Shown here piece after piece: positions 1-64,000 of a stretch of DNA of 64,000 nt (position 1 is the stretch's first letter; each line of letters begins with the position of its first letter). The notes under the pieces are model-generated. The model ran no database searches. It had not been told where the DNA came from and was given only the letters and a program-made list of their open reading frames with translations. This DNA comes from Streptomyces formicae. GTDB lineage: Bacteria; Actinomycetota; Actinomycetes; Streptomycetales; Streptomycetaceae. Location: the NCBI RefSeq assembly GCF_002556545.1, contig NZ_CP022685.1, positions 4,008,001-4,072,000 of the forward strand, read 5' to 3'. The position numbers and the translations under genes were made by a program.

Positions 1-36
1 GCCGACCAGGCCAAAGACCGGTGCTGCGGCGGGACT

Positions 37-2787
37 TCAGACCTCGTGCACGGGCAGCTTCACCGACGGGTCGTCCAGGCACTCGCCGGTCCGCAGGTCG
101 AACTCCTGCTTGTGCATCGGCGAGGCCACGACGGGACGGCCGTCGCGGGTGCCCATGATGCCGCCCGCGATCACGTCGGCCCCGGAGAACGGGTCGCGGT
201 TGCCGACCGCGTAGACGGTGCCCTCGCCGTCCTTGAAGAGGGCCGCCTCCGTGCCGTCGGGAAGGACCGCCGCCCGGCCCCGGCCCGGCTCCAGGAACTC
301 GGGCGACGGCTGCGCGAGGTGGCGCTCGAAGCGCGCGAGCGCCCGCGGGTCCCGGAGCACGGCCTGCCACTCGTCCTGGTAGGCCGCCGCGTGGCGGTCC
401 ATCTGGGCCTCGAGCTCGGCGCGGATGCCGAGGGAGTCGTCGATCAGGACGGACTTCAGGTGGTCGAGGCCGCCGATCCGCTCGAACCACGGGGCGGTGC
501 GTTCGAGGCGCTCGCCGGTGCGCAGGTAGTACATGAGGAAGCGGTCGACGAGGCGCAGGAGTTCGGCGGTGGACAGGTCGGCGGCGAGCAGGTCGGCGTG
601 GCGCGGGTTGGCGCCCCCGTTGCCGCAGACGTAGAGGTTCCAGCCGTTGGCGGTGGCGATGACGCCGATGTCCTTGCCGCGCGCCTCGGCGCACTCGCGC
701 AGACAGCCCGAGACACCGCCCTTGATCTTGTGCGGGGTGCGCAGGCCCCGGTAGCGCAGCTCCAGGTCGATGGCGAGCTGGACGGAGTCGCCCTGCCCGA
801 ACCGGCAGAACTTGGCGCCGACGCAGGACTTCACCGTACGCAGCGACTTGCCGTAGGCGTGGCCCGATTCGAGGCCGGCGTCGACCAGGCGGCGCCAGAT
901 GGCGGGGAGTTGGTCGGCGCGGGCGCCGAAGAGGTCGATGCGCTGGCCTCCGGTGATCTTCGTGTAGAGCCCGAAGTCCCGCGCCACTTCGCCGATCACG
1001 ATGAGCTTGTCGGGGGTGATCTCGCCGCCGGGGATCCGCGGGACGACCGAGTAGGTGCCGTCCTTCTGGAGGTTGGCGAGGAAGAGGTCGTTGGAGTCCT
1101 GGAGGGTGGCCTGTTCGCCGTCCAGGACGTGACCGAGGCCCAGTTCGGGGGCGAGTGTGCCGAGGACGTTGCCGACGACGGGTTTGCAGACCACGCAGCC
1201 CTCGCCGCCCAGGCCGTGCTTGGCCAGCAGCTCGCTGAAGGAGCGGATGCGTTCGGTGCGCACCGTCTCATAGATCTCGGCGCGGGTCAGCGCGAAGTGC
1301 TCGCACAGGCCCTTGGGCCTCTCGACCCCGGCGGCGGCGAGCTCCGCGTCGAGCACGGACTGGAGGGTGGAGAGGCAGCCGCCGCAGCCCGTGCCCGCCT
1401 TGGTGCAGCGCTTGATGCCGCCGATGTCGGTGAGGGAGTTCTCGGCGACGGCGGTGCGCACGGCGCCCTTGGTGACGTTGTGGCAGCTGCACACGACGGC
1501 GTCGTCCGGCAGGGCGTCGGCGCCCGGGAGTTCGGCGCCGGACGCGGGCAGCACGTACGCCTCGGGGGGCGCGGGCAGGGCGCGGCCCGCGTGCGGCTTC
1601 AGGGTGCCGTAGGCGTCGGCGTCGCCGACCAGGATGCCGCCGAGCAGCTGCCCTTCCGGCCCGAGGAGCAGCTTCTTGTAGACGCCCTCGCGGCTGTCGG
1701 AGAAGACGACGGAGACGGCCCCGCCGTCCTCGCCCTCGGGCGCGAAGGGATCGCCGAAGGAGGCGACGTCGGCGCCCATCAGCTTCAGCTTGGTGGAGGT
1801 GTCGGCGCCGGTGAAGAGCGTGGTGCCCGCCCCCGCGAGGGCGTCGGCCGCCGCCTCGGCCATCTGGTAGCCGGGGGCGACCAGGCCGTAGACGCGGCCG
1901 TCGGCGCTCTGGGCGCACTCGCCGATCGCGTAGACGTAGGGGTCGGTGGTGCGGCAGTGCTCGTCCACGACGATGCCGCCCCGGTCGCCCACCGCGAGAC
2001 CGGCTTCGCGGGCGAGGCGGTCCCTGGGGCGTACGCCCGCCGAGAAGACCACCACGTCCGTGTCGATGGCGCGGCCGTCGCTCAGCCGCAGGGCGCGCAC
2101 GGAGCCGTCGGTGTCCGTCTCGACCTGGCTCGCCCCGACGCCCGTGTGCACGGCGACGCCCATCGACTCGATGGTGGCGCGCAGCGCGGCCGCCCCGCCG
2201 TCGTCGACCTGGAGCGGCATGAGGCGGGGTGCGAACTCGACGACGTGGGTGCGCAGGCCGAGCGTGCGCAGGGCACCCGCCGCCTCCAGGCCGAGCAGGC
2301 CGCCGCCGATGACGACGCCGGTGGCACGGTCCTCGTCGGCGGCGTACGCGGTGAGGGTCTCGACGTCGTACAGGGTGCGGTAGGTGAAGCAGCCGGGGGC
2401 GTCGGCGCCCTCGATGGGCGGTACGAAGGGGTAGGAGCCGGTGGCGATGACCAGGGCGTCGTAGGCGACGGTGGCGCCGGACGTCGTGGTGACCGTGCGG
2501 GTGGCGGTGTCGATGGTCTCGGCCGGATCGCCGAGGCGCAGGTCGATGCCGTGACGGGTGAGGAAGTCGGTGTCGCAGAGGGAGAGTTCGGCGTCGGTGG
2601 CGCCGGTGAACGCGGAGGACAGGTGGACCCGGTCGTAGGCGGGCCTGTCCTCCTCCGCGAGCACGGTCACCTGCCAGCCGGGGCCCTGCGGAGCGGCGGG
2701 GTCGGCCAGGGCGCCGCGTTCGGCGAGCACCTCGAGGAAACGCTGGCCCACCATTCCGTGGCCGATGAGCACCAGGGTCTGGATCAT
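37..2787 (-). CDS. nirB: Assimilatory nitrite reductase, fused large (NirB) and small (NirD) subunits
   Basis: Reduces nitrite to ammonium with NAD(P)H in the cytoplasm. The 916-residue product starts with an FAD/NAD-binding oxidoreductase half (about 1-400). Two BFD-type [2Fe-2S] segments follow: CSCHNVT near 431 with later CxxGCGGC, and CEHF near 494 with GCVVCKP near 531. Next is the ferredoxin-like and siroheme/[4Fe-4S] part, with CVGAKFC near 652 and CLREC near 694 supplying the four cluster cysteines. From about 834 to the end the sequence is a NirD-like Rieske-fold domain (VYAVGNRDPFSGA, ASPMHKQEFDLRTG, ending SVKLPVHEV). NirD is normally a separate protein of about 110 residues; here its usual first strand is missing and it is joined directly to NirB. 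The start is ATG. The gene is divergent from a sirohydrochlorin chelatase that would supply the siroheme. Confidence 0.93.
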   Translation of the reverse strand: MIQTLVLIGHGMVGQRFLEVLAERGALADPAAPQGPGWQVTVLAEEDRPAYDRVHLSSAFTGATDAELSLCDTDFLTRHGIDLRLGDPAETIDTATRTVTTTSGATVAYDALVIATGSYPFVPPIEGADAPGCFTYRTLYDVETLTAYAADEDRATGVVIGGGLLGLEAAGALRTLGLRTHVVEFAPRLMPLQVDDGGAAALRATIESMGVAVHTGVGASQVETDTDGSVRALRLSDGRAIDTDVVVFSAGVRPRDRLAREAGLAVGDRGGIVVDEHCRTTDPYVYAIGECAQSADGRVYGLVAPGYQMAEAAADALAGAGTTLFTGADTSTKLKLMGADVASFGDPFAPEGEDGGAVSVVFSDSREGVYKKLLLGPEGQLLGGILVGDADAYGTLKPHAGRALPAPPEAYVLPASGAELPGADALPDDAVVCSCHNVTKGAVRTAVAENSLTDIGGIKRCTKAGTGCGGCLSTLQSVLDAELAAAGVERPKGLCEHFALTRAEIYETVRTERIRSFSELLAKHGLGGEGCVVCKPVVGNVLGTLAPELGLGHVLDGEQATLQDSNDLFLANLQKDGTYSVVPRIPGGEITPDKLIVIGEVARDFGLYTKITGGQRIDLFGARADQLPAIWRRLVDAGLESGHAYGKSLRTVKSCVGAKFCRFGQGDSVQLAIDLELRYRGLRTPHKIKGGVSGCLRECAEARGKDIGVIATANGWNLYVCGNGGANPRHADLLAADLSTAELLRLVDRFLMYYLRTGERLERTAPWFERIGGLDHLKSVLIDDSLGIRAELEAQMDRHAAAYQDEWQAVLRDPRALARFERHLAQPSPEFLEPGRGRAAVLPDGTEAALFKDGEGTVYAVGNRDPFSGADVIAGGIMGTRDGRPVVASPMHKQEFDLRTGECLDDPSVKLPVHEV

Positions 2788-3092
2788 GGGGGCACACTCC
2801 GTCGTCTGAGGTGGTGGCTGGGTGCCTGCCTCTCGAAGGTAGGCCGGTCGGAGCGGGCCGCCGGGCCGAGAAGGACCCCTCTGCGCGGGCCCAACGGCCT
2901 AGGGGTTCGGGGCTTTTGGCGGCGTTGGCCCGGTGCTCGCGGGCGTAGCGTCGTCGGTGACGGGCTGCTCCCCGACCATGAGCGCAGCCCGGCGCGATGC
3001 GGTTTCCGGGGCGGGAGTGCTACGACACCACTTCCCCGCCCCGGGCCCGCTCGCCACGATCTCCCGTCGTCGAGTTCCGGGTGGGCCGAGCT
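2788..3092. other. Divergent intergenic region between nirBD and chelatase gene
   Basis: About 300 bases separate the nirBD start from the most likely chelatase start. The region must hold promoters for both directions, but I see no clear palindromic operator. An open frame continues upstream of the chosen chelatase start, so part of this stretch could be coding if an earlier start is used. Confidence 0.4.
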
Positions 3093-3812
3093 GTGCGACC
3101 TTTCGTCCTCGCCGTGCACGGCAGTTCGTTGCCGACGGCCGCGGCCACGCTGGAGCGGCTGTGTGACGCCGTCGAGGACCTCGGTGGGATCCGTCCGGTC
3201 GTGGGGCATCTCGACCACCAGTCCCCCTCCCTCGCCGAAGCGCTGTCGGAGGGCGCCGTCGTCGTTCCCCTGCTCCTCGGGGACGGTTACCACCGCACCG
3301 TGGACATCCCCGCCGTCGTCGAGGGACGCGGGATCGGCTGCCTGCTCGCGCGGGGCCTCAGCGGGGAGCCCGCCATCGCGGTCGCCCTGCGGGACCGGTT
3401 GCGTGAGGCGGAGGAGCGGGCGGGGGTGCGGGCCGACGCGGTGGTGCTCGCCGCGGCGGGGTCGTCGCGGGCGGGTGGCAATGACGGGGCGCGGGTCGCT
3501 GCGCGGCAGGTGCGGTTGCTGCTGCCCGGGGTGCCGGTGCGGGTGGCTTACTGTTCCGCCGCTGAGCCGTCTGTTCCTGAGGTGGTGGCGGGGCTGCGGG
3601 GCGCGGGGCATCGGCGGGTGGTGGTGGCCACGCATCTGCTCGCCCCGGGGCGGTTCACGGTCGCGCTCTCCTCGGCGGGGGCCGATGCGGTGGCTGCGCC
3701 GCTTGCCGATCATGTGGGAGTTGCTCGTCTCGTACTTCGCCGGTACGAAGCGGTACTGCTCCGTGGCTCCGGTGTACGACCCGAGCCCGCGCTGCTCCCC
3801 GAGGCCGCTTGA
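3093..3812 (+). CDS. Sirohydrochlorin chelatase (CbiX/SirB family)
   Basis: Inserts Fe2+ (or Co2+) into sirohydrochlorin in siroheme or cobalamin synthesis. The protein opens with FVLAVHGSS, the family's metal-binding His at the end of the first strand. The second half repeats the fold (VVLAAAGSSRAGGN), as in long CbiX proteins built of two chelatase-like halves. Length is 239 residues from the GTG chosen just before RPFVLAVHG. GTG at 3081 is an alternative, and there is no strong ribosome site for either. Its position divergent from the siroheme enzyme NirBD supports an iron-chelating role. Confidence 0.8.
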   Translation: MRPFVLAVHGSSLPTAAATLERLCDAVEDLGGIRPVVGHLDHQSPSLAEALSEGAVVVPLLLGDGYHRTVDIPAVVEGRGIGCLLARGLSGEPAIAVALRDRLREAEERAGVRADAVVLAAAGSSRAGGNDGARVAARQVRLLLPGVPVRVAYCSAAEPSVPEVVAGLRGAGHRRVVVATHLLAPGRFTVALSSAGADAVAAPLADHVGVARLVLRRYEAVLLRGSGVRPEPALLPEAA

Positions 3813-3969
3813 ACCCACCGGCCCTGGTCGCTCGGCACCGTGGTCTGCGCCCCCGTTCCCGCCCCTCGGCGACGGGGGCTGTGCCCACCCGTTCCGCCGT
3901 GCGGAACAATTGCCCACAGCGGGAGCGGCGCAGCTCGGTTCGGCGGCCCGGTTCTGTTGTTCTGGAAGC

Positions 3970-5175
3970 ATGACGTCCCCTTCCGCGCACCCCGAGCCAC
4001 CCGACTCCGCCAAGCCCCTTCGGCCCCTCCGCCCCCTCCTGGCCCGCGGCCGCGACGAGGAGCACCGCGCCGCGACGCCGCTGGAGCTCTTCTTCGACCT
4101 CTGCTTCGTCGTGGCGGTCGCCCAGGCCGGTGCCGAGCTCGTGCACTCCGTCGCCGAGGGGCACGCGGGTGGCGGCGTCCTCAATTACGCGATGGTCTTC
4201 TTCGCGCTGTTCTGGGCCTGGCTCAACTTCTCCTGGTTCGCCTCCGCGTACGACAACGACGACGTGCTGTACCGCGTGGTCACGCTCGTGCAGATCGCGG
4301 GCGTGCTCGTCTTCGCCGCCGGGATCTCCAGGGCCTTCGAGGAGCACGAGTTCCTCCTCGTCTGGCTCGGCTACCTGATCATGCGCATCGCGCTCTCCTC
4401 CCAGTGGCTGCGCGTGGCGCGCGCGGCGAGCGGGGCCGAGCGGACCACGGCGATCCGGTACGCCGTCGGAGTGCTGGTCTGCCAGATCGGCTGGACGGGG
4501 CTGCTGATCCTGCCCGAGGGCGGGCGGTCCTGGCTGTTCCTGGTGATGGTGATCGCCGAGATGTGCGTGCCGGTGATCGCCGAGCGGGCGTACTCGACGG
4601 CCTGGCACCCGCACCACATCTCCGAGCGGTACGGACTGTTCACGATCATCGTGCTCGGCGAGACCATCGCGGCCGCGACCGTGGCCGTGAAGGAGGGCAT
4701 CGAGGAGCACGACGCCCTCGACCAGCTGCTTCCCATCGCCGCGGGCGGTCTCCTCATCGTCTTCGCCGCGTGGTGGATCTACTTCGTGGTGCCGATCCAC
4801 GGACGGCTGAGCGGCAACCGGCAGGCGTTCCTGTGGGGGTACGGGCACTACGTGATCCTCGGCGCGGCCGCGGCGATCGGCGCCGGGATCGAGGTGGCGG
4901 TCGAGCAGGCCGTCGGCAAGGCGCACATCTCGACGCTGGCGGCGTCCGCCGCGGTGACCGTGCCGACGGCGCTCTATCTGATCACCGTGTGGGCGCTGCA
5001 CTCCCGCTACTTCAAGGTGGGGCTCGCCCAGCAACTGGTGCTGCCGGTCAGCGCGTTGGCGGTCCTCGCGAGTACGTTCGCGGGCCGCTGGGCGGTGCTC
5101 GTGGCAGGTCTGGTGACGGCGGCGACGGTCGCCACGGGCGTGACCCTCACCGCCCGCATGAGCCGACGCGCCTAG
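3970..5175 (+). CDS. Low temperature requirement A (LtrA) family membrane protein
   Basis: Predicted integral membrane protein of 401 residues with many hydrophobic helices. It carries the LtrA hallmarks: an early TPLELFFDLCFVVAVAQ segment followed by FFALFWAWLNFSWFASAYDNDD, and a mid-protein HHISERYGLFTIIVLGE motif. The biochemical role of the family is not established; it was named for a Listeria cold-growth phenotype. The ATG follows GGAAG. The next gene, a P1 peptidase, begins 53 bases downstream on the same strand, so co-transcription is possible but functionally unexplained. Confidence 0.85.
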   Translation: MTSPSAHPEPPDSAKPLRPLRPLLARGRDEEHRAATPLELFFDLCFVVAVAQAGAELVHSVAEGHAGGGVLNYAMVFFALFWAWLNFSWFASAYDNDDVLYRVVTLVQIAGVLVFAAGISRAFEEHEFLLVWLGYLIMRIALSSQWLRVARAASGAERTTAIRYAVGVLVCQIGWTGLLILPEGGRSWLFLVMVIAEMCVPVIAERAYSTAWHPHHISERYGLFTIIVLGETIAAATVAVKEGIEEHDALDQLLPIAAGGLLIVFAAWWIYFVVPIHGRLSGNRQAFLWGYGHYVILGAAAAIGAGIEVAVEQAVGKAHISTLAASAAVTVPTALYLITVWALHSRYFKVGLAQQLVLPVSALAVLASTFAGRWAVLVAGLVTAATVATGVTLTARMSRRA

Positions 5176-5228
5176 CGCACGCCCCGACCCGTACACCCGG
5201 CCCACGCCCTCGTGATACGCATCGCAGC

Positions 5229-6263
5229 ATGACTCACACAACCGGTTCCCTGACCGACGTCGCCGGACTGCGCGTCGGCCACGCCACCCTCACCGGCGAA
5301 GGACAACTCACCGGCACCACCGTCGTGTTGGCGCCCGAGGGCGGAGCCGTCGCCGCCGTGGACGTACGCGGCGGGGGCCCCGGCACCCGGGAGACGGACG
5401 CGCTCGACCCCCGGAACCTGGTGCAGCGCGTGGAGGCGGTCGTCCTGACCGGCGGCAGCGCGTACGGGCTCGACTCAGCGGCCGGGGTGATGGCATGGCT
5501 CGCGGAGCGGGGCAGGGGCGTGCGGGTCGGGCCCGAGCCCACGCACGTCGTACCCGTCGTCCCCGCCGCGGCCGTCTTCGACCTGGGCCGGGGCGGTGAC
5601 TTCACGGCGCGCCCCGACGCGACGACGGGCCGCGCCGCGGTCGAGGACGCCGCGCGCACCGAACTGTTCGCCCCCGTCAGGGAGGGCAACGTCGGCGCGG
5701 GCACCGGCGCCGTGGTCGGCAAGGTCAAGGGCGGGGTCGGCAGCGCGAGCCTCCGTCTCGCGTCGGGGATCACGGTCGCGGCGCTCGCCGTGGCGAACGC
5801 GGCGGGATCGGGGATCGATCCGGAGACGGGGGTTCCGTACGGGGAGTACTTCGCGGGGCGGCGGGTGGGCTACCCCGCCCCCGAGGCGCACGAGGAGGCC
5901 GTGCGGCGGCTCGCCGGGGCCGGACCCACGTCCGGGGCGCCGCCGCTGAACACCACGCTCGCCGTCGTCGCCACCGACGCGGAACTCACCAAGGCCCAGG
6001 CGCAGAAGCTGGCGGGCACCTCGCACGACGGCATGGCACGCGCCGTGCGGCCCGTCCACCTCCTCAACGACGGGGACACCGTCTTCGCCCTGGCCACCGG
6101 CGAGCACGCGCTGCCCGCCGAGAACCCCCTGGCGCTCAACGAGGTGCTCGCCGCGGGCGCGGACGTGGTGACGAGCGCGATCGTGCGGGCGCTCCTGGCC
6201 GCGGAGTCCGTGCGGACGCCGGGCGGCGCCTTCCCCTCCTACCGGGACCTCTACGGCCGCTAG
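5229..6263 (+). CDS. P1 (DmpA/NylC) family N-terminal-nucleophile peptidase
   Basis: Predicted aminopeptidase/amidase of the P1 family, 344 residues, whose members cleave themselves to expose a catalytic Thr or Ser. The family core is visible: VGHATL near the start, VVLTGGSAYGLDSA, GNVGAGTGAVVGKVKGG, and PPLNTTLAVVATDA, where the Asn-Thr bond is the likely autoproteolysis site as in NylC. Physiological substrate is unknown. The ATG at 5229 gives the family N-terminus directly. It lies downstream of the LtrA gene on the same strand. Confidence 0.85.
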   Translation: MTHTTGSLTDVAGLRVGHATLTGEGQLTGTTVVLAPEGGAVAAVDVRGGGPGTRETDALDPRNLVQRVEAVVLTGGSAYGLDSAAGVMAWLAERGRGVRVGPEPTHVVPVVPAAAVFDLGRGGDFTARPDATTGRAAVEDAARTELFAPVREGNVGAGTGAVVGKVKGGVGSASLRLASGITVAALAVANAAGSGIDPETGVPYGEYFAGRRVGYPAPEAHEEAVRRLAGAGPTSGAPPLNTTLAVVATDAELTKAQAQKLAGTSHDGMARAVRPVHLLNDGDTVFALATGEHALPAENPLALNEVLAAGADVVTSAIVRALLAAESVRTPGGAFPSYRDLYGR

Positions 6264-6435
6264 CGCGGCGACCCACGGCTCACAGCACGAGCCCTACGCC
6301 CGATAACGCCGCCAAACCGCCAATACGGTCAAATCCCCTCGCCACACGGCGCATTGGGTGTCTCCGCGCGCCCCAATGTGCCCGTACTCACACCAAGCGG
6401 AGGGAACCCTTCCGCACCGCAGGTTGCTCTTTACT

Positions 6436-6465
6436 CGTACTGGATCAGAACGTACTGGATCAGAA
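6436..6465. repeat. Two tandem copies of a 15-bp unit upstream of the L,D-transpeptidase
   Basis: CGTACTGGATCAGAA occurs twice head-to-tail and is followed by a partial third start (AACGTAC). It lies 20 bases before the GTG start of the next gene, so it is in the leader or promoter. It could be a regulator site or a simple duplication. Confidence 0.7.
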
Positions 6466-6484
6466 AACGTACTTGGAGCAGCCC

Positions 6485-7702
6485 GTGACAAGGTCGGTCA
6501 TAGTCAACCCCCGGCGCCGTGCCCTGCTGGCGGCCACCGCGCTCGCCGCCGTGGGCGCGCTGACCCTCACGGCCTGCGGCGGCGACGCCGACGCCAAGGA
6601 CGACAAGAAGGGCGGCAGCTCCGCGGCCAAGGGCGCGGACATCACCATCTCGTCGAAGGACGGCGCCACCGACGCCTCGATCAACGCCACCGGCGTGAAG
6701 GTCAAGGGCGGCAAGCTGACCAGCGTGAAGATGACCGCCGTGCCGTCCGGCACCGCGGTCGAGGGCACCATCTCGGGCGACGGCGCGAGCTGGAAGCCCA
6801 AGTCCCAGCTGGAGCGCGGCACCAAGTACAAGGTCACCGCCAACGCCAAGGACGACAAGGGCAACGCGGCGACCGAGAACGCGACGTTCACCACGGTCTC
6901 CTCGGCCAACAGCTTCATCGGCACCTACACGCCCGACGGCGGCGCCAAGGTCGGCGTCGGCATGCCGGTCTCCTTCACCTTCGACAAGGCGATCACGGAG
7001 AAGAAGGACGTCCAGTCGCACATCACGGTCAGCTCCAGCAGCGGCCAGAAGGTCGTCGGCCACTGGTTCGGCAACCAGCGCCTCGACTTCCGGCCCCAGG
7101 AGTACTGGAAGGCCGGTTCCACGGTCACGATGAAGATCGCCCTGGACGGCGTGAAGGGCGCGAACGGCGCCACCGGCGTGCAGAACAAGACGGTCACCTT
7201 CACCATCGGCCGCGCCCAGGTCTCCACCGTCGACGTGCAGGCCAAGAAGATGACGGTCGAGCGCGACGGCAAGGTCATCAAGAGCGTCCCGATCTCCGCG
7301 GGCAGCCCCTCGAACCCGACGTACAACGGGCAGATGGTGATCTCCGAGAAGTTCACGCAGACCCGCATGAACGGTGACACGGTCGGGTTCGGCGGCGAGT
7401 ACGACATCAAGGACGTGCCGCACGCCATGCGCCTGTCGCAGTCCGGCACCTTCATCCACGGCAACTACTGGGGCTCGCCGTCCATCTTCGGCAGCGCCAA
7501 CACCAGCCACGGCTGCGTCGGCCTCCAGGACGCGCGGGGCGCGGGCGACCCGAGTACGCAGGGCGCCTGGTTCTACAACAACTCGCTGATCGGCGACATC
7601 GTGACGGTCAAGGGCTCCCCCGACAAGACCGTCGCCCCGGACAACGGCCTCAACGGCTGGAACATGGACTGGAACCAGTGGACGGCGGGCAGCGCGGTCT
7701 GA
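6485..7702 (+). CDS. Lipoprotein L,D-transpeptidase with Ig-like domains (YkuD family)
   Basis: Exported cell-wall enzyme that forms 3-3 peptide cross-links in peptidoglycan. The 405-residue product has an N-terminal signal with lipobox LTAC near residue 31, two Ig-like beta domains (about 50-240), and a YkuD catalytic domain at the C-terminus. The catalytic domain has the FIHGNYWG histidine motif and the SHGCVGLQ active-site cysteine motif (Cys about 343). This matches the actinobacterial LdtMt2-type architecture. GTG at 6485 is chosen because GGAG lies six bases upstream; TTG at 6473 is the alternative. A strong hairpin terminator follows the stop. Confidence 0.92.
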   Translation: MTRSVIVNPRRRALLAATALAAVGALTLTACGGDADAKDDKKGGSSAAKGADITISSKDGATDASINATGVKVKGGKLTSVKMTAVPSGTAVEGTISGDGASWKPKSQLERGTKYKVTANAKDDKGNAATENATFTTVSSANSFIGTYTPDGGAKVGVGMPVSFTFDKAITEKKDVQSHITVSSSSGQKVVGHWFGNQRLDFRPQEYWKAGSTVTMKIALDGVKGANGATGVQNKTVTFTIGRAQVSTVDVQAKKMTVERDGKVIKSVPISAGSPSNPTYNGQMVISEKFTQTRMNGDTVGFGGEYDIKDVPHAMRLSQSGTFIHGNYWGSPSIFGSANTSHGCVGLQDARGAGDPSTQGAWFYNNSLIGDIVTVKGSPDKTVAPDNGLNGWNMDWNQWTAGSAV

Positions 7703-7722
7703 CCCGACCCCACCCCAACTGA

Positions 7723-7755
7723 GCGAGCCACGTGGGAACTTCCCACGTGGCTCGC
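7723..7755 (+). terminator. Perfect inverted-repeat terminator after the L,D-transpeptidase
   Basis: GCGAGCCACGTGGGAA and its exact complement TTCCCACGTGGCTCGC are separated by a single base, followed by a short T run (ACGTTTT). It ends transcription of the transpeptidase before the next, same-strand gene. Confidence 0.8.
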
Positions 7756-7842
7756 ACGTTTTCCCGTTCCCGGGCATGATGTCCGACCCAGGGGCTACGG
7801 TATGCACTCACCAGGTGACATGCAGCAACGCCGGGAGAAGCC

Positions 7843-8610
7843 TTGAGCGTTCCGTACGAAACCGCGTACGAGCCACCCGAGTCGCCCGAGCCGCACTCCC
7901 CCGAGGAGCATCTCGAGCGACTTCTCGGCCGTGCGCTGAACTCCTTCGACCTGCCGGACGAGGTGATACACCGCCTCGACTCCGCCCTCGCCCACAACAG
8001 CTCGCTGCACTCCGCGCACCACAGCGCGGGCCTGCACCGCGAGACGTTCAGACACACCTGGCTGCTCGCCGACGCGACGGTGCTCACGCTCTGGGAGCTC
8101 GTCCACAACACCGCGCCGGGGCGCGCCCCGCAGCACGAGATCTACACGGACGAGGAAGAGGCGGGCGTCGCCACCTCGCGCCTGCCGCTGCCGCCCGACG
8201 CCGTCGCCTGCGACCGGCCCGTCGTGCTCCAGCTCCCGGCCGAGTCGGGCCCCCGTCACGCGTACGCCCTCGACGACTCCGCCGACCACGCGCGCCGGCT
8301 CCTGCGCCGCGCGGAGAACACCGGCGACCGCCCCGGCGACGACGTCGCGCGCCTGCTGCGCGCGGCCTTCGCCCACCAGATCACCCAGGCCTTCGGCCGT
8401 CCCTGCCTGGCCGGTGAGGCGCGCCTGTGCTTCTCGCTGTACGAGCACGCGTTCCTGCTCTTCGACGGCGGCGAGGTCAGCCTGTGGGAGGTCGAGCACA
8501 CGCTCACCCCCGACGGCCACCACCGGTGCGAGGTGTACGACACGGAGGAGGCGGCCCGCGCCGCGATGGAGCGCAGGGCCCGCGAGGGCGCGACACCGGA
8601 CCGGCCGTAG
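7843..8610 (+). CDS. Conserved Streptomyces protein with duplicated half-domains (DUF6227-like)
   Basis: Predicted soluble 255-residue protein of unknown function; I assign it tentatively to the DUF6227 group. Two similar segments are visible: ADATVLTLWELVHN...EIYTDEEEA in the first half and FDGGEVSLWEVEHT...EVYDTEEAA in the second. This suggests internal duplication of a beta-rich unit. The start is TTG at 7843, supported by GGGAGAAG just upstream; no ATG or GTG fits as well. It is separated from the preceding transpeptidase by a terminator. Confidence 0.7.
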   Translation: MSVPYETAYEPPESPEPHSPEEHLERLLGRALNSFDLPDEVIHRLDSALAHNSSLHSAHHSAGLHRETFRHTWLLADATVLTLWELVHNTAPGRAPQHEIYTDEEEAGVATSRLPLPPDAVACDRPVVLQLPAESGPRHAYALDDSADHARRLLRRAENTGDRPGDDVARLLRAAFAHQITQAFGRPCLAGEARLCFSLYEHAFLLFDGGEVSLWEVEHTLTPDGHHRCEVYDTEEAARAAMERRAREGATPDRP

Positions 8611-8618
8611 CCCTCCCG

Positions 8619-8870
8619 TCAGGCCCTGTCGCCGAACTGCCGGACCAGGCCCGCGAAGGCATCGCGTTCGTCCGTGGTGAGTTCCACGGTCTCCGCGCGC
8701 GGCGGGCCCGCCTGGGCCGGGAGCGAGCGGAGCGCCTGGGCCTGACGCCAGACGTCCACGTCGTACCGGTCCCTGCGCAGCACCCGCACCAGGCCGACGG
8801 CCCAGACGACGGTCGCCACGGCGAGCACGGCCACGCCTATCTGCTGAACGATCGAGACATCCTGGAACAT
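8619..8870 (-). CDS. Small single-span membrane protein
   Basis: Hypothetical 83-residue protein. Residues 8-28 form a hydrophobic helix (VQQIGVAVLAVATVVWAVGL), followed by a basic stretch and a charged, soluble C-terminus. It converges on the preceding gene with an 8-base gap. The reading frame keeps typical Streptomyces codon bias. No function can be inferred, and no clear ribosome site is visible. Confidence 0.6.
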   Translation of the reverse strand: MFQDVSIVQQIGVAVLAVATVVWAVGLVRVLRRDRYDVDVWRQAQALRSLPAQAGPPRAETVELTTDERDAFAGLVRQFGDRA

Positions 8871-8971
8871 GCGGCCCAGTAGACAACACGGGACAGGACT
8901 TACGACAGGGGGGTTATGGGACTTAGGTCCCCAAGTGACGCAAGTCGCACGCCTCGGACCGCAGCAGGGCC

Positions 8972-10999
8972 TCAGACCGCGGCAGGAACCTTCTCGGCCA
9001 CCGGCTCGGCGGCATCAGCCGCCTCCGGCTCCGAAGGCACCTGCTTCCGTGCGCCCTTGAGCAGCACGACCACGACCGTCGAGACGCAGACGCCCGCGGC
9101 GATGGCGACCAGGTAGAGCAGCGGCTGGCCGATGAGCGGGACCACGAAGACACCGCCGTGCGGGGCGCGCAGGGTGCAGCCGAACGCCATCGACAGGGCG
9201 CCGGTGACCGCGCCGCCCGCCATCGAGGCGGGGATCACGCGCAGCGGGTCGGCCGCGGCGAACGGGATCGCGCCCTCCGTGATGAAGGAGGCGCCGAGGA
9301 ACCAGGCGGCCTTGCCGTTCTCGCGCTCGGTCCTGGTGAAGAGACGCCCGCGTACGGTCGTGGCCAGGGCCATGGCCAGCGGCGGGACCATGCCCGCCGC
9401 CATCGCCGCGGCCATGACCTTGAGGCTGCCGTCCGTCGGGTGCGTGAGGCCGCCGATCGCGAAGGCGTACGCGACCTTGTTCAGCGGGCCGCCGAGGTCG
9501 AAGCACATCATCAGGCCGAGGATGACGCCGAGGATGATCGCGTTGGCGCCGGAGAGTCCCTCCAGCCAGTCCGTCAACGCGCTCTGCAGGGAGGCGATCG
9601 GCTTGCCCACGACGAGGAACATCAGGAAGCCGACGATCGCCGAGGAGATCAGCGGGATCACCACGACCGGCATGATGCCGCGCAGGACCGCGGGGATCCT
9701 GACCCGCTGGATGCCCATCACGACGGCGCCCGCGATCAGACCGGCGGCGAGACCGCCGAGGAAACCGGCGTTGATGGTGACCGCGACGGAGCCGCCGACG
9801 AAACCGGGTACGAGGCCGGGCCTGTCCGCCATTCCGTACGCGATGTAACCGGCGAGGACCGGGACCAGGAAGGCGAAGGCGAGGCCGCCGACCTGGAACA
9901 GGAGCGCGGCCCAGCTGGTGTGGTCCGTCCAGATGAAGTGCTCGGCGACGGACGGGGCCTTGTCGATCTTCCAGCCGCCGATGGCGAAGCCCAGGGCGAT
10001 CAGGAGGCCGCCCGCGGCCACGAACGGGACCATGTAGCTGACGCCCGACATCAGCCACTTGCGGAGCTTGGTGCCGTAGCCGTCGCTCTCGTCGCCGGTG
10101 CCTTCCACCGGGGTGGGGCCGGTCGGGGCTGTGGTCTCGCCCCTGGCGGCCTTCTCCCGTGCCTCCGCGATGAGTTCGGCGGGGCGGTTGATGCCCGCCT
10201 TCACTCCTACGTCGACGGTGGGCTTGCCCGCGAAGCGGGGCTTGTCCCTGACGGGGACGTCGTGGGCGAAGACCACGGCGTCCGCGGCGGCGATGACGGC
10301 CGGGTCCAGGCGCGTGAACCCGGCCGAGCCCTGCGTCTCGACCGTGAGTTCCACGCCTGCCTCGCGGGCCGCGTTCTCCAGGGACTCGGCGGCCATGTAG
10401 GTGTGGGCGATGCCCGTGGGGCAGGACGTGACGGCGACGATCCTGAACGGCTCGGCCGCGCCGGGGCTCGTGTCATCGTCCTCGTGCTCCGCACCGGGGG
10501 CCGTGCCCGCCCGCTCCGCCCCGGCGGAACCACCGGCCACGGCAGGAGCGGGCTCGTCGCCCCGGATCAGCGCCGCCGCCGACTCCGCGTCAGCGACGCC
10601 CCGCAGCGCCCCCGTGAACTCCCCGTCCATCAACTGCCGGGCCAGCGACGAGAGAATCGTCAGGTGCGCGTCATCGGCGCCCGCCGGGGCGGCGATCAGG
10701 AAGATCAGGTCGGCGGGGCCGTCCGGAGCACCGAAGTCGATGCCACGCTCCGACCTCCCGAACGCCAGGGTCGGCTCGGTGACGTGGGCGCTGCGGCAGT
10801 GCGGAATGCCGATGCCGCCGTCGAGCCCGGTCGGCATCTGCGCCTCACGGGCCGCCACGTCGGCGAGAAACCCCTCAAGATCGGTCACCCGGCCGAGCGC
10901 CACCATGCGCTCGGCGAGCGAACGGGCCGCGGCTTCCTTGGTTTCCGCGGACAGGTCGAGTTCGAGGTCGACCAGATCCGCCGTGATCATGTCGGTCAT
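8972..10999 (-). CDS. fruA: Fructose-specific PTS permease, EIIABC fusion
   Basis: Imports fructose across the membrane and phosphorylates it to fructose 1-phosphate. The 675 residues hold EIIA (1-150, phospho-acceptor His67 in GIGIPHCRS), then a Gly/Pro/acidic linker. EIIB follows (about 185-285, Cys193 in VTSCPTGIAHTYMAAE), then a multi-helix EIIC (about 330-650). ATG at 10999 has GAAGGAG six bases upstream. The start overlaps the stop of an unusual repeat ORF by ATGA, so translation is coupled to it. It is the last gene of the deoR-fruK-repeat ORF-fruA operon. Confidence 0.95.
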   Translation of the reverse strand: MTDMITADLVDLELDLSAETKEAAARSLAERMVALGRVTDLEGFLADVAAREAQMPTGLDGGIGIPHCRSAHVTEPTLAFGRSERGIDFGAPDGPADLIFLIAAPAGADDAHLTILSSLARQLMDGEFTGALRGVADAESAAALIRGDEPAPAVAGGSAGAERAGTAPGAEHEDDDTSPGAAEPFRIVAVTSCPTGIAHTYMAAESLENAAREAGVELTVETQGSAGFTRLDPAVIAAADAVVFAHDVPVRDKPRFAGKPTVDVGVKAGINRPAELIAEAREKAARGETTAPTGPTPVEGTGDESDGYGTKLRKWLMSGVSYMVPFVAAGGLLIALGFAIGGWKIDKAPSVAEHFIWTDHTSWAALLFQVGGLAFAFLVPVLAGYIAYGMADRPGLVPGFVGGSVAVTINAGFLGGLAAGLIAGAVVMGIQRVRIPAVLRGIMPVVVIPLISSAIVGFLMFLVVGKPIASLQSALTDWLEGLSGANAIILGVILGLMMCFDLGGPLNKVAYAFAIGGLTHPTDGSLKVMAAAMAAGMVPPLAMALATTVRGRLFTRTERENGKAAWFLGASFITEGAIPFAAADPLRVIPASMAGGAVTGALSMAFGCTLRAPHGGVFVVPLIGQPLLYLVAIAAGVCVSTVVVVLLKGARKQVPSEPEAADAAEPVAEKVPAAV

Positions 11000-11697
11000 C
11001 GCGGGCTCCTTCGCACGCGTATCGCCCGGCGGGCGGGGGCTTCTGGGGGGACGGTGGCAGGGGGATCGGTGGCGGGTCGGCTGGTGGCGGGGCAACCGGT
11101 GCCGAGGGGGTCCGGGGCGGGGAGGGCGCTGGGGCGACCCGCGACGGGGGCAACAGCCACCGGGTCGCCCGCGACAGGCGGACCGGTGACCGGGGCCCCC
11201 GCGACGGTGAGACCGGCGACCTGACAACCGGCGACCGGACCACCCGAGACAGGTGGTGCCCCGGCCGGAGCACCGGCGACCGGATCACCCGCGACAGGCA
11301 GACCCTCGACCAGGCCCCCCGCAACAACAGCAAGACCGGCAGCAAGACAACCCGAGGCAGGAGCACCGGCGACGAGACGACCCGCGACCGGCAGGCCGGC
11401 GGCCTGGGCACCGGCGACCAGACCACCCGAGACGGGTGGTGCCCCAGCCGGAGCACCAGCGACCAGATCGCCCGCGACAGGCAGGCCCTCGACCAGGGCC
11501 CCCGCAACAGCAAGACCGGCAGCAAGACAACCCGGAGCAGGAGCACCGGCGACGAGACGACCCGCGACCGGCAGGCCGGCGGCCTGGGCACCGGTGACCA
11601 GACCGCCCGGGGCGCGCAGGCCCCCGGTCGGGAAGCCGACCCGACCGCCCGTGGCAGGCAGACCGGCGACCGGGGCACCGGCGGTGGCCGGGGTCAT
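10996..11697 (-). CDS. Elastin-like pentapeptide-repeat ORF between fruK and fruA
   Basis: A 233-codon frame begins at an ATG overlapping the fruK stop (ATGA) and ends at a TGA overlapping the fruA ATG (ATGA), so it is coupled at both ends. The product is almost only Ala, Gly, Val, Pro and Leu, with a five-residue period of the form xPVAG or xLVAG (for example LPVAG, RLVAG, AQAAG, CLAAG), about 35 units. The C-terminus turns basic (RRAIRVRRSPR). A 61-residue block is duplicated in tandem. There is no signal peptide or known domain. fruK and fruA are normally adjacent, so this looks like a repeat expansion at the junction that stayed open because the unit is a multiple of three. Whether the protein accumulates cannot be told from sequence; other frames are also partly open. 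Confidence 0.55.
   Translation of the reverse strand: MTPATAGAPVAGLPATGGRVGFPTGGLRAPGGLVTGAQAAGLPVAGRLVAGAPAPGCLAAGLAVAGALVEGLPVAGDLVAGAPAGAPPVSGGLVAGAQAAGLPVAGRLVAGAPASGCLAAGLAVVAGGLVEGLPVAGDPVAGAPAGAPPVSGGPVAGCQVAGLTVAGAPVTGPPVAGDPVAVAPVAGRPSALPAPDPLGTGCPATSRPATDPPATVPPEAPARRAIRVRRSPR
11240..11602. repeat. Tandem duplication of a 180-183 bp block inside the fru repeat ORF
   Basis: The block starting CCACCCGAGAC at 11240 recurs at 11423, 183 bases later. The two copies are nearly identical over about 180 bases and differ by a 3-base indel (AVAG versus AVVAG in the encoded protein). Each is itself made of 15-bp units. Confidence 0.8.
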
Positions 11698-12641
11698 GTC
11701 GCCGGTTCCGTCAGGGGGCGGTTCAGGGGGGCCTCGGACGTGAGCGTGACCTCGTTCGGTGCCAGGTCCGAGGGGGACGGCATCGCGCTGCCCGGGAGCT
11801 GGACCGCCGCCGCGCCGTGGGCCACGGCTGAGGCGAGGGCGGTCGGGCCCGTGCCGCCCGCGATCAGGAAACCGGCGAGCGAGGAGTCACCCGCGCCGAC
11901 GTTGCTGCGCACCACGTCGACCGGAGCGCTCGCGAAGTACGTGCCCGACGCGTCGACCAGGAGCTGGCCGTCGGCGCCGAGGCTGGCGAGTACCGCGCGG
12001 GCGCCCCGCTCGCGCAGCTCCTCCGCCGCCTTGACCGCGTCGCCCACGGTGGCGAGCGGGCGGCCCACCGCCTCCGCGAGTTCCTCGGCGTTCGGCTTGA
12101 CGACGTCGGGCCGCTCCGCGAGCGCGGCGAGCAGCGCGGGGCCCGAGGTGTCCAGGGCGATCCGGGCACCTGCCGCGTGCGCGCGGGCCACCAGATCGGC
12201 GTACCAGGAAGGCTTCAGACCGCGCGGCAGACTGCCGCAGCAGGCGATCCAGTCGGCACCGGCCGAGCGCTCGCCCACCGCGGCGAGGAGCGACTCCTGC
12301 TCCGCGCCGGAGAGTTCGGGCCCCGGCGCGTTGATCTTCGTGAGCGTGCCGTCCGGCTCGGCGACCGCGATGTTGGACCGGGTCTGCCCGGCGACCGGGA
12401 CCGGGGCGGCCTCGATGCCCTGCTCGTCGAGGAGCTGGGCGACCAGCGCGCCGGGCGCGCCGCCGAGCGGCAGTACGGCGACCGTCCGCACGCCCGCCGC
12501 CGCCACGGCCCGCGAGACGTTGACGCCCTTGCCGCCCGGGTCCATGCGGTCGCCGGTGGCGCGGACGACCTCGCCCCGGTCCAGGGAGGGGACCTCGTAG
12601 GTGCGGTCGAGGGAGGGGTTCGGGGTGACGGTGAGGATCAT
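11694..12641 (-). CDS. fruK: 1-phosphofructokinase
   Basis: Phosphorylates fructose 1-phosphate to fructose 1,6-bisphosphate with ATP in the cytoplasm. It is a 315-residue PfkB-family kinase. MILTVTPNPSLDRTYEV is the typical FruK start, PGGKGVNVSRA is the substrate-binding motif, and NVGAGDSSLAGF carries the catalytic Asp and anion hole. Its ATG overlaps the stop of the upstream DeoR-type regulator (ATGA), and its stop overlaps the following repeat ORF the same way, giving one coupled operon. Confidence 0.95.
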   Translation of the reverse strand: MILTVTPNPSLDRTYEVPSLDRGEVVRATGDRMDPGGKGVNVSRAVAAAGVRTVAVLPLGGAPGALVAQLLDEQGIEAAPVPVAGQTRSNIAVAEPDGTLTKINAPGPELSGAEQESLLAAVGERSAGADWIACCGSLPRGLKPSWYADLVARAHAAGARIALDTSGPALLAALAERPDVVKPNAEELAEAVGRPLATVGDAVKAAEELRERGARAVLASLGADGQLLVDASGTYFASAPVDVVRSNVGAGDSSLAGFLIAGGTGPTALASAVAHGAAAVQLPGSAMPSPSDLAPNEVTLTSEAPLNRPLTEPAT

Positions 12642-13399
12642 GCGCGTACTACTTCCGTGCCTGCGGCCTCGATGGCCGCGGCGTCGTCGGGGTCGAGGCC
12701 GGTGTCGGTGATCAGGAGGTCCACGTCCGCGAGGTCCCCGAAGCGCGCGAAGTGCTCCTGGCCGTGCTTGGCGGAGTCCGCGAGCAGCACCACCCGGCGC
12801 GCGGCGGCGACGGCCGCGCGCTTCACGGCGGCCTCCGCGAGGTCGGGGGTGGTGAGCCCGCCCCCGGCGGAGAAGCCGTTGGCGGCGAGGAAGAGGACGT
12901 CGGCGCGGATCTCGCCGTACGCGCGCAGGGCCCAGGCGTCGACCGCCGCGCGCGTACGCTGCCTGACCCGGCCCCCGATGAGGTGGAGCTGGATGCCGGG
13001 GTGGTCGGCCAGGCGGGCCGCGGTGGGCAGTCCATGGGTGACGACGGTGAGCGTCGACTCCAGCGGGAGCGCGGCGGCGACCCGTGCGACGGTCGACCCG
13101 GCGTCGAGGATGACGCTGCCCTCGGCAGGCAGTTCGGCGAGCGCGGCGCGCGCGATGCGGTCCTTCTCGTCGGCGGCCGTGCCCTCGCGCTCGGCGAGGT
13201 CGGGCTCGAAGTCGAGCCGCCCCGCCGGTATGGCACCGCCGTGCACCCGGCGCAGCAGTCCCGCCCGGTCGAGCGCCTTCAGGTCGCGCCGGATGGTCTC
13301 CGCGGTGACCTGGAACGTCTCGGCGAGGGACAGCACGTCGACCCGCCCGCCGTCGCGCGCGAGCCGCAGGATCTCCTGCTGCCGCTCCGGTGCGTACAT
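12638..13399 (-). CDS. DeoR-family transcriptional regulator of the fru operon
   Basis: Predicted fructose-operon repressor of 253 residues. It has an N-terminal DeoR helix-turn-helix (ERQQEILRLARDGGRVDVLSL then VTAETIRRDLKALDRAGLLRRVHGG) and a C-terminal sugar-phosphate sensing domain. The likely effector is fructose 1-phosphate, inferred from context. ATG at 13399 is preceded by GGAGG; an in-frame start 21 bases earlier is less likely. It is the first gene of the fru operon and probably autoregulates it. Confidence 0.9.
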   Translation of the reverse strand: MYAPERQQEILRLARDGGRVDVLSLAETFQVTAETIRRDLKALDRAGLLRRVHGGAIPAGRLDFEPDLAEREGTAADEKDRIARAALAELPAEGSVILDAGSTVARVAAALPLESTLTVVTHGLPTAARLADHPGIQLHLIGGRVRQRTRAAVDAWALRAYGEIRADVLFLAANGFSAGGGLTTPDLAEAAVKRAAVAAARRVVLLADSAKHGQEHFARFGDLADVDLLITDTGLDPDDAAAIEAAGTEVVRA

Positions 13400-13563
13400 G
13401 TCCGTTTGCCTCCGCCGCATGCCCGAACGTGTGGTTTCACTCGGAGACTACGGCTGGAATTCCGGAAAGTAAACAGATTCGGGGGCCGATCGGACATGAA
13501 CGGACTTCCGTCCCGAGGGGAACGCCCCTTGGCCCCGGAGCGCACGAGGACCTACGACCTACG

Positions 13564-13595
13564 GCCTGCTGCCTGCTGCCTGCTGCCTGCTGCCT
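13564..13595. repeat. Heptamer tandem repeat GCCTGCT, about 4.6 copies
   Basis: Four full copies of GCCTGCT plus GCCT sit just downstream of the TetR gene's stop and upstream of the fru operon. It is non-coding and one of several short tandem repeats at gene borders here. Confidence 0.8.
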
Positions 13596-13603
13596 TCACG
13601 GAC

Positions 13604-14218
13604 CTACGGCCAGGGGAAGTCGTCCAGCGCGCCGAGGCAGCGCACGGCGAGCGCGGCAAGCCCGCCGCCTCCCCCGGCCGGGGCGTCCCCCGCCGCCCAG
13701 GACTCGACGGCCACCCGCACCGCCGCGCTGGCCACGCCCGCCGCGAGGCGCAGCTCGGGCGTGGGCTCGGCGGCGGAGACCCGCTCCATCAGGAGCGCGA
13801 GCAGCGTCTCCTCCGAGGCGTGGCACGCGTCCGCCCACACCGCGCGCAGCGCCGCGCTCTCCCGCGCCATGCGCAGCAGGGACCGCACCCAGTCCAGGGA
13901 GGCCACCGCCGCCGCGTCCTCCGCGGCGAGCGCGTCCGTCACCGCGTGGCGCAGCGCCTCGGGGACCGAGAGCCCCTCGGGGGCGCGGCGCACCGCCTCG
14001 GCCCACTGCTGCGCGCCCGCGGCGAAGAGCGGCGCGACGGCTTCTTCCTTGGTCGCGAAGTAGCGGTAGAAGGTGCGCGGCGCGACGCCCGCGGCCCGCG
14101 CGACGTCCTCGGCCCGGGTGGCGCGCAGCCCGTCCGCGACGAAGAGCGACGCCGCCGTGCGCGCGATGTCCAGGCGGGTCTCGTTCTTGCGTCGCTCCGT
14201 CAGCGAACGTGCAGCCAT
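13604..14218 (-). CDS. TetR-family transcriptional regulator
   Basis: DNA-binding repressor, 204 residues. The N-terminal helix-turn-helix reads TRLDIARTAASLFVADGLRA then AEDVARAAGVAPRTFYRYFATKEEAV, and the ligand-binding C-terminal half is Ala-rich. It is divergent from a solute-binding lipoprotein gene, and a perfect 15-bp palindrome lies between them. Effector unknown. Confidence 0.9.
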   Translation of the reverse strand: MAARSLTERRKNETRLDIARTAASLFVADGLRATRAEDVARAAGVAPRTFYRYFATKEEAVAPLFAAGAQQWAEAVRRAPEGLSVPEALRHAVTDALAAEDAAAVASLDWVRSLLRMARESAALRAVWADACHASEETLLALLMERVSAAEPTPELRLAAGVASAAVRVAVESWAAGDAPAGGGGGLAALAVRCLGALDDFPWP

Positions 14219-14317
14219 GCCAGGCAGGTTATGTCAGCCCTCGCGGCGAGTTGTGCCGGCCCTCGCGCGGGCCGTTCCGGCCTCCGCGCGGGGGCCAGGA
14301 GGCACGTACTGCCTGTA

Positions 14318-14332
14318 TGGCAGAATCTGCCA
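14318..14332. promoter_or_regulatory. Candidate TetR operator palindrome
   Basis: TGGCAGAATCTGCCA is a perfect 7-1-7 palindrome about 100 bases upstream of both the TetR gene and the divergent solute-binding protein gene. Spacing and symmetry fit a TetR dimer site; this is inferred from position. Confidence 0.6.
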
Positions 14333-14425
14333 CCGTAAGGCGCGGTGCGAGACGCGGTGCGAGCACACGAGCTGGCAGCAGCGCGCGGCCGCGCACGCGG
14401 TGCGAGCAAGAGGTGGCAAACAGCG

Positions 14426-15679
14426 GTGCGTCGTCGGCAGTTCCTTCTCCACACGGCCGGTCTCACCGGCGCCACCGCACTCGGCGCCGCCGGTCTCAGT
14501 GCCTGTTCCGCGGAGACGGACACCCCTCTCAAACTCCTCGTCGCCAGTTACGACGAGAGCGTGGGCTCCTCCATCGGCGACCAGTGGGGCAGCGTCATCG
14601 ACGCGTTCGAGAAGGCCCACCCGGACATCAAGGTCGCCCTCGAACGCATCCCGTTCGGCAAGCTCGACCAGACCCTCGCCCGGCGCGTGAAGGACGGCGA
14701 CGCGCCCGACATCGCGCAGTCCAACTTCTTCGCGCCCTACGCCGAGGACGGCAAGCTCTACGGCGCGTCCGACCTCTTCGACGTACGCACCGAGGGCGAC
14801 TTCATCCGCTCCTACGCGGAGGCGGGCATGGTCAGCCGCGTCCAGTACGGCATGCCGTTCCTCGCCAGCACGCCCCGGCTCTTCTACAACAAGGCCCTGT
14901 TCAAGCAGGCCCGCGTCAAGGCGCCCCGCTCCTGGGCCGAACTGCACGACGCGGCGCGGGCGTTGAAGGGCATCGGCGTGGAGACCCCCTACGGCCTCCA
15001 GCTCGGCCCCGAGGCCGCGGAGGACGAGGCGCTCGCCTGGCTGCTCGCGGACGGCGGCAGCTACTCCGGCCTCACCGGCTACGACTTCGCCAACCCCGGC
15101 AACATCGAGACCTTCACCTGGCTGCGCGACAACCTCGTCGCACAGGGCCTCGCGGGCGCGAACCCGGCGACGCTGACGAGGACCGACGCGTACGCCCAGT
15201 TCCTGCGCGGCAAGATCGGCATGATGATCGCGCACCCGGTCCTGATGGGCGCGGCCGACAAGGCCAAGTTCCCCTACGCACACGCCCCGTTCCCCAAGAA
15301 GCTCGGGGGCGCGGCGCCGCCCGTGGGGCTCAACGACTGGCTGATGGCGTTCAAGCGGAACGGGCGGCGCGAGCAGTGCGGGACGTTCATGAGCTTCCTG
15401 TACGGCCGCAAGACCGCGATGGCGTACGGCGGCGGGCAGTCGGCGCTGCCCGTCACCAGCTCGGCGTCCGACGCGCTGCGCAAGGACCCGAGGCAGCGGC
15501 CGATGTGGGACTTCATCGACCAGATGCCGCAGGCGCAGTTCCAGCCGACGAACCTCGGGTCGTGGCCCGAGGTGCGGGGGGCCGTCCGCAAGCGGATCGG
15601 CGCGGCGGTGGCCAAGGGGGGTAATCCCAAGGCGGTTCTGGAGGGGCTGGACTCGGCGGCGGTGCAGGCGGAGCTTTAG
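14426..15679 (+). CDS. Extracellular solute-binding lipoprotein (carbohydrate ABC type)
   Basis: Predicted membrane-anchored binding protein, 417 residues, of the family that serves sugar ABC importers. The N-terminus has RRRQFLLHTAG (twin-Arg-like), a hydrophobic stretch and the lipobox LSAC. The family body follows: VIDAFEKAHPDIKV, then GMPFLASTPRLFYNKALF. GTG at 14426 is chosen because the signal peptide starts there and AAGAGGT lies upstream. No permease or ATPase gene is adjacent, so it is an orphan binding protein. The divergent TetR gene and palindrome suggest its control. Confidence 0.85.
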   Translation: MRRRQFLLHTAGLTGATALGAAGLSACSAETDTPLKLLVASYDESVGSSIGDQWGSVIDAFEKAHPDIKVALERIPFGKLDQTLARRVKDGDAPDIAQSNFFAPYAEDGKLYGASDLFDVRTEGDFIRSYAEAGMVSRVQYGMPFLASTPRLFYNKALFKQARVKAPRSWAELHDAARALKGIGVETPYGLQLGPEAAEDEALAWLLADGGSYSGLTGYDFANPGNIETFTWLRDNLVAQGLAGANPATLTRTDAYAQFLRGKIGMMIAHPVLMGAADKAKFPYAHAPFPKKLGGAAPPVGLNDWLMAFKRNGRREQCGTFMSFLYGRKTAMAYGGGQSALPVTSSASDALRKDPRQRPMWDFIDQMPQAQFQPTNLGSWPEVRGAVRKRIGAAVAKGGNPKAVLEGLDSAAVQAEL

Positions 15680-15730
15680 CGCTCCGCTGGGTTGGGCGGT
15701 CCTTTTCTGCGGGTCCGGTGGGGGCTGGGC

Positions 15731-15750
15731 GCGCAGTTCCCCGCGCCCCT
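15731..15750 (+). repeat. Dispersed element GCGCAGTTCCCCGCGCCCCT
   Basis: Single copy in the convergent space between the solute-binding protein and the MFS gene, followed by TACGGGG, which can fold back on the CCCC end. Identical or near-identical copies occur in two other intergenic regions of this window. Confidence 0.8.
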
Positions 15751-15814
15751 TACGGGGCTCGTCCGGCCCGCGGCCCCGTGACGGGCGCGGGCCAGATGTT
15801 TTGCAGCCGGTCGG

Positions 15815-17392
15815 TCAGGCGGTCAACGCCGGTTCGCGGTCCTGGAGTTCGTTCGGCTCGGCGGTCTCGGCCTCCACGTGCTGGCGGGGCTTGGCCGGGA
15901 GGGCGAACATCAGGAGGAAGATGACGGCGAGTACGCCGGTCACCCACCACAGCGCGTTCTGGAAGCCGTCCACGAACTCCAGGGGAATCCGCTGCGGCGC
16001 GACCCGCTCGTCGATCACTCCGAAGAAGACCACCGAGACCAGGCCGAGGCCGAGCGCGGTGCCCATCTGCTGCACGGTGTTGATGAGGCCGGAGGCCGAA
16101 CCCGCGTGCTCCTTCGGGACGTTCGAGAGGACGGCGTCCGTCAGCGGGGCGACGATCAGGCCCATGCCGAGACCCATCACGGTCAGCGGCAGCGCCATCT
16201 GCCAGGACGTGATGTCCGCGCCGTAGCGGCCGGCCTCCCAGAGGTAGATCAGCACGCCCGCGGCCATCGTGAGGGCGCCCGTCTGCAACACCTTGCGGCC
16301 GAAGCGGGGCACGAACTTCTGTACGGAGAGACCGGCGGCCACCGAGACGGCGATCGAGAACGGCACACCGGTCAGGCCCGCGCGCAGCGCCGACCAGCCG
16401 AGGCCGACCTGCATGTAGAGCGTCCAGACCAGGAAGAAGATGCCCATCGCGACGCCGAACACGGTCTGCACCGCGATGCCCGCGGCGAAGCTCTTCACCT
16501 TGAACAGCGACAGCTCCACGAGCGGCGAGCCGTCCTTCGCGGCCTTCGCCTTCTCGTACGCGACGAGGGCACCGAAGACGACGACGGAGCCCGCCATCAT
16601 CACGTAACCCCACACCGGCCAGCCCAGCTCCCGGCCGCGGGTGAGCGGGTAGAGCATCATCAGCAGGCCGAGCGTGACCAGGACGACGCCGACCAGGTCG
16701 AGCTTGAGGGCCTTCGGCGCCTTGGACTCGGTGATGAACTTGCGTCCGAGGATGATGCCCGCGATGCCGACCGGCAGGTTGATGAGGAAGATCGGCCGCC
16801 ATTCGAGGCCGAGGATGTTCCACTCGGTGAGCAGCGCGCCGAGCAGCGGTCCGGAGACCGCGCCGAGGCCGACGATCATGCCGAAGAGCCCGAAGACCTT
16901 GCCGCGCTCGTGCGCGGGGAACGTGGCGTGCACGATCGAGAGCACCTGCGGCACCATCAGCGCGGCCATGGCGCCCTGGAGGATGCGCGAGGCGACCAGC
17001 ATCTCCGGGTTGGCCGCGAAGCCGCAGAGCGCGGAGGCGACGGTGAAGCCCGTGATGCCTATCAGGAACAGGCGCTTGCGGCCGTGGATGTCGCCGAGCC
17101 GCCCGCCCGTGATCAGACCGGCGGCGAAGGCCAGGGTGTAGCCCGCGGTGATCCACTGGATCTGGCTGAAGGTGGCGCCCGCGTCGCGCTGGATCGACGG
17201 GATCGCGATGTTCACGATCGTGACGTCGACCAGGTCCATGAAGGCGGCGGTCATCACGATGGCCAGCGCGAACCAGCGTCGCCGGTCACCGGCGGGTGCG
17301 GGTTCCCCGGCGGGTGCCGGTGTCCCGTCGGGTGCCGGTGTCCCGTCGGGTGCCGGTTCCCCGGGGGTGGAGAGGGTGCTCGGTGAAGTCAT
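15815..17392 (-). CDS. MFS drug/proton antiporter, DHA2 (14-helix) type
   Basis: Predicted multidrug exporter of 525 residues in the inner membrane. It shows the DHA2 motifs: FMDLVDVTIVNIAIPSIQ in helix 1, GGRLGDIHGRKRLFLIG after helix 2, and LGAVSGPLLGALLTE in helix 5. The N-terminal tail repeats a Pro-Ala-Pro-Gly unit encoded by near-perfect 18-bp repeats (17285-17360), so the tail length may vary among strains. It is divergent from a WYL-domain regulator, the likely controller. Confidence 0.92.
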   Translation of the reverse strand: MTSPSTLSTPGEPAPDGTPAPDGTPAPAGEPAPAGDRRRWFALAIVMTAAFMDLVDVTIVNIAIPSIQRDAGATFSQIQWITAGYTLAFAAGLITGGRLGDIHGRKRLFLIGITGFTVASALCGFAANPEMLVASRILQGAMAALMVPQVLSIVHATFPAHERGKVFGLFGMIVGLGAVSGPLLGALLTEWNILGLEWRPIFLINLPVGIAGIILGRKFITESKAPKALKLDLVGVVLVTLGLLMMLYPLTRGRELGWPVWGYVMMAGSVVVFGALVAYEKAKAAKDGSPLVELSLFKVKSFAAGIAVQTVFGVAMGIFFLVWTLYMQVGLGWSALRAGLTGVPFSIAVSVAAGLSVQKFVPRFGRKVLQTGALTMAAGVLIYLWEAGRYGADITSWQMALPLTVMGLGMGLIVAPLTDAVLSNVPKEHAGSASGLINTVQQMGTALGLGLVSVVFFGVIDERVAPQRIPLEFVDGFQNALWWVTGVLAVIFLLMFALPAKPRQHVEAETAEPNELQDREPALTA

Positions 17393-17413
17393 GCCACAAG
17401 GCTAGAAGGCATA

Positions 17414-17432
17414 TAGGCCAGTACATGACCTA
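17414..17432. promoter_or_regulatory. Imperfect palindrome between MFS and WYL regulator
   Basis: TAGGCCAGTACATGACCTA has six of nine symmetric base pairs and lies 22 bases upstream of the MFS start, where a repressor or activator of the divergent pair could bind. The evidence is positional only. Confidence 0.35.
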
Positions 17433-17491
17433 GTTGTCCGGCACTCTGGTCGCATGACGACGGACGGCGACAACGAGGGGGTGGTCGGCTC

Positions 17492-18475
17492 ATGACGGCG
17501 GACGGTACGGCGGCGGGTACCGACACCCCCGCCCGGCTCTTCCAGCTCCTCTCCCTCCTCCAGACGCCCCGCGAGTGGCCGGGGGCCGAGCTCTCCGAAC
17601 GGCTCGGCGTCAGCAGGCGCACCGTACGGCGCGACATCGACCGGCTCCGGGACCTCGGCTATCCGGTGCGGGCCAGCCAGGGGGCGGCGGGCGGCTACCG
17701 GCTCGTCGCGGGCAAGGCGATGCCGCCGCTGGTCCTCGACGACGAGGAGGCGGTGGCGATCGCGGTGGGGCTGCGGGCCGGGGCCGGGCACGCGGTGGAG
17801 GGCGTCGAGGAGGCATCGGTACGGGCGCTCGCCAAACTGGAACAGGTCCTGCCCGCGCGCCTGCGCCACCGGGTCTCGGCGTTGCAGATCGCCACGACGC
17901 CGCTGACCAGCGGGGACGGGGCGAGCATCGCGCCGGAGACGCTGACGGTGATGGCGTCGGCCGCGGCGGGCCACGAGCGCCTCCGGTTCGCCTACCGCGC
18001 GGGCGACGGCACGGAGTCGCGCCGCCTGACCGAGCCGTACCGCCTGGTCTCGACCGGGCGGCGCTGGTACCTCGTGGCGTTCGACATCGACCGCGAGGAC
18101 TGGCGCACCTTCCGGGTCGACCGGGTATCCGACCCGTTCGCGACGGGGGCGCGGTTCGTACCGCGGGAGCTGCCCGCGGGGGATGCGGCGGAGTTCATCA
18201 GGGAGTCGATGTGGCGGGGCCGCCAGACATACGACGTGGACGTGACGTTCGCGGCGCCCGCGGTGTTCGTCGCGGCGCGGTTGCCGGCGGTGCTCGGCCC
18301 TCTCGATACGGTCGACGACACCACCTGCCGCCTGCGATGCACGGCGTCCGACTCCATCGAGTGGCTGGCGATCCGCCTCGCGCTCACGGACTGTGAGTTC
18401 ACGGTGCGGGGTCCTGCGGAGCTGGTGGCGTGTCTGTCGGAGATGGCGGGGCGGATGGCGCGGTCCACGGGGTGA
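17492..18475 (+). CDS. HTH/WYL-domain transcriptional regulator (YafY type)
   Basis: Transcription factor of 327 residues. It has an HTH_11 head (FQLLSLLQTPREWPGAELSERLGVSRRTVRRDIDRLRDLGYPV) and a central WYL domain whose signature appears as RRWYLVAFDIDREDWRTFRVDRV. A WCX C-terminal extension follows. WYL domains sense ligands or nucleic acid. Its divergent MFS neighbour is the probable target. Confidence 0.9.
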   Translation: MTADGTAAGTDTPARLFQLLSLLQTPREWPGAELSERLGVSRRTVRRDIDRLRDLGYPVRASQGAAGGYRLVAGKAMPPLVLDDEEAVAIAVGLRAGAGHAVEGVEEASVRALAKLEQVLPARLRHRVSALQIATTPLTSGDGASIAPETLTVMASAAAGHERLRFAYRAGDGTESRRLTEPYRLVSTGRRWYLVAFDIDREDWRTFRVDRVSDPFATGARFVPRELPAGDAAEFIRESMWRGRQTYDVDVTFAAPAVFVAARLPAVLGPLDTVDDTTCRLRCTASDSIEWLAIRLALTDCEFTVRGPAELVACLSEMAGRMARSTG

Positions 18476-18553
18476 CGGGGCACGGGGGCCTCGGCACGGC
18501 CACCGCGATGCCCACCGGGGCGAGGCTCGCAGACCACCCCGCGGGAAGTACAC

Positions 18554-18589
18554 GGACCCCGGCGCCGGGGGGGGGCAGCCCCGGGGTCC
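18554..18589. terminator. Bidirectional hairpin between convergent WYL and hrdD genes
   Basis: GGACCCCGG and its complement CCGGGGTCC are separated by an 18-base G-rich loop containing a run of nine or more G. It lies between the converging ends of the WYL regulator and hrdD. Confidence 0.6.
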
Positions 18590-18619
18590 AGTCACAGGGG
18601 CCCGTTCAAGGCCGGCCGC

Positions 18620-19618
18620 CTAGGCCGCCGCGTCGAACCCCGTATCCCGCGCCAACTTCTTCAGCTCGAGCAGCGCGTGCTTCTCGATCTGCCGAATCCG
18701 CTCGCGGGTGAGGCCATGCTCCTTGCCGACCTCCGTCAGCGTCCGCTCCCGGCCGTCCACGATGCCGTACCGCATCTTGATGATGGAGGCCGTGCGCTGG
18801 TCGAGGCGGCCGATCAGGCCGTCGAGCTCCTCGCTGCGCAGCAGCGAGAGGACGGACTGCTCGGGCGAGACGGCCGAGGTGTCCTCCAGGAGGTCACCGA
18901 ACTGCGTGTCGCCGTCGTCGTCCACGCCCATGTTGAGCGAGACGGGGTCGCGCGCCCAGTCCAGGACGTCGACGACGCGCTCGGGCGTCGAGGACAGCTC
19001 CTTGGCGATCTCCGCGGGCTCCGGCTCCCGCCCGTTCTCCCGGTTGAACTCGCGCTGGACGCGGCGGATCCGGCCCAGCTCCTCGACCAGGTGGACGGGG
19101 AGGCGGATGGTGCGCGACTGGTCGGCTATGGACCGCGTGATGGCCTGGCGGATCCACCACGTGGCGTACGTGGAGAACTTGAAGCCCTTGGCGTAGTCGA
19201 ACTTCTCGACCGCGCGCACCAGGCCCGCGTTCCCCTCCTGGATGAGGTCGAGCAGCGGGAGGCCGCTGCGCGGATAGCGGCGGGCGACCGCGACGACGAG
19301 GCGGAGGTTCGAGCGGATGAAGACGTCCTTGGCCCGCTCACCGTCGGCGACGAGGGCTTCGAGCTCCTCGCGGTCCGCGGTGACCTTGCTGTCCTCGACC
19401 TCGCCGTCGAGGATCTTCCGGGCGTACACACCCGCCTCGATGATCTGGGACAGCTCGACTTCCTTGGCGGCGTCGAGAAGCGGCGTACGCGCGATCTCGT
19501 CGAGGTACATGCCGACCAGGTCGCGGTCGGCGATCTCCCCGCCTACGGCGCGAACACTGCGTGCCGCGTCGGTCTCGCCGGAGGCGGACTTACGACGGGC
19601 GACGGCACGGGTTGCCAT
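18620..19618 (-). CDS. hrdD: Principal-type RNA polymerase sigma factor HrdD
   Basis: Sigma-70 group 2 factor, 332 residues, directing RNA polymerase to housekeeping-like promoters. It has region 1.2 (DLVGMYLDEIARTPLLDAA), region 2 (VFIRSNLRLVVAVARRYPRSGLPLLDLIQEGN, FSTYATWWIRQAITRS), region 3, and region 4 (TLTEVGKEHGLTRERIRQIEKHALLELKKL). Short length without the long acidic N-terminus of HrdB, and the start MATRAVARRKSA, fit HrdD; HrdA is the alternative. ATG at 19618 follows AAGGGAG. The fru operon lies about 5 kb away, as I recall for S. coelicolor hrdD. Confidence 0.85.
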   Translation of the reverse strand: MATRAVARRKSASGETDAARSVRAVGGEIADRDLVGMYLDEIARTPLLDAAKEVELSQIIEAGVYARKILDGEVEDSKVTADREELEALVADGERAKDVFIRSNLRLVVAVARRYPRSGLPLLDLIQEGNAGLVRAVEKFDYAKGFKFSTYATWWIRQAITRSIADQSRTIRLPVHLVEELGRIRRVQREFNRENGREPEPAEIAKELSSTPERVVDVLDWARDPVSLNMGVDDDGDTQFGDLLEDTSAVSPEQSVLSLLRSEELDGLIGRLDQRTASIIKMRYGIVDGRERTLTEVGKEHGLTRERIRQIEKHALLELKKLARDTGFDAAA

Positions 19619-19801
19619 GCGTGCTCCCTTGCGATGAGTGCGGTCTGGTCGGCCCATTTCTGGGTCCTCTGTGGTGGATGGCACACCCTCGGGTGCCCTG
19701 CATCCGATGGAAACAACGACTGGAATCCGGACAGAATTCCCAAGCCGCCCATCTTTTTTCCTGGCGTTGCAGTACCCTGTGCCGCCACAAGGGGAGGCAG
19801 G

Positions 19802-20392
19802 ATGCCGTCGGTACCGGAAGAGGTGCAGGTCAGGCCGGGAGTCGAGGCCGATCTCAAGGCCCTCACGGACATCTACAACCACTACGTACGTGAGACGGCC
19901 GTCACCTTTGACACCGTCGCCTTCCTGCCGGAAGAGCGCCGCCCTTGGCTGCTCTCCCACCTCAAAGACGGCCCCCACCGCTTGATGGTTGCCCGGGAGC
20001 GGGATTCGGCCGCCCGTCCCGGCCGGCTGCTGGGGTACGCCACCAGTAGCCCTTTCCGGCCCAAGCCCGCCTACTCCACCTCGGTGGAAGTGAGTGTCTA
20101 CTGCGCGCCCGACGCGGCGGGCCGTGGCATTGGGACGCTGCTCTACAAGGCCCTCTTCGAGGCCCTCGCCGACGAGGACCTGCATCGCGCGTACGCGGGC
20201 GTGGCGCAGCCGAACGAGGCGTCGGTGCGGCTGCACGAGCGCTTCGGCTTCCGGCACGTGGGGACGTACGGGGAAGTGGGCAGGAAGTTCGGCCGGTACT
20301 GGGACGTCGCCTGGTACGAACTGCCCCTCGGCCCCGGCCCCCACCCCGACGCCGAGGCCGACCTCGACCCCGGTCCAGGACCCCGGGCCTAG
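19802..20392 (+). CDS. GNAT N-acetyltransferase, phosphinothricin acetyltransferase-like
   Basis: Acetyl-CoA-dependent N-acetyltransferase of 196 residues, closest in pattern to the Pat/Bar and MnaT family that acetylates phosphinothricin or methionine derivatives. Visible marks are DIYNHYVRETAVTFD near the start, the acetyl-CoA loop RGIGTLLYKALFEAL, and PNEASVRLHERFGFRHVGTYGEVGRKFGRYWDVAWYE, typical of the family. ATG at 19802 follows GGGGAGGC. The C-terminal tail is rich in Pro, Asp and Gly. It is divergent from hrdD. Confidence 0.85.
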   Translation: MPSVPEEVQVRPGVEADLKALTDIYNHYVRETAVTFDTVAFLPEERRPWLLSHLKDGPHRLMVARERDSAARPGRLLGYATSSPFRPKPAYSTSVEVSVYCAPDAAGRGIGTLLYKALFEALADEDLHRAYAGVAQPNEASVRLHERFGFRHVGTYGEVGRKFGRYWDVAWYELPLGPGPHPDAEADLDPGPGPRA

Positions 20393-20462
20393 GTCCCGGG
20401 CGCCCGCGGCCTGGTCCCCCGGCCCGATACGCGCCGGGCCCCCGCGGACTTAGCGTCCCCCC

Positions 20463-21494
20463 ATGCGTGACACCACAGGCACCCTCGACGAAGCCCTCCA
20501 GCGGCTGCACTCCGCCGGTCCCGAGCGGCTCGGGCGGCTCACCAACCACGCGCCGATGGCCGTCGAGGCGCTCGCCGCGCGCGGGCGGTCCGGGGCGGTC
20601 CACCGGTGGCTCGATCTCTACGCCCCGAAGCTGGAGGAGTTTCCGGCCCGCGTCGAGCCGGTCACCGACGCGGACTGGCGCGCCGCGCTCGGTGACCCGC
20701 GCAGGGCCGCCGACTGGATCGACTACTTCGTACGCCGTATCGCCGATGCCTCCGACGAGGCGCGGCCCTGGCGCGAGGTGCTCGCCGAGTGGTGGCCCCG
20801 GCTGCTGCCGGGGATGTACGGCGGCTCGACGCATCCGGTGATCCGGGTGGGGCACGCCGTCCGCACCCTCGAAGCGGGCGGGGTGACCGAGCCGCGGCTC
20901 ACCGAGCTCGCGCACGGCCTCGGCTACTGGGCGGCGCGGCACAGCACCGTCTCCGGTGTCGCCCTCGTGCCGGGTGCCGTCGCGGCGGCGGACGCGCTGG
21001 ACGCGGTGCCGCCGATCGCCGACCGGACGGAGGGCGGCTTTCCCGCCCGGCTCGGCCGGGTCGAGGCGCTGCCGGTGTGGGCGGCGTCGGTGGAGGAGCC
21101 GGAGGAGGCGCGGCGCGCGCTGACCGAGCTGGTGCGGGCGGCGACGCATCGGTATGCGACGCACGGGCACGGGGAGCCCACGATGCTGGTGCACGCGGCT
21201 ACGGCGCCCAACGCCGTGCTGCGTGCGCTGCCCGCGTTGCCCCGGGCGCTGTGGGTGCCCAGCCTGCGGGCGGCTTGGACCGCGTCTGCGGCGGTCACCG
21301 CGATGTACGCGCCGGATGCTCCTGTCGCGTACGTGGCGCCCGGTGGCCTCGGTGCGGAGGAGGTCTTCGAGCGGGCGCTCGCGCATGGGGACGAGCATGT
21401 CATCAAGTTGGCGGATACGGCGTTGGACGTCGGGGGTGAGGGGGGCTTGGCGGCTGCGTTGCGTGCGGTTGCACTGAGCGTGCCGCTTGAGTGA
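20463..21494 (+). CDS. Questin oxidase-like protein (DUF4243)
   Basis: 343-residue cytoplasmic protein of the questin oxidase-like family. Some fungal members perform Baeyer-Villiger-type ring opening of anthraquinones; the bacterial role is unknown. Family features are LTNHAPMAVEAL near residue 24, a WRAALGDPRRAADW segment, LPGMYGGSTHPVIRVGHAVRTLE in the middle, and FERALAHGDEHVIKLADTALD near the C-terminus. ATG at 20463 is the first in-frame start. A long GC-rich repeat region follows the stop. Confidence 0.75.
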   Translation: MRDTTGTLDEALQRLHSAGPERLGRLTNHAPMAVEALAARGRSGAVHRWLDLYAPKLEEFPARVEPVTDADWRAALGDPRRAADWIDYFVRRIADASDEARPWREVLAEWWPRLLPGMYGGSTHPVIRVGHAVRTLEAGGVTEPRLTELAHGLGYWAARHSTVSGVALVPGAVAAADALDAVPPIADRTEGGFPARLGRVEALPVWAASVEEPEEARRALTELVRAATHRYATHGHGEPTMLVHAATAPNAVLRALPALPRALWVPSLRAAWTASAAVTAMYAPDAPVAYVAPGGLGAEEVFERALAHGDEHVIKLADTALDVGGEGGLAAALRAVALSVPLE

Positions 21495-21900
21495 GTGTCT
21501 GCGGGCCGCAGGGGGCGGGTCGCGCAGTTCCCCGCGCCCCTAAAAACCCGCCCCCTCGCGCGCCCCGTGTGCGGCCGAGCGCGAGTTCCCCGCGCCCCAA
21601 AACCCCGCCCCCCGCGCGCCCCGCATGTGGCTGAGCGCGCAGTTCCTCGCGCCCCTTTCGGGCGCCCCCGGCCGCCTTGCCGTGCGGCTGCGCTGCGCGT
21701 GCTGTAGGGGTGGAGGCTCTTTGGCTGCGGGCCGCAGGGGGCTGGTCGCGCAGTTCCCCGCGCCCCCAAAAACCCGCCCCCTCGCGCGCCCCGCGTACGG
21801 CTGAGCGCGAGTTCCCCGCGCCCCTAAAAACCCGCCCCCTCGCGCGCCCCGCATGTGGCTGAGCGCGCAGTTCCTCGCGCCCCTTACGGGGCGGAGCCCC
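21495..21900. repeat. Intergenic repeat block with six copies of the GCGCAGTTCCCCGCGCCCC element
   Basis: The 400-base convergent space has no gene. Copies or variants of the element start at 21522, 21581 (GCGAGTT form), 21637 (TCCTCG form), 21748, 21807 and 21865. A composite of three elements joined by AAAAACCCGCCCCCTCGCGCGCCCCG linkers occurs twice, about 226 bases apart, so the block arose by tandem duplication of a roughly 160-base segment. Strong GC-rich pairing between neighbours would act as a terminator for both flanking genes. Confidence 0.8.
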
Positions 21901-22677
21901 TCAGCCGAGCTGCACCGACCTCTTTGCCAAGCCCATCCAGAAGCCGTCGATCACGCTTCGTTGGGTGGTCAGGTCGCCCGTTGCGTCTGCTGTGCCCAGG
22001 GTGACGAAGAGGGGGGCGAAGTGTTCCGTGCGGGGGTGGGCCAGGTGGCCTGCCGGGGATTTGTGGGTGAAGTCGAGGAGTGCGTCCACGTTGCCCGACT
22101 CCAGGGCCTCGTGGCCCCACGCGTCGAACTCCGACGACCACGCGGGGATGCCGCCCTGGCGCAGCGCGGCCAGGTTGTGCGTGAAGAAGCCGCTGCCGAC
22201 GATCAGCACGCCCTCGTCGCGCAGCGGCGCCAGCTTGCGGCCGATGTCCATGAGGCGGCGCGGGTCGAGGGTCGGCAGGGAGATCTGGAGGACGGGGATG
22301 TCGGCGTCCGGGTACATCTCCACGAGCGGGACGTACGCGCCGTGGTCGAGGCCGCGGTCCGGCACGTCCTGCACGGGCGTGCCGGGGGCGCGCAGCAACG
22401 CGCGTACGGAGGCGGCCAGTTCCGGTGCGCCCGGCGCCGCGTACGTCACCTCGTAGTAGTGCTCGGGGAAGCCCCAGAAGTCGTACACCAGCGGCAGCGT
22501 CTCGGTGGCGCCGAGGGCCAGCGGGGCCTCTTCCCAGTGCGCGGAGACCATGAGGATCGCCCGGGGGCGCGGCAGCTCCGCGGACCAGGCGGCGAGCTCG
22601 CCGGGCCAGAGCGGGTCGTCGGCGAGCGGCGGGGCGCCGTGGCTGAGGTACAGGGCGGGCATGCGGGTCGTCGTCAT
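21901..22677 (-). CDS. Class III extradiol ring-cleavage dioxygenase (LigB/DODA family)
   Basis: Predicted non-heme metal dioxygenase or DOPA-dioxygenase-like protein of 258 residues. The metal ligands expected in the family are visible in YLSHGAPPL near the start, VSAHWEE, GLDHGAYVPL, and SGFFTHNL. Substrate unknown; some relatives open catechol rings, others use zinc. ATG at 22677 has GGAGGTG five bases upstream. It is divergent from a MarR regulator with palindromes between, suggesting inducible control. Confidence 0.88.
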   Translation of the reverse strand: MTTTRMPALYLSHGAPPLADDPLWPGELAAWSAELPRPRAILMVSAHWEEAPLALGATETLPLVYDFWGFPEHYYEVTYAAPGAPELAASVRALLRAPGTPVQDVPDRGLDHGAYVPLVEMYPDADIPVLQISLPTLDPRRLMDIGRKLAPLRDEGVLIVGSGFFTHNLAALRQGGIPAWSSEFDAWGHEALESGNVDALLDFTHKSPAGHLAHPRTEHFAPLFVTLGTADATGDLTTQRSVIDGFWMGLAKRSVQLG

Positions 22678-22706
22678 CACGCACCTCCGGGGGGGCGACC
22701 AAGATC

Positions 22707-22752
22707 TCGTAGGAAATACGCCTACGAAGCACTGGATACTTGAACTCTCAAG
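22707..22752. promoter_or_regulatory. Two palindromes between dioxygenase and MarR genes
   Basis: TCGTAGG and CCTACGA (22707-22727) form a 7-base inverted repeat with a 7-base spacer. CTTGAACTCTCAAG (22739-22752) has 5-base arms. TTCAAG is repeated directly a little further downstream. Position between a MarR gene and a divergent enzyme gene suggests operator sites. Confidence 0.5.
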
Positions 22753-22818
22753 CTCTACGGTCCCAGCGTACGCATGGTTTGTTCAAGATTCAAGGAAGGG
22801 CCTCGTACAGTGGAGTAC

Positions 22819-23334
22819 ATGGATATGGCACCCACTCCGCCCCCGGCCGAAGAGCCGCGCTGGCTGGACGGCGACGAGCAGCGCGTTTGGCGGGTCTACC
22901 TACAGGCGACCACTCTCCTCGACGACCACCTCGATCGCCAGCTACAGCGCGACGCGGGCATGCCGCACGTGTACTACGGCCTATTGGTCCAGTTGTCCGA
23001 CGCCCCCAGGCGACGGCTCCGGATGACCGAATTGGCCAAGAAGATGAAGATCACCAGGTCCCGGCTCTCCCACGCGATCGCCCGCCTGGAGAAGAGCGGG
23101 TGGGTGCGCCGCGAGGACTGCCCCTCCGACAAGCGCGGGCAGCTCGCGATCCTCACGGACGAGGGCTTCGACGTCCTGCGCAGGACCGCGCCGGGACACG
23201 TCAGCGCCGTCCGGCAGGCGCTGTTCGACCGGCTCACCCCGGAACAGCAGAAGTCCCTCGGCGAGATCATGACGATCGTCGCCGAGGGACTTCAGCCTCA
23301 GGAGGCCGGGGCGGACCTCCCCTGGCTCCGTTAG
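22819..23334 (+). CDS. MarR-family transcriptional regulator
   Basis: Winged-helix repressor, 171 residues. The core reads YYGLLVQLSDAPRRRLRMTELAKKMKITRSRLSHAIARLEKSGWVRRE with the wing containing DKRGQLAILTDEGFDVL. ATG at 22819 is preceded by TGGAG and gives the usual short lead before the first helix; an upstream in-frame GTG is less likely. Probably controls itself and the divergent dioxygenase. Confidence 0.9.
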   Translation: MDMAPTPPPAEEPRWLDGDEQRVWRVYLQATTLLDDHLDRQLQRDAGMPHVYYGLLVQLSDAPRRRLRMTELAKKMKITRSRLSHAIARLEKSGWVRREDCPSDKRGQLAILTDEGFDVLRRTAPGHVSAVRQALFDRLTPEQQKSLGEIMTIVAEGLQPQEAGADLPWLR

Positions 23335-23389
23335 GCGGGCTTGCGAGCGGGATGACGAACGGGCTTGCGCCTGTCGCGCGCGGGCCCGG

Positions 23390-24928
23390 TCAGTGGGCCA
23401 TCACCGGCACCTTCAGCTCGTCCTCCACGCCGTCCTCGGAACCGGCGGAGGCCGAAGTGCCGCCTTGGGCGCCGGTGTTGATGAACGTCGCCGCGATCAG
23501 CGCGGAGACCGCCAGGATGCCGACCGCCCACCAGATGGCGCTGGTGTAGCCCTCGACCATGGCCTGCGCCTGGAGGAGCTTGGGGTTGGTGGCGCCCAGC
23601 GCCGCGTGGTCCGTGAGGTACGCGGTGGTCGCGGAGGCGGCGATGGTGTTCAGGAGGGCGGTGCCGATGGCGCCGCCGACCTGCTGCGAGGTGTTGACCA
23701 TCGCGGAGGCGACGCCCGCGTCACGGGCCTCGACGCCGTGCGTGGCCAGGGACATGGCGGGCATGAACGCCGTACCCATGCCGAGGCCCAGCATCAGCTG
23801 CGCGGGCATGATCAGACCGGCGTACGAGGAGCCGATCTCCAGCTGCGTCAGGAGCAGCATGCCGAGGGCGGCGAGCAGGAAGCCCGGGGCCATCAGCAGG
23901 CGCGGCGGGACGCGGGTCATCAGGCGGGCGCCGATCTGCGTGGAGCCCGTGATCATGCCGACGATCATCGGCAGGAACGCGAAGCCGGTCTTGACCGGCG
24001 AGTAGCCCTTCACGATCTGCAGGTAGTACGTGAGGAACAGGAACAGGCCGAACATCGCGATGACCGCGAGGCCGAGCGACATGTAGACGCCACCGCGGTT
24101 GCGCTCGGTCAGGACGCGCAGCGGGAGCAGCGGCGACTTGACCTTGGCCTCGGTGAGGACGAACGCGGCGAGCAGCACGGCGGACGCGACGAACATCGTG
24201 ATCGTCACGGAGTCCGACCAGCCCGCGGACTCGGCGCGGGTGAAGCCGTAGACGAGCGCGACCAGACCCAGGGTGGACAGGACCACGCCGGGGATGTCGA
24301 GCGGCGAGCGGTTGCGGCCGCCGGCCGGCTCACGGATGACGAAGTACGCGCCGAGGGCGGCGACCACCGCGAACGGGATGTTCACGAAGAAGGTCCAGCG
24401 CCAGTTCAGGTACTCGGTGAGGAAGCCGCCGAGGATCAGGCCCACGGCACCGCCACCACCGGCGATCGCGCCGTAGATGCCGAACGCCTTGGCGCGCTCC
24501 TTGGCGTCGGTGAACATCACCGCGAGCAGCGAGAGGGCGGCGGGCGCGAGCAGCGCGCCGAACACGCCCTGGAGGGCGCGGGCGCCCAGCATCATGGCTT
24601 CGCCGGTCGCGGCGCCGCCGAGCGCGGAGGCCGCGGCGAAGCCGATGAGGCCGGTCACGAAGGTGCGCTTGCGGCCCCACAGGTCGGCGATGCGGCCGCC
24701 GAAGAGCAGCAGACCGCCGAAGGCGAGCGCGTAGGCCGTGATGACCCACTGGCGGTTGCCGTCGGATATGCCGAGGTCCTGCTGCGCCGAGGGCAGCGCG
24801 ATGTTCACGATGGTGGCGTCGAGGACGACCATCAGCTGGGCGAGCGCGATGAAGATCAGCGCTTTCCAGCGGTTGGAGTCGGATCCCGTACCGGGCCCTG
24901 AGCCCGGCTTGAGAGCTGTTTCAGACAT
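23390..24928 (-). CDS. MFS multidrug exporter, DHA2 type
   Basis: 512-residue, 14-helix proton antiporter in the membrane. Marks are LMVVLDATIVNIALPSAQ in helix 1, GGRIADLWGRKRTFVTG after helix 2, and GGGGAVGLILGGFLTEY in the helix 5 motif C of drug exporters. ATG at 24928 is chosen over the GTG 12 bases earlier. It lies 72 bases downstream of a TetR gene on the same strand, so regulator and pump are likely one transcript, with the TetR protein as repressor. Confidence 0.92.
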   Translation of the reverse strand: MSETALKPGSGPGTGSDSNRWKALIFIALAQLMVVLDATIVNIALPSAQQDLGISDGNRQWVITAYALAFGGLLLFGGRIADLWGRKRTFVTGLIGFAAASALGGAATGEAMMLGARALQGVFGALLAPAALSLLAVMFTDAKERAKAFGIYGAIAGGGGAVGLILGGFLTEYLNWRWTFFVNIPFAVVAALGAYFVIREPAGGRNRSPLDIPGVVLSTLGLVALVYGFTRAESAGWSDSVTITMFVASAVLLAAFVLTEAKVKSPLLPLRVLTERNRGGVYMSLGLAVIAMFGLFLFLTYYLQIVKGYSPVKTGFAFLPMIVGMITGSTQIGARLMTRVPPRLLMAPGFLLAALGMLLLTQLEIGSSYAGLIMPAQLMLGLGMGTAFMPAMSLATHGVEARDAGVASAMVNTSQQVGGAIGTALLNTIAASATTAYLTDHAALGATNPKLLQAQAMVEGYTSAIWWAVGILAVSALIAATFINTGAQGGTSASAGSEDGVEDELKVPVMAH

Positions 24929-25000
24929 GGATGTGCCCACCTAGCGGTACGGAGTGGTGAAAAGAGAGCTACGGGTTGCGCGTCAGGACGAAGTCCGAGG

Positions 25001-25657
25001 TCAGTGCTGCCGCAGGGCCTCCAGGGTCGTCGCCTCGCCCGGGAGTTCCGAACGGGCGGGAGCCATCAGACCGTCGAGGAACAGCTGAAGATGACGGTGG
25101 ATGAAGCTGTCGGCGCCGGGGCAGGCCGTGCCCGGCAGCGGCCGCGCGAGCTGGGAGAGCGCGACCATCAGGTCACCGACGGCGATGTCGGTGCGCAGCT
25201 GTCCGGCCGCGCGGGCGCGCTCCATGAGCCCGGCGATGGCGCCTTCGAGGCGCTCGCGGCCGTCGAGCAGTTCGGGGTGGTACGGGTCGAAGCCTTCCGA
25301 GAGGAGCGGGCACAGGGCGCCGATCCGCTCGTCGGCCGCCGCGTGCACGAAGGTGCGCAGCGCGTCGAACGCCTTGCCCGGGTCCGCGTCCGCGGTGGCG
25401 ATGCTCTCCTCGGCGTGGTCCGCGACGCGGTCCGTCACCGAGAGGACGACCTGGCGCACCAGTTCGGGGCGGTCGGCGAAGTGGCGGTAGACCGTGGCAT
25501 TGCCGACGCCCGCCCGGCGCGCGACCTCGTCGAGGGGCACGTCGGGTCCGTGCTCCACGAACATCTCGCGTGCGGCGGCGACGATCCGCTCCCGGTTGCG
25601 CAGGGCGTCGGCCCGCGGTCGGGGCACTCGGCGCTGCGGTGCGGTGGCGGTGTCCAC
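25001..25657 (-). CDS. TetR-family regulator of the downstream MFS pump
   Basis: 218-residue repressor. The HTH is NRERIVAAAREMFVEHGPD then PLDEVARRAGVGNATVYRHFADRPELV, and the C-terminal domain matches the SbtR-like group (LCPLLSEGF...LFLDGLMAP). It is the first gene of a probable two-gene operon with the MFS exporter. Two copies of a 17-bp palindrome upstream are its likely operators. Confidence 0.9.
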   Translation of the reverse strand: MDTATAPQRRVPRPRADALRNRERIVAAAREMFVEHGPDVPLDEVARRAGVGNATVYRHFADRPELVRQVVLSVTDRVADHAEESIATADADPGKAFDALRTFVHAAADERIGALCPLLSEGFDPYHPELLDGRERLEGAIAGLMERARAAGQLRTDIAVGDLMVALSQLARPLPGTACPGADSFIHRHLQLFLDGLMAPARSELPGEATTLEALRQH

Positions 25658-25696
25658 GGCTCCTCCTCCGGTTGTCGATCAGGGATTGCGGCGATG

Positions 25697-25753
25697 CGGG
25701 GAGCAAGTCCCCGTTTCGCGCGAACACAGATCTAAACGGGGAGAGAGTCCCCG
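25697..25753. promoter_or_regulatory. Pair of 17-bp palindromes upstream of tetR-MFS
   Basis: CGGGGAGCAAGTCCCCG (25697-25713) and CGGGGAGAGAGTCCCCG (25737-25753) share 6-base arms and are 40 bases apart. Between them is the palindrome TTCGCGCGAA. They lie 40-96 bases upstream of the TetR start, a placement typical of autoregulatory operators. Confidence 0.65.
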
Positions 25754-25919
25754 GATATTTCCCGCCCCGGCCTCGAATTCCTGTGACCTGAGTCACATCC
25801 GTTTCTCCGAGAAACCCACGATCGGTCGCACCCAGCGAGCGCCCGCGCACCCCCCGGCACAGGGTGATCGGACAGGGTGCAGCCAGGACCGGCGGCTGCC
25901 GCGGAGGGAAGGCCCACGC

Positions 25920-27203
25920 ATGCAGCAGCCGACCTGGCGGCGGATACGCCCCGCCCGCCGCGGTGTCGCCCTCGCCTCGCTCACGGCGCTCGCCCTCGCG
26001 GTCACCACGTCGGCGAGCACCGGCCGCCTGATGGAGGAATCGCCGAGCGCGGCGGGCCCCGTCTCGCTGGCCCGCAGTACCGCACTCGGCCCCTGCATGA
26101 TCGGCGGGACGCTCGGCGTGCAGATGTCGGAGGGCGTCCCGACCGCACCCGGCTACGCGCGCTCCACCGGCACCGTCCGGGCCCTGAACCTCATGGTCGA
26201 CTTCTCGGACGCGCCCGGTCAGGGCAGCGCGATGGACCGCCTCGCGGAGTTCTTCCCGCAGACCTCGGACTGGTTCCGCACCAGTTCGTACGGGCGCCTC
26301 GACTACCGGCCCGAATCGCCGGTCCCGCACTGGCTCCGGATGCCCAAGACCTTCGCCGAGTACGGCATAGAGCGCGGCGCCCCCTTCGACCCGGGCTACC
26401 GGGAACTCGTCGAGGACATCGTGGCGGCCGCCGACCCGGACGTGGACTTCCGCTCGTACGACCTGGTGAACATCCTGATCACACCGAACGCGGGCCCCTC
26501 CGCGCTCGACACGGTCCTCTCGGTGACCTTCGCGGGCAACCACGAGGCGCCGATCGCCGACGGGGTGCCCGTCTCCAACGCGTCCTTCGTCTACAGCCGC
26601 CAGGACGACGGCTCCGGCAGCTACCGCGAGACCGGCTACCGGGTGCTGCCGCACGAGAACGGCCACGTCTTCGGCCTGCCCGATCTCTACACGCAGGACG
26701 GCGGCGGGGCGGCGGGCCACTGGGACATCATGAGCGAGGACTGGGGCGCCAACAACGACCTGCTCGCCTGGCACAAGTGGAAGCTGGGCTGGCTCGACGA
26801 CGACCAGGTCAGTTGCGCGGCCAACCCCGGCACCACCGAGCACGTCCTTTCGCCGCTCGCGGCCCCCGGCGGCACCAAGCTCGCCTTCGTCCCGCTGAGC
26901 GCGAAGACGGGGTACGCGATCGAGGTCCGCACCCCCGGCGGCAACGACGAGGCGGTCTGCAAGCCGGGCGTCCTGATCTACCGCGTGGACGCGGACGTCG
27001 ACACGGGCCGCGGCCCGGTCACGGTCGTCGACTCCACGCGCGACAGCGGCGGCTGCACGCGCCGCCCCAACGTCCACGCGGAGCTCTCCGACGCCCCCTA
27101 CGGGCCCGGCGAGACCTTCACCGACCGCAAGACGGGGGTACGGGTGACGGTCGCGGGCGTCACGGACGAGGGGAACTACCGGGTGCACGTCACCCGGCCG
27201 TAG
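25920..27203 (+). CDS. Secreted M6-family (immune inhibitor A-like) metalloprotease
   Basis: Exported zinc protease of 427 residues. It has a basic N-terminus and hydrophobic signal (GVALASLTALALAVTTSAS). The catalytic HENGH at 245-249 is followed by FGLPDLY, with WDIMSEDWG downstream as the Met-turn, as in M6 peptidases. The C-terminus (FTDRKTGVRVTV) resembles the family's beta domain. ATG at 25920 follows GGAGGGAAGG. Its 3' end overlaps the convergent rho gene by 14 bases. Confidence 0.9.
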   Translation: MQQPTWRRIRPARRGVALASLTALALAVTTSASTGRLMEESPSAAGPVSLARSTALGPCMIGGTLGVQMSEGVPTAPGYARSTGTVRALNLMVDFSDAPGQGSAMDRLAEFFPQTSDWFRTSSYGRLDYRPESPVPHWLRMPKTFAEYGIERGAPFDPGYRELVEDIVAAADPDVDFRSYDLVNILITPNAGPSALDTVLSVTFAGNHEAPIADGVPVSNASFVYSRQDDGSGSYRETGYRVLPHENGHVFGLPDLYTQDGGGAAGHWDIMSEDWGANNDLLAWHKWKLGWLDDDQVSCAANPGTTEHVLSPLAAPGGTKLAFVPLSAKTGYAIEVRTPGGNDEAVCKPGVLIYRVDADVDTGRGPVTVVDSTRDSGGCTRRPNVHAELSDAPYGPGETFTDRKTGVRVTVAGVTDEGNYRVHVTRP

Positions 27204-28374
27204 CGCCGGACCCGGCGACGGCGCCCGGCACGGTCTGGCGCACCTGCCGCAGGAAGGCGGCGTTGCTGGGCGTCTTCTTGACCTGTTCGAGCAGCGCCTC
27301 CAGGCTGCTCTGCCCGTCCCTGCCGCGCAGCGCGCGCCGCAGCCCCCACATGGCGGCCAACTCATCGGCGGGTACGAGGAGTTCCTCGCGCCGGGTGCCC
27401 GAAGGCGTCACGTCGACGGCCGGGAAGACGCGCCGGGCCGCGATGCCCGCGTCGAGCCTGAGCTCCATGTTGCCGGTGCTCTTCAGCTCCTCGAAGTAGT
27501 AGTCGTCGGCACGCGATCCGGTCTCCACGAGCACGGTCGCGAGCATGGTCAGGGAGCCGCCCTCCTCGGCGAGCCTGGCCGCGCCGAAGAGCTTCTTGGG
27601 CCCCTGGATGGCGGCCGCGTCGACGCCGCCGCTGAGCGTGCGCCCGCCGCTGGACGCCGCGTTGTTGTACGCGCGGCACAGCCGCGTCAGCGAGTCGAAG
27701 AGCATGACGACGTCACGGCCGTCCTCGACCATGCGCTTGGCGCGCTCCACGGCGAGTTCGGCGAGGGCGATGTGCTGCTTGGCGGGCCGGTCGAAGGTCG
27801 AGGCGAGCACCTCGCCGCTGACCGAGCGCCGCATGTCGGTGACCTCCTCGGGGCGTTCGTCGAGCAGGACCACCATGAGGTGGGCCTCGGGGTGGTTCTC
27901 GGCGACGGCGGCGGCGATCTGTTGCAGGAGGACGGTCTTGCCGGTCTTCGGCGGCGCGACGATCAGGCCGCGCTGCCCCTTGCCGACGGGGGCGACGAGG
28001 TCGACGAGCCGCCCGGCGACGGGCCCGCCCGCGGTCTCCAGACGGAGCCGCTCGCGGGGGTGCAGCGGGGTGAGCTCACCGAACCGCCGCCGCCCGCGCA
28101 GCGCTTCGGGCACGCGCCCGTTGACCCGGTGCACCCCGGTGAGGGTGCGGGCCCTGGATCCGTGCTCACCGTCGATCATGTCGCCGGTGCGCAGGCCGAG
28201 TTGACGGACGAGCGGTGCGGGCACCTGAACGTCGGTGGAGGCGGGCAGACAGCCCGGCCCCCGCAGGAACCCGCGTCCGTCGCGGGCGATGTCGAGAACT
28301 CCGTTGCAGGACACGGGAGTCGCGGTGCGCTTGGGCAGGGGTTGTGTCGCTGTTTCTGTTGCTGTGGCAGTCAT
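27190..28374 (-). CDS. rho: Short transcription termination factor Rho (probable second copy)
   Basis: 394-residue hexameric RNA helicase that terminates transcription. It has an OB-fold RNA-binding segment (SCNGVLDIARDGRGFLR, about 20-95). The ATPase core follows: Walker A APPKTGKT near 140, LLDERPEEVTDM, Walker B VVMLFDSLTRLCRAYN, and the R-loop region TLSGGVD. Catalytic residues look intact. The usual Streptomyces Rho carries a long Arg/Asp-rich N-terminal insertion and is much larger, so this compact form is probably an additional paralogue. ATG at 28374 follows GAAAGGAC. A C-rich 14-fold heptamer lies upstream in the sense strand. Confidence 0.9.
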   Translation of the reverse strand: MTATATETATQPLPKRTATPVSCNGVLDIARDGRGFLRGPGCLPASTDVQVPAPLVRQLGLRTGDMIDGEHGSRARTLTGVHRVNGRVPEALRGRRRFGELTPLHPRERLRLETAGGPVAGRLVDLVAPVGKGQRGLIVAPPKTGKTVLLQQIAAAVAENHPEAHLMVVLLDERPEEVTDMRRSVSGEVLASTFDRPAKQHIALAELAVERAKRMVEDGRDVVMLFDSLTRLCRAYNNAASSGGRTLSGGVDAAAIQGPKKLFGAARLAEEGGSLTMLATVLVETGSRADDYYFEELKSTGNMELRLDAGIAARRVFPAVDVTPSGTRREELLVPADELAAMWGLRRALRGRDGQSSLEALLEQVKKTPSNAAFLRQVRQTVPGAVAGSGATAG

Positions 28375-28863
28375 ATGTGGGTCCTTTCGCGGACATGCGA
28401 ATGAGGGGGCCCGGCGGGGCGGCATGAACCACGCCCCGTACGACGGGCGGAACGCGCGCTTCGAGAGCGCGGAGAGAAGGCCCGAGGGGCCTGACAGTCC
28501 CCCGGGAATCCGGGAGGAAGGAAGAATTGCGGCTCCCGGCCACGGAAAGGGCCCGGAAGCGAAACACAGCACGGGCGTCCCGACGGGACGTACAACCGCA
28601 CTGCTTGCAAGGTAACACACGCCTCCGACGCGGGGCAGGGGCCAAAAGACCCTGGCCCCACGCGGCACCGCAGCCCGCTCGACCGCGGGCTGCGGGCTGC
28701 GGGCTGCGGGCTGCGGGCTGCGGGCTGCGGGCTGCGGGCTGCGGGCTGCGGGCTGCGGGCTGCGGGCTGCGGGCTGCGGGCGAACGCTCCTACGTCACGG
28801 GGCGGTGCGGAGGTACGGGTGGGTGGGTGGGAAAGGTATCCGCCGCGAAGCGGCGGGACAGGG
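28375..28863. other. Long rho upstream region, no gene
   Basis: Nearly 490 bases separate the rho start from the fepC-like stop. I see no supported gene. The stretch carries the rho ribosome site, a probable long leader and promoter, and the heptamer array at 28685-28781. An in-frame extension of rho upstream exists but lacks Rho similarity and a ribosome site. Confidence 0.6.
28685..28781. repeat. Heptamer minisatellite GCGGGCT, about 14 copies
   Basis: The unit GCGGGCT is repeated perfectly for 97 bases. The plus strand has fourteen GGG runs spaced by four bases, which fits a G-quadruplex pattern. The minus strand, which would be the rho leader if transcription starts upstream, reads AGCCCGC repeated. 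There are no spacers, so it is not a CRISPR array. Confidence 0.9.
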
Positions 28864-29658
28864 TCAGCTCACGACGGCCCGCGGCCGAACCGCGGGGACC
28901 ACCACGGGCGCCCCGTCCGACGCCGACCGCAGAATCTCCGCGTCGATCCCGTAGAGCTCGCGCACAAGGGCTTCATCGACCACCTCACGCGGCGCCCCCG
29001 TGGCAACGATCCGCCCCGCCAGCATGGCCACCACCACATCCGCGTACCGCGCCGCCGCGGCCAGGTCATGGACGACCATCACGATCGTCCGTCCCTCCGC
29101 GGCGACCTCTCGTACGAGATCGAGCACCTCCACCGCGTGCCCGATGTCCAACGCGCTGGTCGGCTCGTCGAGGAGGACGACAGGGGTCTCCTGCGCCAGC
29201 GCCATGGCGAGCCAGCACCGCTGCCGCTGCCCACCGGACAGCTGGTCGATGCGCCGCTCGGCGAGCTCCGCGGTCCCGGTGGCGGCGAGCGCACGCGTCA
29301 CCGCCGCCTCGTCCTCGGCGGACCACTGGCGGAAGAGCCCCTGGTGGGGATGGCGCCCGTACCGTACGAGCCCGGCGACGGTGACCGCCTCGGGGGCCTG
29401 CGGCGACTGCGGGAGCAGGGCGACGCGGTGCGCCGTCTCGCGCTGCTTGAGCCGCCAGATGTCCGCGTCACCCGCGAACACCCGCCCCGACGTGGGCTGG
29501 TGGAGCCGCGCCATGCAGCGAAGGAGGGTCGACTTGCCGCAGCCGTTGGGGCCGACGATGGCGACGACCTGGCCGGATTCGACGGTGAGGTCGACGCCGT
29601 CGACGGCGGTGTGACCGCCGCCGTATCCGGCGGTGAGCTGCTCGACGCGGAGTTCCAC
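28864..29658 (-). CDS. Iron-siderophore ABC transporter ATPase (FepC/FhuC type)
   Basis: Cytoplasmic ATP-hydrolysing subunit, 264 residues, powering ferric-siderophore import. It has Walker A GPNGCGKST, signature LSGGQRQR, Walker B VVLLDEPTSALD, and an H-loop His in VVHDLAAAARYADVVV, in FepC-like arrangement. It is divergent from the siderophore-binding lipoprotein gene with an iron box between. Its permease partner is the fused FecCD gene at 42570-44816. Confidence 0.93.
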   Translation of the reverse strand: MELRVEQLTAGYGGGHTAVDGVDLTVESGQVVAIVGPNGCGKSTLLRCMARLHQPTSGRVFAGDADIWRLKQRETAHRVALLPQSPQAPEAVTVAGLVRYGRHPHQGLFRQWSAEDEAAVTRALAATGTAELAERRIDQLSGGQRQRCWLAMALAQETPVVLLDEPTSALDIGHAVEVLDLVREVAAEGRTIVMVVHDLAAAARYADVVVAMLAGRIVATGAPREVVDEALVRELYGIDAEILRSASDGAPVVVPAVRPRAVVS

Positions 29659-29729
29659 GGGACGTGCCTTTCCGGGTTCGAGGGGCTCGGCCCTTGCGAC
29701 GTTGGCCAGGGACTCTTGCGGGATTGGCC

Positions 29730-29748
29730 TAAGGTAAGGCTAACCTTA
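29730..29748. promoter_or_regulatory. Iron box (DmdR1/IdeR-type) between ATPase and binding-protein genes
   Basis: TAAGGTAAGGCTAACCTTA is a 19-bp near-perfect palindrome matching the actinobacterial iron-box consensus. It lies between divergent uptake genes, so Fe2+-loaded repressor would shut off both. Confidence 0.88.
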
Positions 29749-29808
29749 GCGAAAAAGCATGGTCGCTGACGACCATCTCATCATGTCCCCTTGACCCCGG
29801 AGCTGTTG

Positions 29809-30804
29809 ATGACCGTCCCCCGCCGCCCCTTCTCCATCGCCTCCCGACGCGCGACCTTGTCGGTCGCCGCGCTCGGCGCGGCGGCGCTGCTCCTGACCGG
29901 CTGCGGCTCGGACGACGGCTCCGACAACGACTCGTCGGGCAAGGCCGGTTCCGGCTCCGCCGACACCCGGACCATCAAGGACGCCACCGGCAAGGCCGTG
30001 AAGGTGCCCGCGCACCCCAAGCGCGTGGTGACGCTGACGCAGGAGGACCTCGACGCCGCCCTCGCTCTCGGCGTGAAGCCGGTCGGCATCACCAACGGCC
30101 AGGGCCTGGACAAGCCCCCGGCCTACCTCGCCGACAAGGTGAAGGACATCGACGTCGTCGGCAACCTGCTCCAGCCCGTGATGGACAAGGTCGTCGCCGC
30201 CAAGCCCGACCTGATCCTCGCCGGTGACATGCAGGACGAGCAGGTGCTCAAGCAGCTGCGCGAGATCACGCCCGCGACCGTCGTCACGATGGCGCCCACC
30301 GACGACTGGAAGCTGACCCTGCGGGGCATCGGCAACGCCGTGAACGACCTCCCGAAGGCCAACAAGGTCATCGCCGACCACGAGGCCGCCGCCAAGAAGG
30401 CGGGCGCGGAGCTCGGCAAGAACAAGGGCGCCGAGGTCTCCATCGTCCGCTGGAACCCGGACGGCCCGAGCTGGATGGAGAACAAGCAGTTCGCCAGCGG
30501 TGTCGCCCTGGAGATGGGCCTGAAGCGGCCGGGGAACCAGAACAAGGACGGCAACGCGCACACCCCTTCGCTCAGCCTGGAGAAGATCAACGAGATCGAC
30601 GGCGACTGGCTGTTCCTCTCCACCCTGACCTCGGACGGCGAGAAGGCCCTCAAGGACGTCCAGAAGAAGCCCGCCTACAAGGACCTCGGCGCGGTGAAGA
30701 AGAACCACGTCGTGACCGTGGACGGCTCGGTCTGGTCGACCCGCGGCGGCCCGCTGGCCGCCGACGAGGTCATGAACGACTACGTCAAGGCCCTCAAGAA
30801 GTAG
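29809..30804 (+). CDS. Ferric-siderophore-binding lipoprotein (FepB/CdtB type)
   Basis: Membrane-anchored receptor of an iron ABC importer, 331 residues. It has a basic N-terminus, hydrophobic signal and lipobox LLTGC with Cys about 31. A periplasmic-binding fold of the FecB/FepB class follows: KRVVTLTQEDLDAALALGVKPVG at the first strand, then AAKPDLILAGD and the C-terminal VWSTRGGPLAADEVMNDYV. ATG at 29809 has CGGAG six bases upstream. Likely specific for the catechol siderophore made next door. Its 3' end overlaps the convergent M20 gene by 11 bases. Confidence 0.92.
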   Translation: MTVPRRPFSIASRRATLSVAALGAAALLLTGCGSDDGSDNDSSGKAGSGSADTRTIKDATGKAVKVPAHPKRVVTLTQEDLDAALALGVKPVGITNGQGLDKPPAYLADKVKDIDVVGNLLQPVMDKVVAAKPDLILAGDMQDEQVLKQLREITPATVVTMAPTDDWKLTLRGIGNAVNDLPKANKVIADHEAAAKKAGAELGKNKGAEVSIVRWNPDGPSWMENKQFASGVALEMGLKRPGNQNKDGNAHTPSLSLEKINEIDGDWLFLSTLTSDGEKALKDVQKKPAYKDLGAVKKNHVVTVDGSVWSTRGGPLAADEVMNDYVKALKK

Positions 30805-31954
30805 CGCCCCGGGCGTGGGCGGTGGCGGCCGCGAAGTCGGCCGCCGTCCACGCCATCCCCAACGCGCCGTCGAGCAGCGCCTGTTCGGCGGCCGGGGACA
30901 CGGCGGCCTCGGCGAACTCCCGCTCGTGCGGGCCGCAGGCGCCGCCGCTGATGTCCAGGACGGGGTGGATGGACGGCACCAGGTGCGAGACGTTGCCCAT
31001 GTCCGTGCAGGCGAAGGGCTCACGCTCGACCGGCTCGGCACGCCCGAGCGCCCGCGCGTTCGCCGTCCACAGGGCGATCAGCGCGGGGTCGCCGCGGAAG
31101 TCGAGGTAGTCCGGTTCGGGCCGCTCCAGGGTGACCTCGCAGCCGGTCGCGAGGGCTCCGGCGCGGAAGCAGTTCTCCACGCGTTCGCGCAGCTCGCGCA
31201 GGTCCTCGGCGGCCAGCGCCCGGATCTCGTACTCGGCGGTGGCGCGGTCGGGTATCGCGTTCGGCGCCGTACCGGCCGACGTGGTGACGCCGTGCACCCG
31301 CCACTGGGCCGGGAGTTGCTGGCGCAGCAGGCCGAGCGCGACCTGGGCGATCGTCAGGGCGTCGGCGGCGTTGCGGCCCTCGTGCGGGTTGAGGCTGGGG
31401 TGCGCGGACTTGCCCGCGTACGTCACCGAGAGCGTGCCGAGCGCGAAGGAGCGGAAGTCGGCCATCTCGAACGGGCAGGGGTGCACCATCATCGCCGCGT
31501 CCACGCCGTCGAAGGCGCCCGCGTCGATGAGCAGCGCCTTGCCCGCGCCGCGTTCCTCGGCCGGGGTGCCGACGACCCGTACGGTGAGCCCGAGTTCATC
31601 GGCGTACGGAGCGAGGGCGAGCGCCGCGCCGACGCCCGCGGCGGCGATCAGATTGTGGCCGCAGGCGTGGCCGAGGCCGGGCAGCGCGTCGTACTCGCAG
31701 GCCAGGGCGACGGTGACCGGACCCGAGCCGACGCTCGCGCGGAACGCGGTGTCCAGGCCGAAGGCGGGCGCGGTCACCTCGAAGCCGTGCTCGCCCAGGA
31801 GTTCGGCGCACCAGGCCGCGGCGCGGTGCTCCTCGAAGGCCGTCTCCGGGTGGCCGTGGATGCGGGAGCTGAGCGCGAGCAGGGTCTCGCGGTGGCTCTC
31901 CACCGCCTTGCGCAGGGCGGACTTGAGCTCGGTGGGGGCGGTCGTCTTCTCCAT
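30794..31954 (-). CDS. M20-family metallo-amidohydrolase, iron-box controlled
   Basis: Predicted zinc or manganese amidohydrolase of the M20 (AbgB-like) group, 386 residues, cytoplasmic. Metal-site motifs are CEYDALPGLGHACGHN and TPAEERGAGKALL, with SAHPSLNPHEGRNAADAL in the lid. ATG at 31954 is chosen; TTG at 31963 is possible. It shares an iron box with the divergent siderophore NRPS. That suggests a role in the pathway, for example cleaving an acyl-amino acid amide in siderophore turnover or intermediate rescue. This role is inference. Confidence 0.85.
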   Translation of the reverse strand: MEKTTAPTELKSALRKAVESHRETLLALSSRIHGHPETAFEEHRAAAWCAELLGEHGFEVTAPAFGLDTAFRASVGSGPVTVALACEYDALPGLGHACGHNLIAAAGVGAALALAPYADELGLTVRVVGTPAEERGAGKALLIDAGAFDGVDAAMMVHPCPFEMADFRSFALGTLSVTYAGKSAHPSLNPHEGRNAADALTIAQVALGLLRQQLPAQWRVHGVTTSAGTAPNAIPDRATAEYEIRALAAEDLRELRERVENCFRAGALATGCEVTLERPEPDYLDFRGDPALIALWTANARALGRAEPVEREPFACTDMGNVSHLVPSIHPVLDISGGACGPHEREFAEAAVSPAAEQALLDGALGMAWTAADFAAATAHARGATS

Positions 31955-31964
31955 GACCAGCAAG

Positions 31965-31988
31965 ATAGCTTAGGCTAACCTAAGTTAG
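31965..31988. promoter_or_regulatory. Iron box between M20 amidohydrolase and NRPS
   Basis: ATAGCTTAGGCTAACCTAA (31965-31983), extended by GTTAG, matches the iron-box consensus around TTAGGCTAACCTAA. It lies directly at the M20 start and 42 bases before the NRPS ATG. Confidence 0.85.
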
Positions 31989-32025
31989 TACTGGTAGGTT
32001 CAGGTTCACGGGAGTCGTCACACAC

Positions 32026-35000
32026 ATGCATCAGCGACCTGATCGCCTTCCCCTGCTCACCGCGCAGGCCGGCATCCTCTACGCGCAGCAGCTGGCCCCG
32101 GAGAGCACCGCGCTCAACACCGCCGACCGCGTGGAGATCCAAGGCCCCCTGGACGACGCCCTGTTCGAGGCGGCACTCCTGCGCACGGTCGCCGAGGCGG
32201 AGACCCTGTCGCTGCGCGTGACGGAGGACGCGGCGGGCGACCCCTGGCAGCTCGTCGACCCCGACGCCTCCCCCGTACGCCTGCACCGGCTCGACGTGCG
32301 CGCCGAGGCCGACCCCGAGGCGGCCGCCGAGGCGTGGATGCGGGCGGACCTCACCAACGCCGTGGACCTCACCGGCGGCACGGCGACGCGCGGCCTGGTG
32401 ACCCAGGCCCTCATCCGCGTCGCCGACGACCGGCACTGGTGGTACCAGCGCGTCCACCACTTCGCCGTCGACGCCTACGCCCTCCAGCTCATCGGCGCCC
32501 GCGTCGCCGAGCTCTACACCGCGCTCGCCGCCCACCAGGAGCCGCCCGCCCGGCAGTTCGCCCCCATGGCCGAGCTGACCGGCGAGGAGAGCCGCTACCT
32601 CGGCAGCGAGCAGTACGCCACCGACCGCGCCTTCTGGACCGAGCGGACCGAGGGGCACACCACGCCCGCCACCCTCGCCGCCCGCCCCGACGCCACCAGC
32701 ACCGACGCCCTCCTGCGCCGCGTCACCGACCTGCCCGAGGGCTCCGTCGACCGGCTGACCCGCGCCGCGCAGGCCGTGAAGGCCACCTGGGCCGAGCTCG
32801 TCATCGCCGCCACCGCGGGCCATCTGCACCGCGTCACCGGCGCCGAGGACATCGTGCTCGGCCTCCCGCTCACCAACCGGCGCGGCCCGGCCGCCCTGCG
32901 CACCCCGGCGATGACCGTCAACGTCCTGCCGCTGCGCATCGCCGTACGCCCCCGGGACACCGGCGCCGAACTCCTGCGCCGCGTCGTCCTCGAAGTCCGC
33001 GCCGTCCGCCGCCACCAGCGCTACCCGCAGGCCGACCTCCGCCGCGACCTCGCGCTCGGCACCGCGGGCGAACCGCTGACCGGGCCCATGGTCAACATCA
33101 AGCCCTTCGAGTCCGACCTGGACTTCGGCGGCCTGCCGGGCACCGTGCACAACCTCGCCGCGGGCCCCGTCGAGGACCTCGCCGTCGGAGCGTCACCGCG
33201 CGCCGACGGCCGCCTCAGACTCTCCCTGGACGCCAACGCCGGACGCTACGCGGACGCCGAACTCGCCCTGCACGAGCACACCTTGGCGACCTACCTCGAC
33301 GGCCTCGCCGAACTCCTCCTCACCGACCCGCACCGCACCATCGCCACCCTCGACCTGCTGACCCCCGACGAGATACGCGCGGCCACGGTGGGACGCACCG
33401 AACCGCCCGCCGAGCAGACGCTGCCCGACGCGTTCGCCGCGCAGGCCGCCCGGACCCCCGACGCCGTCGCCGTGCGCAGCGGTGGCGCCGCCCTGACCTT
33501 CGCCGAACTGGACGCGGCGGCCGACCGCCTCGCCCACCGCCTCGCCGCCGACCTGGCCCCCGGCACGCCCGTCGCCCTCGCGCTGCCGCGCGGCACCGAC
33601 ACGCTCGTCGCGCTGCTCGCCGTGCTCAAGGCGCGCGGCGTCTGCCAGCCGCTCGACCTCGGGCACCCTGCGGCACGGACCCTGGACGTCCTCGCCGACG
33701 CCCGTCCCGCGTACGTCATCGGCACCCGCGAGACCCTCGCCGCGCTCCCCGCGCACGGCCTGCCCGAACTCGCCCTGGACGACCCGGAGACGGCCGCCGC
33801 GATCGCCGCGCTCCCGGCGGGGGCGCCCGCTTCCGCGCCCCGGCTCACCGACCCCGCCTACATCATCCACACCTCCGGTTCCACGGGCCGCCCCAAGGGC
33901 GTCCTCGTCACCCACGCCTCCCTCGCCAACCTCCTCGCCGGGCACACCGACGACCACATCGCGCCTGCCGTCGCCCGCACCGGACGCGACCGGCTGCGGG
34001 TCGCGCACAGCGCGTCGTTCGCCTTCGACGCGTCCTGGGACCCGGTCCTGTGGATGGTCCACGGCCACGAGCTGCACCTGCTCGACGACGCCACCTACCG
34101 CGACCCGGCCGCGCTCGCCGCGTACATCGACGAGCAGCGCGTCGACTACCTCGACGTCACCCCCTCCTACGCCGAGGCCCTCATCGCCGAGGGCCTGCTC
34201 GACGACGACAGGCACCACCCCGCCGTCGTCGTGGTGGGCGGCGAGGCCGTGCCCGCGCCCCTGTGGGAACGCCTCGCCGCGGTCGAGGGCTCACGGCCGA
34301 CCAACCTGTACGGCCCGACCGAGACCACCGTCGACGCCTACTACTGGCTGCCCGCCCCCGACGGCACCACCACAGGCCACCCCGTGCGCGCCTCGCGCGT
34401 CTACGTCCTGGACTCCTCCCTCCGTCCCACGCCCCCCGGCGTCACCGGTGAGCTGTACGTCGCCGGGGCCTGCCTGGCCCACGGCTACCTGCGCCGTCCC
34501 GAGCTGACCGCCGAACGCTTCGTCGCCGACCCCTTCGGCGCGCTGCACGGCGACTCCGGCGGCCGCATGTACCGCACCGGCGACCTGGTGCGGCGGCGCG
34601 CCGACGGCACCCTGGAGTTCCTGGGGCGCGGCGACGACCAGGTGAAGATCCGCGGCTTCCGCGTCGAACTCGGCGAGATCCAGGCACGGTTGGCCACCCA
34701 CCCCGCGCTCGCCCAGGCCGCCGTGATCGCCCGCGACTCCGCGCACGGCAAGCGCCTCCTCGCCTACGCCGTGCCGCGCGAGGGCGCCACCGTCACGCCG
34801 GAGGCCCTGCGCGTCCACCTCGCCGAGACCCTCCCCGCGCACATGGTCCCCGCCACGGTGATGCTCCTGGCCGCGCTGCCGCGCACCGCCAACGACAAGC
34901 TGGACCACCGGGCGCTGCCCGACCCGGAACCGAACGCCGTCACGGGATCCACGGGATCCACCGATACCGCGGCCTCCGGCGACCCCCACACCGACGCCCT

Positions 35001-38000
35001 CTGCGCGCTCTTCGCCGACGTGCTCGGCCTGGAGTCCGGCTGGCCCTCACCCGACGCCGGGTTCTTCGACCTCGGTGGTCACTCGCTGCTCGCGGGCCGC
35101 CTCGCCGCCCGTATTCGCGAGCGGTTCGCCACCACGCTCGGTATCGCCGACGTCTTCCGCGCCTCGACCCCCGCCGCCCTGGCGGCGGTCCTGCGCGCCT
35201 CGGGCGCCCCTGAGCCCACACCGACCCCCGTACCCATCCCTGTCCCCATCCCCCGCACCGACACCCTCCCCCTCTCCCCCGCACAGCAGCGCCTGTGGTT
35301 CCTGCACCGCCTCGAAGGCCCCAGCCCCACCTACAACATCCCGCTCGTCCTCACCCTGAACGGGCCCGTCGACCACGCCGCGCTCCAGCTCGCCCTGCAC
35401 GATCTGACCGCACGCCACGAGACACTCAGAACCGTATATCCGGCCACTGACAACGCCCTGTCCGCCGACGCCGACGACCGCCCTCACCAGCGGATCCTCG
35501 ACGCCGGGCACCCCCTGGCCCGCCCCTGCCTGCACCGCGGCCCGCTCACCGAGGGCGCCCTGACCGAAGCCGTGCGGCACTGCTTCGAGCTCGCCGACGA
35601 ACCCCCGCTGCGCGCCACCCTGTTCACCGACCTCGCCGACCCCACCCGCCACACCCTCCTCCTGTTGCTCCACCACATCGCGGGCGACGGCGCCTCCACC
35701 ACGCCCCTCGCCCGTGACCTCGCGACGGCCTACACCGCGCGCGTCGGCGGCCGCGCGCCCGGGTTCGCGCCGCTGCCCCTCCAGTACGCGGACCACGCCG
35801 CCCACCAGCAGAAGCTCCTCGCCGACGGCCTCGCGCGGACGCACCTCGCGCACTGGAAGGAGGCCCTCGCCGGCCTGCCCGACCAGCTGGAGCTGCCCAC
35901 CGACCGGCCCCGCCCGCCGGTGGCCACCTCCGCGGGCGACACCGTCCCCTTCGCCCTGGCCCCGGCCACCCACCGGGCACTCAAGCGCCTGGCCGCATCG
36001 ACCGGCAGCACGGTCTTCATGACCGTCCAGGCGGGCCTCGCCGCGCTCCTCACCCGGCACGGCTGCGGCACCGACATCCCCCTCGGCACCCCGGTCGCGG
36101 GCCGCGACGACGACACGACCGCCGACCTCGTCGGGTTCTTCACCAACACCGTCGTGCTGCGCACGGACACCTCGGGCGACCCCGGTTTCCGTGCGCTGCT
36201 CGACCGCGTGCGCGGCACCACGCTCGCCGCGTACGAACACGACGCGCTCCCCTTCGACCAGCTCGTCGAGGAGCTCAACCCGCCGCGCTCGCTCGCCAGG
36301 CACCCGCTGTTCCAGGTGATGCTGGCCTGGCAGTCGCTGCCCGACGGCGACTTCGCGCTCGGCCCCGACACCACGGCCCGGCTGGGCGCCGTGCCTTCGG
36401 GCACCGCCAAGTTCGACCTGACCCTGAACGCGGGCGAACTCCCCGACGACGGCGGGATATCCGGGTTCCTGGAGTTCCGCACGGACCTGTTCGACCGCGC
36501 CACCGCGCAGGGCCTCGCCGACCGTCTGGCCCGCCTGCTCACCGCGGCCGCCGAGACCCCCGACACGCCCATCGGCCTGCTCCCGCTCCTCAGTGGCGCC
36601 GAGCACCACCAGGCCCTCGTGGCCGCCAACAACCAGCACCACCGGCCGAGTTCGACCCCCAGCACGCTCGCCGAGGTCTACGAGCGGGCGGCCGCCCGAC
36701 ACCCCCACCGCACCGCCGTCACCCACGAGGGCCGCGCCCTCACCTACGCCGAACTGTCCGCCCGCGCGCACCAATTGGCCCGTCTACTCGCCTCCCGAGG
36801 CATCGGACCGGGATCGATCGTGGCGCTCGCGCTGCCCCGCTCCACCGACCTGGTCACCGGCCTGCTCGCGGTCGCGCTCTCCGGCGCCGCCTACCTCCCG
36901 CTCGACCCTGACTACCCGGCGGACCGCCTCGCCTACATGCTCGACGACGCGCGCCCCGCCGCGCTGGTCACCGACACCGCGACCGCGCCCCGGCTGCCCG
37001 CGCAGGCGCACGCGCTGCCGCTCGTCACGGTCGACGGCGACGCCCCGGACGCGTACGACACGCGCCCCCTCACCCAGGACGAGCGCACCCGCCCGCTCAC
37101 CCCGCGCGACCCCGCCTACGTCATCTACACCTCGGGTTCCACGGGCCGCCCCAAGGGTGTCGTCGTCACCCACCACAACGTGACGCGGCTGCTCACCGCC
37201 ACGGACCACTGGTTCGGCTTCGACGAGAACGACGTCTGGACGCTCTTCCACTCCTACGCGTTCGACTTCTCCGTATGGGAGTTGTGGGGCGCGCTCCTGT
37301 ACGGCGGCAAGGTCGTCGTCGTACCGCACCTGACGAGCCGCGACCCGGGCGCCTTCCGCGAGCTGCTCGCGGCGGAACGGGTCACCGTCCTCAACCAGAC
37401 CCCCTCGGCCTTCTACCAGCTCGCGGCCGCCGACCGCGAGGACCGTACGGGGCCCGAACTCGCCCTGCGCTACGTCGTGTTCGGCGGCGAGGCGCTCGAA
37501 CTCGGCCGCCTCGACGAGTGGTACGAACGGCACGGCGACGGCGGCCCGACGCTCGTCAACATGTACGGCATCACCGAGACCACCGTGCACGTCTCCTACT
37601 TCGCGCTCGACCGCGCGACGGCCGCGTCCGCCACGTCGAGCACCATCGGCGTGAACATCCCCGACCTGCGCGTCTACGTCCTGGACGAGCGTCTGCAACC
37701 GGTCCCGCCGAACGTCACCGGCGAGATGTACGTCGCGGGCGAGGGCCTCGCCGACGGCTATCTCGGCCGACCCGACCTGACCGCGACGCGCTTCGTCGCC
37801 GACCCGTACGCCGCACTGTTCGGCGAGAGCGGCACCCGCATGTACCGCTCGGGCGACCTCGCCCGACGCCGCAGCGACGGCGCCCTGGAGTACTTCGGGC
37901 GGGCCGACCAGCAGGTGAAGATCCGCGGCTTCCGCATCGAACTGGGCGAGATCGAGGCCGTGTTGGCGTCGCACCCCGCGGTGGCGGACGCCGCCGTCGT

Positions 38001-39297
38001 CGTACGCGAGGACGTACCCGGCGACAAGCGGCTCGTCGGCTACGCGGTGGCCGAGGGCACCGACCCGGCCGCGTTGCGCGAGCACACCGCCGCCGAACTC
38101 CCCGTCCACATGGCCCCCTCGGCCGTCGTCCTGCTCGACAAGCTCCCCCTGACCAGCAACGGCAAGCTGGACCGCAAGGCGCTGCCCGCCCCGGAACGGC
38201 CCGCGTCGGCCGCCGCGGGCCGCGCCCCGCGCACACCGCGCGAGGAGCAACTGTGCGCGATCTTCGCCGAGGTGCTCGGCGCCGACCGGATCGGCGTCGA
38301 CGACAACTTCTTCGACCTGGGCGGGCACTCGCTGCTCGCCGTGCGCCTCGCGGGCCGCGTCAAGGCGGCCTTCGGCGCGGAGGTCTCCATCGGCACGGTC
38401 TTCCAGTCGCCGACACCGGCGGCGCTCGACGCGGCGCTGGAGGCGGGGGCCGGTCACCGCGAGGATCCCTTGGACGTCCTCCTGCCCCTGCGCCCCGCCC
38501 GCCCCGGCGACGCCGCGCCCGTCCACTGCGTGCACCCGGCGGGCGGCCTGAGCTGGTGCTACGCGGGCCTGATCCGCCACCTCCCCGCCGACGTCCCGAT
38601 CTACGGCCTCCAGGCGCAGGGGGTGGGCGCGGCCACGGCGGACCTGGAACTCCCGGGCACGCTTGAGGAGTTGGCGGCCCACTACGTCACCCGCCTCCGC
38701 GAGGTCCAGCCCACGGGCCCGTACCGCCTGCTCGGCTGGTCGACCGGCGGCATCATCGCCCACGCGATGGCCACGCACCTCCAGGAGACGGGCCACGAGG
38801 TGGAGCTCCTCGCGATCCTCGACGCCTACCCGGCCGAGGGCTTCCGCGAGCTGCCGGTCCCCGACGAGGCAGAGGCGCTGGAATCCCTCCTGACCATGGG
38901 CGGCTACGGCCCGGACAGCCTGGCGGGCAAGGCTCTGACCACCGAGAACGTCGTCGACGTGCTGCGCCGCGAGGGCAGCCCGCTGGCCGCGCTGCCGCCC
39001 GCCACGTTCGAGGCGCTGCGCGACATCTACCTCAACACCAACCATCTCGTACGGGCCTACGACCACCGGCGCTTCGACGGCGACGTGCTGTTCTTCCGCG
39101 CCACGGTCGACACCATCGACGACACCCTGACGCCGGAGACCTGGACTCCGTACGTGACCGGGCGCATCGCCAACACCGATGTGGCCTGCTCCCACAAGGA
39201 CATGACCCTGCCCGAGCCGATCGCGCACATCGCGCGCGTGGTCGCCGACCGACTGGCCGAAACGGCCGGTCACACCGACCTGGAGAAGCAGCAGTGA
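32026..39297 (+). CDS. dhbF: Dimodular siderophore NRPS, C-A-PCP-C-A-PCP-TE (DhbF type)
   Basis: Assembles the peptide part of a catechol siderophore, 2423 residues. C1 (about 5-440, HHFAVDA near 144) would accept 2,3-dihydroxybenzoate. A1 has its core at 611 ([11 protein letters not shown]), and PCP1 carries Ser about 1019 (GGHSLL). C2 (about 1080-1520) has HHIAGDG near 1215. A2 has its core at 1697, and PCP2 Ser is about 2100. TE has GWSTGG with Ser about 2239 and a terminal His near 2391. Read by eye against GrsA, the A2 pocket is DFWNVGMVH(K), essentially the threonine code. A1 reads DADDVGLVD(K), acidic as for arginine, ornithine or lysine. No epimerase domain is present. The TE would oligomerise and cyclise three units, as in EntF or DhbF. 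It is followed by overlapping mbtH. Confidence 0.96.
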
Positions 39298-39473
39298 CGA
39301 CGAGCGAAGCCCCCGCCAACCCCTTCGACGCGGACGGCGAGTTCCTGGTCCTCGCCAACGAACGCGGCGAACTCTCGCTCTGGCCGCTCTTCGCCGCCGT
39401 GCCCGAGGGTTGGTCGGCGCAGCACGGCCCGGGCCCGCGTCAGGACGCTCTGGATCGGATCGCGTCCCGGTGA
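39294..39473 (+). CDS. MbtH-like NRPS helper protein
   Basis: Small cytoplasmic chaperone-like partner that binds and activates NRPS adenylation domains. The 59-residue product carries the family pattern [32 protein letters not shown] with the conserved Trp residues. The C-terminal motif ([10 protein letters not shown]) is close to the usual form. GTG at 39294 overlaps the NRPS stop, and the TGA overlaps the GTG of the next MFS gene (GTGA), so all three are translationally coupled. Confidence 0.93.
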
Positions 39474-40927
39474 TCGGCGGAGACCTGCTGGTCAGGCCCC
39501 GCATACGCCCCAAGGTCGCCGTCGTCCTCGTCTACACGGCCGCGATGTGCATGAACGGCCTGGACTCGACGATCGTCAATCCGGCGCTCTTCACCATCGC
39601 GGAGGACTTCGGCCGCCCGGTGTCGGCGGCGAACACGGTCGAGACGGCGTTCCTCGTCGCGCTCGCCCTGGCGCTGCCGGTGGCGGGCTGGCTCGGTGAC
39701 CGGTTCGGCACCAAGCGGGTGTTCCTGCTCGCCCTCGCCGCGTTCACCGCCGCGTCGGCGGTCTGCGGCCTGGCCCCCGACCTCACCACCCTCGTGGTGG
39801 CGCGCGCGGCCCAGGGCCTTGCGGGCGGGCTGCTCACGCCCGTCGGCATGACGCTGCTGTTCCGTGCGTTCCCGCCCGAGGAGCGCGTGAAGCTGTCCAA
39901 GGTCCTGATCGTGCCGACCGCGCTGATGCCCGCGCTCGGGCCGCCGCTCGGCGGCTTCCTCACCGAACACCTCTCCTGGCACTGGCTGTTCTTCGTGAAC
40001 GTGCCGGTGGGGGCGGGGGCGGTGCTGCTCGGTGTGCTGGCGCTGCGGGAGCCTGGGGCGGTGCCTGAAGAGGGCGCGGACCCGGGTAAGGGTCCGGGTC
40101 AGGGTCCGGACTCGGATAGGGATTCCGGGGGACGTTTCGACCACGTCGGCTTCTGGCTGGCCACGCCCGCGCTCGGCCTCCTCACGTACGCCCTGGGATT
40201 CGGTCCCTCGCACGGCTGGACCCGTCCTTCGGTCGCGATCAGCGCGATCGCGGGAGGCGTGCTCCTCGTCGCCGCGGTCGTCCATCAACTCCGTACGCCA
40301 GACCCCCTGTTGAAGCTGCGGCTGCTCGGCGACCGGGTCTACGGGGCGGCCTCCGCGCTCGCCCTGTTCAGCGCGGCGGGCCTGATGGGCGTCCTGTTCG
40401 TCTTCCCGCTCCTCTACCAGGCCGCGCTCGGCGCGTCCGCGCTCGACGCGGGCCTGTCCGTCTTCCCCGAGGCGCTCGGCCTGATGCTGGCGTCGCAGGC
40501 CGTGGACCGCCTGCTGCCGCGCCTCGGGCCGCGCCGTCTCGCGGTGCCGACGCTGCTGCTCGCGGCTGTCGTCTTCGCCGCGCTGGCCGTGCCGGGTGTC
40601 GCGGAGAACGCGTGGGCGGTGCGGGGGCTGATGTTCGCGGTGGGTCTCGTCCTCGGCACGGCCGTCCTGACCATCCAGATCGCCGGGTTCGAGGACGTCT
40701 CTCCTGCGGACATGGGGCAGGCGATGGGGTTGTTCCAGATCGTGCGGACGTTGGGGGGTGCGTTGGGGATCGCGGCGTGTGCGGGGGTTATCGGGGGGCA
40801 TGGGACGGGGGTCTCTGAGGCGGGGCCCTATCGGGTGGCGGTCGTTGTCACTGCGGGGCTTGTGGCGGTGGGGGCGGGTTTCGCTGCGCGGTTGCCGCGG
40901 GGTGGGGGCGGGTCGCCTCTTCCGTAG
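39470..40927 (+). CDS. MFS exporter, probable siderophore efflux pump
   Basis: 485-residue 14-helix DHA2-type transporter. It has MNGLDSTIVNPALFTIA in helix 1, GWLGDRFGTKRVFLLAL after helix 2, and LMPALGPPLGGFLTEH in motif C. A Gly/Pro/Asp-rich cytoplasmic loop near 200-220 is encoded by a short GGTCCGG repeat. GTG at 39470 overlaps the mbtH stop, so it is the third coupled gene after the NRPS. Export of the finished siderophore (as EntS does for enterobactin) is the likely role from context. Confidence 0.88.
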   Translation: MIGGDLLVRPRIRPKVAVVLVYTAAMCMNGLDSTIVNPALFTIAEDFGRPVSAANTVETAFLVALALALPVAGWLGDRFGTKRVFLLALAAFTAASAVCGLAPDLTTLVVARAAQGLAGGLLTPVGMTLLFRAFPPEERVKLSKVLIVPTALMPALGPPLGGFLTEHLSWHWLFFVNVPVGAGAVLLGVLALREPGAVPEEGADPGKGPGQGPDSDRDSGGRFDHVGFWLATPALGLLTYALGFGPSHGWTRPSVAISAIAGGVLLVAAVVHQLRTPDPLLKLRLLGDRVYGAASALALFSAAGLMGVLFVFPLLYQAALGASALDAGLSVFPEALGLMLASQAVDRLLPRLGPRRLAVPTLLLAAVVFAALAVPGVAENAWAVRGLMFAVGLVLGTAVLTIQIAGFEDVSPADMGQAMGLFQIVRTLGGALGIAACAGVIGGHGTGVSEAGPYRVAVVVTAGLVAVGAGFAARLPRGGGGSPLP

Positions 40928-41318
40928 GCGGGGCGGTTGCTTCGCGCTGCGGGTGGGTGGGGGCTTGTCGCGCAGTTCCTCGCGCCCCTGAAAGACGCCG
41001 CGCCCCGGCGGGGGGGGCGTCGCGGAATCGCGGTCTCACGGGGCGTCGTGGCTTGTCGCGCAGTTCCCCGCGCCCCTAAAGGACGCCGCGTCCCGGCAGG
41101 GGGGTGTCGCGAGATCGCGGTCTCACGGATCGTCGTGGCTTGTCGCGCAGTTCCTCGCGCCCCTGGCGGGGCGCCCCGTAAGGGGCGCGGGGAACTGCGC
41201 GCTCAGCCCCCACCGGCCCGCAGGCAAGCAACCCACCGAAACGCAACGCCCCGCCAGGGGCGCGGGGAACTGCGCGGCCAGCCCCCACCCACCCGCACAG
41301 CGAAGCAACCGTCCCCGC
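40928..41318. repeat. Convergent intergenic region with five dispersed elements and a long inverted repeat
   Basis: No gene is present. Plus-strand copies of GCGCAGTTCCCCGCGCCCCT or its TCCTCG variant start at 40970, 41058 and 41145. Reverse copies lie at 41181-41200 and 41256-41275. The first two plus copies are in an 88-base tandem unit. The outer parts mirror each other: the sequence after the MFS stop (GGCGGTTGCTTCGC, then GGGTGGGTGGGGGCT) recurs inverted before the esterase stop, giving arms of about 64 bases. Confidence 0.8.
41145..41200. terminator. Large hairpin formed by opposed copies of the dispersed element
   Basis: The copy at 41145-41164 and its reverse copy at 41181-41200 pair over about 19 of 20 bases, with GGCGGGGCGCCCCGTA in the loop able to pair internally. 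It is placed between two convergent transcripts and would terminate both. Confidence 0.65.
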
Positions 41319-42518
41319 CTACGGCCCCAGCAGCCGCGCCAGGCCCCCCATCAGGCCGCCCCGCCAACACGCATAGTCATGGCCCCCGTTGAACTCCTCA
41401 TACGTCACCTCATAGCCCCTCGCCCGCAACACGTTCCGCAAGCGGCGGTTCTCCGCGAGGAGCATCCACTCCTGGGCGCCCACCTCCAGGTGGATCCGGA
41501 CCGGGCGGTGCGCGGCGCGGGCGTACTGGCGTGTGAGCCATTCCGGGCCCGCCCCGTCGGGCGCGTTCTCGTCGGGCCACCAGAACGAACCCGACTGGGA
41601 GAGCGCGCGGCCGAAGCGGTCGGGGCGGCGATGGACCGCGTACGCCGCCGTGAGGCCACCCGCGCTCTGGCCCGCGATGACGGTACGCGCGGCCGGAACC
41701 GCGACCCCGTGCTCCCGCGCCGCCCACGGCACCAGCACATCGGCGAGCCAGTCCACGAACTCCCCGCTACAGCTGAGGTCCTCCATCCGCCGCCCCATCG
41801 TGTCGACCAGGAGCAGCGCCGTCGGCGGCACCGCACCCGCCGCGTGCAGCCGATCGGCCATGCGCGGCGCGTCGAGGACGGGACCCCACATCTCGCCGTC
41901 CAGAAGCACCGCGACAGCGAGCGCAGGTGCGGCGGGCAGGTGGACCGTGACGCGGCGGCCATCGACCTCGGCCGACAGGGTCCGCCCGGTCCTGACCGCG
42001 CCCCCTTGGACGTACGGCTGCGCGGGCGCCTGCGGAAGTTCCATCACGGACGCGGGGTTGCGGCCGTCGCGGGACGGCAGCCCGGGAGCCGTCGCGTACG
42101 GATCGGGCAGGGCCTCGTCCAGGACCTTCAGCCAGGCCGCGCGGTCGGTGCGCAGCGTCTCCTCGCGCGGGCCACGGGCGACGTAGAACTGGTAGGAGGC
42201 CCGGTGATCGGCGCGCAGCCGGTGGCTGAGCGCCCACACCCCGGTGCCGGGCACCCGCTCCGTCAGGTGCGGCGCGAGATCGCCCGCGTGCCGGTCCTTG
42301 TCGGTGACGGTGTGCAGGAGCGCGAGGACGTCGGTGGCGGGCCGCTCCGGATCGTCCCGCCACAAGAACGTGACGAGCCGGTACGCCGGATCGCCGTCCG
42401 GGTCGGCCTCGACCAACGGCGTGCCCTTCGCCTCCACCCGGTCCCAGAAGTCCCGTTCGGCCGAGGGGACTTCGGCACGCACGGCCTGACGGAGCGTACG
42501 GAGCAGCGGACTGCGCAC
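41319..42518 (-). CDS. Catecholate siderophore esterase (Fes/IroD-like)
   Basis: Cytoplasmic alpha/beta hydrolase that would cut the ester backbone of the imported ferric siderophore and release iron, 399 residues. There is an N-terminal Fes-type beta domain (LVTFLWRDDPERPATDVLAL). The hydrolase half has nucleophile GQSAGG (Ser about 284), acidic segment EVGAQEW, and C-terminal His in FNGGHDYACWRGGL. GTG at 42518 is preceded by AGAAAGG. It lies 51 bases downstream of the FecCD gene, in one transcript. An esterase fits a tri-threonine lactone product. Confidence 0.92.
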   Translation of the reverse strand: MRSPLLRTLRQAVRAEVPSAERDFWDRVEAKGTPLVEADPDGDPAYRLVTFLWRDDPERPATDVLALLHTVTDKDRHAGDLAPHLTERVPGTGVWALSHRLRADHRASYQFYVARGPREETLRTDRAAWLKVLDEALPDPYATAPGLPSRDGRNPASVMELPQAPAQPYVQGGAVRTGRTLSAEVDGRRVTVHLPAAPALAVAVLLDGEMWGPVLDAPRMADRLHAAGAVPPTALLLVDTMGRRMEDLSCSGEFVDWLADVLVPWAAREHGVAVPAARTVIAGQSAGGLTAAYAVHRRPDRFGRALSQSGSFWWPDENAPDGAGPEWLTRQYARAAHRPVRIHLEVGAQEWMLLAENRRLRNVLRARGYEVTYEEFNGGHDYACWRGGLMGGLARLLGP

Positions 42519-42569
42519 GACGAACACCTTTCTGAACGAGTCACACAAGTCACCCGAGCCACCCATGGC

Positions 42570-44816
42570 TCAGACGCGGGTCGCCGCCGACCGGCCCAGC
42601 AGCACCCACAGCAGGAACGGCCCGCCGAGGACCGTCGTGACGATGCCCACCGGCAGCTCCGAACCGTCGAAGGCGATCCGCCCGAGCGTGTCGGCGACGA
42701 CCACGAGGAGCGCGCCGGTCAGCATCGAGCCGACCAGCGGCACCCGCAGCGGCCCGGCGAGGCGGGACGCGATGACGGGCGAGGCGAGCGCGACGAAGCC
42801 GACGGGCCCGGCGATCCCGACGGCGAGCCCGGCGAGGGCGACCGCGAGGAGCAGGCAGATCAGGCGGGTGCGACCGGCGTTGGAGCCGAGCGAGGCCGCC
42901 GTGGCGTCGTCGAAGCGGAGCACGCCGAGGTGGCGGGCGACGGCGAGCGCGAGCGGCACGAGGACGGCGAGGCCGATGAGGACGGGCACGGCCACCGAGT
43001 AGCCGCGTCCGTTGAGGCTGCCGGACGTCCATACGTACAGCGAGCTTGCCGAGTTGAGAGAGCGTCGGGACAGGACGACCTGGGTGGCGGCGGAGGCGAG
43101 CGCGGACATGGCGAGCCCGACCACCAGAACGCGATAGCCGCGCTGCCCGAGCCCTCCCGAGACGACCGTCACCACGATCACCGCGACCAGCGCGCCGATC
43201 GGCCCGGCCCACCACGCGCCGAAGGACCCGGACGCGCTGAAGGTGACGGAGACGAGGACGGCGGCGGTGGCGCCGTCGTTCACGCCCAACAGCTCGGGTG
43301 TGGCAAGGCGGTTGCGGGCGAGGGTCTGGGTGAGACATCCGGCGAGCCCGAGGGCCGCGCCCGCGGTGAGCCCGGCGACGATGCGCCCGAGCCGGAACTT
43401 CTGCACGAGCAGGACGTCGAAGTGGTCGCCGTACCCGAAGACCGCACGGAAGGTGCGGCTGACGCTCATGTCGCTCTGGCCCGCGTACGCGGACAGGACC
43501 ACGGCGACCACGAGCAGCGCGGCGAGCAGCAGCGAGGCGAGGGTCGCGCGCCGGGCGACGAGGAACGAGAGGGGCCCGCGCCGCAGCACGAAGGTGTCGG
43601 CGGGCCGCACCCGGGGCGCCCGCGCCGCCGCACGCCCCGGCAGTCGCAGAGTGAGACGCCGCTTCTTCTTCTCGGCGCCGCGCCCCTCGTCCGCGGGGTC
43701 CGTCATCCCCATCGTGGCGAGCTGCCTGGACCGGACGATCAGGATGAGGACCGGGGCGCCGATCAGCGCCACGATGACGGAGACGGGTGCCTCGTACGGC
43801 CGGGAGACGACCCGGGCCGCCACGTCCGAGACGGTGAGCACGCACGCCCCGATGAGCCCGGCGAGCAGCAGCCGCGCGGGCAGCCGGGTGCCCGCGATGG
43901 CGCGGGCGAGGAATCCGGCGAGCAGGCCGAGGAAGGAGATGGGCCCGGCGAGCGCGACGGCTGCCGCGGTGAGCAGCGTGACGCCCACCGCGACGACCGT
44001 GCGGATCACGGGCGGCCGGTGCCCGAGGCTGCGTGCGAGATCGTCGCCGAGCGCGAGGGCGGACAGCGGCCTGGCGACGAGCAGCGCCACCACGAAGCCC
44101 ACCGCGAGCACGGGGGCGAGGCGCCCGAGCTCCCCGTACCCCTCGACCCCGGCGAGCGAGCCGAGCACCCAGAAGCGGAACTTGTCGTAGGTCTCGGCGG
44201 AGTTGACGACGATGACGCTGGTGAGCCCGCCGAAGGTGGCGCCGAGCGCGGACCCGGCGAGGACGAGCCGCATGGGCGAGCCGCCGCCCTTGCGTCCGGC
44301 GATCAGCAGCACGAGGCCGCTCGCCACCACGGCGCCCACGAACGCGCAGACGAGGTAGGCGTATCCGGAATCGAGCCCGAGCAGCGCGATGCCCGCGACG
44401 ACGCCCAGCGAGGCACCGGCGTTGACGCCGAGCAGCCCGGTCTCGGCGAGCGGATTGCGCGTCACGGCCTGCAACAGGCATCCGGCGACGCCGAGCGCGG
44501 CGCCGACGAGCACCGCGGTGAGCGTGCGCGGGATGCGCAGATCACCGACGACGAGGTCGAGGCGCGAGTCGCCGCGCGCGCCACCGCGGTTGAGCAGGTA
44601 GTCGAGCACACCACTGGCGCCGACCTCACCCGCGCCGACACAGAGCGAGAGCCCCACGAGCAGCACCAGGGCGACCACGAACCCCGCCACGGCGAGCGCG
44701 ACGGACCGCCCGGCGGAAGAACGCCCGGGATCCGGCTCAGGTGGGCGATCCGGCCCCAACTCACCTACGGGCTCGACGGGTTGGGGGACGGAGGCTGTGG
44801 TGCCCGCACTCGGCAT
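42570..44816 (-). CDS. Fused FecCD iron-siderophore permease (FhuB-like double permease)
   Basis: Membrane channel for ferric-siderophore import, about 748 residues with roughly 20 helices. Two FecCD units are fused: the first (about 40-370) has LRIPRTLTAVLVGAALGVAGCLLQAVTRNPLAETGLLGVN, and the second (about 410-748) has RLGRIVAGLTAGAALGLAGCLTQTLARNRLATPELLGVN. The Gly-rich loops that contact the ATPase are in each half. Most systems use two genes; fusion resembles FhuB. The ATG at 44816 or 44822 is very near the iron box, so the mRNA leader must be short. The ATPase and binding protein are encoded 15 kb away at 28.9-30.8 kb. Confidence 0.93.
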   Translation of the reverse strand: MPSAGTTASVPQPVEPVGELGPDRPPEPDPGRSSAGRSVALAVAGFVVALVLLVGLSLCVGAGEVGASGVLDYLLNRGGARGDSRLDLVVGDLRIPRTLTAVLVGAALGVAGCLLQAVTRNPLAETGLLGVNAGASLGVVAGIALLGLDSGYAYLVCAFVGAVVASGLVLLIAGRKGGGSPMRLVLAGSALGATFGGLTSVIVVNSAETYDKFRFWVLGSLAGVEGYGELGRLAPVLAVGFVVALLVARPLSALALGDDLARSLGHRPPVIRTVVAVGVTLLTAAAVALAGPISFLGLLAGFLARAIAGTRLPARLLLAGLIGACVLTVSDVAARVVSRPYEAPVSVIVALIGAPVLILIVRSRQLATMGMTDPADEGRGAEKKKRRLTLRLPGRAAARAPRVRPADTFVLRRGPLSFLVARRATLASLLLAALLVVAVVLSAYAGQSDMSVSRTFRAVFGYGDHFDVLLVQKFRLGRIVAGLTAGAALGLAGCLTQTLARNRLATPELLGVNDGATAAVLVSVTFSASGSFGAWWAGPIGALVAVIVVTVVSGGLGQRGYRVLVVGLAMSALASAATQVVLSRRSLNSASSLYVWTSGSLNGRGYSVAVPVLIGLAVLVPLALAVARHLGVLRFDDATAASLGSNAGRTRLICLLLAVALAGLAVGIAGPVGFVALASPVIASRLAGPLRVPLVGSMLTGALLVVVADTLGRIAFDGSELPVGIVTTVLGGPFLLWVLLGRSAATRV

Positions 44817-44821
44817 GCGCA

Positions 44822-44840
44822 TAAGGTGAGGCTAGCCTAA
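44822..44840. promoter_or_regulatory. Iron box at the FecCD/esterase promoter
   Basis: TAAGGTGAGGCTAGCCTAA matches the 19-bp iron-box pattern with 1-2 deviations and abuts the FecCD start codon. Confidence 0.82.
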
Positions 44841-44881
44841 CTGTTTGAACGGGGTAGCGAGCTCTGGGCAGTGGTTATACG

Positions 44882-44900
44882 TTAGGTTAGGCTTACCTAA
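44882..44900. promoter_or_regulatory. Iron box of the dhbA-C-E-B operon
   Basis: TTAGGTTAGGCTTACCTAA is a near-perfect consensus iron box, 26 bases before the dhbA ATG. Together with the box 41 bases away it gives each divergent operon its own site. Confidence 0.92.
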
Positions 44901-44925
44901 AAAGTTGGGGGAGGTCGCTCACACC

Positions 44926-45717
44926 ATGCCAGAGCACATACCGCAGGAGCCGGGCGAGTTCACCGGACGCACCGCGCTGGTGACCGGCGCGGGCCAGGGC
45001 ATCGGCGCCGCGGTGGCCACCGCGCTCGCCGCGCGCGGCGCCCACGTGGTCGCCACCGACCGCGACGCCCACGGCATCGACGAACTGGCCGCCGCCCACC
45101 GCGGCGCGATCACGCCCCGCGTCATGGACGTCACGAACCCCCTGGCCGTCACCGCGGTCGTCGACGACGTCGTCCGCGAACACGGCTCCCTCGACCTCCT
45201 GGTGAACGTCGCGGGAATCCTCCGCGCCGCCCCCGTCGCCGAACTGACCGACGCCGACTGGGCCGACACCTTCGCCGTGAACACCACCGGCGTCTTCCAC
45301 ACCTCCCGCGCGGCCGCCGCACACATGACCGCGCGCGGCTCCGGCTGCATCGTCACCGTCGCCTCCAACGCCGCGGGCATCCCCCGCACCGGCATGGCCG
45401 CGTACGCCGCGTCCAAGGCGGCGGCCACGATGTTCACCAAGTGCCTGGGCCTGGAGATCGCCCGCACGGGCGTCCGCTGCAACGTGGTGGCCCCCGGCTC
45501 GACGGACACCGCGATGCAACGCTCCCTGTGGACGGACGACGAGGCCCCGCAACGCGTCATCGCGGGCGACCCCGAGACGTACCGCACGGGCATCCCCCTG
45601 GGCCGGATCGCCGATCCCCAGGACATCGCCGAGGCAGTCGTCTTCCTCGCCTCGGACCGAGCACGCCACATCACCCTCCAAGAGCTGTACGTCGACGGCG
45701 GCGCGACCCTGCGCTGA
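44926..45717 (+). CDS. dhbA: 2,3-dihydro-2,3-dihydroxybenzoate dehydrogenase
   Basis: NAD-dependent short-chain dehydrogenase making 2,3-dihydroxybenzoate from the dihydrodiol, 263 residues. It has the nucleotide motif [11 protein letters not shown] near 22, the NVAGILR strand, and catalytic YAASKAA near 165. The ATG at 44926 follows GGGGGAGG. It is the first gene of the iron-regulated DHB operon; dhbC follows after 59 bases. Confidence 0.93.
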
Positions 45718-45776
45718 ACGCGTCCCCCAGCCGCGATCGCACCCACCCCCGAGAACACCCGAGAATTGGAGCCCCC

Positions 45777-46982
45777 GTGTCGACGGCACCCGAGGTCGCC
45801 ACACACGTGACGACGGCCGAACAGGCCCACCCCGCCGTAGGAGCGGCCACCGCCCTCCTCGACGCCTACACCCCGGGCGAACGGTTCCTCGCGACGCCGA
45901 CCCGCACCCTGCTCACCGAGGGCGTCCACGCGCACGTCCCGCACGACGAGAGACCCTTGCCGCACCGCATCGCGGCAACCCTCGCCGACGCCCGCCGCAC
46001 CGGCCCGGCCAAGCCGTACGTCGTGGGCGCGATCCCGTTCGACCACACGGCCCCGGCCGCCCTGGCGGTGCCCCGCGCCCTGCGCACCGCGCCCCCGCTG
46101 ACCGCGGACCCCCTGATCGCCCTCCCCGCCGACCCGCCGGACGCCACCGACTGGCGGATCCGCCCGGTCCCCTCCCCCGAGGCGTACGGCGCGGGCGTGG
46201 CCTCCGCCGTCGAGCGCATGTGGCGCGGCGACTTCAGCAAGGTCGTCCTGGCCCGCACCCTCGAACTCACCGCGCAGGCCCCCCTGGACCTCCCCGTGAT
46301 GCTCCAGCGCCTGGCCCGCCGCGACCCCTCCGGCTACACCTTCGCGCTGCCGACGGCCCCCGGCCGCACCCTGATCGGCGCCAGCCCCGAACTCCTGGTC
46401 TCGCGCCGCGGCCACCAGGTCGTGGCGAACCCCCTCGCGGGCTCGACCCCCCGCAGCGACGACCTCGCCGAGGACGTGCGCCGCGCCGCCGCGCTCCTGG
46501 AGTCGGCCAAGGACCTGCACGAGCACGCGGTCGTGGTGGACGCCGTCCACCAGGCGCTCGCGTCCTTCTGCACGGACCTGACGGTCCCGGCCCGCCCCAC
46601 CCTGATCCGTACGGCGACGATGTGGCACCTGTCCACGACGGTCACCGGTACGGTCGCCTCGCCCGACACCTCCGCGCTCGAACTGGCCTGCGCGCTGCAC
46701 CCCACCCCCGCGGTCTGCGGCACCCCGACGGCCACCGCGCGCGAGGTGATCCGCGAGACGGAACCGTTCGACCGGGGCTTCTTCACCGGCATGGTCGGCT
46801 GGGGCGACGCCAACGGCGACGGCGAGTGGGTCGTGACGATCCGCTGCGCCGAGGCCGAGGAGCGCAGCCTGCGCCTGTACGCGGGCGCGGGCGTGGTCGC
46901 CGCGTCGGAACCGGAGGCGGAGACGGCCGAGACGGGCGCGAAGTTCCGCACGTTCCTGAACGCGGTGGGGGCGGAACTGTGA
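45777..46982 (+). CDS. dhbC: Isochorismate synthase
   Basis: Converts chorismate to isochorismate, the entry step to 2,3-dihydroxybenzoate, using Mg2+. The 401-residue product has the chorismate-binding family core: [44 protein letters not shown], and the C-terminal GYVG-like region [28 protein letters not shown] at 45777 gives the family's usual length. Its TGA overlaps the GTG start of dhbE, coupling translation. Confidence 0.93.
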
Positions 46983-48640
46983 GCACCTCCCGAGCTGTGA
47001 GCACGTCCCGGACCCCCGGGGCGATCGAAGCCCCCACCTGGCCCGAGGAGTTCGCGACCCGCTACCGGGAAGCGGGCTGGTGGCGAGGCGAGACGTTCGG
47101 CCAGCTCCTGAGCGACAGGGCGGCCGAGCACCCGGACCGCACAGCGATCGTCGACCCGGCGTCGAACCGCCGCTGGACGTACGCGGACCTCGACCTCCGC
47201 GCCGACAGGCTGGCCGCGGGCCTGCTCGCCCGCGGCATCGCCAAGGGCGACAAGGTGGTCGTCCAGCTCCCCAACATCGCCGAGTTCTTCGAGACGATCT
47301 TCGCGCTCTTCCGCATCGGCGCGCTCCCCGTCTTCGCGCTGCCCGCGCACCGCGAGACGGAGATCCGCTACTTCTGCGAGTTCACCGGCGCCGCCGCCTA
47401 CGTCATCCCCGCGGAGCACGGCGGCTTCGACTACCGCGAGCTCGCGACGAAGGTGCTCGCCGAAGTCCCCTCCCTGCGACACGTGTTCGTGGCGGACGGC
47501 GACCCCGGCGCCTTCGAGGCGCTGTCGGACGTCCCCGCGGACCCGGTGCCGATCCCCGACCCGCCCGCCCCCTCCGACCTGGCGTTCCTCCAGCTCTCCG
47601 GCGGCTCCACCGGCGTACCGAAGCTGATCCCGCGCACCCACGACGACTACATCTACTCGCTGTGGGGCTCCAACGAACTCTGCGCGGTGGACGAGTCGTC
47701 GGTCTACCTGGTCGCCCTCCCCGCGGCCCACAACTTCCCGCTCTCCTCGCCCGGTTCGCTCGGCGCGCTCTACGCGGGCGCGCGCGTCGTGCTCTGCCCG
47801 CAGCCGAGCCCCGACGTCGCCTTCCCGCTCATCGAGTCCGAGGGCGTCACCCTCACGGGCCTGGTGCCCCCGCTGGCCCTGGTCTGGACGGAGGCGGCGG
47901 CCGAAACGGCGTACGACCTGAGCAGCCTGGACGTACTCCTGGTGGGCGGCGCGAAGTTCAGCGAGGAGGCGGCTCGGCGGGTGAAGCCCGCGCTCGACTG
48001 CACGTTGCAGCAGGTCTTCGGCATGGCGGAGGGCCTGGTCAACTACACGCGCCTGGACGACGACACGGAGACGATCGTCACGACGCAGGGCCGCCCCATC
48101 TCCCCGGACGACGAGATCCGCGTCGTCGACGACGAGGACAACGACCTGCCCGTCGGTGAGACGGGCCACCTCCTGACCCGCGGCCCCTACACGATCCGCG
48201 GCTACTGGAACGCGCCGGAGCACAACGCCCGTTCCTTCACGGCCGACGGCTTCTACCGCACCGGCGACATCGTCCGCCTCACCCCGACGGGACACCTGGT
48301 CGTCGAGGGCCGCGCCAAGGACCAGATCAACCGGGGCGGCGAGAAGATCGCGGCGGAGGAGGTCGAGAACCACCTCCTCGCCCACCCCGCCGTGCACGAC
48401 GCCAACGTGGTCGCCGAGCCCGATCCGTATCTGGGCGAGCGGACCTGCGCGTACGTGATCCTGCGCGCGGGCGCCGACCCGGTGAAGCCGATCGCCATCA
48501 AGAAGTTCGTACGGGAGCGGGGTCTTGCGGCGTACAAGGTGCCGGACCGCGTCGAGTTCGTGACGGCGTTCCCGCAGACGGGGGTGGGCAAGATCTCCAA
48601 GAAGGACCTGCGGGCGGCGTCCGCGCAGCCAGCCCCTTGA
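46979..48640 (+). CDS. dhbE: 2,3-dihydroxybenzoate-AMP ligase
   Basis: Activates 2,3-dihydroxybenzoate with ATP and loads it on the aryl carrier protein, 553 residues. It is a stand-alone A domain with core [16 protein letters not shown] near 208, YRTGDIV near 428, and the catalytic Lys in [10 protein letters not shown] near the end. [11 protein letters not shown] near 250 holds the Asn and Ser that line the DHB pocket in DhbE; salicylate enzymes differ at the Ser. The start overlaps the dhbC stop (GTGA); a second GTG 18 bases on is possible. An octamer tandem repeat separates it from dhbB. Confidence 0.94.
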
Positions 48641-48641
48641 G

Positions 48642-48713
48642 CCCCTGAGCCCCTGAGCCCCCGAGCCCCCGAAATCCTGAACCCCTGAACCTCTGAACCT
48701 CTGAACCCCTGAA
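48642..48713. repeat. Nine tandem octamers (CCCCTGAA/CCCCTGAG) between dhbE and dhbB
   Basis: Nine 8-bp units from CCCCTGAG to CCCCTGAA, with few changes, fill the space after the dhbE stop. Because 8 is not a multiple of 3 and six or more units carry TGA, stops occur in all three frames, isolating dhbB translation from dhbE. Confidence 0.85.
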
Positions 48714-48729
48714 CGGAATCACCCTCCCC

Positions 48730-49377
48730 ATGGCCCTCCCCGCCATCACCCCCTACCCGATGCCGTCGGCCGACGAGCTGCCCGCGAACCGGGTCGACTG
48801 GACCGTGGACCCCTCCCGCGCGGTGCTCCTCGTCCACGACCTGCAGAACTACTTCCTGACGGCGTACGACCGCGAGCAGTCGCCGATCCCTGAACTTCTC
48901 GGCTCCGTACGGGAGTTGAAGGAGCAGGCGGCACGGCTCGGCATCCCGGTCGTGCACACCGCGCAGCCCGGCGGCCAGACCCCCGCCGAGCGCGGCCTCC
49001 AGCAGGACTTCTGGGGCCCTGGCCTGCCCGACGACGCCGAGGCTGCGGCGATCGCGCCCGAGATCGGCCCGGCGCCCGCCGACACGGTGCTCACGAAGTG
49101 GAAGTACAGCGGCTTCGTCCGCACCGACCTCCTGGAGCGGCTGCGCGAGCAGGGCCGCGACCAGCTGGTCATCACGGGTGTCTACGCCCACATCGGCGTA
49201 CTGATGACGGCGTGCGACGCGTGGATGCAGGACATCCAGGCGTTCGTCGTCGCCGACGCGGTGGCCGACTTCTCCGCCGACGACCACGCGATGGCGCTGC
49301 GCTGGGCGGCGGGCAAGTGCGCGGTGGTCACCACGGCGGACACCGTCTTCTCCCCGCACTCCTCCAAGGAAGGCTGA
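48730..49377 (+). CDS. dhbB: Isochorismatase (single domain, no fused carrier)
   Basis: Hydrolyses isochorismate to 2,3-dihydro-2,3-dihydroxybenzoate and pyruvate, 215 residues. It has DLQNYFL (catalytic Asp near 37), KWKYSGFVRTDL (Lys), and ITGVYAHIGVLMTACDAWMQDI near 150, followed by FVVADAVADFSADDHAMAL as in EntB/DhbB. EntB and DhbB of E. coli and B. subtilis have an aryl carrier domain fused at the C-terminus; here it is a separate gene 5 bases downstream. Confidence 0.93.
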   Translation: MALPAITPYPMPSADELPANRVDWTVDPSRAVLLVHDLQNYFLTAYDREQSPIPELLGSVRELKEQAARLGIPVVHTAQPGGQTPAERGLQQDFWGPGLPDDAEAAAIAPEIGPAPADTVLTKWKYSGFVRTDLLERLREQGRDQLVITGVYAHIGVLMTACDAWMQDIQAFVVADAVADFSADDHAMALRWAAGKCAVVTTADTVFSPHSSKEG

Positions 49378-49382
49378 CAGCC

Positions 49383-49613
49383 ATGTCCCTGACTCTCGAT
49401 CAGCTCCGTGCCGACGTGGCCGACGTCCTCGGCGAGGACCCGGCCGACATCCCCGCGGACGAGAACCTCGTCGACTACGGCCTCGACTCCGTACGCCTGA
49501 TGACCCTCCTGGGCCGCTGGCGCCGCGACCACGGCGTCACGGCGTCCTTCGCGGACCTGGCGGAGCAGCCCGCCCTGGAGAAGTGGGTGCCGCTGCTCGC
49601 GCAGGGGGCGTGA
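49383..49613 (+). CDS. Free-standing aryl carrier protein
   Basis: Carries the DHB thioester from DhbE to the first C domain of the NRPS. The 76-residue product is a phosphopantetheine-binding fold with attachment Ser in VDYGLDSVRLMTLL near 39. ATG at 49383 follows AAGGAAGG, which overlaps the end of dhbB. It corresponds to the C-terminal domain of EntB/DhbB and is the last gene of the DHB operon; the next gene converges after 3 bases. Confidence 0.9.
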   Translation: MSLTLDQLRADVADVLGEDPADIPADENLVDYGLDSVRLMTLLGRWRRDHGVTASFADLAEQPALEKWVPLLAQGA

Positions 49614-49616
49614 GGA

Positions 49617-50360
49617 TCACGCTTCCTTCGTGAAGACGAGCACCTCGGTGGAGGCGAAGCCCACGGGAGCCAGGAAGCTGGCTTCCAGGCCGCAGCCGAG
49701 GGTCGCGAAGAGGTCCACGCACGCCTGGCGGGGCATGGCCGCCGGATAGGAGTCGTGCCCGTCGCCGCCCTTCGCCACCCAGGCGCGCATCGTGGCGGGG
49801 TCCAGGCACGCCTCCGTCATGACGTCGAAGACGATCCGGCCACCGGGCCGGGTGACCCGCGCCATCTCGAAGAAGTAGCGGGCGGCGCTGAGGAAGGTCA
49901 CGGTGTTGAAGACCTTGTGGGCCTGGACGAGGTCGACGCTGTTGTCGGAGGTCGGGGCGAGACTGCACTCCGCGGTGGGCCGGGCGGTCACCTTGAAGGT
50001 GTCCACCAGGTAGGCGGCCCAGGGCGCCGCCGTCTCGTAGATCTCGTAACGCCCCGGCGAGCACTCCTTGAGCGTCTTCTCCAGGTACCGCCCGGACCCG
50101 GGGCCGATCTCGAGGACCGTGTCGGGGTCGGCGGCGAACACGCCGAGAGCGCGTAACTCGTCGATGGTGGACTGGGTGGCGCCGGGCGTGCCGTTCATGA
50201 CTTCGTCGAGGTAGTCGCCGACCGACAGACCGGCCGCCCGCGCGGCCCGCATCGTCGCCTCGAAGGGGAGGAAGTCGTCCACCCCACCCCGGTTGTCGAT
50301 GCTGCGCACGATGTCGTATCCGGCGCGCCCCAAGAGCTTCTTGATCCCTGATTTCCACAT
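49617..50360 (-). CDS. SAM-dependent methyltransferase
   Basis: Class I methyltransferase of 247 residues. The SAM-binding loop is VLEIGPGSGRYLEKTL, followed by DLVQAHKVFNTV and the post-motif ARVTRPGGRIVFDVMTEA. ATG at 50360 is chosen for the strong GGAGGGG six bases upstream over an in-frame start 33 bases earlier. Substrate unknown. It lies outside the iron-boxed transcripts and converges on them, so membership of the siderophore pathway is doubtful. Confidence 0.8.
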   Translation of the reverse strand: MWKSGIKKLLGRAGYDIVRSIDNRGGVDDFLPFEATMRAARAAGLSVGDYLDEVMNGTPGATQSTIDELRALGVFAADPDTVLEIGPGSGRYLEKTLKECSPGRYEIYETAAPWAAYLVDTFKVTARPTAECSLAPTSDNSVDLVQAHKVFNTVTFLSAARYFFEMARVTRPGGRIVFDVMTEACLDPATMRAWVAKGGDGHDSYPAAMPRQACVDLFATLGCGLEASFLAPVGFASTEVLVFTKEA

Positions 50361-50476
50361 GGGGTTCCCCTCCCTGGTGCCCTCGTCGGGCACGTCTCAC
50401 AACGGTTGGTCATGCCTGGGAGCACGCCGAAGTCACGGGCGTGCGTGATGACGTGGTGCGGTGAAGTGCCCTGGCC

Positions 50477-50938
50477 CTACGGGGCGCAGGGCTGTGCGCG
50501 GTGGAGCAGGACCACGAGTGCGCGCGGTCTCGGCAGCGTCGCGGTCGGCCGGGGCGCCCGGCCGGGCTTCGGCAGCGCATCGTCCGTGCGGTGCAGGACG
50601 AGGCTGATGGCGTACAGCAGGGGCGTCCGCCAGTGGGGCGCGGGCGAGTGGCCCGTGCCGCGGACGAGGTGGACCAGGGCGAGGCCCGCGAGGACGTTCA
50701 ACGCGGCCATGGCCAGGGGGTGATGGTGCCAGGCGGCCGGGAGCCGCGCGTGGCCCTCCGGCCGGGCCGCGGGGATGTCCGCGACGGTCAGCCCCAGCCA
50801 GCCGGGCACCAAGGTCTGTACGGCGGTGACGGCGAGCGCGGCGCCCACCAGGGCAAGAGCGACCGCACGGACGGCGGTGCCGCTCGCGGGCGGGCGGTGG
50901 CCCGGGCCGGGGTGGTCGCGCTCAAGGTTGGCCGACAT
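50477..50938 (-). CDS. Hypothetical membrane protein
   Basis: 153-residue protein of unknown function. Hydrophobic helices are visible at about 22-42 (AVRAVALALVGAALAVTAVQ) and 75-95 (PLAMAALNVLAGLALVHLV). A His-rich turn (AAWHHHP) and a basic, Pro-rich C-terminus are also present. Start taken at ATG 50938. Confidence 0.5.
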   Translation of the reverse strand: MSANLERDHPGPGHRPPASGTAVRAVALALVGAALAVTAVQTLVPGWLGLTVADIPAARPEGHARLPAAWHHHPLAMAALNVLAGLALVHLVRGTGHSPAPHWRTPLLYAISLVLHRTDDALPKPGRAPRPTATLPRPRALVVLLHRAQPCAP

Positions 50939-51253
50939 AGCCGGACCATCATGGCGCACTCGTGCGCGGCTCTTGGCGCGAATACGGCATTCCGCTATTT
51001 GAGCGTAGAAGTTGGGTGGTTGTCCTCCGGTGGGCGCGGGCTCAGAGCGGGCTCACTCGACCCAGCGGTGGGTCAACTGCCGCCGCGGTGCCGCGTCGAC
51101 GTCACGGGGCGGGCGTACTGACTCAAGGAAACCGGGACTTGTGCGCTCACCCGAGGCGTGTCGCAGGCGGGTCCGACCATGCCGTCTGCGACAGCCCTAT
51201 GCTTCTACTCGCCTGTAGAGAGAAGCACACGCACAGAAGGAGTGAACGCCACG
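50939..51253. other. Divergent intergenic region upstream of the SpoOM gene
   Basis: About 315 bases with no supported gene. It holds the SpoOM ribosome site AGAAGGAG (51234-51241) and presumably promoters for both flanking genes. I see no clear palindrome. Confidence 0.5.
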
Positions 51254-52285
51254 ATGGTGTTCAAACGGCTGCTCGGCTCGCTCGGTGTGGGCGGTCCCAC
51301 CGTCGACACGATCCTCGATCCGGGCGCGGCACTGCCCGGCGGGATCCTGTCGGGCCAGGTCCAACTCAAGGGCGGCAGCGCCGACTTCGACATCGAGCAC
51401 ATCACGCTGGAGCTGGTGGCCAGGGTGGAGGCCGAGCACGAGGACGGCGAGAGCGAAGGCACCGTCACCTTCGAACGGTTCACCGTCGGCGGCGGGTTCC
51501 GACTCGCCGAGGGCGAGCAGCGCGGCGTGCCGTTCAGCGTGACGCTCCCCTGGGAGACCCCGGTCACCGAGCTGTACGGCCAGGCCCTCGGCGTCGTCCT
51601 CGGCGTGCGCACCGAGCTCTCCGTGGCGGGCGCGAAGGACAAGGGCGACCTGGACCAGCTCGCGGTGGGCCCGCTGCCCGCGCAGGAAGCGATCCTGGAG
51701 GCACTGGGCCAGCTGGGCTTCGGCTTCAAGTCCGCCGACCTGGAGTACGGCCGCATCGGCGGCACCGGGCAGCAACTCCCCTTCTACCAGGAGATCGAGC
51801 TCTCCCCGGCCCCGCGGTACGCCCACGCCGTGACGGAGATCGAGTTGACCTTCCTCTCCCACCCGGGCGGCATGGAGGTGGTCCTGGAGGCCGACAAGCG
51901 CGGCGGCCTGTTCTCCGGCGGCCACGACACGGTCACCCGCTTCACCGTCGGCCACGACGGCGTCGAGCACCAGGACTGGAACAGCGTGGTCGACGGCTGG
52001 ATCCAGCAACTGGTCGAGCACCGCGCGTCGTACGGATCGCATGCCTCGTACGGCCACGGGGACCCCTACGGGGCCGGACACGGACACGGCCACGGCCACG
52101 GCCACGGCGACCACCATCACGGGCACGAGGGTCACCGCCGCTCGGGCCCCGGCATGGGCACGGCGGTCGCGGCGGGCGCGGCCGGGCTCGCAGTCGGTGT
52201 CGTCGGCGGCATGGTCGCGGCCGAAGTCGTCGACGAGGTGGGGGACTTCTTCGAGGGCGAGGAAGACGAGGGGGACGAGGAGTAG
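51254..52285 (+). CDS. SpoOM-family (arrestin-like) protein with His-rich tail
   Basis: 343-residue protein of the sporulation-control Spo0M family, which has an arrestin-like beta-sandwich. MVFKRLLGSLGVGGPTVDTIL is the typical N-terminus, and LPGGILSGQVQLKGGSADFDIEHITLEL the first strands. After the domain (about 1-265) comes a tail with alternating Gly-His (GHGHGHGHGHGDHHHGHEGH) that could bind metal. A glycine-rich hydrophobic stretch (AVAAGAAGLAVGVVGGMVAAE) and an acidic end follow. The last parts are not common to all members. ATG at 51254 follows AGAAGGAG. Confidence 0.88.
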   Translation: MVFKRLLGSLGVGGPTVDTILDPGAALPGGILSGQVQLKGGSADFDIEHITLELVARVEAEHEDGESEGTVTFERFTVGGGFRLAEGEQRGVPFSVTLPWETPVTELYGQALGVVLGVRTELSVAGAKDKGDLDQLAVGPLPAQEAILEALGQLGFGFKSADLEYGRIGGTGQQLPFYQEIELSPAPRYAHAVTEIELTFLSHPGGMEVVLEADKRGGLFSGGHDTVTRFTVGHDGVEHQDWNSVVDGWIQQLVEHRASYGSHASYGHGDPYGAGHGHGHGHGHGDHHHGHEGHRRSGPGMGTAVAAGAAGLAVGVVGGMVAAEVVDEVGDFFEGEEDEGDEE

Positions 52286-52336
52286 CCGTACGGGGGGGGA
52301 GCGGAGAGCCCGGAACGGCCTGAGAGCCCGACGCAG

Positions 52337-52420
52337 CTGACGCGACTGACGCGACTGACGCGACTGACGCGACTGACGCGACTGACGCGACTGACGCGAC
52401 TGACGCGACTGACGCGACTG
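52337..52420. repeat. Nonamer tandem repeat CTGACGCGA, 9.3 copies
   Basis: Nine perfect units plus CTG lie between the converging SpoOM and TetR genes. It is non-coding as far as can be judged, although the 9-base period keeps all frames open (VSR repeats on the minus strand). Confidence 0.9.
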
Positions 52421-52452
52421 TAGAGGCTCCCCCTCCCCACCGGACCTGCGCG

Positions 52453-53031
52453 TCAGACCACAGCGAGCCGATCCACCAACAGCTCCACCCGCGCCCCGGT
52501 GTCCTCCGGCGGCAGCCGCCCCGCCCGGGTCAACGTCGCGAGCCCATGCAGGGCGGCCCAGAACGTCTCGGTGAACAGCCCCGGCGGAACCCCGTCCCCC
52601 GCGACCTCGCCGAGGCTCTCCAGCAGCGCGGCGAAGGCGTCCTTCAGCGGCTCCGGCGTGTCCTCCTGCGCGAACGCGAGGCCGCCGTCGAGCTGGAAGA
52701 TGGCGTCGTACACCGCCGGGTTGCCTTCGGCGAAGTCGAGATAGGCGTGAGCGAGGGCGGCGACCCGCTCGCGCGGCCCGCTCGCACCGGCGGCCGCGGT
52801 GCGCACCGCCGACGCCAGCTCGGCGGCGCCCTGGAGGGCGACGGCGCCGATGATCTCGCGCTTGCCCCGGAAGTGGCTGTAGAGGACGGGCTGGCTGTAT
52901 TCGATGCGCTCGGCGAGCCGCCGGGTGGTGACCGCGTCCCACCCCTGCCGCTCGGCGAGTTCGCGGGCCGTCGCCACGATGAGGCGCTGACGCTCCGCCC
53001 GTTCGCGCTCCTTGCGTTCCTGTACCGACAT
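52453..53031 (-). CDS. TetR-family regulator of the DUF1772 operon
   Basis: 192-residue repressor with HTH ERQRLIVATARELAERQGWD then TTRRLAERIEYSQPVLYSHFRGKREII. The C-terminal half matches the TetR_C_13-like WHG-domain group (FTETFWAALHGLATLTRAGRLP). It is divergent from a membrane-protein pair, and two copies of CTAGCANCGCTAG lie between, so autoregulation and control of the pair are likely. Confidence 0.92.
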   Translation of the reverse strand: MSVQERKERERAERQRLIVATARELAERQGWDAVTTRRLAERIEYSQPVLYSHFRGKREIIGAVALQGAAELASAVRTAAAGASGPRERVAALAHAYLDFAEGNPAVYDAIFQLDGGLAFAQEDTPEPLKDAFAALLESLGEVAGDGVPPGLFTETFWAALHGLATLTRAGRLPPEDTGARVELLVDRLAVV

Positions 53032-53041
53032 GATTCAAATC

Positions 53042-53105
53042 CTAGCACCGCTAGACATCCGAGCGTCAGCAGTACTAGCGTTGCTTCGACACCTAGCAGC
53101 GCTAG
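53042..53105. promoter_or_regulatory. Two 13-bp TetR operator palindromes
   Basis: CTAGCACCGCTAG (53042-53054) and CTAGCAGCGCTAG (53093-53105) are the same palindrome, 51 bases centre to centre. A half-like CTAGCG lies between them. They flank the divergent promoters of the TetR gene and the DUF1772 gene. Confidence 0.75.
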
Positions 53106-53128
53106 ATCTCATCCCTGAAGGGACCGTC

Positions 53129-53575
53129 ATGCTCAACGCACTTGAGGTCGTCACCACCGTGATCGTGGGCGTGATGGTGGGGGTGGAGTTCTCCGTCGCC
53201 TTCGTCATGAACCCGATCCTCAACGCACTCCCGGAGGACAGCGGCCAACTCGGCCATGCCCACGGGGGCCGGATGCTCGGCGCCGTGATGCCGGTCTGGT
53301 ACATCGGCTCGCTCGCCCTGGTCGCGGCCTGGGCCGTAGCCGGATGGCACCACGAGGGCGCGGGCCTGGTCGTCACCGCGGGCGCACTGCTCGCCCTCAG
53401 CGTGGTCATGTCGATCCTGCTGCTGGTCCCGATCAACAACCGGAACAAGACGTGGACGCCCGAGAACCGCCCCGAGGACTGGAAGGAGCAGATGAACCGC
53501 TGGAACCGCTACCACTACGTCCGAGTCGCGGTCATCATCGCCGCCTTCACCTTGCTGGTCACGGCTCTCGCCTGA
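53129..53575 (+). CDS. DUF1772 (anthrone oxygenase-like) membrane protein
   Basis: 148-residue protein with four predicted helices. The family pattern is seen as GVMVGVEFSVAFVMNPIL in helix 1, then GGRMLGAVMPVWYI, and PINNRNKTW...W..MNRWNRYHYVRV before the last helix. Some relatives are cofactor-free anthrone oxygenases; the role here is not known. ATG at 53129 follows GAAGGGA. It is first in a two-gene unit under the divergent TetR. Confidence 0.85.
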   Translation: MLNALEVVTTVIVGVMVGVEFSVAFVMNPILNALPEDSGQLGHAHGGRMLGAVMPVWYIGSLALVAAWAVAGWHHEGAGLVVTAGALLALSVVMSILLLVPINNRNKTWTPENRPEDWKEQMNRWNRYHYVRVAVIIAAFTLLVTALA

Positions 53576-53631
53576 GCCGTCCCGACGCCCAACCGTCACC
53601 CATCCGCCGAAGCCCCGCAAGGAGAAGACCG

Positions 53632-54108
53632 ATGTCACCGACGCGACCGATGTCACCGACGCCGCCGACGCCACCGACTCCGCTGAAGAAGATCAACACC
53701 ATCCTGACCGCCGCCTTCATACTCTTCATCCTCTGGTTCGGGACGGAGTTCATCCTGAGCCCGGGGACGACGGCACCGGACTTCGGCCTGCCGACCTGGC
53801 CGTCGGGCGACGGCGGCGGCTTCCTGGTCATCAAGGGAATCCGCGACGTGGTCCTGGCCCTGGTCCTGGCCATCCTGCTGGTGACAGGCCACCGGAGGGC
53901 GCTGGGCTGGGTACTGCTGGTGGAGTCCCTAGCCGCGTTCGGCGACATGACCACGGTGCTGACCCACGACGGCTCCGTGGCCACGGCCCTGGGCGTCCAC
54001 TGCCTGACCGCGTTGGCGATGGTGGCGAACGGCCTGCTGCTCATGCGCGAGACCCGCAAGACGGCGACCGCTCCGGCGGGGCCGGTCCCGTCCCCGCAGC
54101 CCGCCTGA
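53632..54108 (+). CDS. DUF4267-type small membrane protein
   Basis: 158-residue predicted four-helix membrane protein. INTILTAAFILFILWFGTEFILSP, then FLVIKGIRDVVLALVLAILLV and a Met-rich last helix, are typical of the DUF4267 group. The N-terminal 18 residues are a Met-Ser-Pro-Thr repeat encoded by a 9- to 18-base repeat, so the true start may be the second ATG at 53650. AAGGAG precedes the first ATG. It lies 56 bases after the DUF1772 gene, probably in the same operon. Function unknown. Confidence 0.75.
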   Translation: MSPTRPMSPTPPTPPTPLKKINTILTAAFILFILWFGTEFILSPGTTAPDFGLPTWPSGDGGGFLVIKGIRDVVLALVLAILLVTGHRRALGWVLLVESLAAFGDMTTVLTHDGSVATALGVHCLTALAMVANGLLLMRETRKTATAPAGPVPSPQPA

Positions 54109-54310
54109 CACCGGGCGGCGGCGGACGGCGGGGTCGGCGGGGTCGGCGGGGTCGACGGGCCTCTCCCACTCCATCCCCTCCCTCACGTCCACCGCCAGAG
54201 TCATAGATGTCGCTTATGGGCGCATCAATCGGACACCTCTACTCCCGCGCGCCGTCGGCTTTGAAGCTGGGCCCAGCACCGCCGCACGACAGCACGCAAG
54301 GGATGACGCA

Positions 54311-55582
54311 GTGAAACTGAAGTACATGGCCGCGATCGCCACCGCCGCCGCGATGGCTCCGGCGTTCCTCGGGGCCGCGCCTGCGGCAGCGGCCGAAACC
54401 GTCGACGCGGCTGTGGCCGCGCCCGACCGGAGCGCGGCGGAAGACTCGGACAAGGAGTCCACGGCTCTGCCCGAGGATGCGACGGAGGGCGCTGCGCCTC
54501 CGGCCGACGAGGTCGACGGGGTCGCCAAAGCTGACGAGCCCGGCGCGGAGCCCAGCGCGGAACCCAGCGCCCCGGTGGCGGACGAGCCGAACGCGAAGCC
54601 CACGACCGGTGGCGGGCCCCCCGCCGCAGCGCCGATGGCTCCCAGCGCCTCCCCTGCTCCCCGGAGTGCGAAGGCCCGTGACTCCAGAGTCCCGGGCCTC
54701 AGACTGGAGGGGCTCCCGGAAGCCCTCGAGGCGGGCGGCGACTGGGCGAACTTCTCCGTCGTCATCGACAACCCCCACGACGAAGGCCAGGTCTGGAACC
54801 TCGACATGGCCATCAACACCGACGGCGCTCAGCTGTACGGGGACGACCTCCGAGTGCAGGTACAGGTCGATGGCACATGGCACGACGCCGTGGTCTCCAG
54901 CCCCCCTGACCTCGGCAACTACGACCTCGATCTGCTGGTGGAGTTCTCGTTGCCGATGGGCCGGACCACCGTCCCCCTCCGCATCCGCGCCGCGGCGGAC
55001 GCCCCGCTCATCGACTTCTTCGTCGGCTCACGCGTCTATGACGAAGAGGTTCAGTCGGACGACGCCTACTGGGTGTGGTCGAAGATCGTCGTTCCTGCCG
55101 AGGGCGGGGAGAAGCCCGGAGACGGCGAGCAGTCAGAGGGCGGCGAGCAGCCCGAGGACGGGCAGAACTCTGGCGACGGCGAGAAGCCCGAGGACGGGCA
55201 GAAGCCTGGGGACGACGAGAAGCCCGAGGACAGCAGTCACGAATCCGGTGATGATCCGAAGCCCGGAAGCGGTCACGGGCCTGGCGCCGGTCACTCGGGC
55301 TCGGGGGAAATGAACGGCGACGACGGCGGCGACACCGCAGGTCCCGCAGGTCCCGCCGTTCCCGCTGCCCCCAAGGGCGGAAGCGCTGCCACAGTGCCGG
55401 TCGCCGAGGACCACGGCGCGGCCGCCGACACCACCCGCAACACCGCCGCCCCGGGCGCCTCCCTGGCCGAGACCGGCAGCGACGCCGCCGCCGGCTGGAT
55501 GCTCGGGGCCGGCGGCGTGTCGATCGCCCTGGGCACGGCTCTGGCCACGACGGCCAACCGGCGCCGCCGCACCCACCCCTGA
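54311..55582 (+). CDS. LAETG sortase-anchored cell-wall protein
   Basis: Secreted wall protein of 423 residues. It has a signal peptide (about 1-28), a Pro/Ala/Glu-rich stalk, and a folded beta-rich domain (about 125-265, FSVVIDNPHDEGQVWNLDMAI). Then come imperfect GEKPEDGQ repeats (about 270-315) and a Gly/Pro/Ala stalk. The sorting signal is LAETG with a hydrophobic helix and the RRRR tail. LAXTG is the site of actinobacterial class E sortases. GTG at 54311 follows AAGGGA. The repeats are acidic and hydrophilic, like a wall-spanning spacer. Ligand unknown. Confidence 0.88.
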   Translation: MKLKYMAAIATAAAMAPAFLGAAPAAAAETVDAAVAAPDRSAAEDSDKESTALPEDATEGAAPPADEVDGVAKADEPGAEPSAEPSAPVADEPNAKPTTGGGPPAAAPMAPSASPAPRSAKARDSRVPGLRLEGLPEALEAGGDWANFSVVIDNPHDEGQVWNLDMAINTDGAQLYGDDLRVQVQVDGTWHDAVVSSPPDLGNYDLDLLVEFSLPMGRTTVPLRIRAAADAPLIDFFVGSRVYDEEVQSDDAYWVWSKIVVPAEGGEKPGDGEQSEGGEQPEDGQNSGDGEKPEDGQKPGDDEKPEDSSHESGDDPKPGSGHGPGAGHSGSGEMNGDDGGDTAGPAGPAVPAAPKGGSAATVPVAEDHGAAADTTRNTAAPGASLAETGSDAAAGWMLGAGGVSIALGTALATTANRRRRTHP

Positions 55583-55668
55583 GTACCGAAGGACAACTCC
55601 GCGGAGTCGCCGGGCCTTTGGCGACGCGACGGCCCGCCGAACCGGATCATCGATGAAGGATTGCGTGA

Positions 55669-56220
55669 ATGTTCGATCGGTGGGGTGTGTGGGATGTACT
55701 GCCGGACAGCGGGCGGCGGCGCTGGTCGCTGGAACCGTTCGAGAGTGTGGGCCCGCTGCGTTTCGGGATGCGGCCCGTCGATGTCACCACGGCACTCGGC
55801 GGCATCGCGCGGAGCCCCCAGCTCCATACGCGTGCGGCTCTGCCGGAGAACCGGTACGGCACGGTCAAGGGGGAGTGCTGGGGGCTGGGGCTGACGTTCT
55901 ATTACGGCCTGGAGGAACGGCTGCGGGGCATAGCGGTCGACGCGCTGAAAGGCCCTCAGGTCTACGCGGACGGCATGGCGCTCGTCGGCCGCGCGCCCTC
56001 GGAGCTCGAACAGTGGATCGTCGATCGTTCCGAAATCCGCGAACCCTTCTCCGAGCTGTTCTACGTGAACCTCGGTGAACCCGGATCAGCGAGCCTCGGC
56101 GTGGTGGTCTGCGCCCAGCGGGCGGGCGACCGTCTGCTGACCCGGCCTGTGTTCCTCCCCTCGGAGGCCATGAACGCGCCCAAGCGCTACCTCCCCGCCG
56201 AGGTCTGGACGCCCCACTGA
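55669..56220 (+). CDS. Hypothetical protein
   Basis: 183-residue soluble protein. Near residue 27 it has GPLRFGMRPVDVTTALGG, a pattern found at the start of small actinobacterial domains of unknown role. No signal peptide or membrane helix. ATG at 55669 follows GAAGGA. The SsgA-like gene follows after 79 bases on the same strand. Confidence 0.65.
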   Translation: MFDRWGVWDVLPDSGRRRWSLEPFESVGPLRFGMRPVDVTTALGGIARSPQLHTRAALPENRYGTVKGECWGLGLTFYYGLEERLRGIAVDALKGPQVYADGMALVGRAPSELEQWIVDRSEIREPFSELFYVNLGEPGSASLGVVVCAQRAGDRLLTRPVFLPSEAMNAPKRYLPAEVWTPH

Positions 56221-56299
56221 CTCCGGGGCCTCCCTCGACACCCGTCCGTCCGCCCATCCGTCCGTACGCGGTCGCCCCTCCGCAAAAGGAAGAACAGTC

Positions 56300-56647
56300 A
56301 TGCACACCGCAGCCGCGCACGCCATCTTCCTGGGCCATCGCACGCTGCCCGGGCAGCACCCCGTCGAAGTCCTGGTGACCGCCTCCTGCACTCCCGAGGA
56401 GCCCTGGTTCATACGTCTGCGCTGCATCGACGAGGAGGCCCGCGAGATCACCGCATGGAGCTTCTCCCGTGGCGCGCTCTTCGACGGCCTGACCAACCCC
56501 GTCACCGCCAAGGGCGTCACCGTCCAGCCCGTCGGCTTCGCCCTGCTGTTCACCCTGAGCGACGCCCGCACCCACCGTTCCCTCATCCAACTCGACCGCG
56601 CCGAGGTCGCCTCGTTCCTCGTCCGCGTCTGCCTCTGCGACCCCTGA
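56300..56647 (+). CDS. SsgA-like protein (SALP family)
   Basis: 115-residue protein matching the Streptomyces SsgA/SsgB family that directs cell division and sporulation proteins. Visible family parts are an N-terminal strand pair, ITAWSFSRGALFDGLTNPV where SsgA members read W-x-FARDLL-x-GL, then VTVQPVG and the C-terminal RAEVASFLVRVCL. It is slightly shorter than typical SALPs (about 130-145). ATG at 56300 follows AAAGGAAG. Which SALP subgroup it belongs to cannot be told. Confidence 0.7.
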   Translation: MHTAAAHAIFLGHRTLPGQHPVEVLVTASCTPEEPWFIRLRCIDEEAREITAWSFSRGALFDGLTNPVTAKGVTVQPVGFALLFTLSDARTHRSLIQLDRAEVASFLVRVCLCDP

Positions 56648-56850
56648 GGTCCACGGCGATCCGCGGCACGGTTCCCCCGCCCCACGCAGGCCGACCCTCT
56701 CGAAGCCGACCTCCTCCCACCGCGTCCGCCCCATCCGCTACGCTGTGGTGGGCTGCTCACCAAAGCTGCCCGGTGCCTTGCGCTATGTGCAGGTGATCTC
56801 ACTCAGAGCCCACCATCACGTTCCGCACAGGGCGCGCCTTCGTTGCCTTC

Positions 56851-57249
56851 GTGAGTGTGCCCGCCTCTCGCATCCCGTGGCCGCGCTTCGACCGCCGCGC
56901 CTACCTCCTGCTACTGGACGACCAACACCGACTCCTCCTGTGCGGCGACTGCTGCGGCACGTGGACGGTCCCACAGGTGCACATAAACGCCGGCGCCGAC
57001 TTCCGCGGCTTCGCAACCCGCTTCCTGGCCGAGCACTTCCACGTGACTGAACCACGCTTCGGGGCCGCATACGGAGTCCATCAGTCCCGACTGGGATACA
57101 TCTGGGAATTCGATCGCGTTACGGCTTCACGCGTTTCCCTTGTCCGCATCAGCGACGAGCAAGATGTCGCTATCACACAGGCGTCGTCGTCGCACGTTCG
57201 ATGGAGGCTGGAAGAACTAAGGCGCCGAAGACGTCTGATCTACCCATAA
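56851..57249 (+). CDS. Degenerate Nudix-like protein
   Basis: 132-residue protein with the outline of a Nudix fold: RRAYLLLLDDQHRLLLC, then GTWTVPQVHINAGADFRGFATRFLAEHF at the position of the Nudix box. The catalytic RExxEE residues are absent, so hydrolase activity is unlikely as read. The gene is less GC-biased than its neighbours toward the 3' end and has no good ribosome site at its GTG. It may be a decayed gene beside the AT-richer region. Confidence 0.45.
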   Translation: MSVPASRIPWPRFDRRAYLLLLDDQHRLLLCGDCCGTWTVPQVHINAGADFRGFATRFLAEHFHVTEPRFGAAYGVHQSRLGYIWEFDRVTASRVSLVRISDEQDVAITQASSSHVRWRLEELRRRRRLIYP

Positions 57250-57718
57250 GGAATCGTTCTGATTGCCACAGGGTACCTCGAGGGCTGGATTCCGGACGGC
57301 CCTGTTTCCCTTTACTGAACCCTTCTCATCCTGAGGATTTAGGGTGATTGAGGGGTTCGTGAGGCGGCAGGGCTCCTGATCGTTGCGCTGTTGATTTCAC
57401 TCGCCAACGCCCTTAAAAAACACAGGAGCCTTGCTGGCCCTCGATATCAAGTCACGCAATCCATCCACCGTCCCTATATATAAGCTACCCGCTAGCCTGA
57501 CCTTGAACTGTCCAGCCATGATTCGTTGCACTGGCACTCGCTCTACGAGCGACACCTCACGCCCGTAGTGATATCCGCCGAGCGGCAGAGGGTCCCGTCC
57601 ACTGTGGATGGACCCCTCTGCGGACTGTCGTCTTGCGCACCTCAGCGCCCACGCCCCTCCCGCCGATCCACGGTTCCCCACATTCCCAGTTCCGAGGCTC
57701 TACCGCATGCGCCTCCAG
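57250..57718. other. AT-richer stretch without a supported gene
   Basis: The composition drops visibly (TTAAAAAA, TATATATAAG, many A/T runs) compared with the rest of the window. An inverted pair GGCTCCTG (57371-57378) and CAGGAGCC (57423-57430) and an imperfect hairpin around 57590-57620 near the end of the ABC gene are present. A minus frame of 94 codons exists but lacks codon bias and a ribosome site. I suspect a mobile-element scar or junction at the edge of the next cluster, without a recognisable transposase. Confidence 0.5.
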
Positions 57719-60700
57719 TCATCGGTCGATCGCCAGCTTCCCTCGATCGTCATTGGGGAGTGCTGCACGCCACAGGCGTGCGTAGTGTTCGCCGCGAATG
57801 AGAAGTTCCATGTGACTGCCCTCCTCAGCGACGGCACCGTCCGCCAGTACAACGATGTGGTCCGCGCGGGCCGCCGTGGTGAGGCGGTGGGCGACTATCA
57901 GAGCGGTGCGGTTCTCGGTGAGGCGGGCGACGGCGCCGGAGACGGTCTCTTCCGTGGCCGGGTCCAGGGCGGATGTGGCCTCGTCGAGCAGGAGCACGTC
58001 CGGGTCGACGAACCGGGCCCGTGCCAGGGCGATGAGCTGGCGTTGGCCCGCGGACAGGTTGCGGCCGCCCTCACCGATGGGGTGCAGGTATCCGCCGGGG
58101 AGCCGGGAGAGCAGCTCGTGGGCGCCCACGGCGCGCGCGGCCGCCTCCACCTCGGCCGTGCCCGCGCCGGGGCGGCCGTACGCGATGGCGTCGCCGACCG
58201 TGCCGCCCGACAGGTGTGTCTCCTGGGGGACGATGCCGAGGCGGCGCCGGTAGTCCGTGAGTTCCAGGGTGCGCAGGTCGTGTCCGTCCACGCGGACGGT
58301 GCCCGCCGTGGCGTCGTAGAACCGCCCCACCAGCTTCACCAGCGTCGACTTGCCCGCGCCGGTCTCGCCGACCAGTGCCACCGTCCGTCCTGCCGGGATA
58401 CTCAGGCGCACTCCGCGCACCGCGTCCCGGGTGGCTCCGGAGTAGCGGAAGTGCACGTCCTCGAATTCGATCGCCCCCTTCAACTGGTCGACAGGCCGGG
58501 CCTTTTCGGCTCGTGGTGTGCCGGTCGGGGTGCCGAAGAGGTCCAGGATGCGGCTGAGCCCGACGGACGCCTGCTGGTATCCGTCGAAGACCTGGGAGAG
58601 CTGCAGGGCTGAGGAGAACAGGACGTCGACGTAGAGGAGGAACACCACAAGCAGGCCCACGGTGAGGGCGCCGTCCCTGGCCCGGTCCGCGCCGAAGGCC
58701 AGCACGCACGCGGCGGTGGCGCCGGGCAGGAACTCCACGAAGCCGAAGTATCCCGCCGCGTGGCGCTGGGCGCGCAGCCGCGCGGTGCGGTAGGCGGTGC
58801 TCTTGTCGGCGAACCGTCCCGCGCCGCGCTCCGTCTGCCGGAACGCCTGGACGATGCGCAGGCCCGCGACGTGCTCCTGCAGCTCCGCGTTGACCGCGCC
58901 GGACGTGTCGCGTGCGGCTCCGTACGCCCCCGCGGCCACCCACCGAAACAGGAACGTCGCGCCGGCCAGGACCGGCAGGACCGCGCACACCACCAGGCCG
59001 AGCCGCCAGTCGAGGACGAGGAGCACGGTGAGCACGGAGACGGTGGAGATGAGGCTGACAGCCGCGGTGGCGACGCCGGTCTGGGCGAACGCCGCGACCG
59101 ATTCCACGTCGGCCGTCATCCGGGTCATGATGCGGCCGGACAGTTCGCGCTCATAGTAGGCGAGGTCGAGGCGCTGCAGGTGGGCGAAGCCGCGCAGGCG
59201 CAGCACATAGCGGATGCGCTCGCCGAGGAGGCCGTTCGTCCTCATCTGGGCCATGCTGACGGCCCAGCCGCCGAGCACCAGGGCGACGGCGGCGACGGAC
59301 GTCACCAACACCACGCGGGACGCTGCTTGTTGGATGCCGTCGTCGATGCCCGTGCGGATGAGTAGCGGTACGAACACGCTGACCAGCGCGTCGAGCAGGA
59401 CGAGCATCGCGCCCAGGACGAGTGCGCGGCGGAAGGGGCGCAGCAGAGCGCGCAGGCCGAATCCGGGCTCCGCATCGGGGGCGGGCGCTGTGGCGGTCGG
59501 GGCGAGGGTCGCGAGGTGCGGCGGGGTGGCCGCCTCCGGGGACTCCGCGGTCGGGGCTGGGCGGGCTTCGAGGGTGAGCGTCATGTCGAACGGCGCGTCC
59601 ATGAGGGCCGTCTGCTCGCGCGGCTCGGCCGCCGCGGCGTCCGGGGCGGGTCCGGCCGCCGCGAACAGCGCACGGTACGCCGCCGACCGTGCCGCGAGTT
59701 CGTCGTGCGTGCCGATGTCGGCGACCCGGCCGTCCACCAGGAGCGCGATCCGGTCGGCCAGTTCGAGGGTGGACCGGCGGCGGGCCACCAGCAGGGTGGT
59801 CCGGCCGCTCATGACCTCACGGAGCGTGGCGTGGATCTCCGCCTCGGTGCGGGGGTCCACGGCCGAGGTGGCGTCGTCGAGCAGGAGGACGCGCGGGTCG
59901 GTGAGCAGGGCGCGGGCCAGTGCGACCCGCTGGCGCTGCCCGCCGGAGAGGGTGAAGCCGCGTTCGCCGACGGTGGTGTCGTAGCCGTGCGGCAGTTCGC
60001 GGATGAAGCGGTCGGCGCCTGCCGCCGCGGCCGCCGCGGTGACCTGTGCGTCCGTGGCGTCGGGGCGGCCGTACGCGATGTTGTCGCGCACGGTGCCGGA
60101 GAACAGGAAGCTGTGCTCGGGCACCAGGCCGATAGCGGACCGCAGCGAGTCCAGCGTCAGATCCCGTACGTCGCTGCCGCCGACGCGCACAGTGCCGTCC
60201 TGGACGTCGTAGAAGCGCGGCAGCAGCAGCGAGACCGTGGACTTGCCGGAGCCGGGCGCCCCGACGAGGGCGAGCGTCTCGCCCGGCCGGACGGTGAGGG
60301 AGAGTCCGCGCAGCGCGGCCCGCTCGTCCGCGCCCTCTGTGCGCCGTTCGACCTCCGCCTGCCCCTCTCCCGCCGCGTGTCCTTCGTATCCGAACGTCAC
60401 GTCGGCCAGTTCGAGGCCGACGGGTCCCGACGGCAGCTGCCGCGCGTCGGGCCGTTCCGTGACCCGGGGGCGGGTGTCGATCACCTCGAAGACGCGGACG
60501 ACGCTGGCCCGCGCCTGGTGGAGGCCGGTGACCACGGTGGCGAGGCCGCGCAGAGGCGAGACGATCTGCGCCACGTAGGCGGAGAACGCGACGAACGTTC
60601 CGAGGGAGATGTCGCCGCGCGAGGCCATCCAGCCGCCGGTGGCGAGGATGCCGACCTGGCCGAGCAGCGGAAGGGCCTGGAGGGTCGACCCGTAGAGGGA

Positions 60701-61468
60701 GTTGAGGCGCACGACTCGCTGCCGCGCGGTGAACAGGGCGTTCGCGGCGGAACCGAGCCGGCGCAGCTCGCGCTCCTCCTGGCCGAACCCCTTGACGACG
60801 CGGACCCCTGTGACCGCGTCGTCGACGACGGAGGCGATGGCCGCCTCGCGCTGCCTAGCGTCGAGGGTGGCCGGGTAGAGGCGTCTGCTGCTGTGCCAGG
60901 CCGTGTACAGCAGCGGGGGCAGGACGAGCAGCATGACCAGGGTGAGCGGCGGCGACAGGGCCACCATGACCGCGAGGGACAGGACGAGCAGCAGGACGCT
61001 GCCGAGGATGTTGGGCAGCATCGCGAGCAGGCCCTGTGCCATGGACAGGTCGTAGATCGACCGGCTGACGATCTGTCCCGTCTGCAGTGCGTCCTGGCCC
61101 GCGCCGTCGAGCCGGGACAGGGACGCGAAGGTGCGCATGCGCAGGTCGTGCTGGACGTCGCAGGAGAGCCGCGCGGCCAGACAGCGTTGTGCGATGCCGG
61201 CGCCGAAGCGCGCGAGACCCGCGAGGACGAGCACCAACAGGCAGGGCAGCAGGGGCAGTTCGTCCGCGAGGATCACCCGGTCCACGACGGCGCGGGAGAT
61301 CAGCGGCACGGCCGCCGCGGCCGCGATGGCGGCCACGGTGGCCCCGAGGGTGAGCGCGATGGTGCGGGGGTAGCGGCGGCAGCAGCCGAGGAGGCGTCGG
61401 ACGGGCGAGCCGGGCGCTCCCGGCTCGCCCGTCCGGCGCGGTCCTCGCCGCTGGGCGGAGAGCGTCAC
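57719..61468 (-). CDS. Fused double ABC exporter (TMD-NBD-TMD-NBD)
   Basis: 1249-residue full-length ABC exporter. Each half has six predicted helices and an ATPase. NBD1 has Walker A GAPGSGKST near 403, LSGGQRQR near 506 and LLLDDATSAVD, but its H-loop reads ARRRST near 561 with Arg in place of His. NBD2 has GETGAGKST near 1033, LSAGQRQ near 1136 (Ala for Gly), LLLDEATSALD and an intact AHRL near 1192. This suggests one non-canonical ATP site, as in asymmetric exporters. GTG at 61468 overlaps the stop of the upstream NRPS, so it probably exports that peptide; self-resistance is possible. An upstream in-frame start inside the NRPS gene is less likely. Confidence 0.92.
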   Translation of the reverse strand: MTLSAQRRGPRRTGEPGAPGSPVRRLLGCCRRYPRTIALTLGATVAAIAAAAAVPLISRAVVDRVILADELPLLPCLLVLVLAGLARFGAGIAQRCLAARLSCDVQHDLRMRTFASLSRLDGAGQDALQTGQIVSRSIYDLSMAQGLLAMLPNILGSVLLLVLSLAVMVALSPPLTLVMLLVLPPLLYTAWHSSRRLYPATLDARQREAAIASVVDDAVTGVRVVKGFGQEERELRRLGSAANALFTARQRVVRLNSLYGSTLQALPLLGQVGILATGGWMASRGDISLGTFVAFSAYVAQIVSPLRGLATVVTGLHQARASVVRVFEVIDTRPRVTERPDARQLPSGPVGLELADVTFGYEGHAAGEGQAEVERRTEGADERAALRGLSLTVRPGETLALVGAPGSGKSTVSLLLPRFYDVQDGTVRVGGSDVRDLTLDSLRSAIGLVPEHSFLFSGTVRDNIAYGRPDATDAQVTAAAAAAGADRFIRELPHGYDTTVGERGFTLSGGQRQRVALARALLTDPRVLLLDDATSAVDPRTEAEIHATLREVMSGRTTLLVARRRSTLELADRIALLVDGRVADIGTHDELAARSAAYRALFAAAGPAPDAAAAEPREQTALMDAPFDMTLTLEARPAPTAESPEAATPPHLATLAPTATAPAPDAEPGFGLRALLRPFRRALVLGAMLVLLDALVSVFVPLLIRTGIDDGIQQAASRVVLVTSVAAVALVLGGWAVSMAQMRTNGLLGERIRYVLRLRGFAHLQRLDLAYYERELSGRIMTRMTADVESVAAFAQTGVATAAVSLISTVSVLTVLLVLDWRLGLVVCAVLPVLAGATFLFRWVAAGAYGAARDTSGAVNAELQEHVAGLRIVQAFRQTERGAGRFADKSTAYRTARLRAQRHAAGYFGFVEFLPGATAACVLAFGADRARDGALTVGLLVVFLLYVDVLFSSALQLSQVFDGYQQASVGLSRILDLFGTPTGTPRAEKARPVDQLKGAIEFEDVHFRYSGATRDAVRGVRLSIPAGRTVALVGETGAGKSTLVKLVGRFYDATAGTVRVDGHDLRTLELTDYRRRLGIVPQETHLSGGTVGDAIAYGRPGAGTAEVEAAARAVGAHELLSRLPGGYLHPIGEGGRNLSAGQRQLIALARARFVDPDVLLLDEATSALDPATEETVSGAVARLTENRTALIVAHRLTTAARADHIVVLADGAVAEEGSHMELLIRGEHYARLWRAALPNDDRGKLAIDR

Positions 61469-64000
61469 CGGCCGCCCTCGTTCCCGGCGAGATCGTCGCG
61501 CTTCCCCGCGAGCTCGTCGAGCTTCGCCGCGATCGCCCCGGAGATCTCCTTCAGCGCACTCGACCTGACCATGTCCAAGTGGGCGCAGTTCACGGGGTGG
61601 TCGATGATGTTCCCCTCCACGTACGGACCCCACAGGGTGTGGGCGTCGAGCCGGTCGGGGCGGCCATCGGCGGCCGTGAAGAACTCCACGTCACCGCGGA
61701 AGACCGTCGGGCGGAAGCGGGTGGAGACCCGCATGCTATTGGCGCAGGCGGCCGCCACCCTGGCGAGCGTCTTTTCGTCGAGGCCGGCCAGGGCGCCGCC
61801 CTGGCTGCGCAGCAGAGCCGCGGCCTTAACGAGCGGAGGCATCGTGTCGTCACGCAGGTCGTCGCCGATGCCCATGTCCTTCAGGAGGCCCTGCAGGATG
61901 GTCACCTCGTCGAGCGCGTCCGCCTCGTCCGTCTCCCCTTCCTCTCCCTCGCCCGGGTATCCGTCGAGAAGCGCCAGGAGCGCGACGGTCTCGCCCTGCT
62001 CCTGGAGGGCGGTCGCCACGGCGTGGGCGCCGAGGGCGCCGAACGACCAGCCGAGAAGGTGGTAGGGGCCCGACGGCTGGACCGTGCGGATCTGCGCCAC
62101 GTAGTCGGCCGCCATCTCCTCCAGGGAGCTCGGCATCTCCTGCTCGTCGGCGATACCTCGCGCCTGCAGGCCGTACACCGGCTGGTCGGGGCCCAGGTGC
62201 TGCAGCATGCCCACGTACGCCCAGCTGAGGCCGCTCGCGGGGTGGACGCAGAACAGCGGGGGCCGAGTGCCGTCGGCGCGCAGCGGCATCAGCATGGCCA
62301 GGCCGTCCCCTATGTCGTCGCCGTCGAACCGCTGGACGAGGCGCGCGACGGTGGGCGCCTCGAACAGCGCCCGCAGCGAGACCCGCACGCCGAACACCGT
62401 TCTGATGCGGGTGAGAAGGCGGGTGGCGAGCAGCGAGTGGCCTCCGAGGTCGAAGAAGCTGTCGTCGATCCCGACCCCTGTCACACCGAGGGTCTCCGCG
62501 AACAGGCCGCACAGGGCCTCTTCCTGAGGGTTGCGCGGGGCGCGTCCGGTGCCCGCGGCCACGTCGGCGGCGGGCAGGGCCCGCCGGTCGAGCTTGCCGT
62601 TCGGCGTGAGGGGGAAGGCGTCCAGGGCCACCAAGGCCGAGGGCACCATGAAGTCCGGCAGGGCGGACGTGAGGCGCCCCCGCAGCTCGTCGAGGTCGAG
62701 CGGCGCGCCGTCGGCGGGCACGACGTACGCGACCAGACGCCGGTCGCCGGGCCGGTCCTCGCGGACCACGGCGGCCGCGCGCGCAATCTGCCACTGCGCC
62801 GTCAACGCTGCCTCGACCTCGCCGAGTTCGACCCGGAAGCCGCGCAGCTTGACCTGCTCGTCGACGCGCCCCAGGAACTCCAGGCCGCCGTCGCCGCGAC
62901 GGCGCATGAGGTCACCTGTGCGGTACATGCGGGCGCCCGGCGGCCCGTAGGGGTCGGCCGTGAACCGCTGGCCCGTCAGGTCGGGGCGGCCCACGTATCC
63001 GCGTGCCAGTTGGTCCCCGGCCAGGTAGAGCTCGCCGGGGACGCCCGCGGGCACCGGTCGCAGCCGGCTGTCGAGGACGTAGGCGCGGACGTTGCGCACG
63101 GGGCGTCCTACGGGCAGGTACGCGTCGCTCCGCCCGTCGTCGCCCCAGGTGCCGAGCGGCACCTCGTGGTGGGTGACCTGGACGGTGGACTCGGTGGGTC
63201 CGTACAGGTTGACGCACGGTACGCCCCAGGCGTCCTGGGCGAGCTCCGCAAGGGCGGCGGGCAGTGGTTCGCCGCCCACGAACAGCCGCCGCAGCGACGA
63301 TGTGCCGCCCGCCGCGACGGCGGCCGCGCACAGCTCGGACAGCAAGGAGGGCACGACCTGGGCGACCGTGATGCCGTGATCGCTGATGTGATCGGCCAAC
63401 TGAAGTGCGTCCGTGGCAACTTCGTCCGACACCACGTGCGCGGAGGCGCCGGTCACGAGCGGCAGCCAGGTCTCCCAGACGGCCGCGTCGAAGCTGAACG
63501 CGGTCCTGGCGAGGACCCGGTCCGTGCCGTCGAGCGGATACTCATCGGCCATCCACCGCAGGTGCCCTGTGACCGCTCCGTGCGTGACCATGACGCCCTT
63601 CGGCCGGCCGGTGGAGCCCGAGGTGTAGATCACGTACGCGGGGTGAGCGGGCAGCAGGGGGCGCAGCCGGTCCGCGTCCGACACGTCCCACGCGGACTCG
63701 CGGGCGACGGCCGCGGCCACGTCCTCCAGCACCACCGCCGCACACGGCACACGGTCGCGCTCCGCCGTGGTGGTGAGCACCACCACGGGCCGGGCGTCCG
63801 CCAGCGTGTGCGCGATCCGGTCTGCCGGGTACCGCGGGTCCACCGGAAGGTAGGCCGCACCCGCCTTCAGCACTGCGAGCATCGCCACGACCGCGTCCGC
63901 CGAGCGTGGCAGCACCAGGGCCACCGTGTCCTCGGGGCCTGCGCCTTGCGCGATCAGGTGGCGGGCCAGGCGGTTCGCCCGCGAGTCGAGCTCCGCGTAG
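61465..64000 (-). CDS. NRPS terminal module, A-PCP-TE (5' part beyond the window)
   Basis: The gene enters from the right edge inside an A domain (YAELDSRANRLARHLI at the edge) and runs 844 codons in the window. The A core is [17 protein letters not shown], then YRTGDLMRRR and NGKLDRRALP. The PCP has GGHSLLATRL. The TE has GWSFGALGAH with LLDGYPGEG and a late His in NCAHLDM. Pocket residues read by eye are DAWQFGLVQ(K), which is close to a known glutamine-type code; this is tentative. The terminal TE means this is the last protein of its assembly line. It is coupled by GTGA to the ABC exporter. It has no iron box in view, so it is likely a separate cluster from the siderophore. Confidence 0.93.
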   Translation of the reverse strand, partial: YAELDSRANRLARHLIAQGAGPEDTVALVLPRSADAVVAMLAVLKAGAAYLPVDPRYPADRIAHTLADARPVVVLTTTAERDRVPCAAVVLEDVAAAVARESAWDVSDADRLRPLLPAHPAYVIYTSGSTGRPKGVMVTHGAVTGHLRWMADEYPLDGTDRVLARTAFSFDAAVWETWLPLVTGASAHVVSDEVATDALQLADHISDHGITVAQVVPSLLSELCAAAVAAGGTSSLRRLFVGGEPLPAALAELAQDAWGVPCVNLYGPTESTVQVTHHEVPLGTWGDDGRSDAYLPVGRPVRNVRAYVLDSRLRPVPAGVPGELYLAGDQLARGYVGRPDLTGQRFTADPYGPPGARMYRTGDLMRRRGDGGLEFLGRVDEQVKLRGFRVELGEVEAALTAQWQIARAAAVVREDRPGDRRLVAYVVPADGAPLDLDELRGRLTSALPDFMVPSALVALDAFPLTPNGKLDRRALPAADVAAGTGRAPRNPQEEALCGLFAETLGVTGVGIDDSFFDLGGHSLLATRLLTRIRTVFGVRVSLRALFEAPTVARLVQRFDGDDIGDGLAMLMPLRADGTRPPLFCVHPASGLSWAYVGMLQHLGPDQPVYGLQARGIADEQEMPSSLEEMAADYVAQIRTVQPSGPYHLLGWSFGALGAHAVATALQEQGETVALLALLDGYPGEGEEGETDEADALDEVTILQGLLKDMGIGDDLRDDTMPPLVKAAALLRSQGGALAGLDEKTLARVAAACANSMRVSTRFRPTVFRGDVEFFTAADGRPDRLDAHTLWGPYVEGNIIDHPVNCAHLDMVRSSALKEISGAIAAKLDELAGKRDDLAGNEGGR

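What the first reader, a model, noticed from the sequence alone, without database searches (positions are those of the whole stretch)
10996..11697. Elastin-like pentapeptide ORF inserted in the fructose PTS operon
Between fruK and fruA, normally adjacent, lies a 233-codon frame made almost only of xPVAG/xLVAG pentapeptides. It overlaps both neighbours by ATGA, so ribosomes leaving fruK must translate it before reaching fruA. Either a novel low-complexity protein is made with each fru transcript, or the expansion is tolerated only because it keeps coupling intact. In both cases its length could tune fruA translation.
Basis: partly seen in the sequence, partly recalled or inferred. Interest (0 to 1): 0.78.

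Follow-up and report, generated by a model that had tools for sequence, protein, structure and literature searches.

The report
Sequence-free ORF gating fruA translation
Between two fructose-uptake genes, many Streptomyces keep a small reading frame whose protein sequence drifts freely but which stays translatable, and in one large group it carries a single retained developmental TTA codon, so it looks like a translation gate for the fructose transporter rather than a gene for a useful protein.

Summary
On the minus strand fruK (11694-12641), a 233-codon ORF (10996-11697) and fruA (8972-10999) overlap by ATGA at both joints. But it is not an insertion peculiar to this genome: of 216 distinct, unmasked fruK-fruA junctions from Streptomyces and near genera, 179 have an intact ORF here and 15 have fruK overlapping fruA directly. 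The body evolves without protein constraint (dN/dS 1.06; fruK 0.10), yet stays open (5 stops in 12,295 codons of 190 spacers, 180 and 90 in the other frames), and 64 of 78 length changes between near pairs are multiples of three. Its conserved 3' end is the fruA ribosome-binding site. The window holds the longest intact copy, grown by repeats. Unexpectedly, 66 of 179 ORFs, all in one clade without the window species, carry an in-frame TTA (bldA) codon that near relatives retain (44 of 59 in frame, 0 of 15 out of frame). Best reading: a translated spacer that hands ribosomes from fruK to fruA, recruited in one clade as a possible bldA-dependent gate. Expression, coupling and bldA effects are untested.

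The parts
12638..13420 (-). DeoR-family regulator gene (fruR)
   Evidence: Pfam DeoRC and HTH_DeoR
11694..12641 (-). fruK, 1-phosphofructokinase (PfkB)
11694..11697 (-). ATGA: fruK stop overlapping the spacer ORF start; weak SD-like GGAA at 11706-11709
   Evidence: across 184 spacers GGAG lies upstream of the ORF start in 159; the stricter AGGAG/GGAGG in 67 of 179
10996..11697 (-). spacer ORF, 233 codons, Ala/Gly/Pro/Val-rich; longest of 179 intact ORFs at this position; no TTA codon
11198..11609 (-). 183-bp (61-codon) unit x2.3 within 15/30/45-bp arrays: lineage-specific in-frame expansion
11034..11093 (-). C-rich, G-poor tract (61.7% C, 18.3% G) upstream of the fruA ribosome-binding block
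   Evidence: 62.7% C and 13.3% G over 128 spacers
11000..11028 (-). nucleotide-level conserved block CGGGCGATACGCGTGCGAAGGAGCCCGCG with the fruA Shine-Dalgarno AAGGAG
   Evidence: third codon positions conserved while two second positions vary
10996..10999 (-). ATGA: spacer ORF stop overlapping the fruA start
8972..10999 (-). fruA, fructose PTS EIIABC

Best explanation
The ORF is a translated spacer, not a gene kept for its protein. Ribosomes that finish fruK reinitiate at the ATGA, translate the spacer, stop at the second ATGA and reinitiate at fruA on the strong SD AAGGAG. Selection keeps the spacer translatable, so that fruA stays coupled to fruK and the C-rich RNA in front of fruA is not left bare (bare C-rich RNA could load Rho). 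In-frame, stop-free insertions are tolerated, so slippage and tandem duplication let it grow or shrink freely; the window species has the extreme case. In one large Streptomyces clade without the window species, the same spacer keeps one UUA codon, which would put fruA, but not fruK, behind the bldA tRNA. SHOWN by comparison: conserved position, constraint on frame and openness, absence of peptide constraint, nucleotide conservation of the RBS block, in-frame retention of TTA. INFERRED: that translation occurs, termination-reinitiation, Rho involvement, bldA dependence.
For: 179 of 216 unmasked non-outgroup junctions intact, with ATGA or GTGA at fruK (165/14) and at fruA (176/3). 190 spacers of >=40 nt with A/GTGA at fruK, any length mod 3: stops 5, 180, 90 in frames 0, 1, 2. 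Of 91 disjoint near pairs with a spacer on both sides, 13 are equal in length, 64 differ by a multiple of 3, 14 do not (64 of 78 against 1/3, p about 1e-18). Best tandem array has a period divisible by 3 in 87 of 104 intact ORFs that hold one; broken L111, L178, L181 hold 14-, 28- and 35-bp units. dN/dS 1.06 over 2,419 codons in 50 pairs, substitutions by codon position 321/355/296, against 0.098 in fruK. C-rich tract: skew >0.3 in 123 of 128 spacers, 8.1% of fruK windows, 8 of 82 own-genome gaps. TTA: 67 in frame 0, 13 and 4 in the other frames of 179 ORFs, 0 in 56,415 fruK codons; kept by the near relative in 44/59 in-frame and 0/15 out-of-frame cases, other all-AT codons 18/70. Later sample: 33 of 39 junctions intact; 35 spacers with stops 1/35/12 and TTA 13/1/6.
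Against: 18 of 216 junctions have a spacer whose frame is not intact and 15 have direct overlap, so the element is dispensable over evolutionary time. Single alignment gaps within the 50 pairs are not clearly in threes (74, 65 and 48 of 187 by mod 3); only the net length is, and part of this is alignment noise. fruA has its own strong SD (AAGGAG in 162 of 184), so it may also start independently. The C-rich tract did not raise predicted SD accessibility (0.476 native, 0.494 randomised); the Rho step is pure inference. TTA is absent from the window species and from 113 of 179 intact ORFs. The TTA signal was found by scanning codon counts, not planned; much of it is one inherited site (53 of 91 module-like matches have TTA at the same place); retention was counted in both directions of each pair (in pairs: 23 of the 35 with a TTA have it on both sides), so the Fisher p-values are too small; the codons on either side are also kept in 32 of 59; the later sample is weaker (13 against 1 and 6). 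No expression data were seen.
Confidence: 0.75

Rival explanations
1. The ORF encodes a functional, intrinsically disordered Pro/Ala/Thr-rich protein whose composition, not sequence, is selected.
For: The frame is kept open and frame 0 has its own composition (P 19%, A 15%, R 11%, T 10%). 64 database proteins match one member; the names shown are hypothetical, uncharacterized or putative protein.
Against: dN/dS 1.06; lengths 11-233 codons; the conserved C-terminal RRSPR is explained by the fruA SD at nucleotide level; the shortest members (14-17 codons) hold little besides the RBS codons; 15 junctions with direct overlap have none.
Confidence: 0.1
2. The spacer is a bldA-dependent gate or attenuator: UUA stalls ribosomes when bldA tRNA is scarce, lowering fruA by polarity; TTA-free forms such as the window's are relics or plain spacers. 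(This extends, rather than excludes, the best explanation.)
For: TTA retained as a codon and in-frame excess again in the later sample; exactly one TTA in 65 of 66 TTA-bearing ORFs. Precedent: in a bldA mutant of S. coelicolor the product of TTA-containing SCO6638 was absent and that of SCO6637, whose start overlaps its stop, was less abundant (PMC2000904 section 24).
Against: TTA is confined to one clade (66 of 112 intact there); no expression data; the window ORF has none.
Confidence: 0.55
3. Neutral filler: the junction merely tolerates DNA, and openness is a by-product of GC-rich sequence or an assembly artefact.
For: dN/dS about 1; shuffled spacers stay open 56% of the time; single alignment gaps are not clearly in threes; some draft contigs end just after fruK.
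Against: Stops 5, 180, 90 by frame; 64 of 78 net length changes in threes; in-frame TTA retention; the window genome is a single 9.6-Mb contig.
Confidence: 0.05
4. The region is a fruA cis-element (internal promoter, operator or RNA structure) and the ORF is incidental.
For: A block of about 30 nt before fruA is conserved at nucleotide level; in the whole genome its 18-base core has one exact match and one with 2 mismatches.
Against: The block covers only the 3' end and contains the SD; in the window it occurs once at up to 3 mismatches, so it is not an operator repeated there; it does not explain frame maintenance in the rest of the spacer.
Confidence: 0.1

Closest known systems
Termination-reinitiation coupling at ATGA overlaps (PMC6728339; abstract read, one term search in the text without hits)
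   Same: Overlapping stop/start codons at both joints, with an SD ahead of each start in most relatives.
   Different: Described in the abstract for gene pairs; here a third frame without peptide constraint sits between two genes and is itself the conserved thing.
Regulatory leader peptides / upstream ORFs (recalled, general)
   Same: A short ORF whose translation, not product, would control the next gene; a rare codon as sensor in the TTA clade.
   Different: Lies inside an operon, overlaps both neighbours, has no fixed sequence or length; no attenuator structure was found (limited test).
bldA/TTA regulation in Streptomyces (PMC4255298 passages; PMC2000904 passages and section 24)
   Same: In-frame TTA that appears selected; polarity through a coupled downstream gene is a published proposal for SCO6638-SCO6637.
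   Different: The TTA sits in a frame with no peptide constraint next to a sugar-transport gene; the window copy has no TTA.
Rho-dependent termination at cistron joints, E. coli gal operon (PMC9239205, abstract and section 13)
   Same: Failure to start the next gene leads to termination near the joint.
   Different: No Rho data here; the C-rich tract is only suggestive.
Pervasively translated short ORFs, M. tuberculosis (PMC9094748, passages)
   Same: Short ORFs, most with little codon-level purifying selection, in a high-GC actinobacterium.
   Different: Here the frame itself is conserved across many species.

Membership tests
Elastin-like / extensin-like repeat protein | VPGXG-type repeats (recalled), or a Pfam match above cut-off | tested here: not met
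   Extensin_1 21.3 bits against a cut-off of 105; VPG occurs 0 times
Termination-reinitiation coupled genes | Overlapping stop/start codons between co-directed genes | tested here: met
   ATGA at both joints
Termination-reinitiation coupled genes | Downstream translation depends on upstream translation | not testable with these tools
   needs reporters or ribosome profiling
Regulatory leader peptide / uORF | Frame and initiation conserved while the product is not | tested here: met
Regulatory leader peptide / uORF | Conserved sensor codon in the ORF | tested here: not met
   no TTA in the window ORF; present in 66 of 179 intact ORFs
Regulatory leader peptide / uORF | Alternative RNA structures that mask the next RBS | tested here: inconclusive
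   weak consensus fold; SD accessibility near that of randomised upstream sequence, native higher in 29 of 60
bldA-dependent (TTA) gene | In-frame TTA codon | tested here: not met
   absent in the window; in one clade 66 of 112 intact ORFs have it
Rho utilisation (rut) region | C-rich, G-poor stretch (recalled) | tested here: met
   own-genome control
Rho utilisation (rut) region | Rho-dependent 3' ends when untranslated | not testable with these tools
   needs transcript-end mapping with Rho inhibited

The most novel reading that the evidence does not exclude
A new class of intra-operon control element: a 'sequence-free' gate ORF, conserved across a genus only as a translatable frame between two enzymes of one pathway, its peptide neutral, its length free, into which a single rare codon (UUA) was placed and is now selected, tying transporter synthesis to the developmental bldA tRNA while the kinase upstream escapes.
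Probability: 0.45. Interest if true: 0.9.

Novelty: new variant of a known kind. Interest (0 to 1): 0.78.

Why it matters
It separates, in natural sequence, selection for being translated from selection for a protein: 179 distinct alleles (related by descent, so not independent) with dN/dS near 1 in the pairs tested and very few stops. That is a ready-made set for measuring how far ribosomes can be handed through a neutral ORF. If the TTA gate is real, a carbon-uptake operon joins the bldA network through an element to which the consecutive locus tags of S. coelicolor (fruK SCO3197, fruA SCO3196) give no gene number, and other such unannotated TTA gates may exist.

Tried and rejected
Elastin-like or extensin protein: rejected. 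An SD-masking hairpin in the RBS block (CGGGC...GCCCG) was tried with mis-set column offsets, so its pair counts are void; the consensus fold there was weak, and I drop the idea untested. C-rich tract acting by keeping the SD open: not supported (29 of 60 higher than randomised). A look for more such spacers in 464 kb of the own genome with a crude gene caller gave 6 chains: one is the fru spacer, two look like ordinary genes by codon-position composition, three were not followed up. Row SCO3195 (TTA in 5 of 14 genomes, Table 2 of PMC4255298): by numbering it lies beside fruA, SCO3196, and in this window the gene beside fruA is DUF6227, so I do not claim that row for the spacer. Gain or loss order of spacer and direct overlap: the tree needs 27 changes and does not settle it. 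Structure prediction was not run: the peptide is unconstrained. Literature: ten searches; nothing in their listings or in the six papers opened describes this spacer; subscription journals are mostly not held.

Sampling and dropped rows: junctions were found by similarity to the window's FruK, so near relatives are over-represented (one search kept the best 80 of 463, 286 of 392 Streptomyces genomes had a match and only listed ones were fetched; 106 of 392 had none at that threshold). In one search, 16 loci had no fruA hit, 6 more of the new loci. 252 loci with both genes collapsed to 229 distinct. Three distinct junctions with N were set aside. The dN/dS set is 50 of 95 pairs (filters: fruK identity 0.90-0.999, both frames intact and at least 40 nt, at least 10 aligned codons, at least 70% aligned identity), which favours conserved stretches. 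'Near pairs' are disjoint greedy pairs by fruK DNA identity, not sisters read from the tree; two of the 14 pairs that break the rule of three are outgroup pairs. Counts changed between (167 of 197; 179 of 216) because the fruA start was redefined and loci were added. The shortest 'intact' case, L117 (11 codons), is borderline: it ends at a GTGA ahead of the usual fruA ATG; the next are 14-17 codons. Zero stops in intact ORFs is true by construction and not used as evidence; searches do not select on openness.
Full report
WHAT IS THERE. The window lies in a 9.61-Mb single-contig genome whose nearest named FruK relatives are Streptomyces. On the minus strand run a DeoR-type regulator, fruK, a 233-codon ORF and fruA. 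The ORF shares ATGA with fruK (11694-11697) and with fruA (10996-10999). Its body is built of 15-, 30- and 45-bp arrays and a 183-bp unit repeated 2.3 times. The peptide is rich in Ala, Gly, Pro and Val; strict x[PL]VAG units cover 65 of 233 residues. Pfam gives only a sub-threshold Extensin_1 hit. A protein search with the window ORF scored 7,996 candidates and listed none at E<=1e-3, not even the window's own protein, so for so repetitive a query this negative is weak.

IT IS NOT AN INSERTION PECULIAR TO THIS GENOME. 252 loci held both genes; 229 are distinct. Ten are from outgroup genera of the family, and none of the ten has an intact ORF by the same test. Three contain N. Of the other 216, 179 have an ORF that starts in the fruK stop (ATGA 165, GTGA 14) and ends in the fruA start (ATGA 176, GTGA 3); 15 have fruK overlapping fruA directly; 4 have a short gap; 18 have a spacer whose frame is not intact. 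ORF length runs from 11 (one borderline case; then 14) to 233 codons, median 61, and the window's is the longest intact one. Its nearest relatives by FruK have 24-32 codons, so the window copy is a lineage-specific in-frame expansion. Other species show unrelated expansions (GPGLTG in L122, GATGAT in L067, SGPSGR in L085).

THE FRAME IS SELECTED, THE PEPTIDE IS NOT. In 171 spacers chosen only by length (at least 40 nt, 1 mod 3) the ORF frame has 0 stops in 11,406 codons while the other two forward frames have 157 and 87. Without the length condition, 190 spacers with A/GTGA at fruK have 5, 180 and 90 stops in the three frames. Of 95 disjoint near pairs (fruK DNA identity at least 85%), 91 have a spacer on both sides; 13 are equal in length, 64 differ by a multiple of three and 14 do not, two of those being outgroup pairs. 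The best tandem array has a period divisible by three in 87 of 104 intact ORFs that hold one; among the broken ones are units of 14, 28 and 35 bp. In 50 pairs and 2,419 codons dN/dS is 1.06, with substitutions spread evenly over codon positions (321/355/296), against 0.098 in fruK for the same pairs. Against this: single alignment gaps in those pairs are not clearly in threes (74, 65 and 48 of 187), so it is the net length that is kept.

THE BROKEN FRAMES. The 18 are not uniform. In L010, L028, L045, L071, L153, L186 and L220 the ORF starts and has no stop within the spacer, so ribosomes would still cross it; in L045, L071 and L153 it runs on in the fruA frame. L207 stops about 30 nt short of fruA; L111, L123, L181 and L210 stop earlier. 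L037, L178, L232 and L278 have CTGA at the fruK stop and L262 and L266 have TAG, so the ATG or GTG start is missing. On the tree (whose labels were set before the final classes) eleven of the 18 sit singly among intact relatives (L010, L045, L071, L111, L123, L153, L181, L186, L207, L210, L220); L178, L232 and L037 share a clade with short-gap L036 and L041; L262 and L266 are a pair; L028 and L278 lie in a mixed clade.

THE ENDS. The last stretch of about 30 nt before fruA is conserved as nucleotides: third codon positions are near-fixed while two second positions vary. The block contains the fruA SD, AAGGAG in 162 of 184; in the window's genome its 18-base core occurs once exactly, with one further hit at two mismatches. 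GGAG lies upstream of the spacer start in 159 of 184; the stricter AGGAG/GGAGG in 67 of 179. The 60 nt before the block are 62.7% C and 13.3% G over 128 spacers; 123 exceed a C-over-G skew of 0.3, against 8.1% of fruK windows and 8 of 82 co-directed gaps in 464 kb of the same chromosome, where the fru gap ranks second. This resembles a rut-like, Rho-loading stretch, but nothing here tests Rho, and the tract does not alter predicted SD accessibility.

THE TTA CODON. Codon counts in the 179 ORFs showed TTA 67 times in frame 0 but 13 and 4 times in the other frames; shuffles expect 24; fruK has 0 in 56,415 codons and the first 150 codons of fruA have none in 229 loci. 66 ORFs carry it, 65 of them exactly once, all inside one clade of 123 tips with 112 intact ORFs; parsimony needs 18 changes against 53 for shuffled labels. 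Much of this is one inherited site: of 91 module-like matches 53 have an in-frame TTA at the same place. The test is therefore retention. In near pairs an in-frame TTA is kept in 44 of 59 cases and an out-of-frame TTA in 0 of 15; other all-AT codons are kept in 18 of 70. These counts take each pair in both directions; by pairs, 23 of the 35 with a TTA on either side have it on both. The codons on either side are kept in 32 of 59 each. A further 40 junctions fetched afterwards gave 39 with both genes: 33 intact, 3 direct, 2 broken and 1 with an unusable start; 35 spacers without selection on openness gave stops 1/35/12 and TTA 13/1/6. [quoted passage not shown] coelicolor (PMC2000904, start of abstract), and that paper proposes polarity from a UUA codon through an overlapping downstream gene (section 24). 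The window ORF has no TTA.

READING. I take the spacer as a handover frame: fruK ribosomes reinitiate, cross it and reinitiate at fruA. Selection sees whether it can be translated, not what it encodes. Repeats then expand it freely in threes, as in this window. In one clade a UUA codon was placed in it and is retained, which would make FruA, not FruK, depend on bldA tRNA. Translation, reinitiation, Rho and bldA dependence are inference. Regulation by length is not excluded, but length differs severalfold between near relatives.

KNOWN AND NEW. Overlap coupling, leader ORFs and bldA control are known kinds. S. coelicolor numbers fruK SCO3197 and fruA SCO3196 consecutively (PMC4457907, one passage), so the spacer has no gene number there. 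Ten literature searches listed no description of it. I rate it a new variant of a known kind.

Noticed in passing
L045, L071, L153: Shifted spacers are open in the fruA frame, so the spacer would be fused to FruA as an N-terminal extension.
   Followed up: partly
L141, L166, L167, L170, L190, L193, L312: Draft contigs end 26-129 nt after the fruK match, as if the spacer were hard to assemble.
   Followed up: no
window 11000-11028 and relatives: The RBS block holds an in-frame, rarely used ATA codon eight codons before the ORF stop, near-fixed across species; a pause there would cover the fruA SD.
   Followed up: no
window about 18475, +: Another candidate ORF (79 aa, non-coding-like composition) overlapping two neighbours, from a crude gene caller.
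   Followed up: no
window 28685-28781 and 13564-13595: Perfect 7-bp tandem repeats (GCGGGCT x13.9; GCCTGCT x4.6).
   Followed up: no
window 7843-8610, +: DUF6227 gene beside fruA; by locus numbering it may correspond to SCO3195, listed with TTA in 5 of 14 Streptomyces genomes (PMC4255298).
   Followed up: partly
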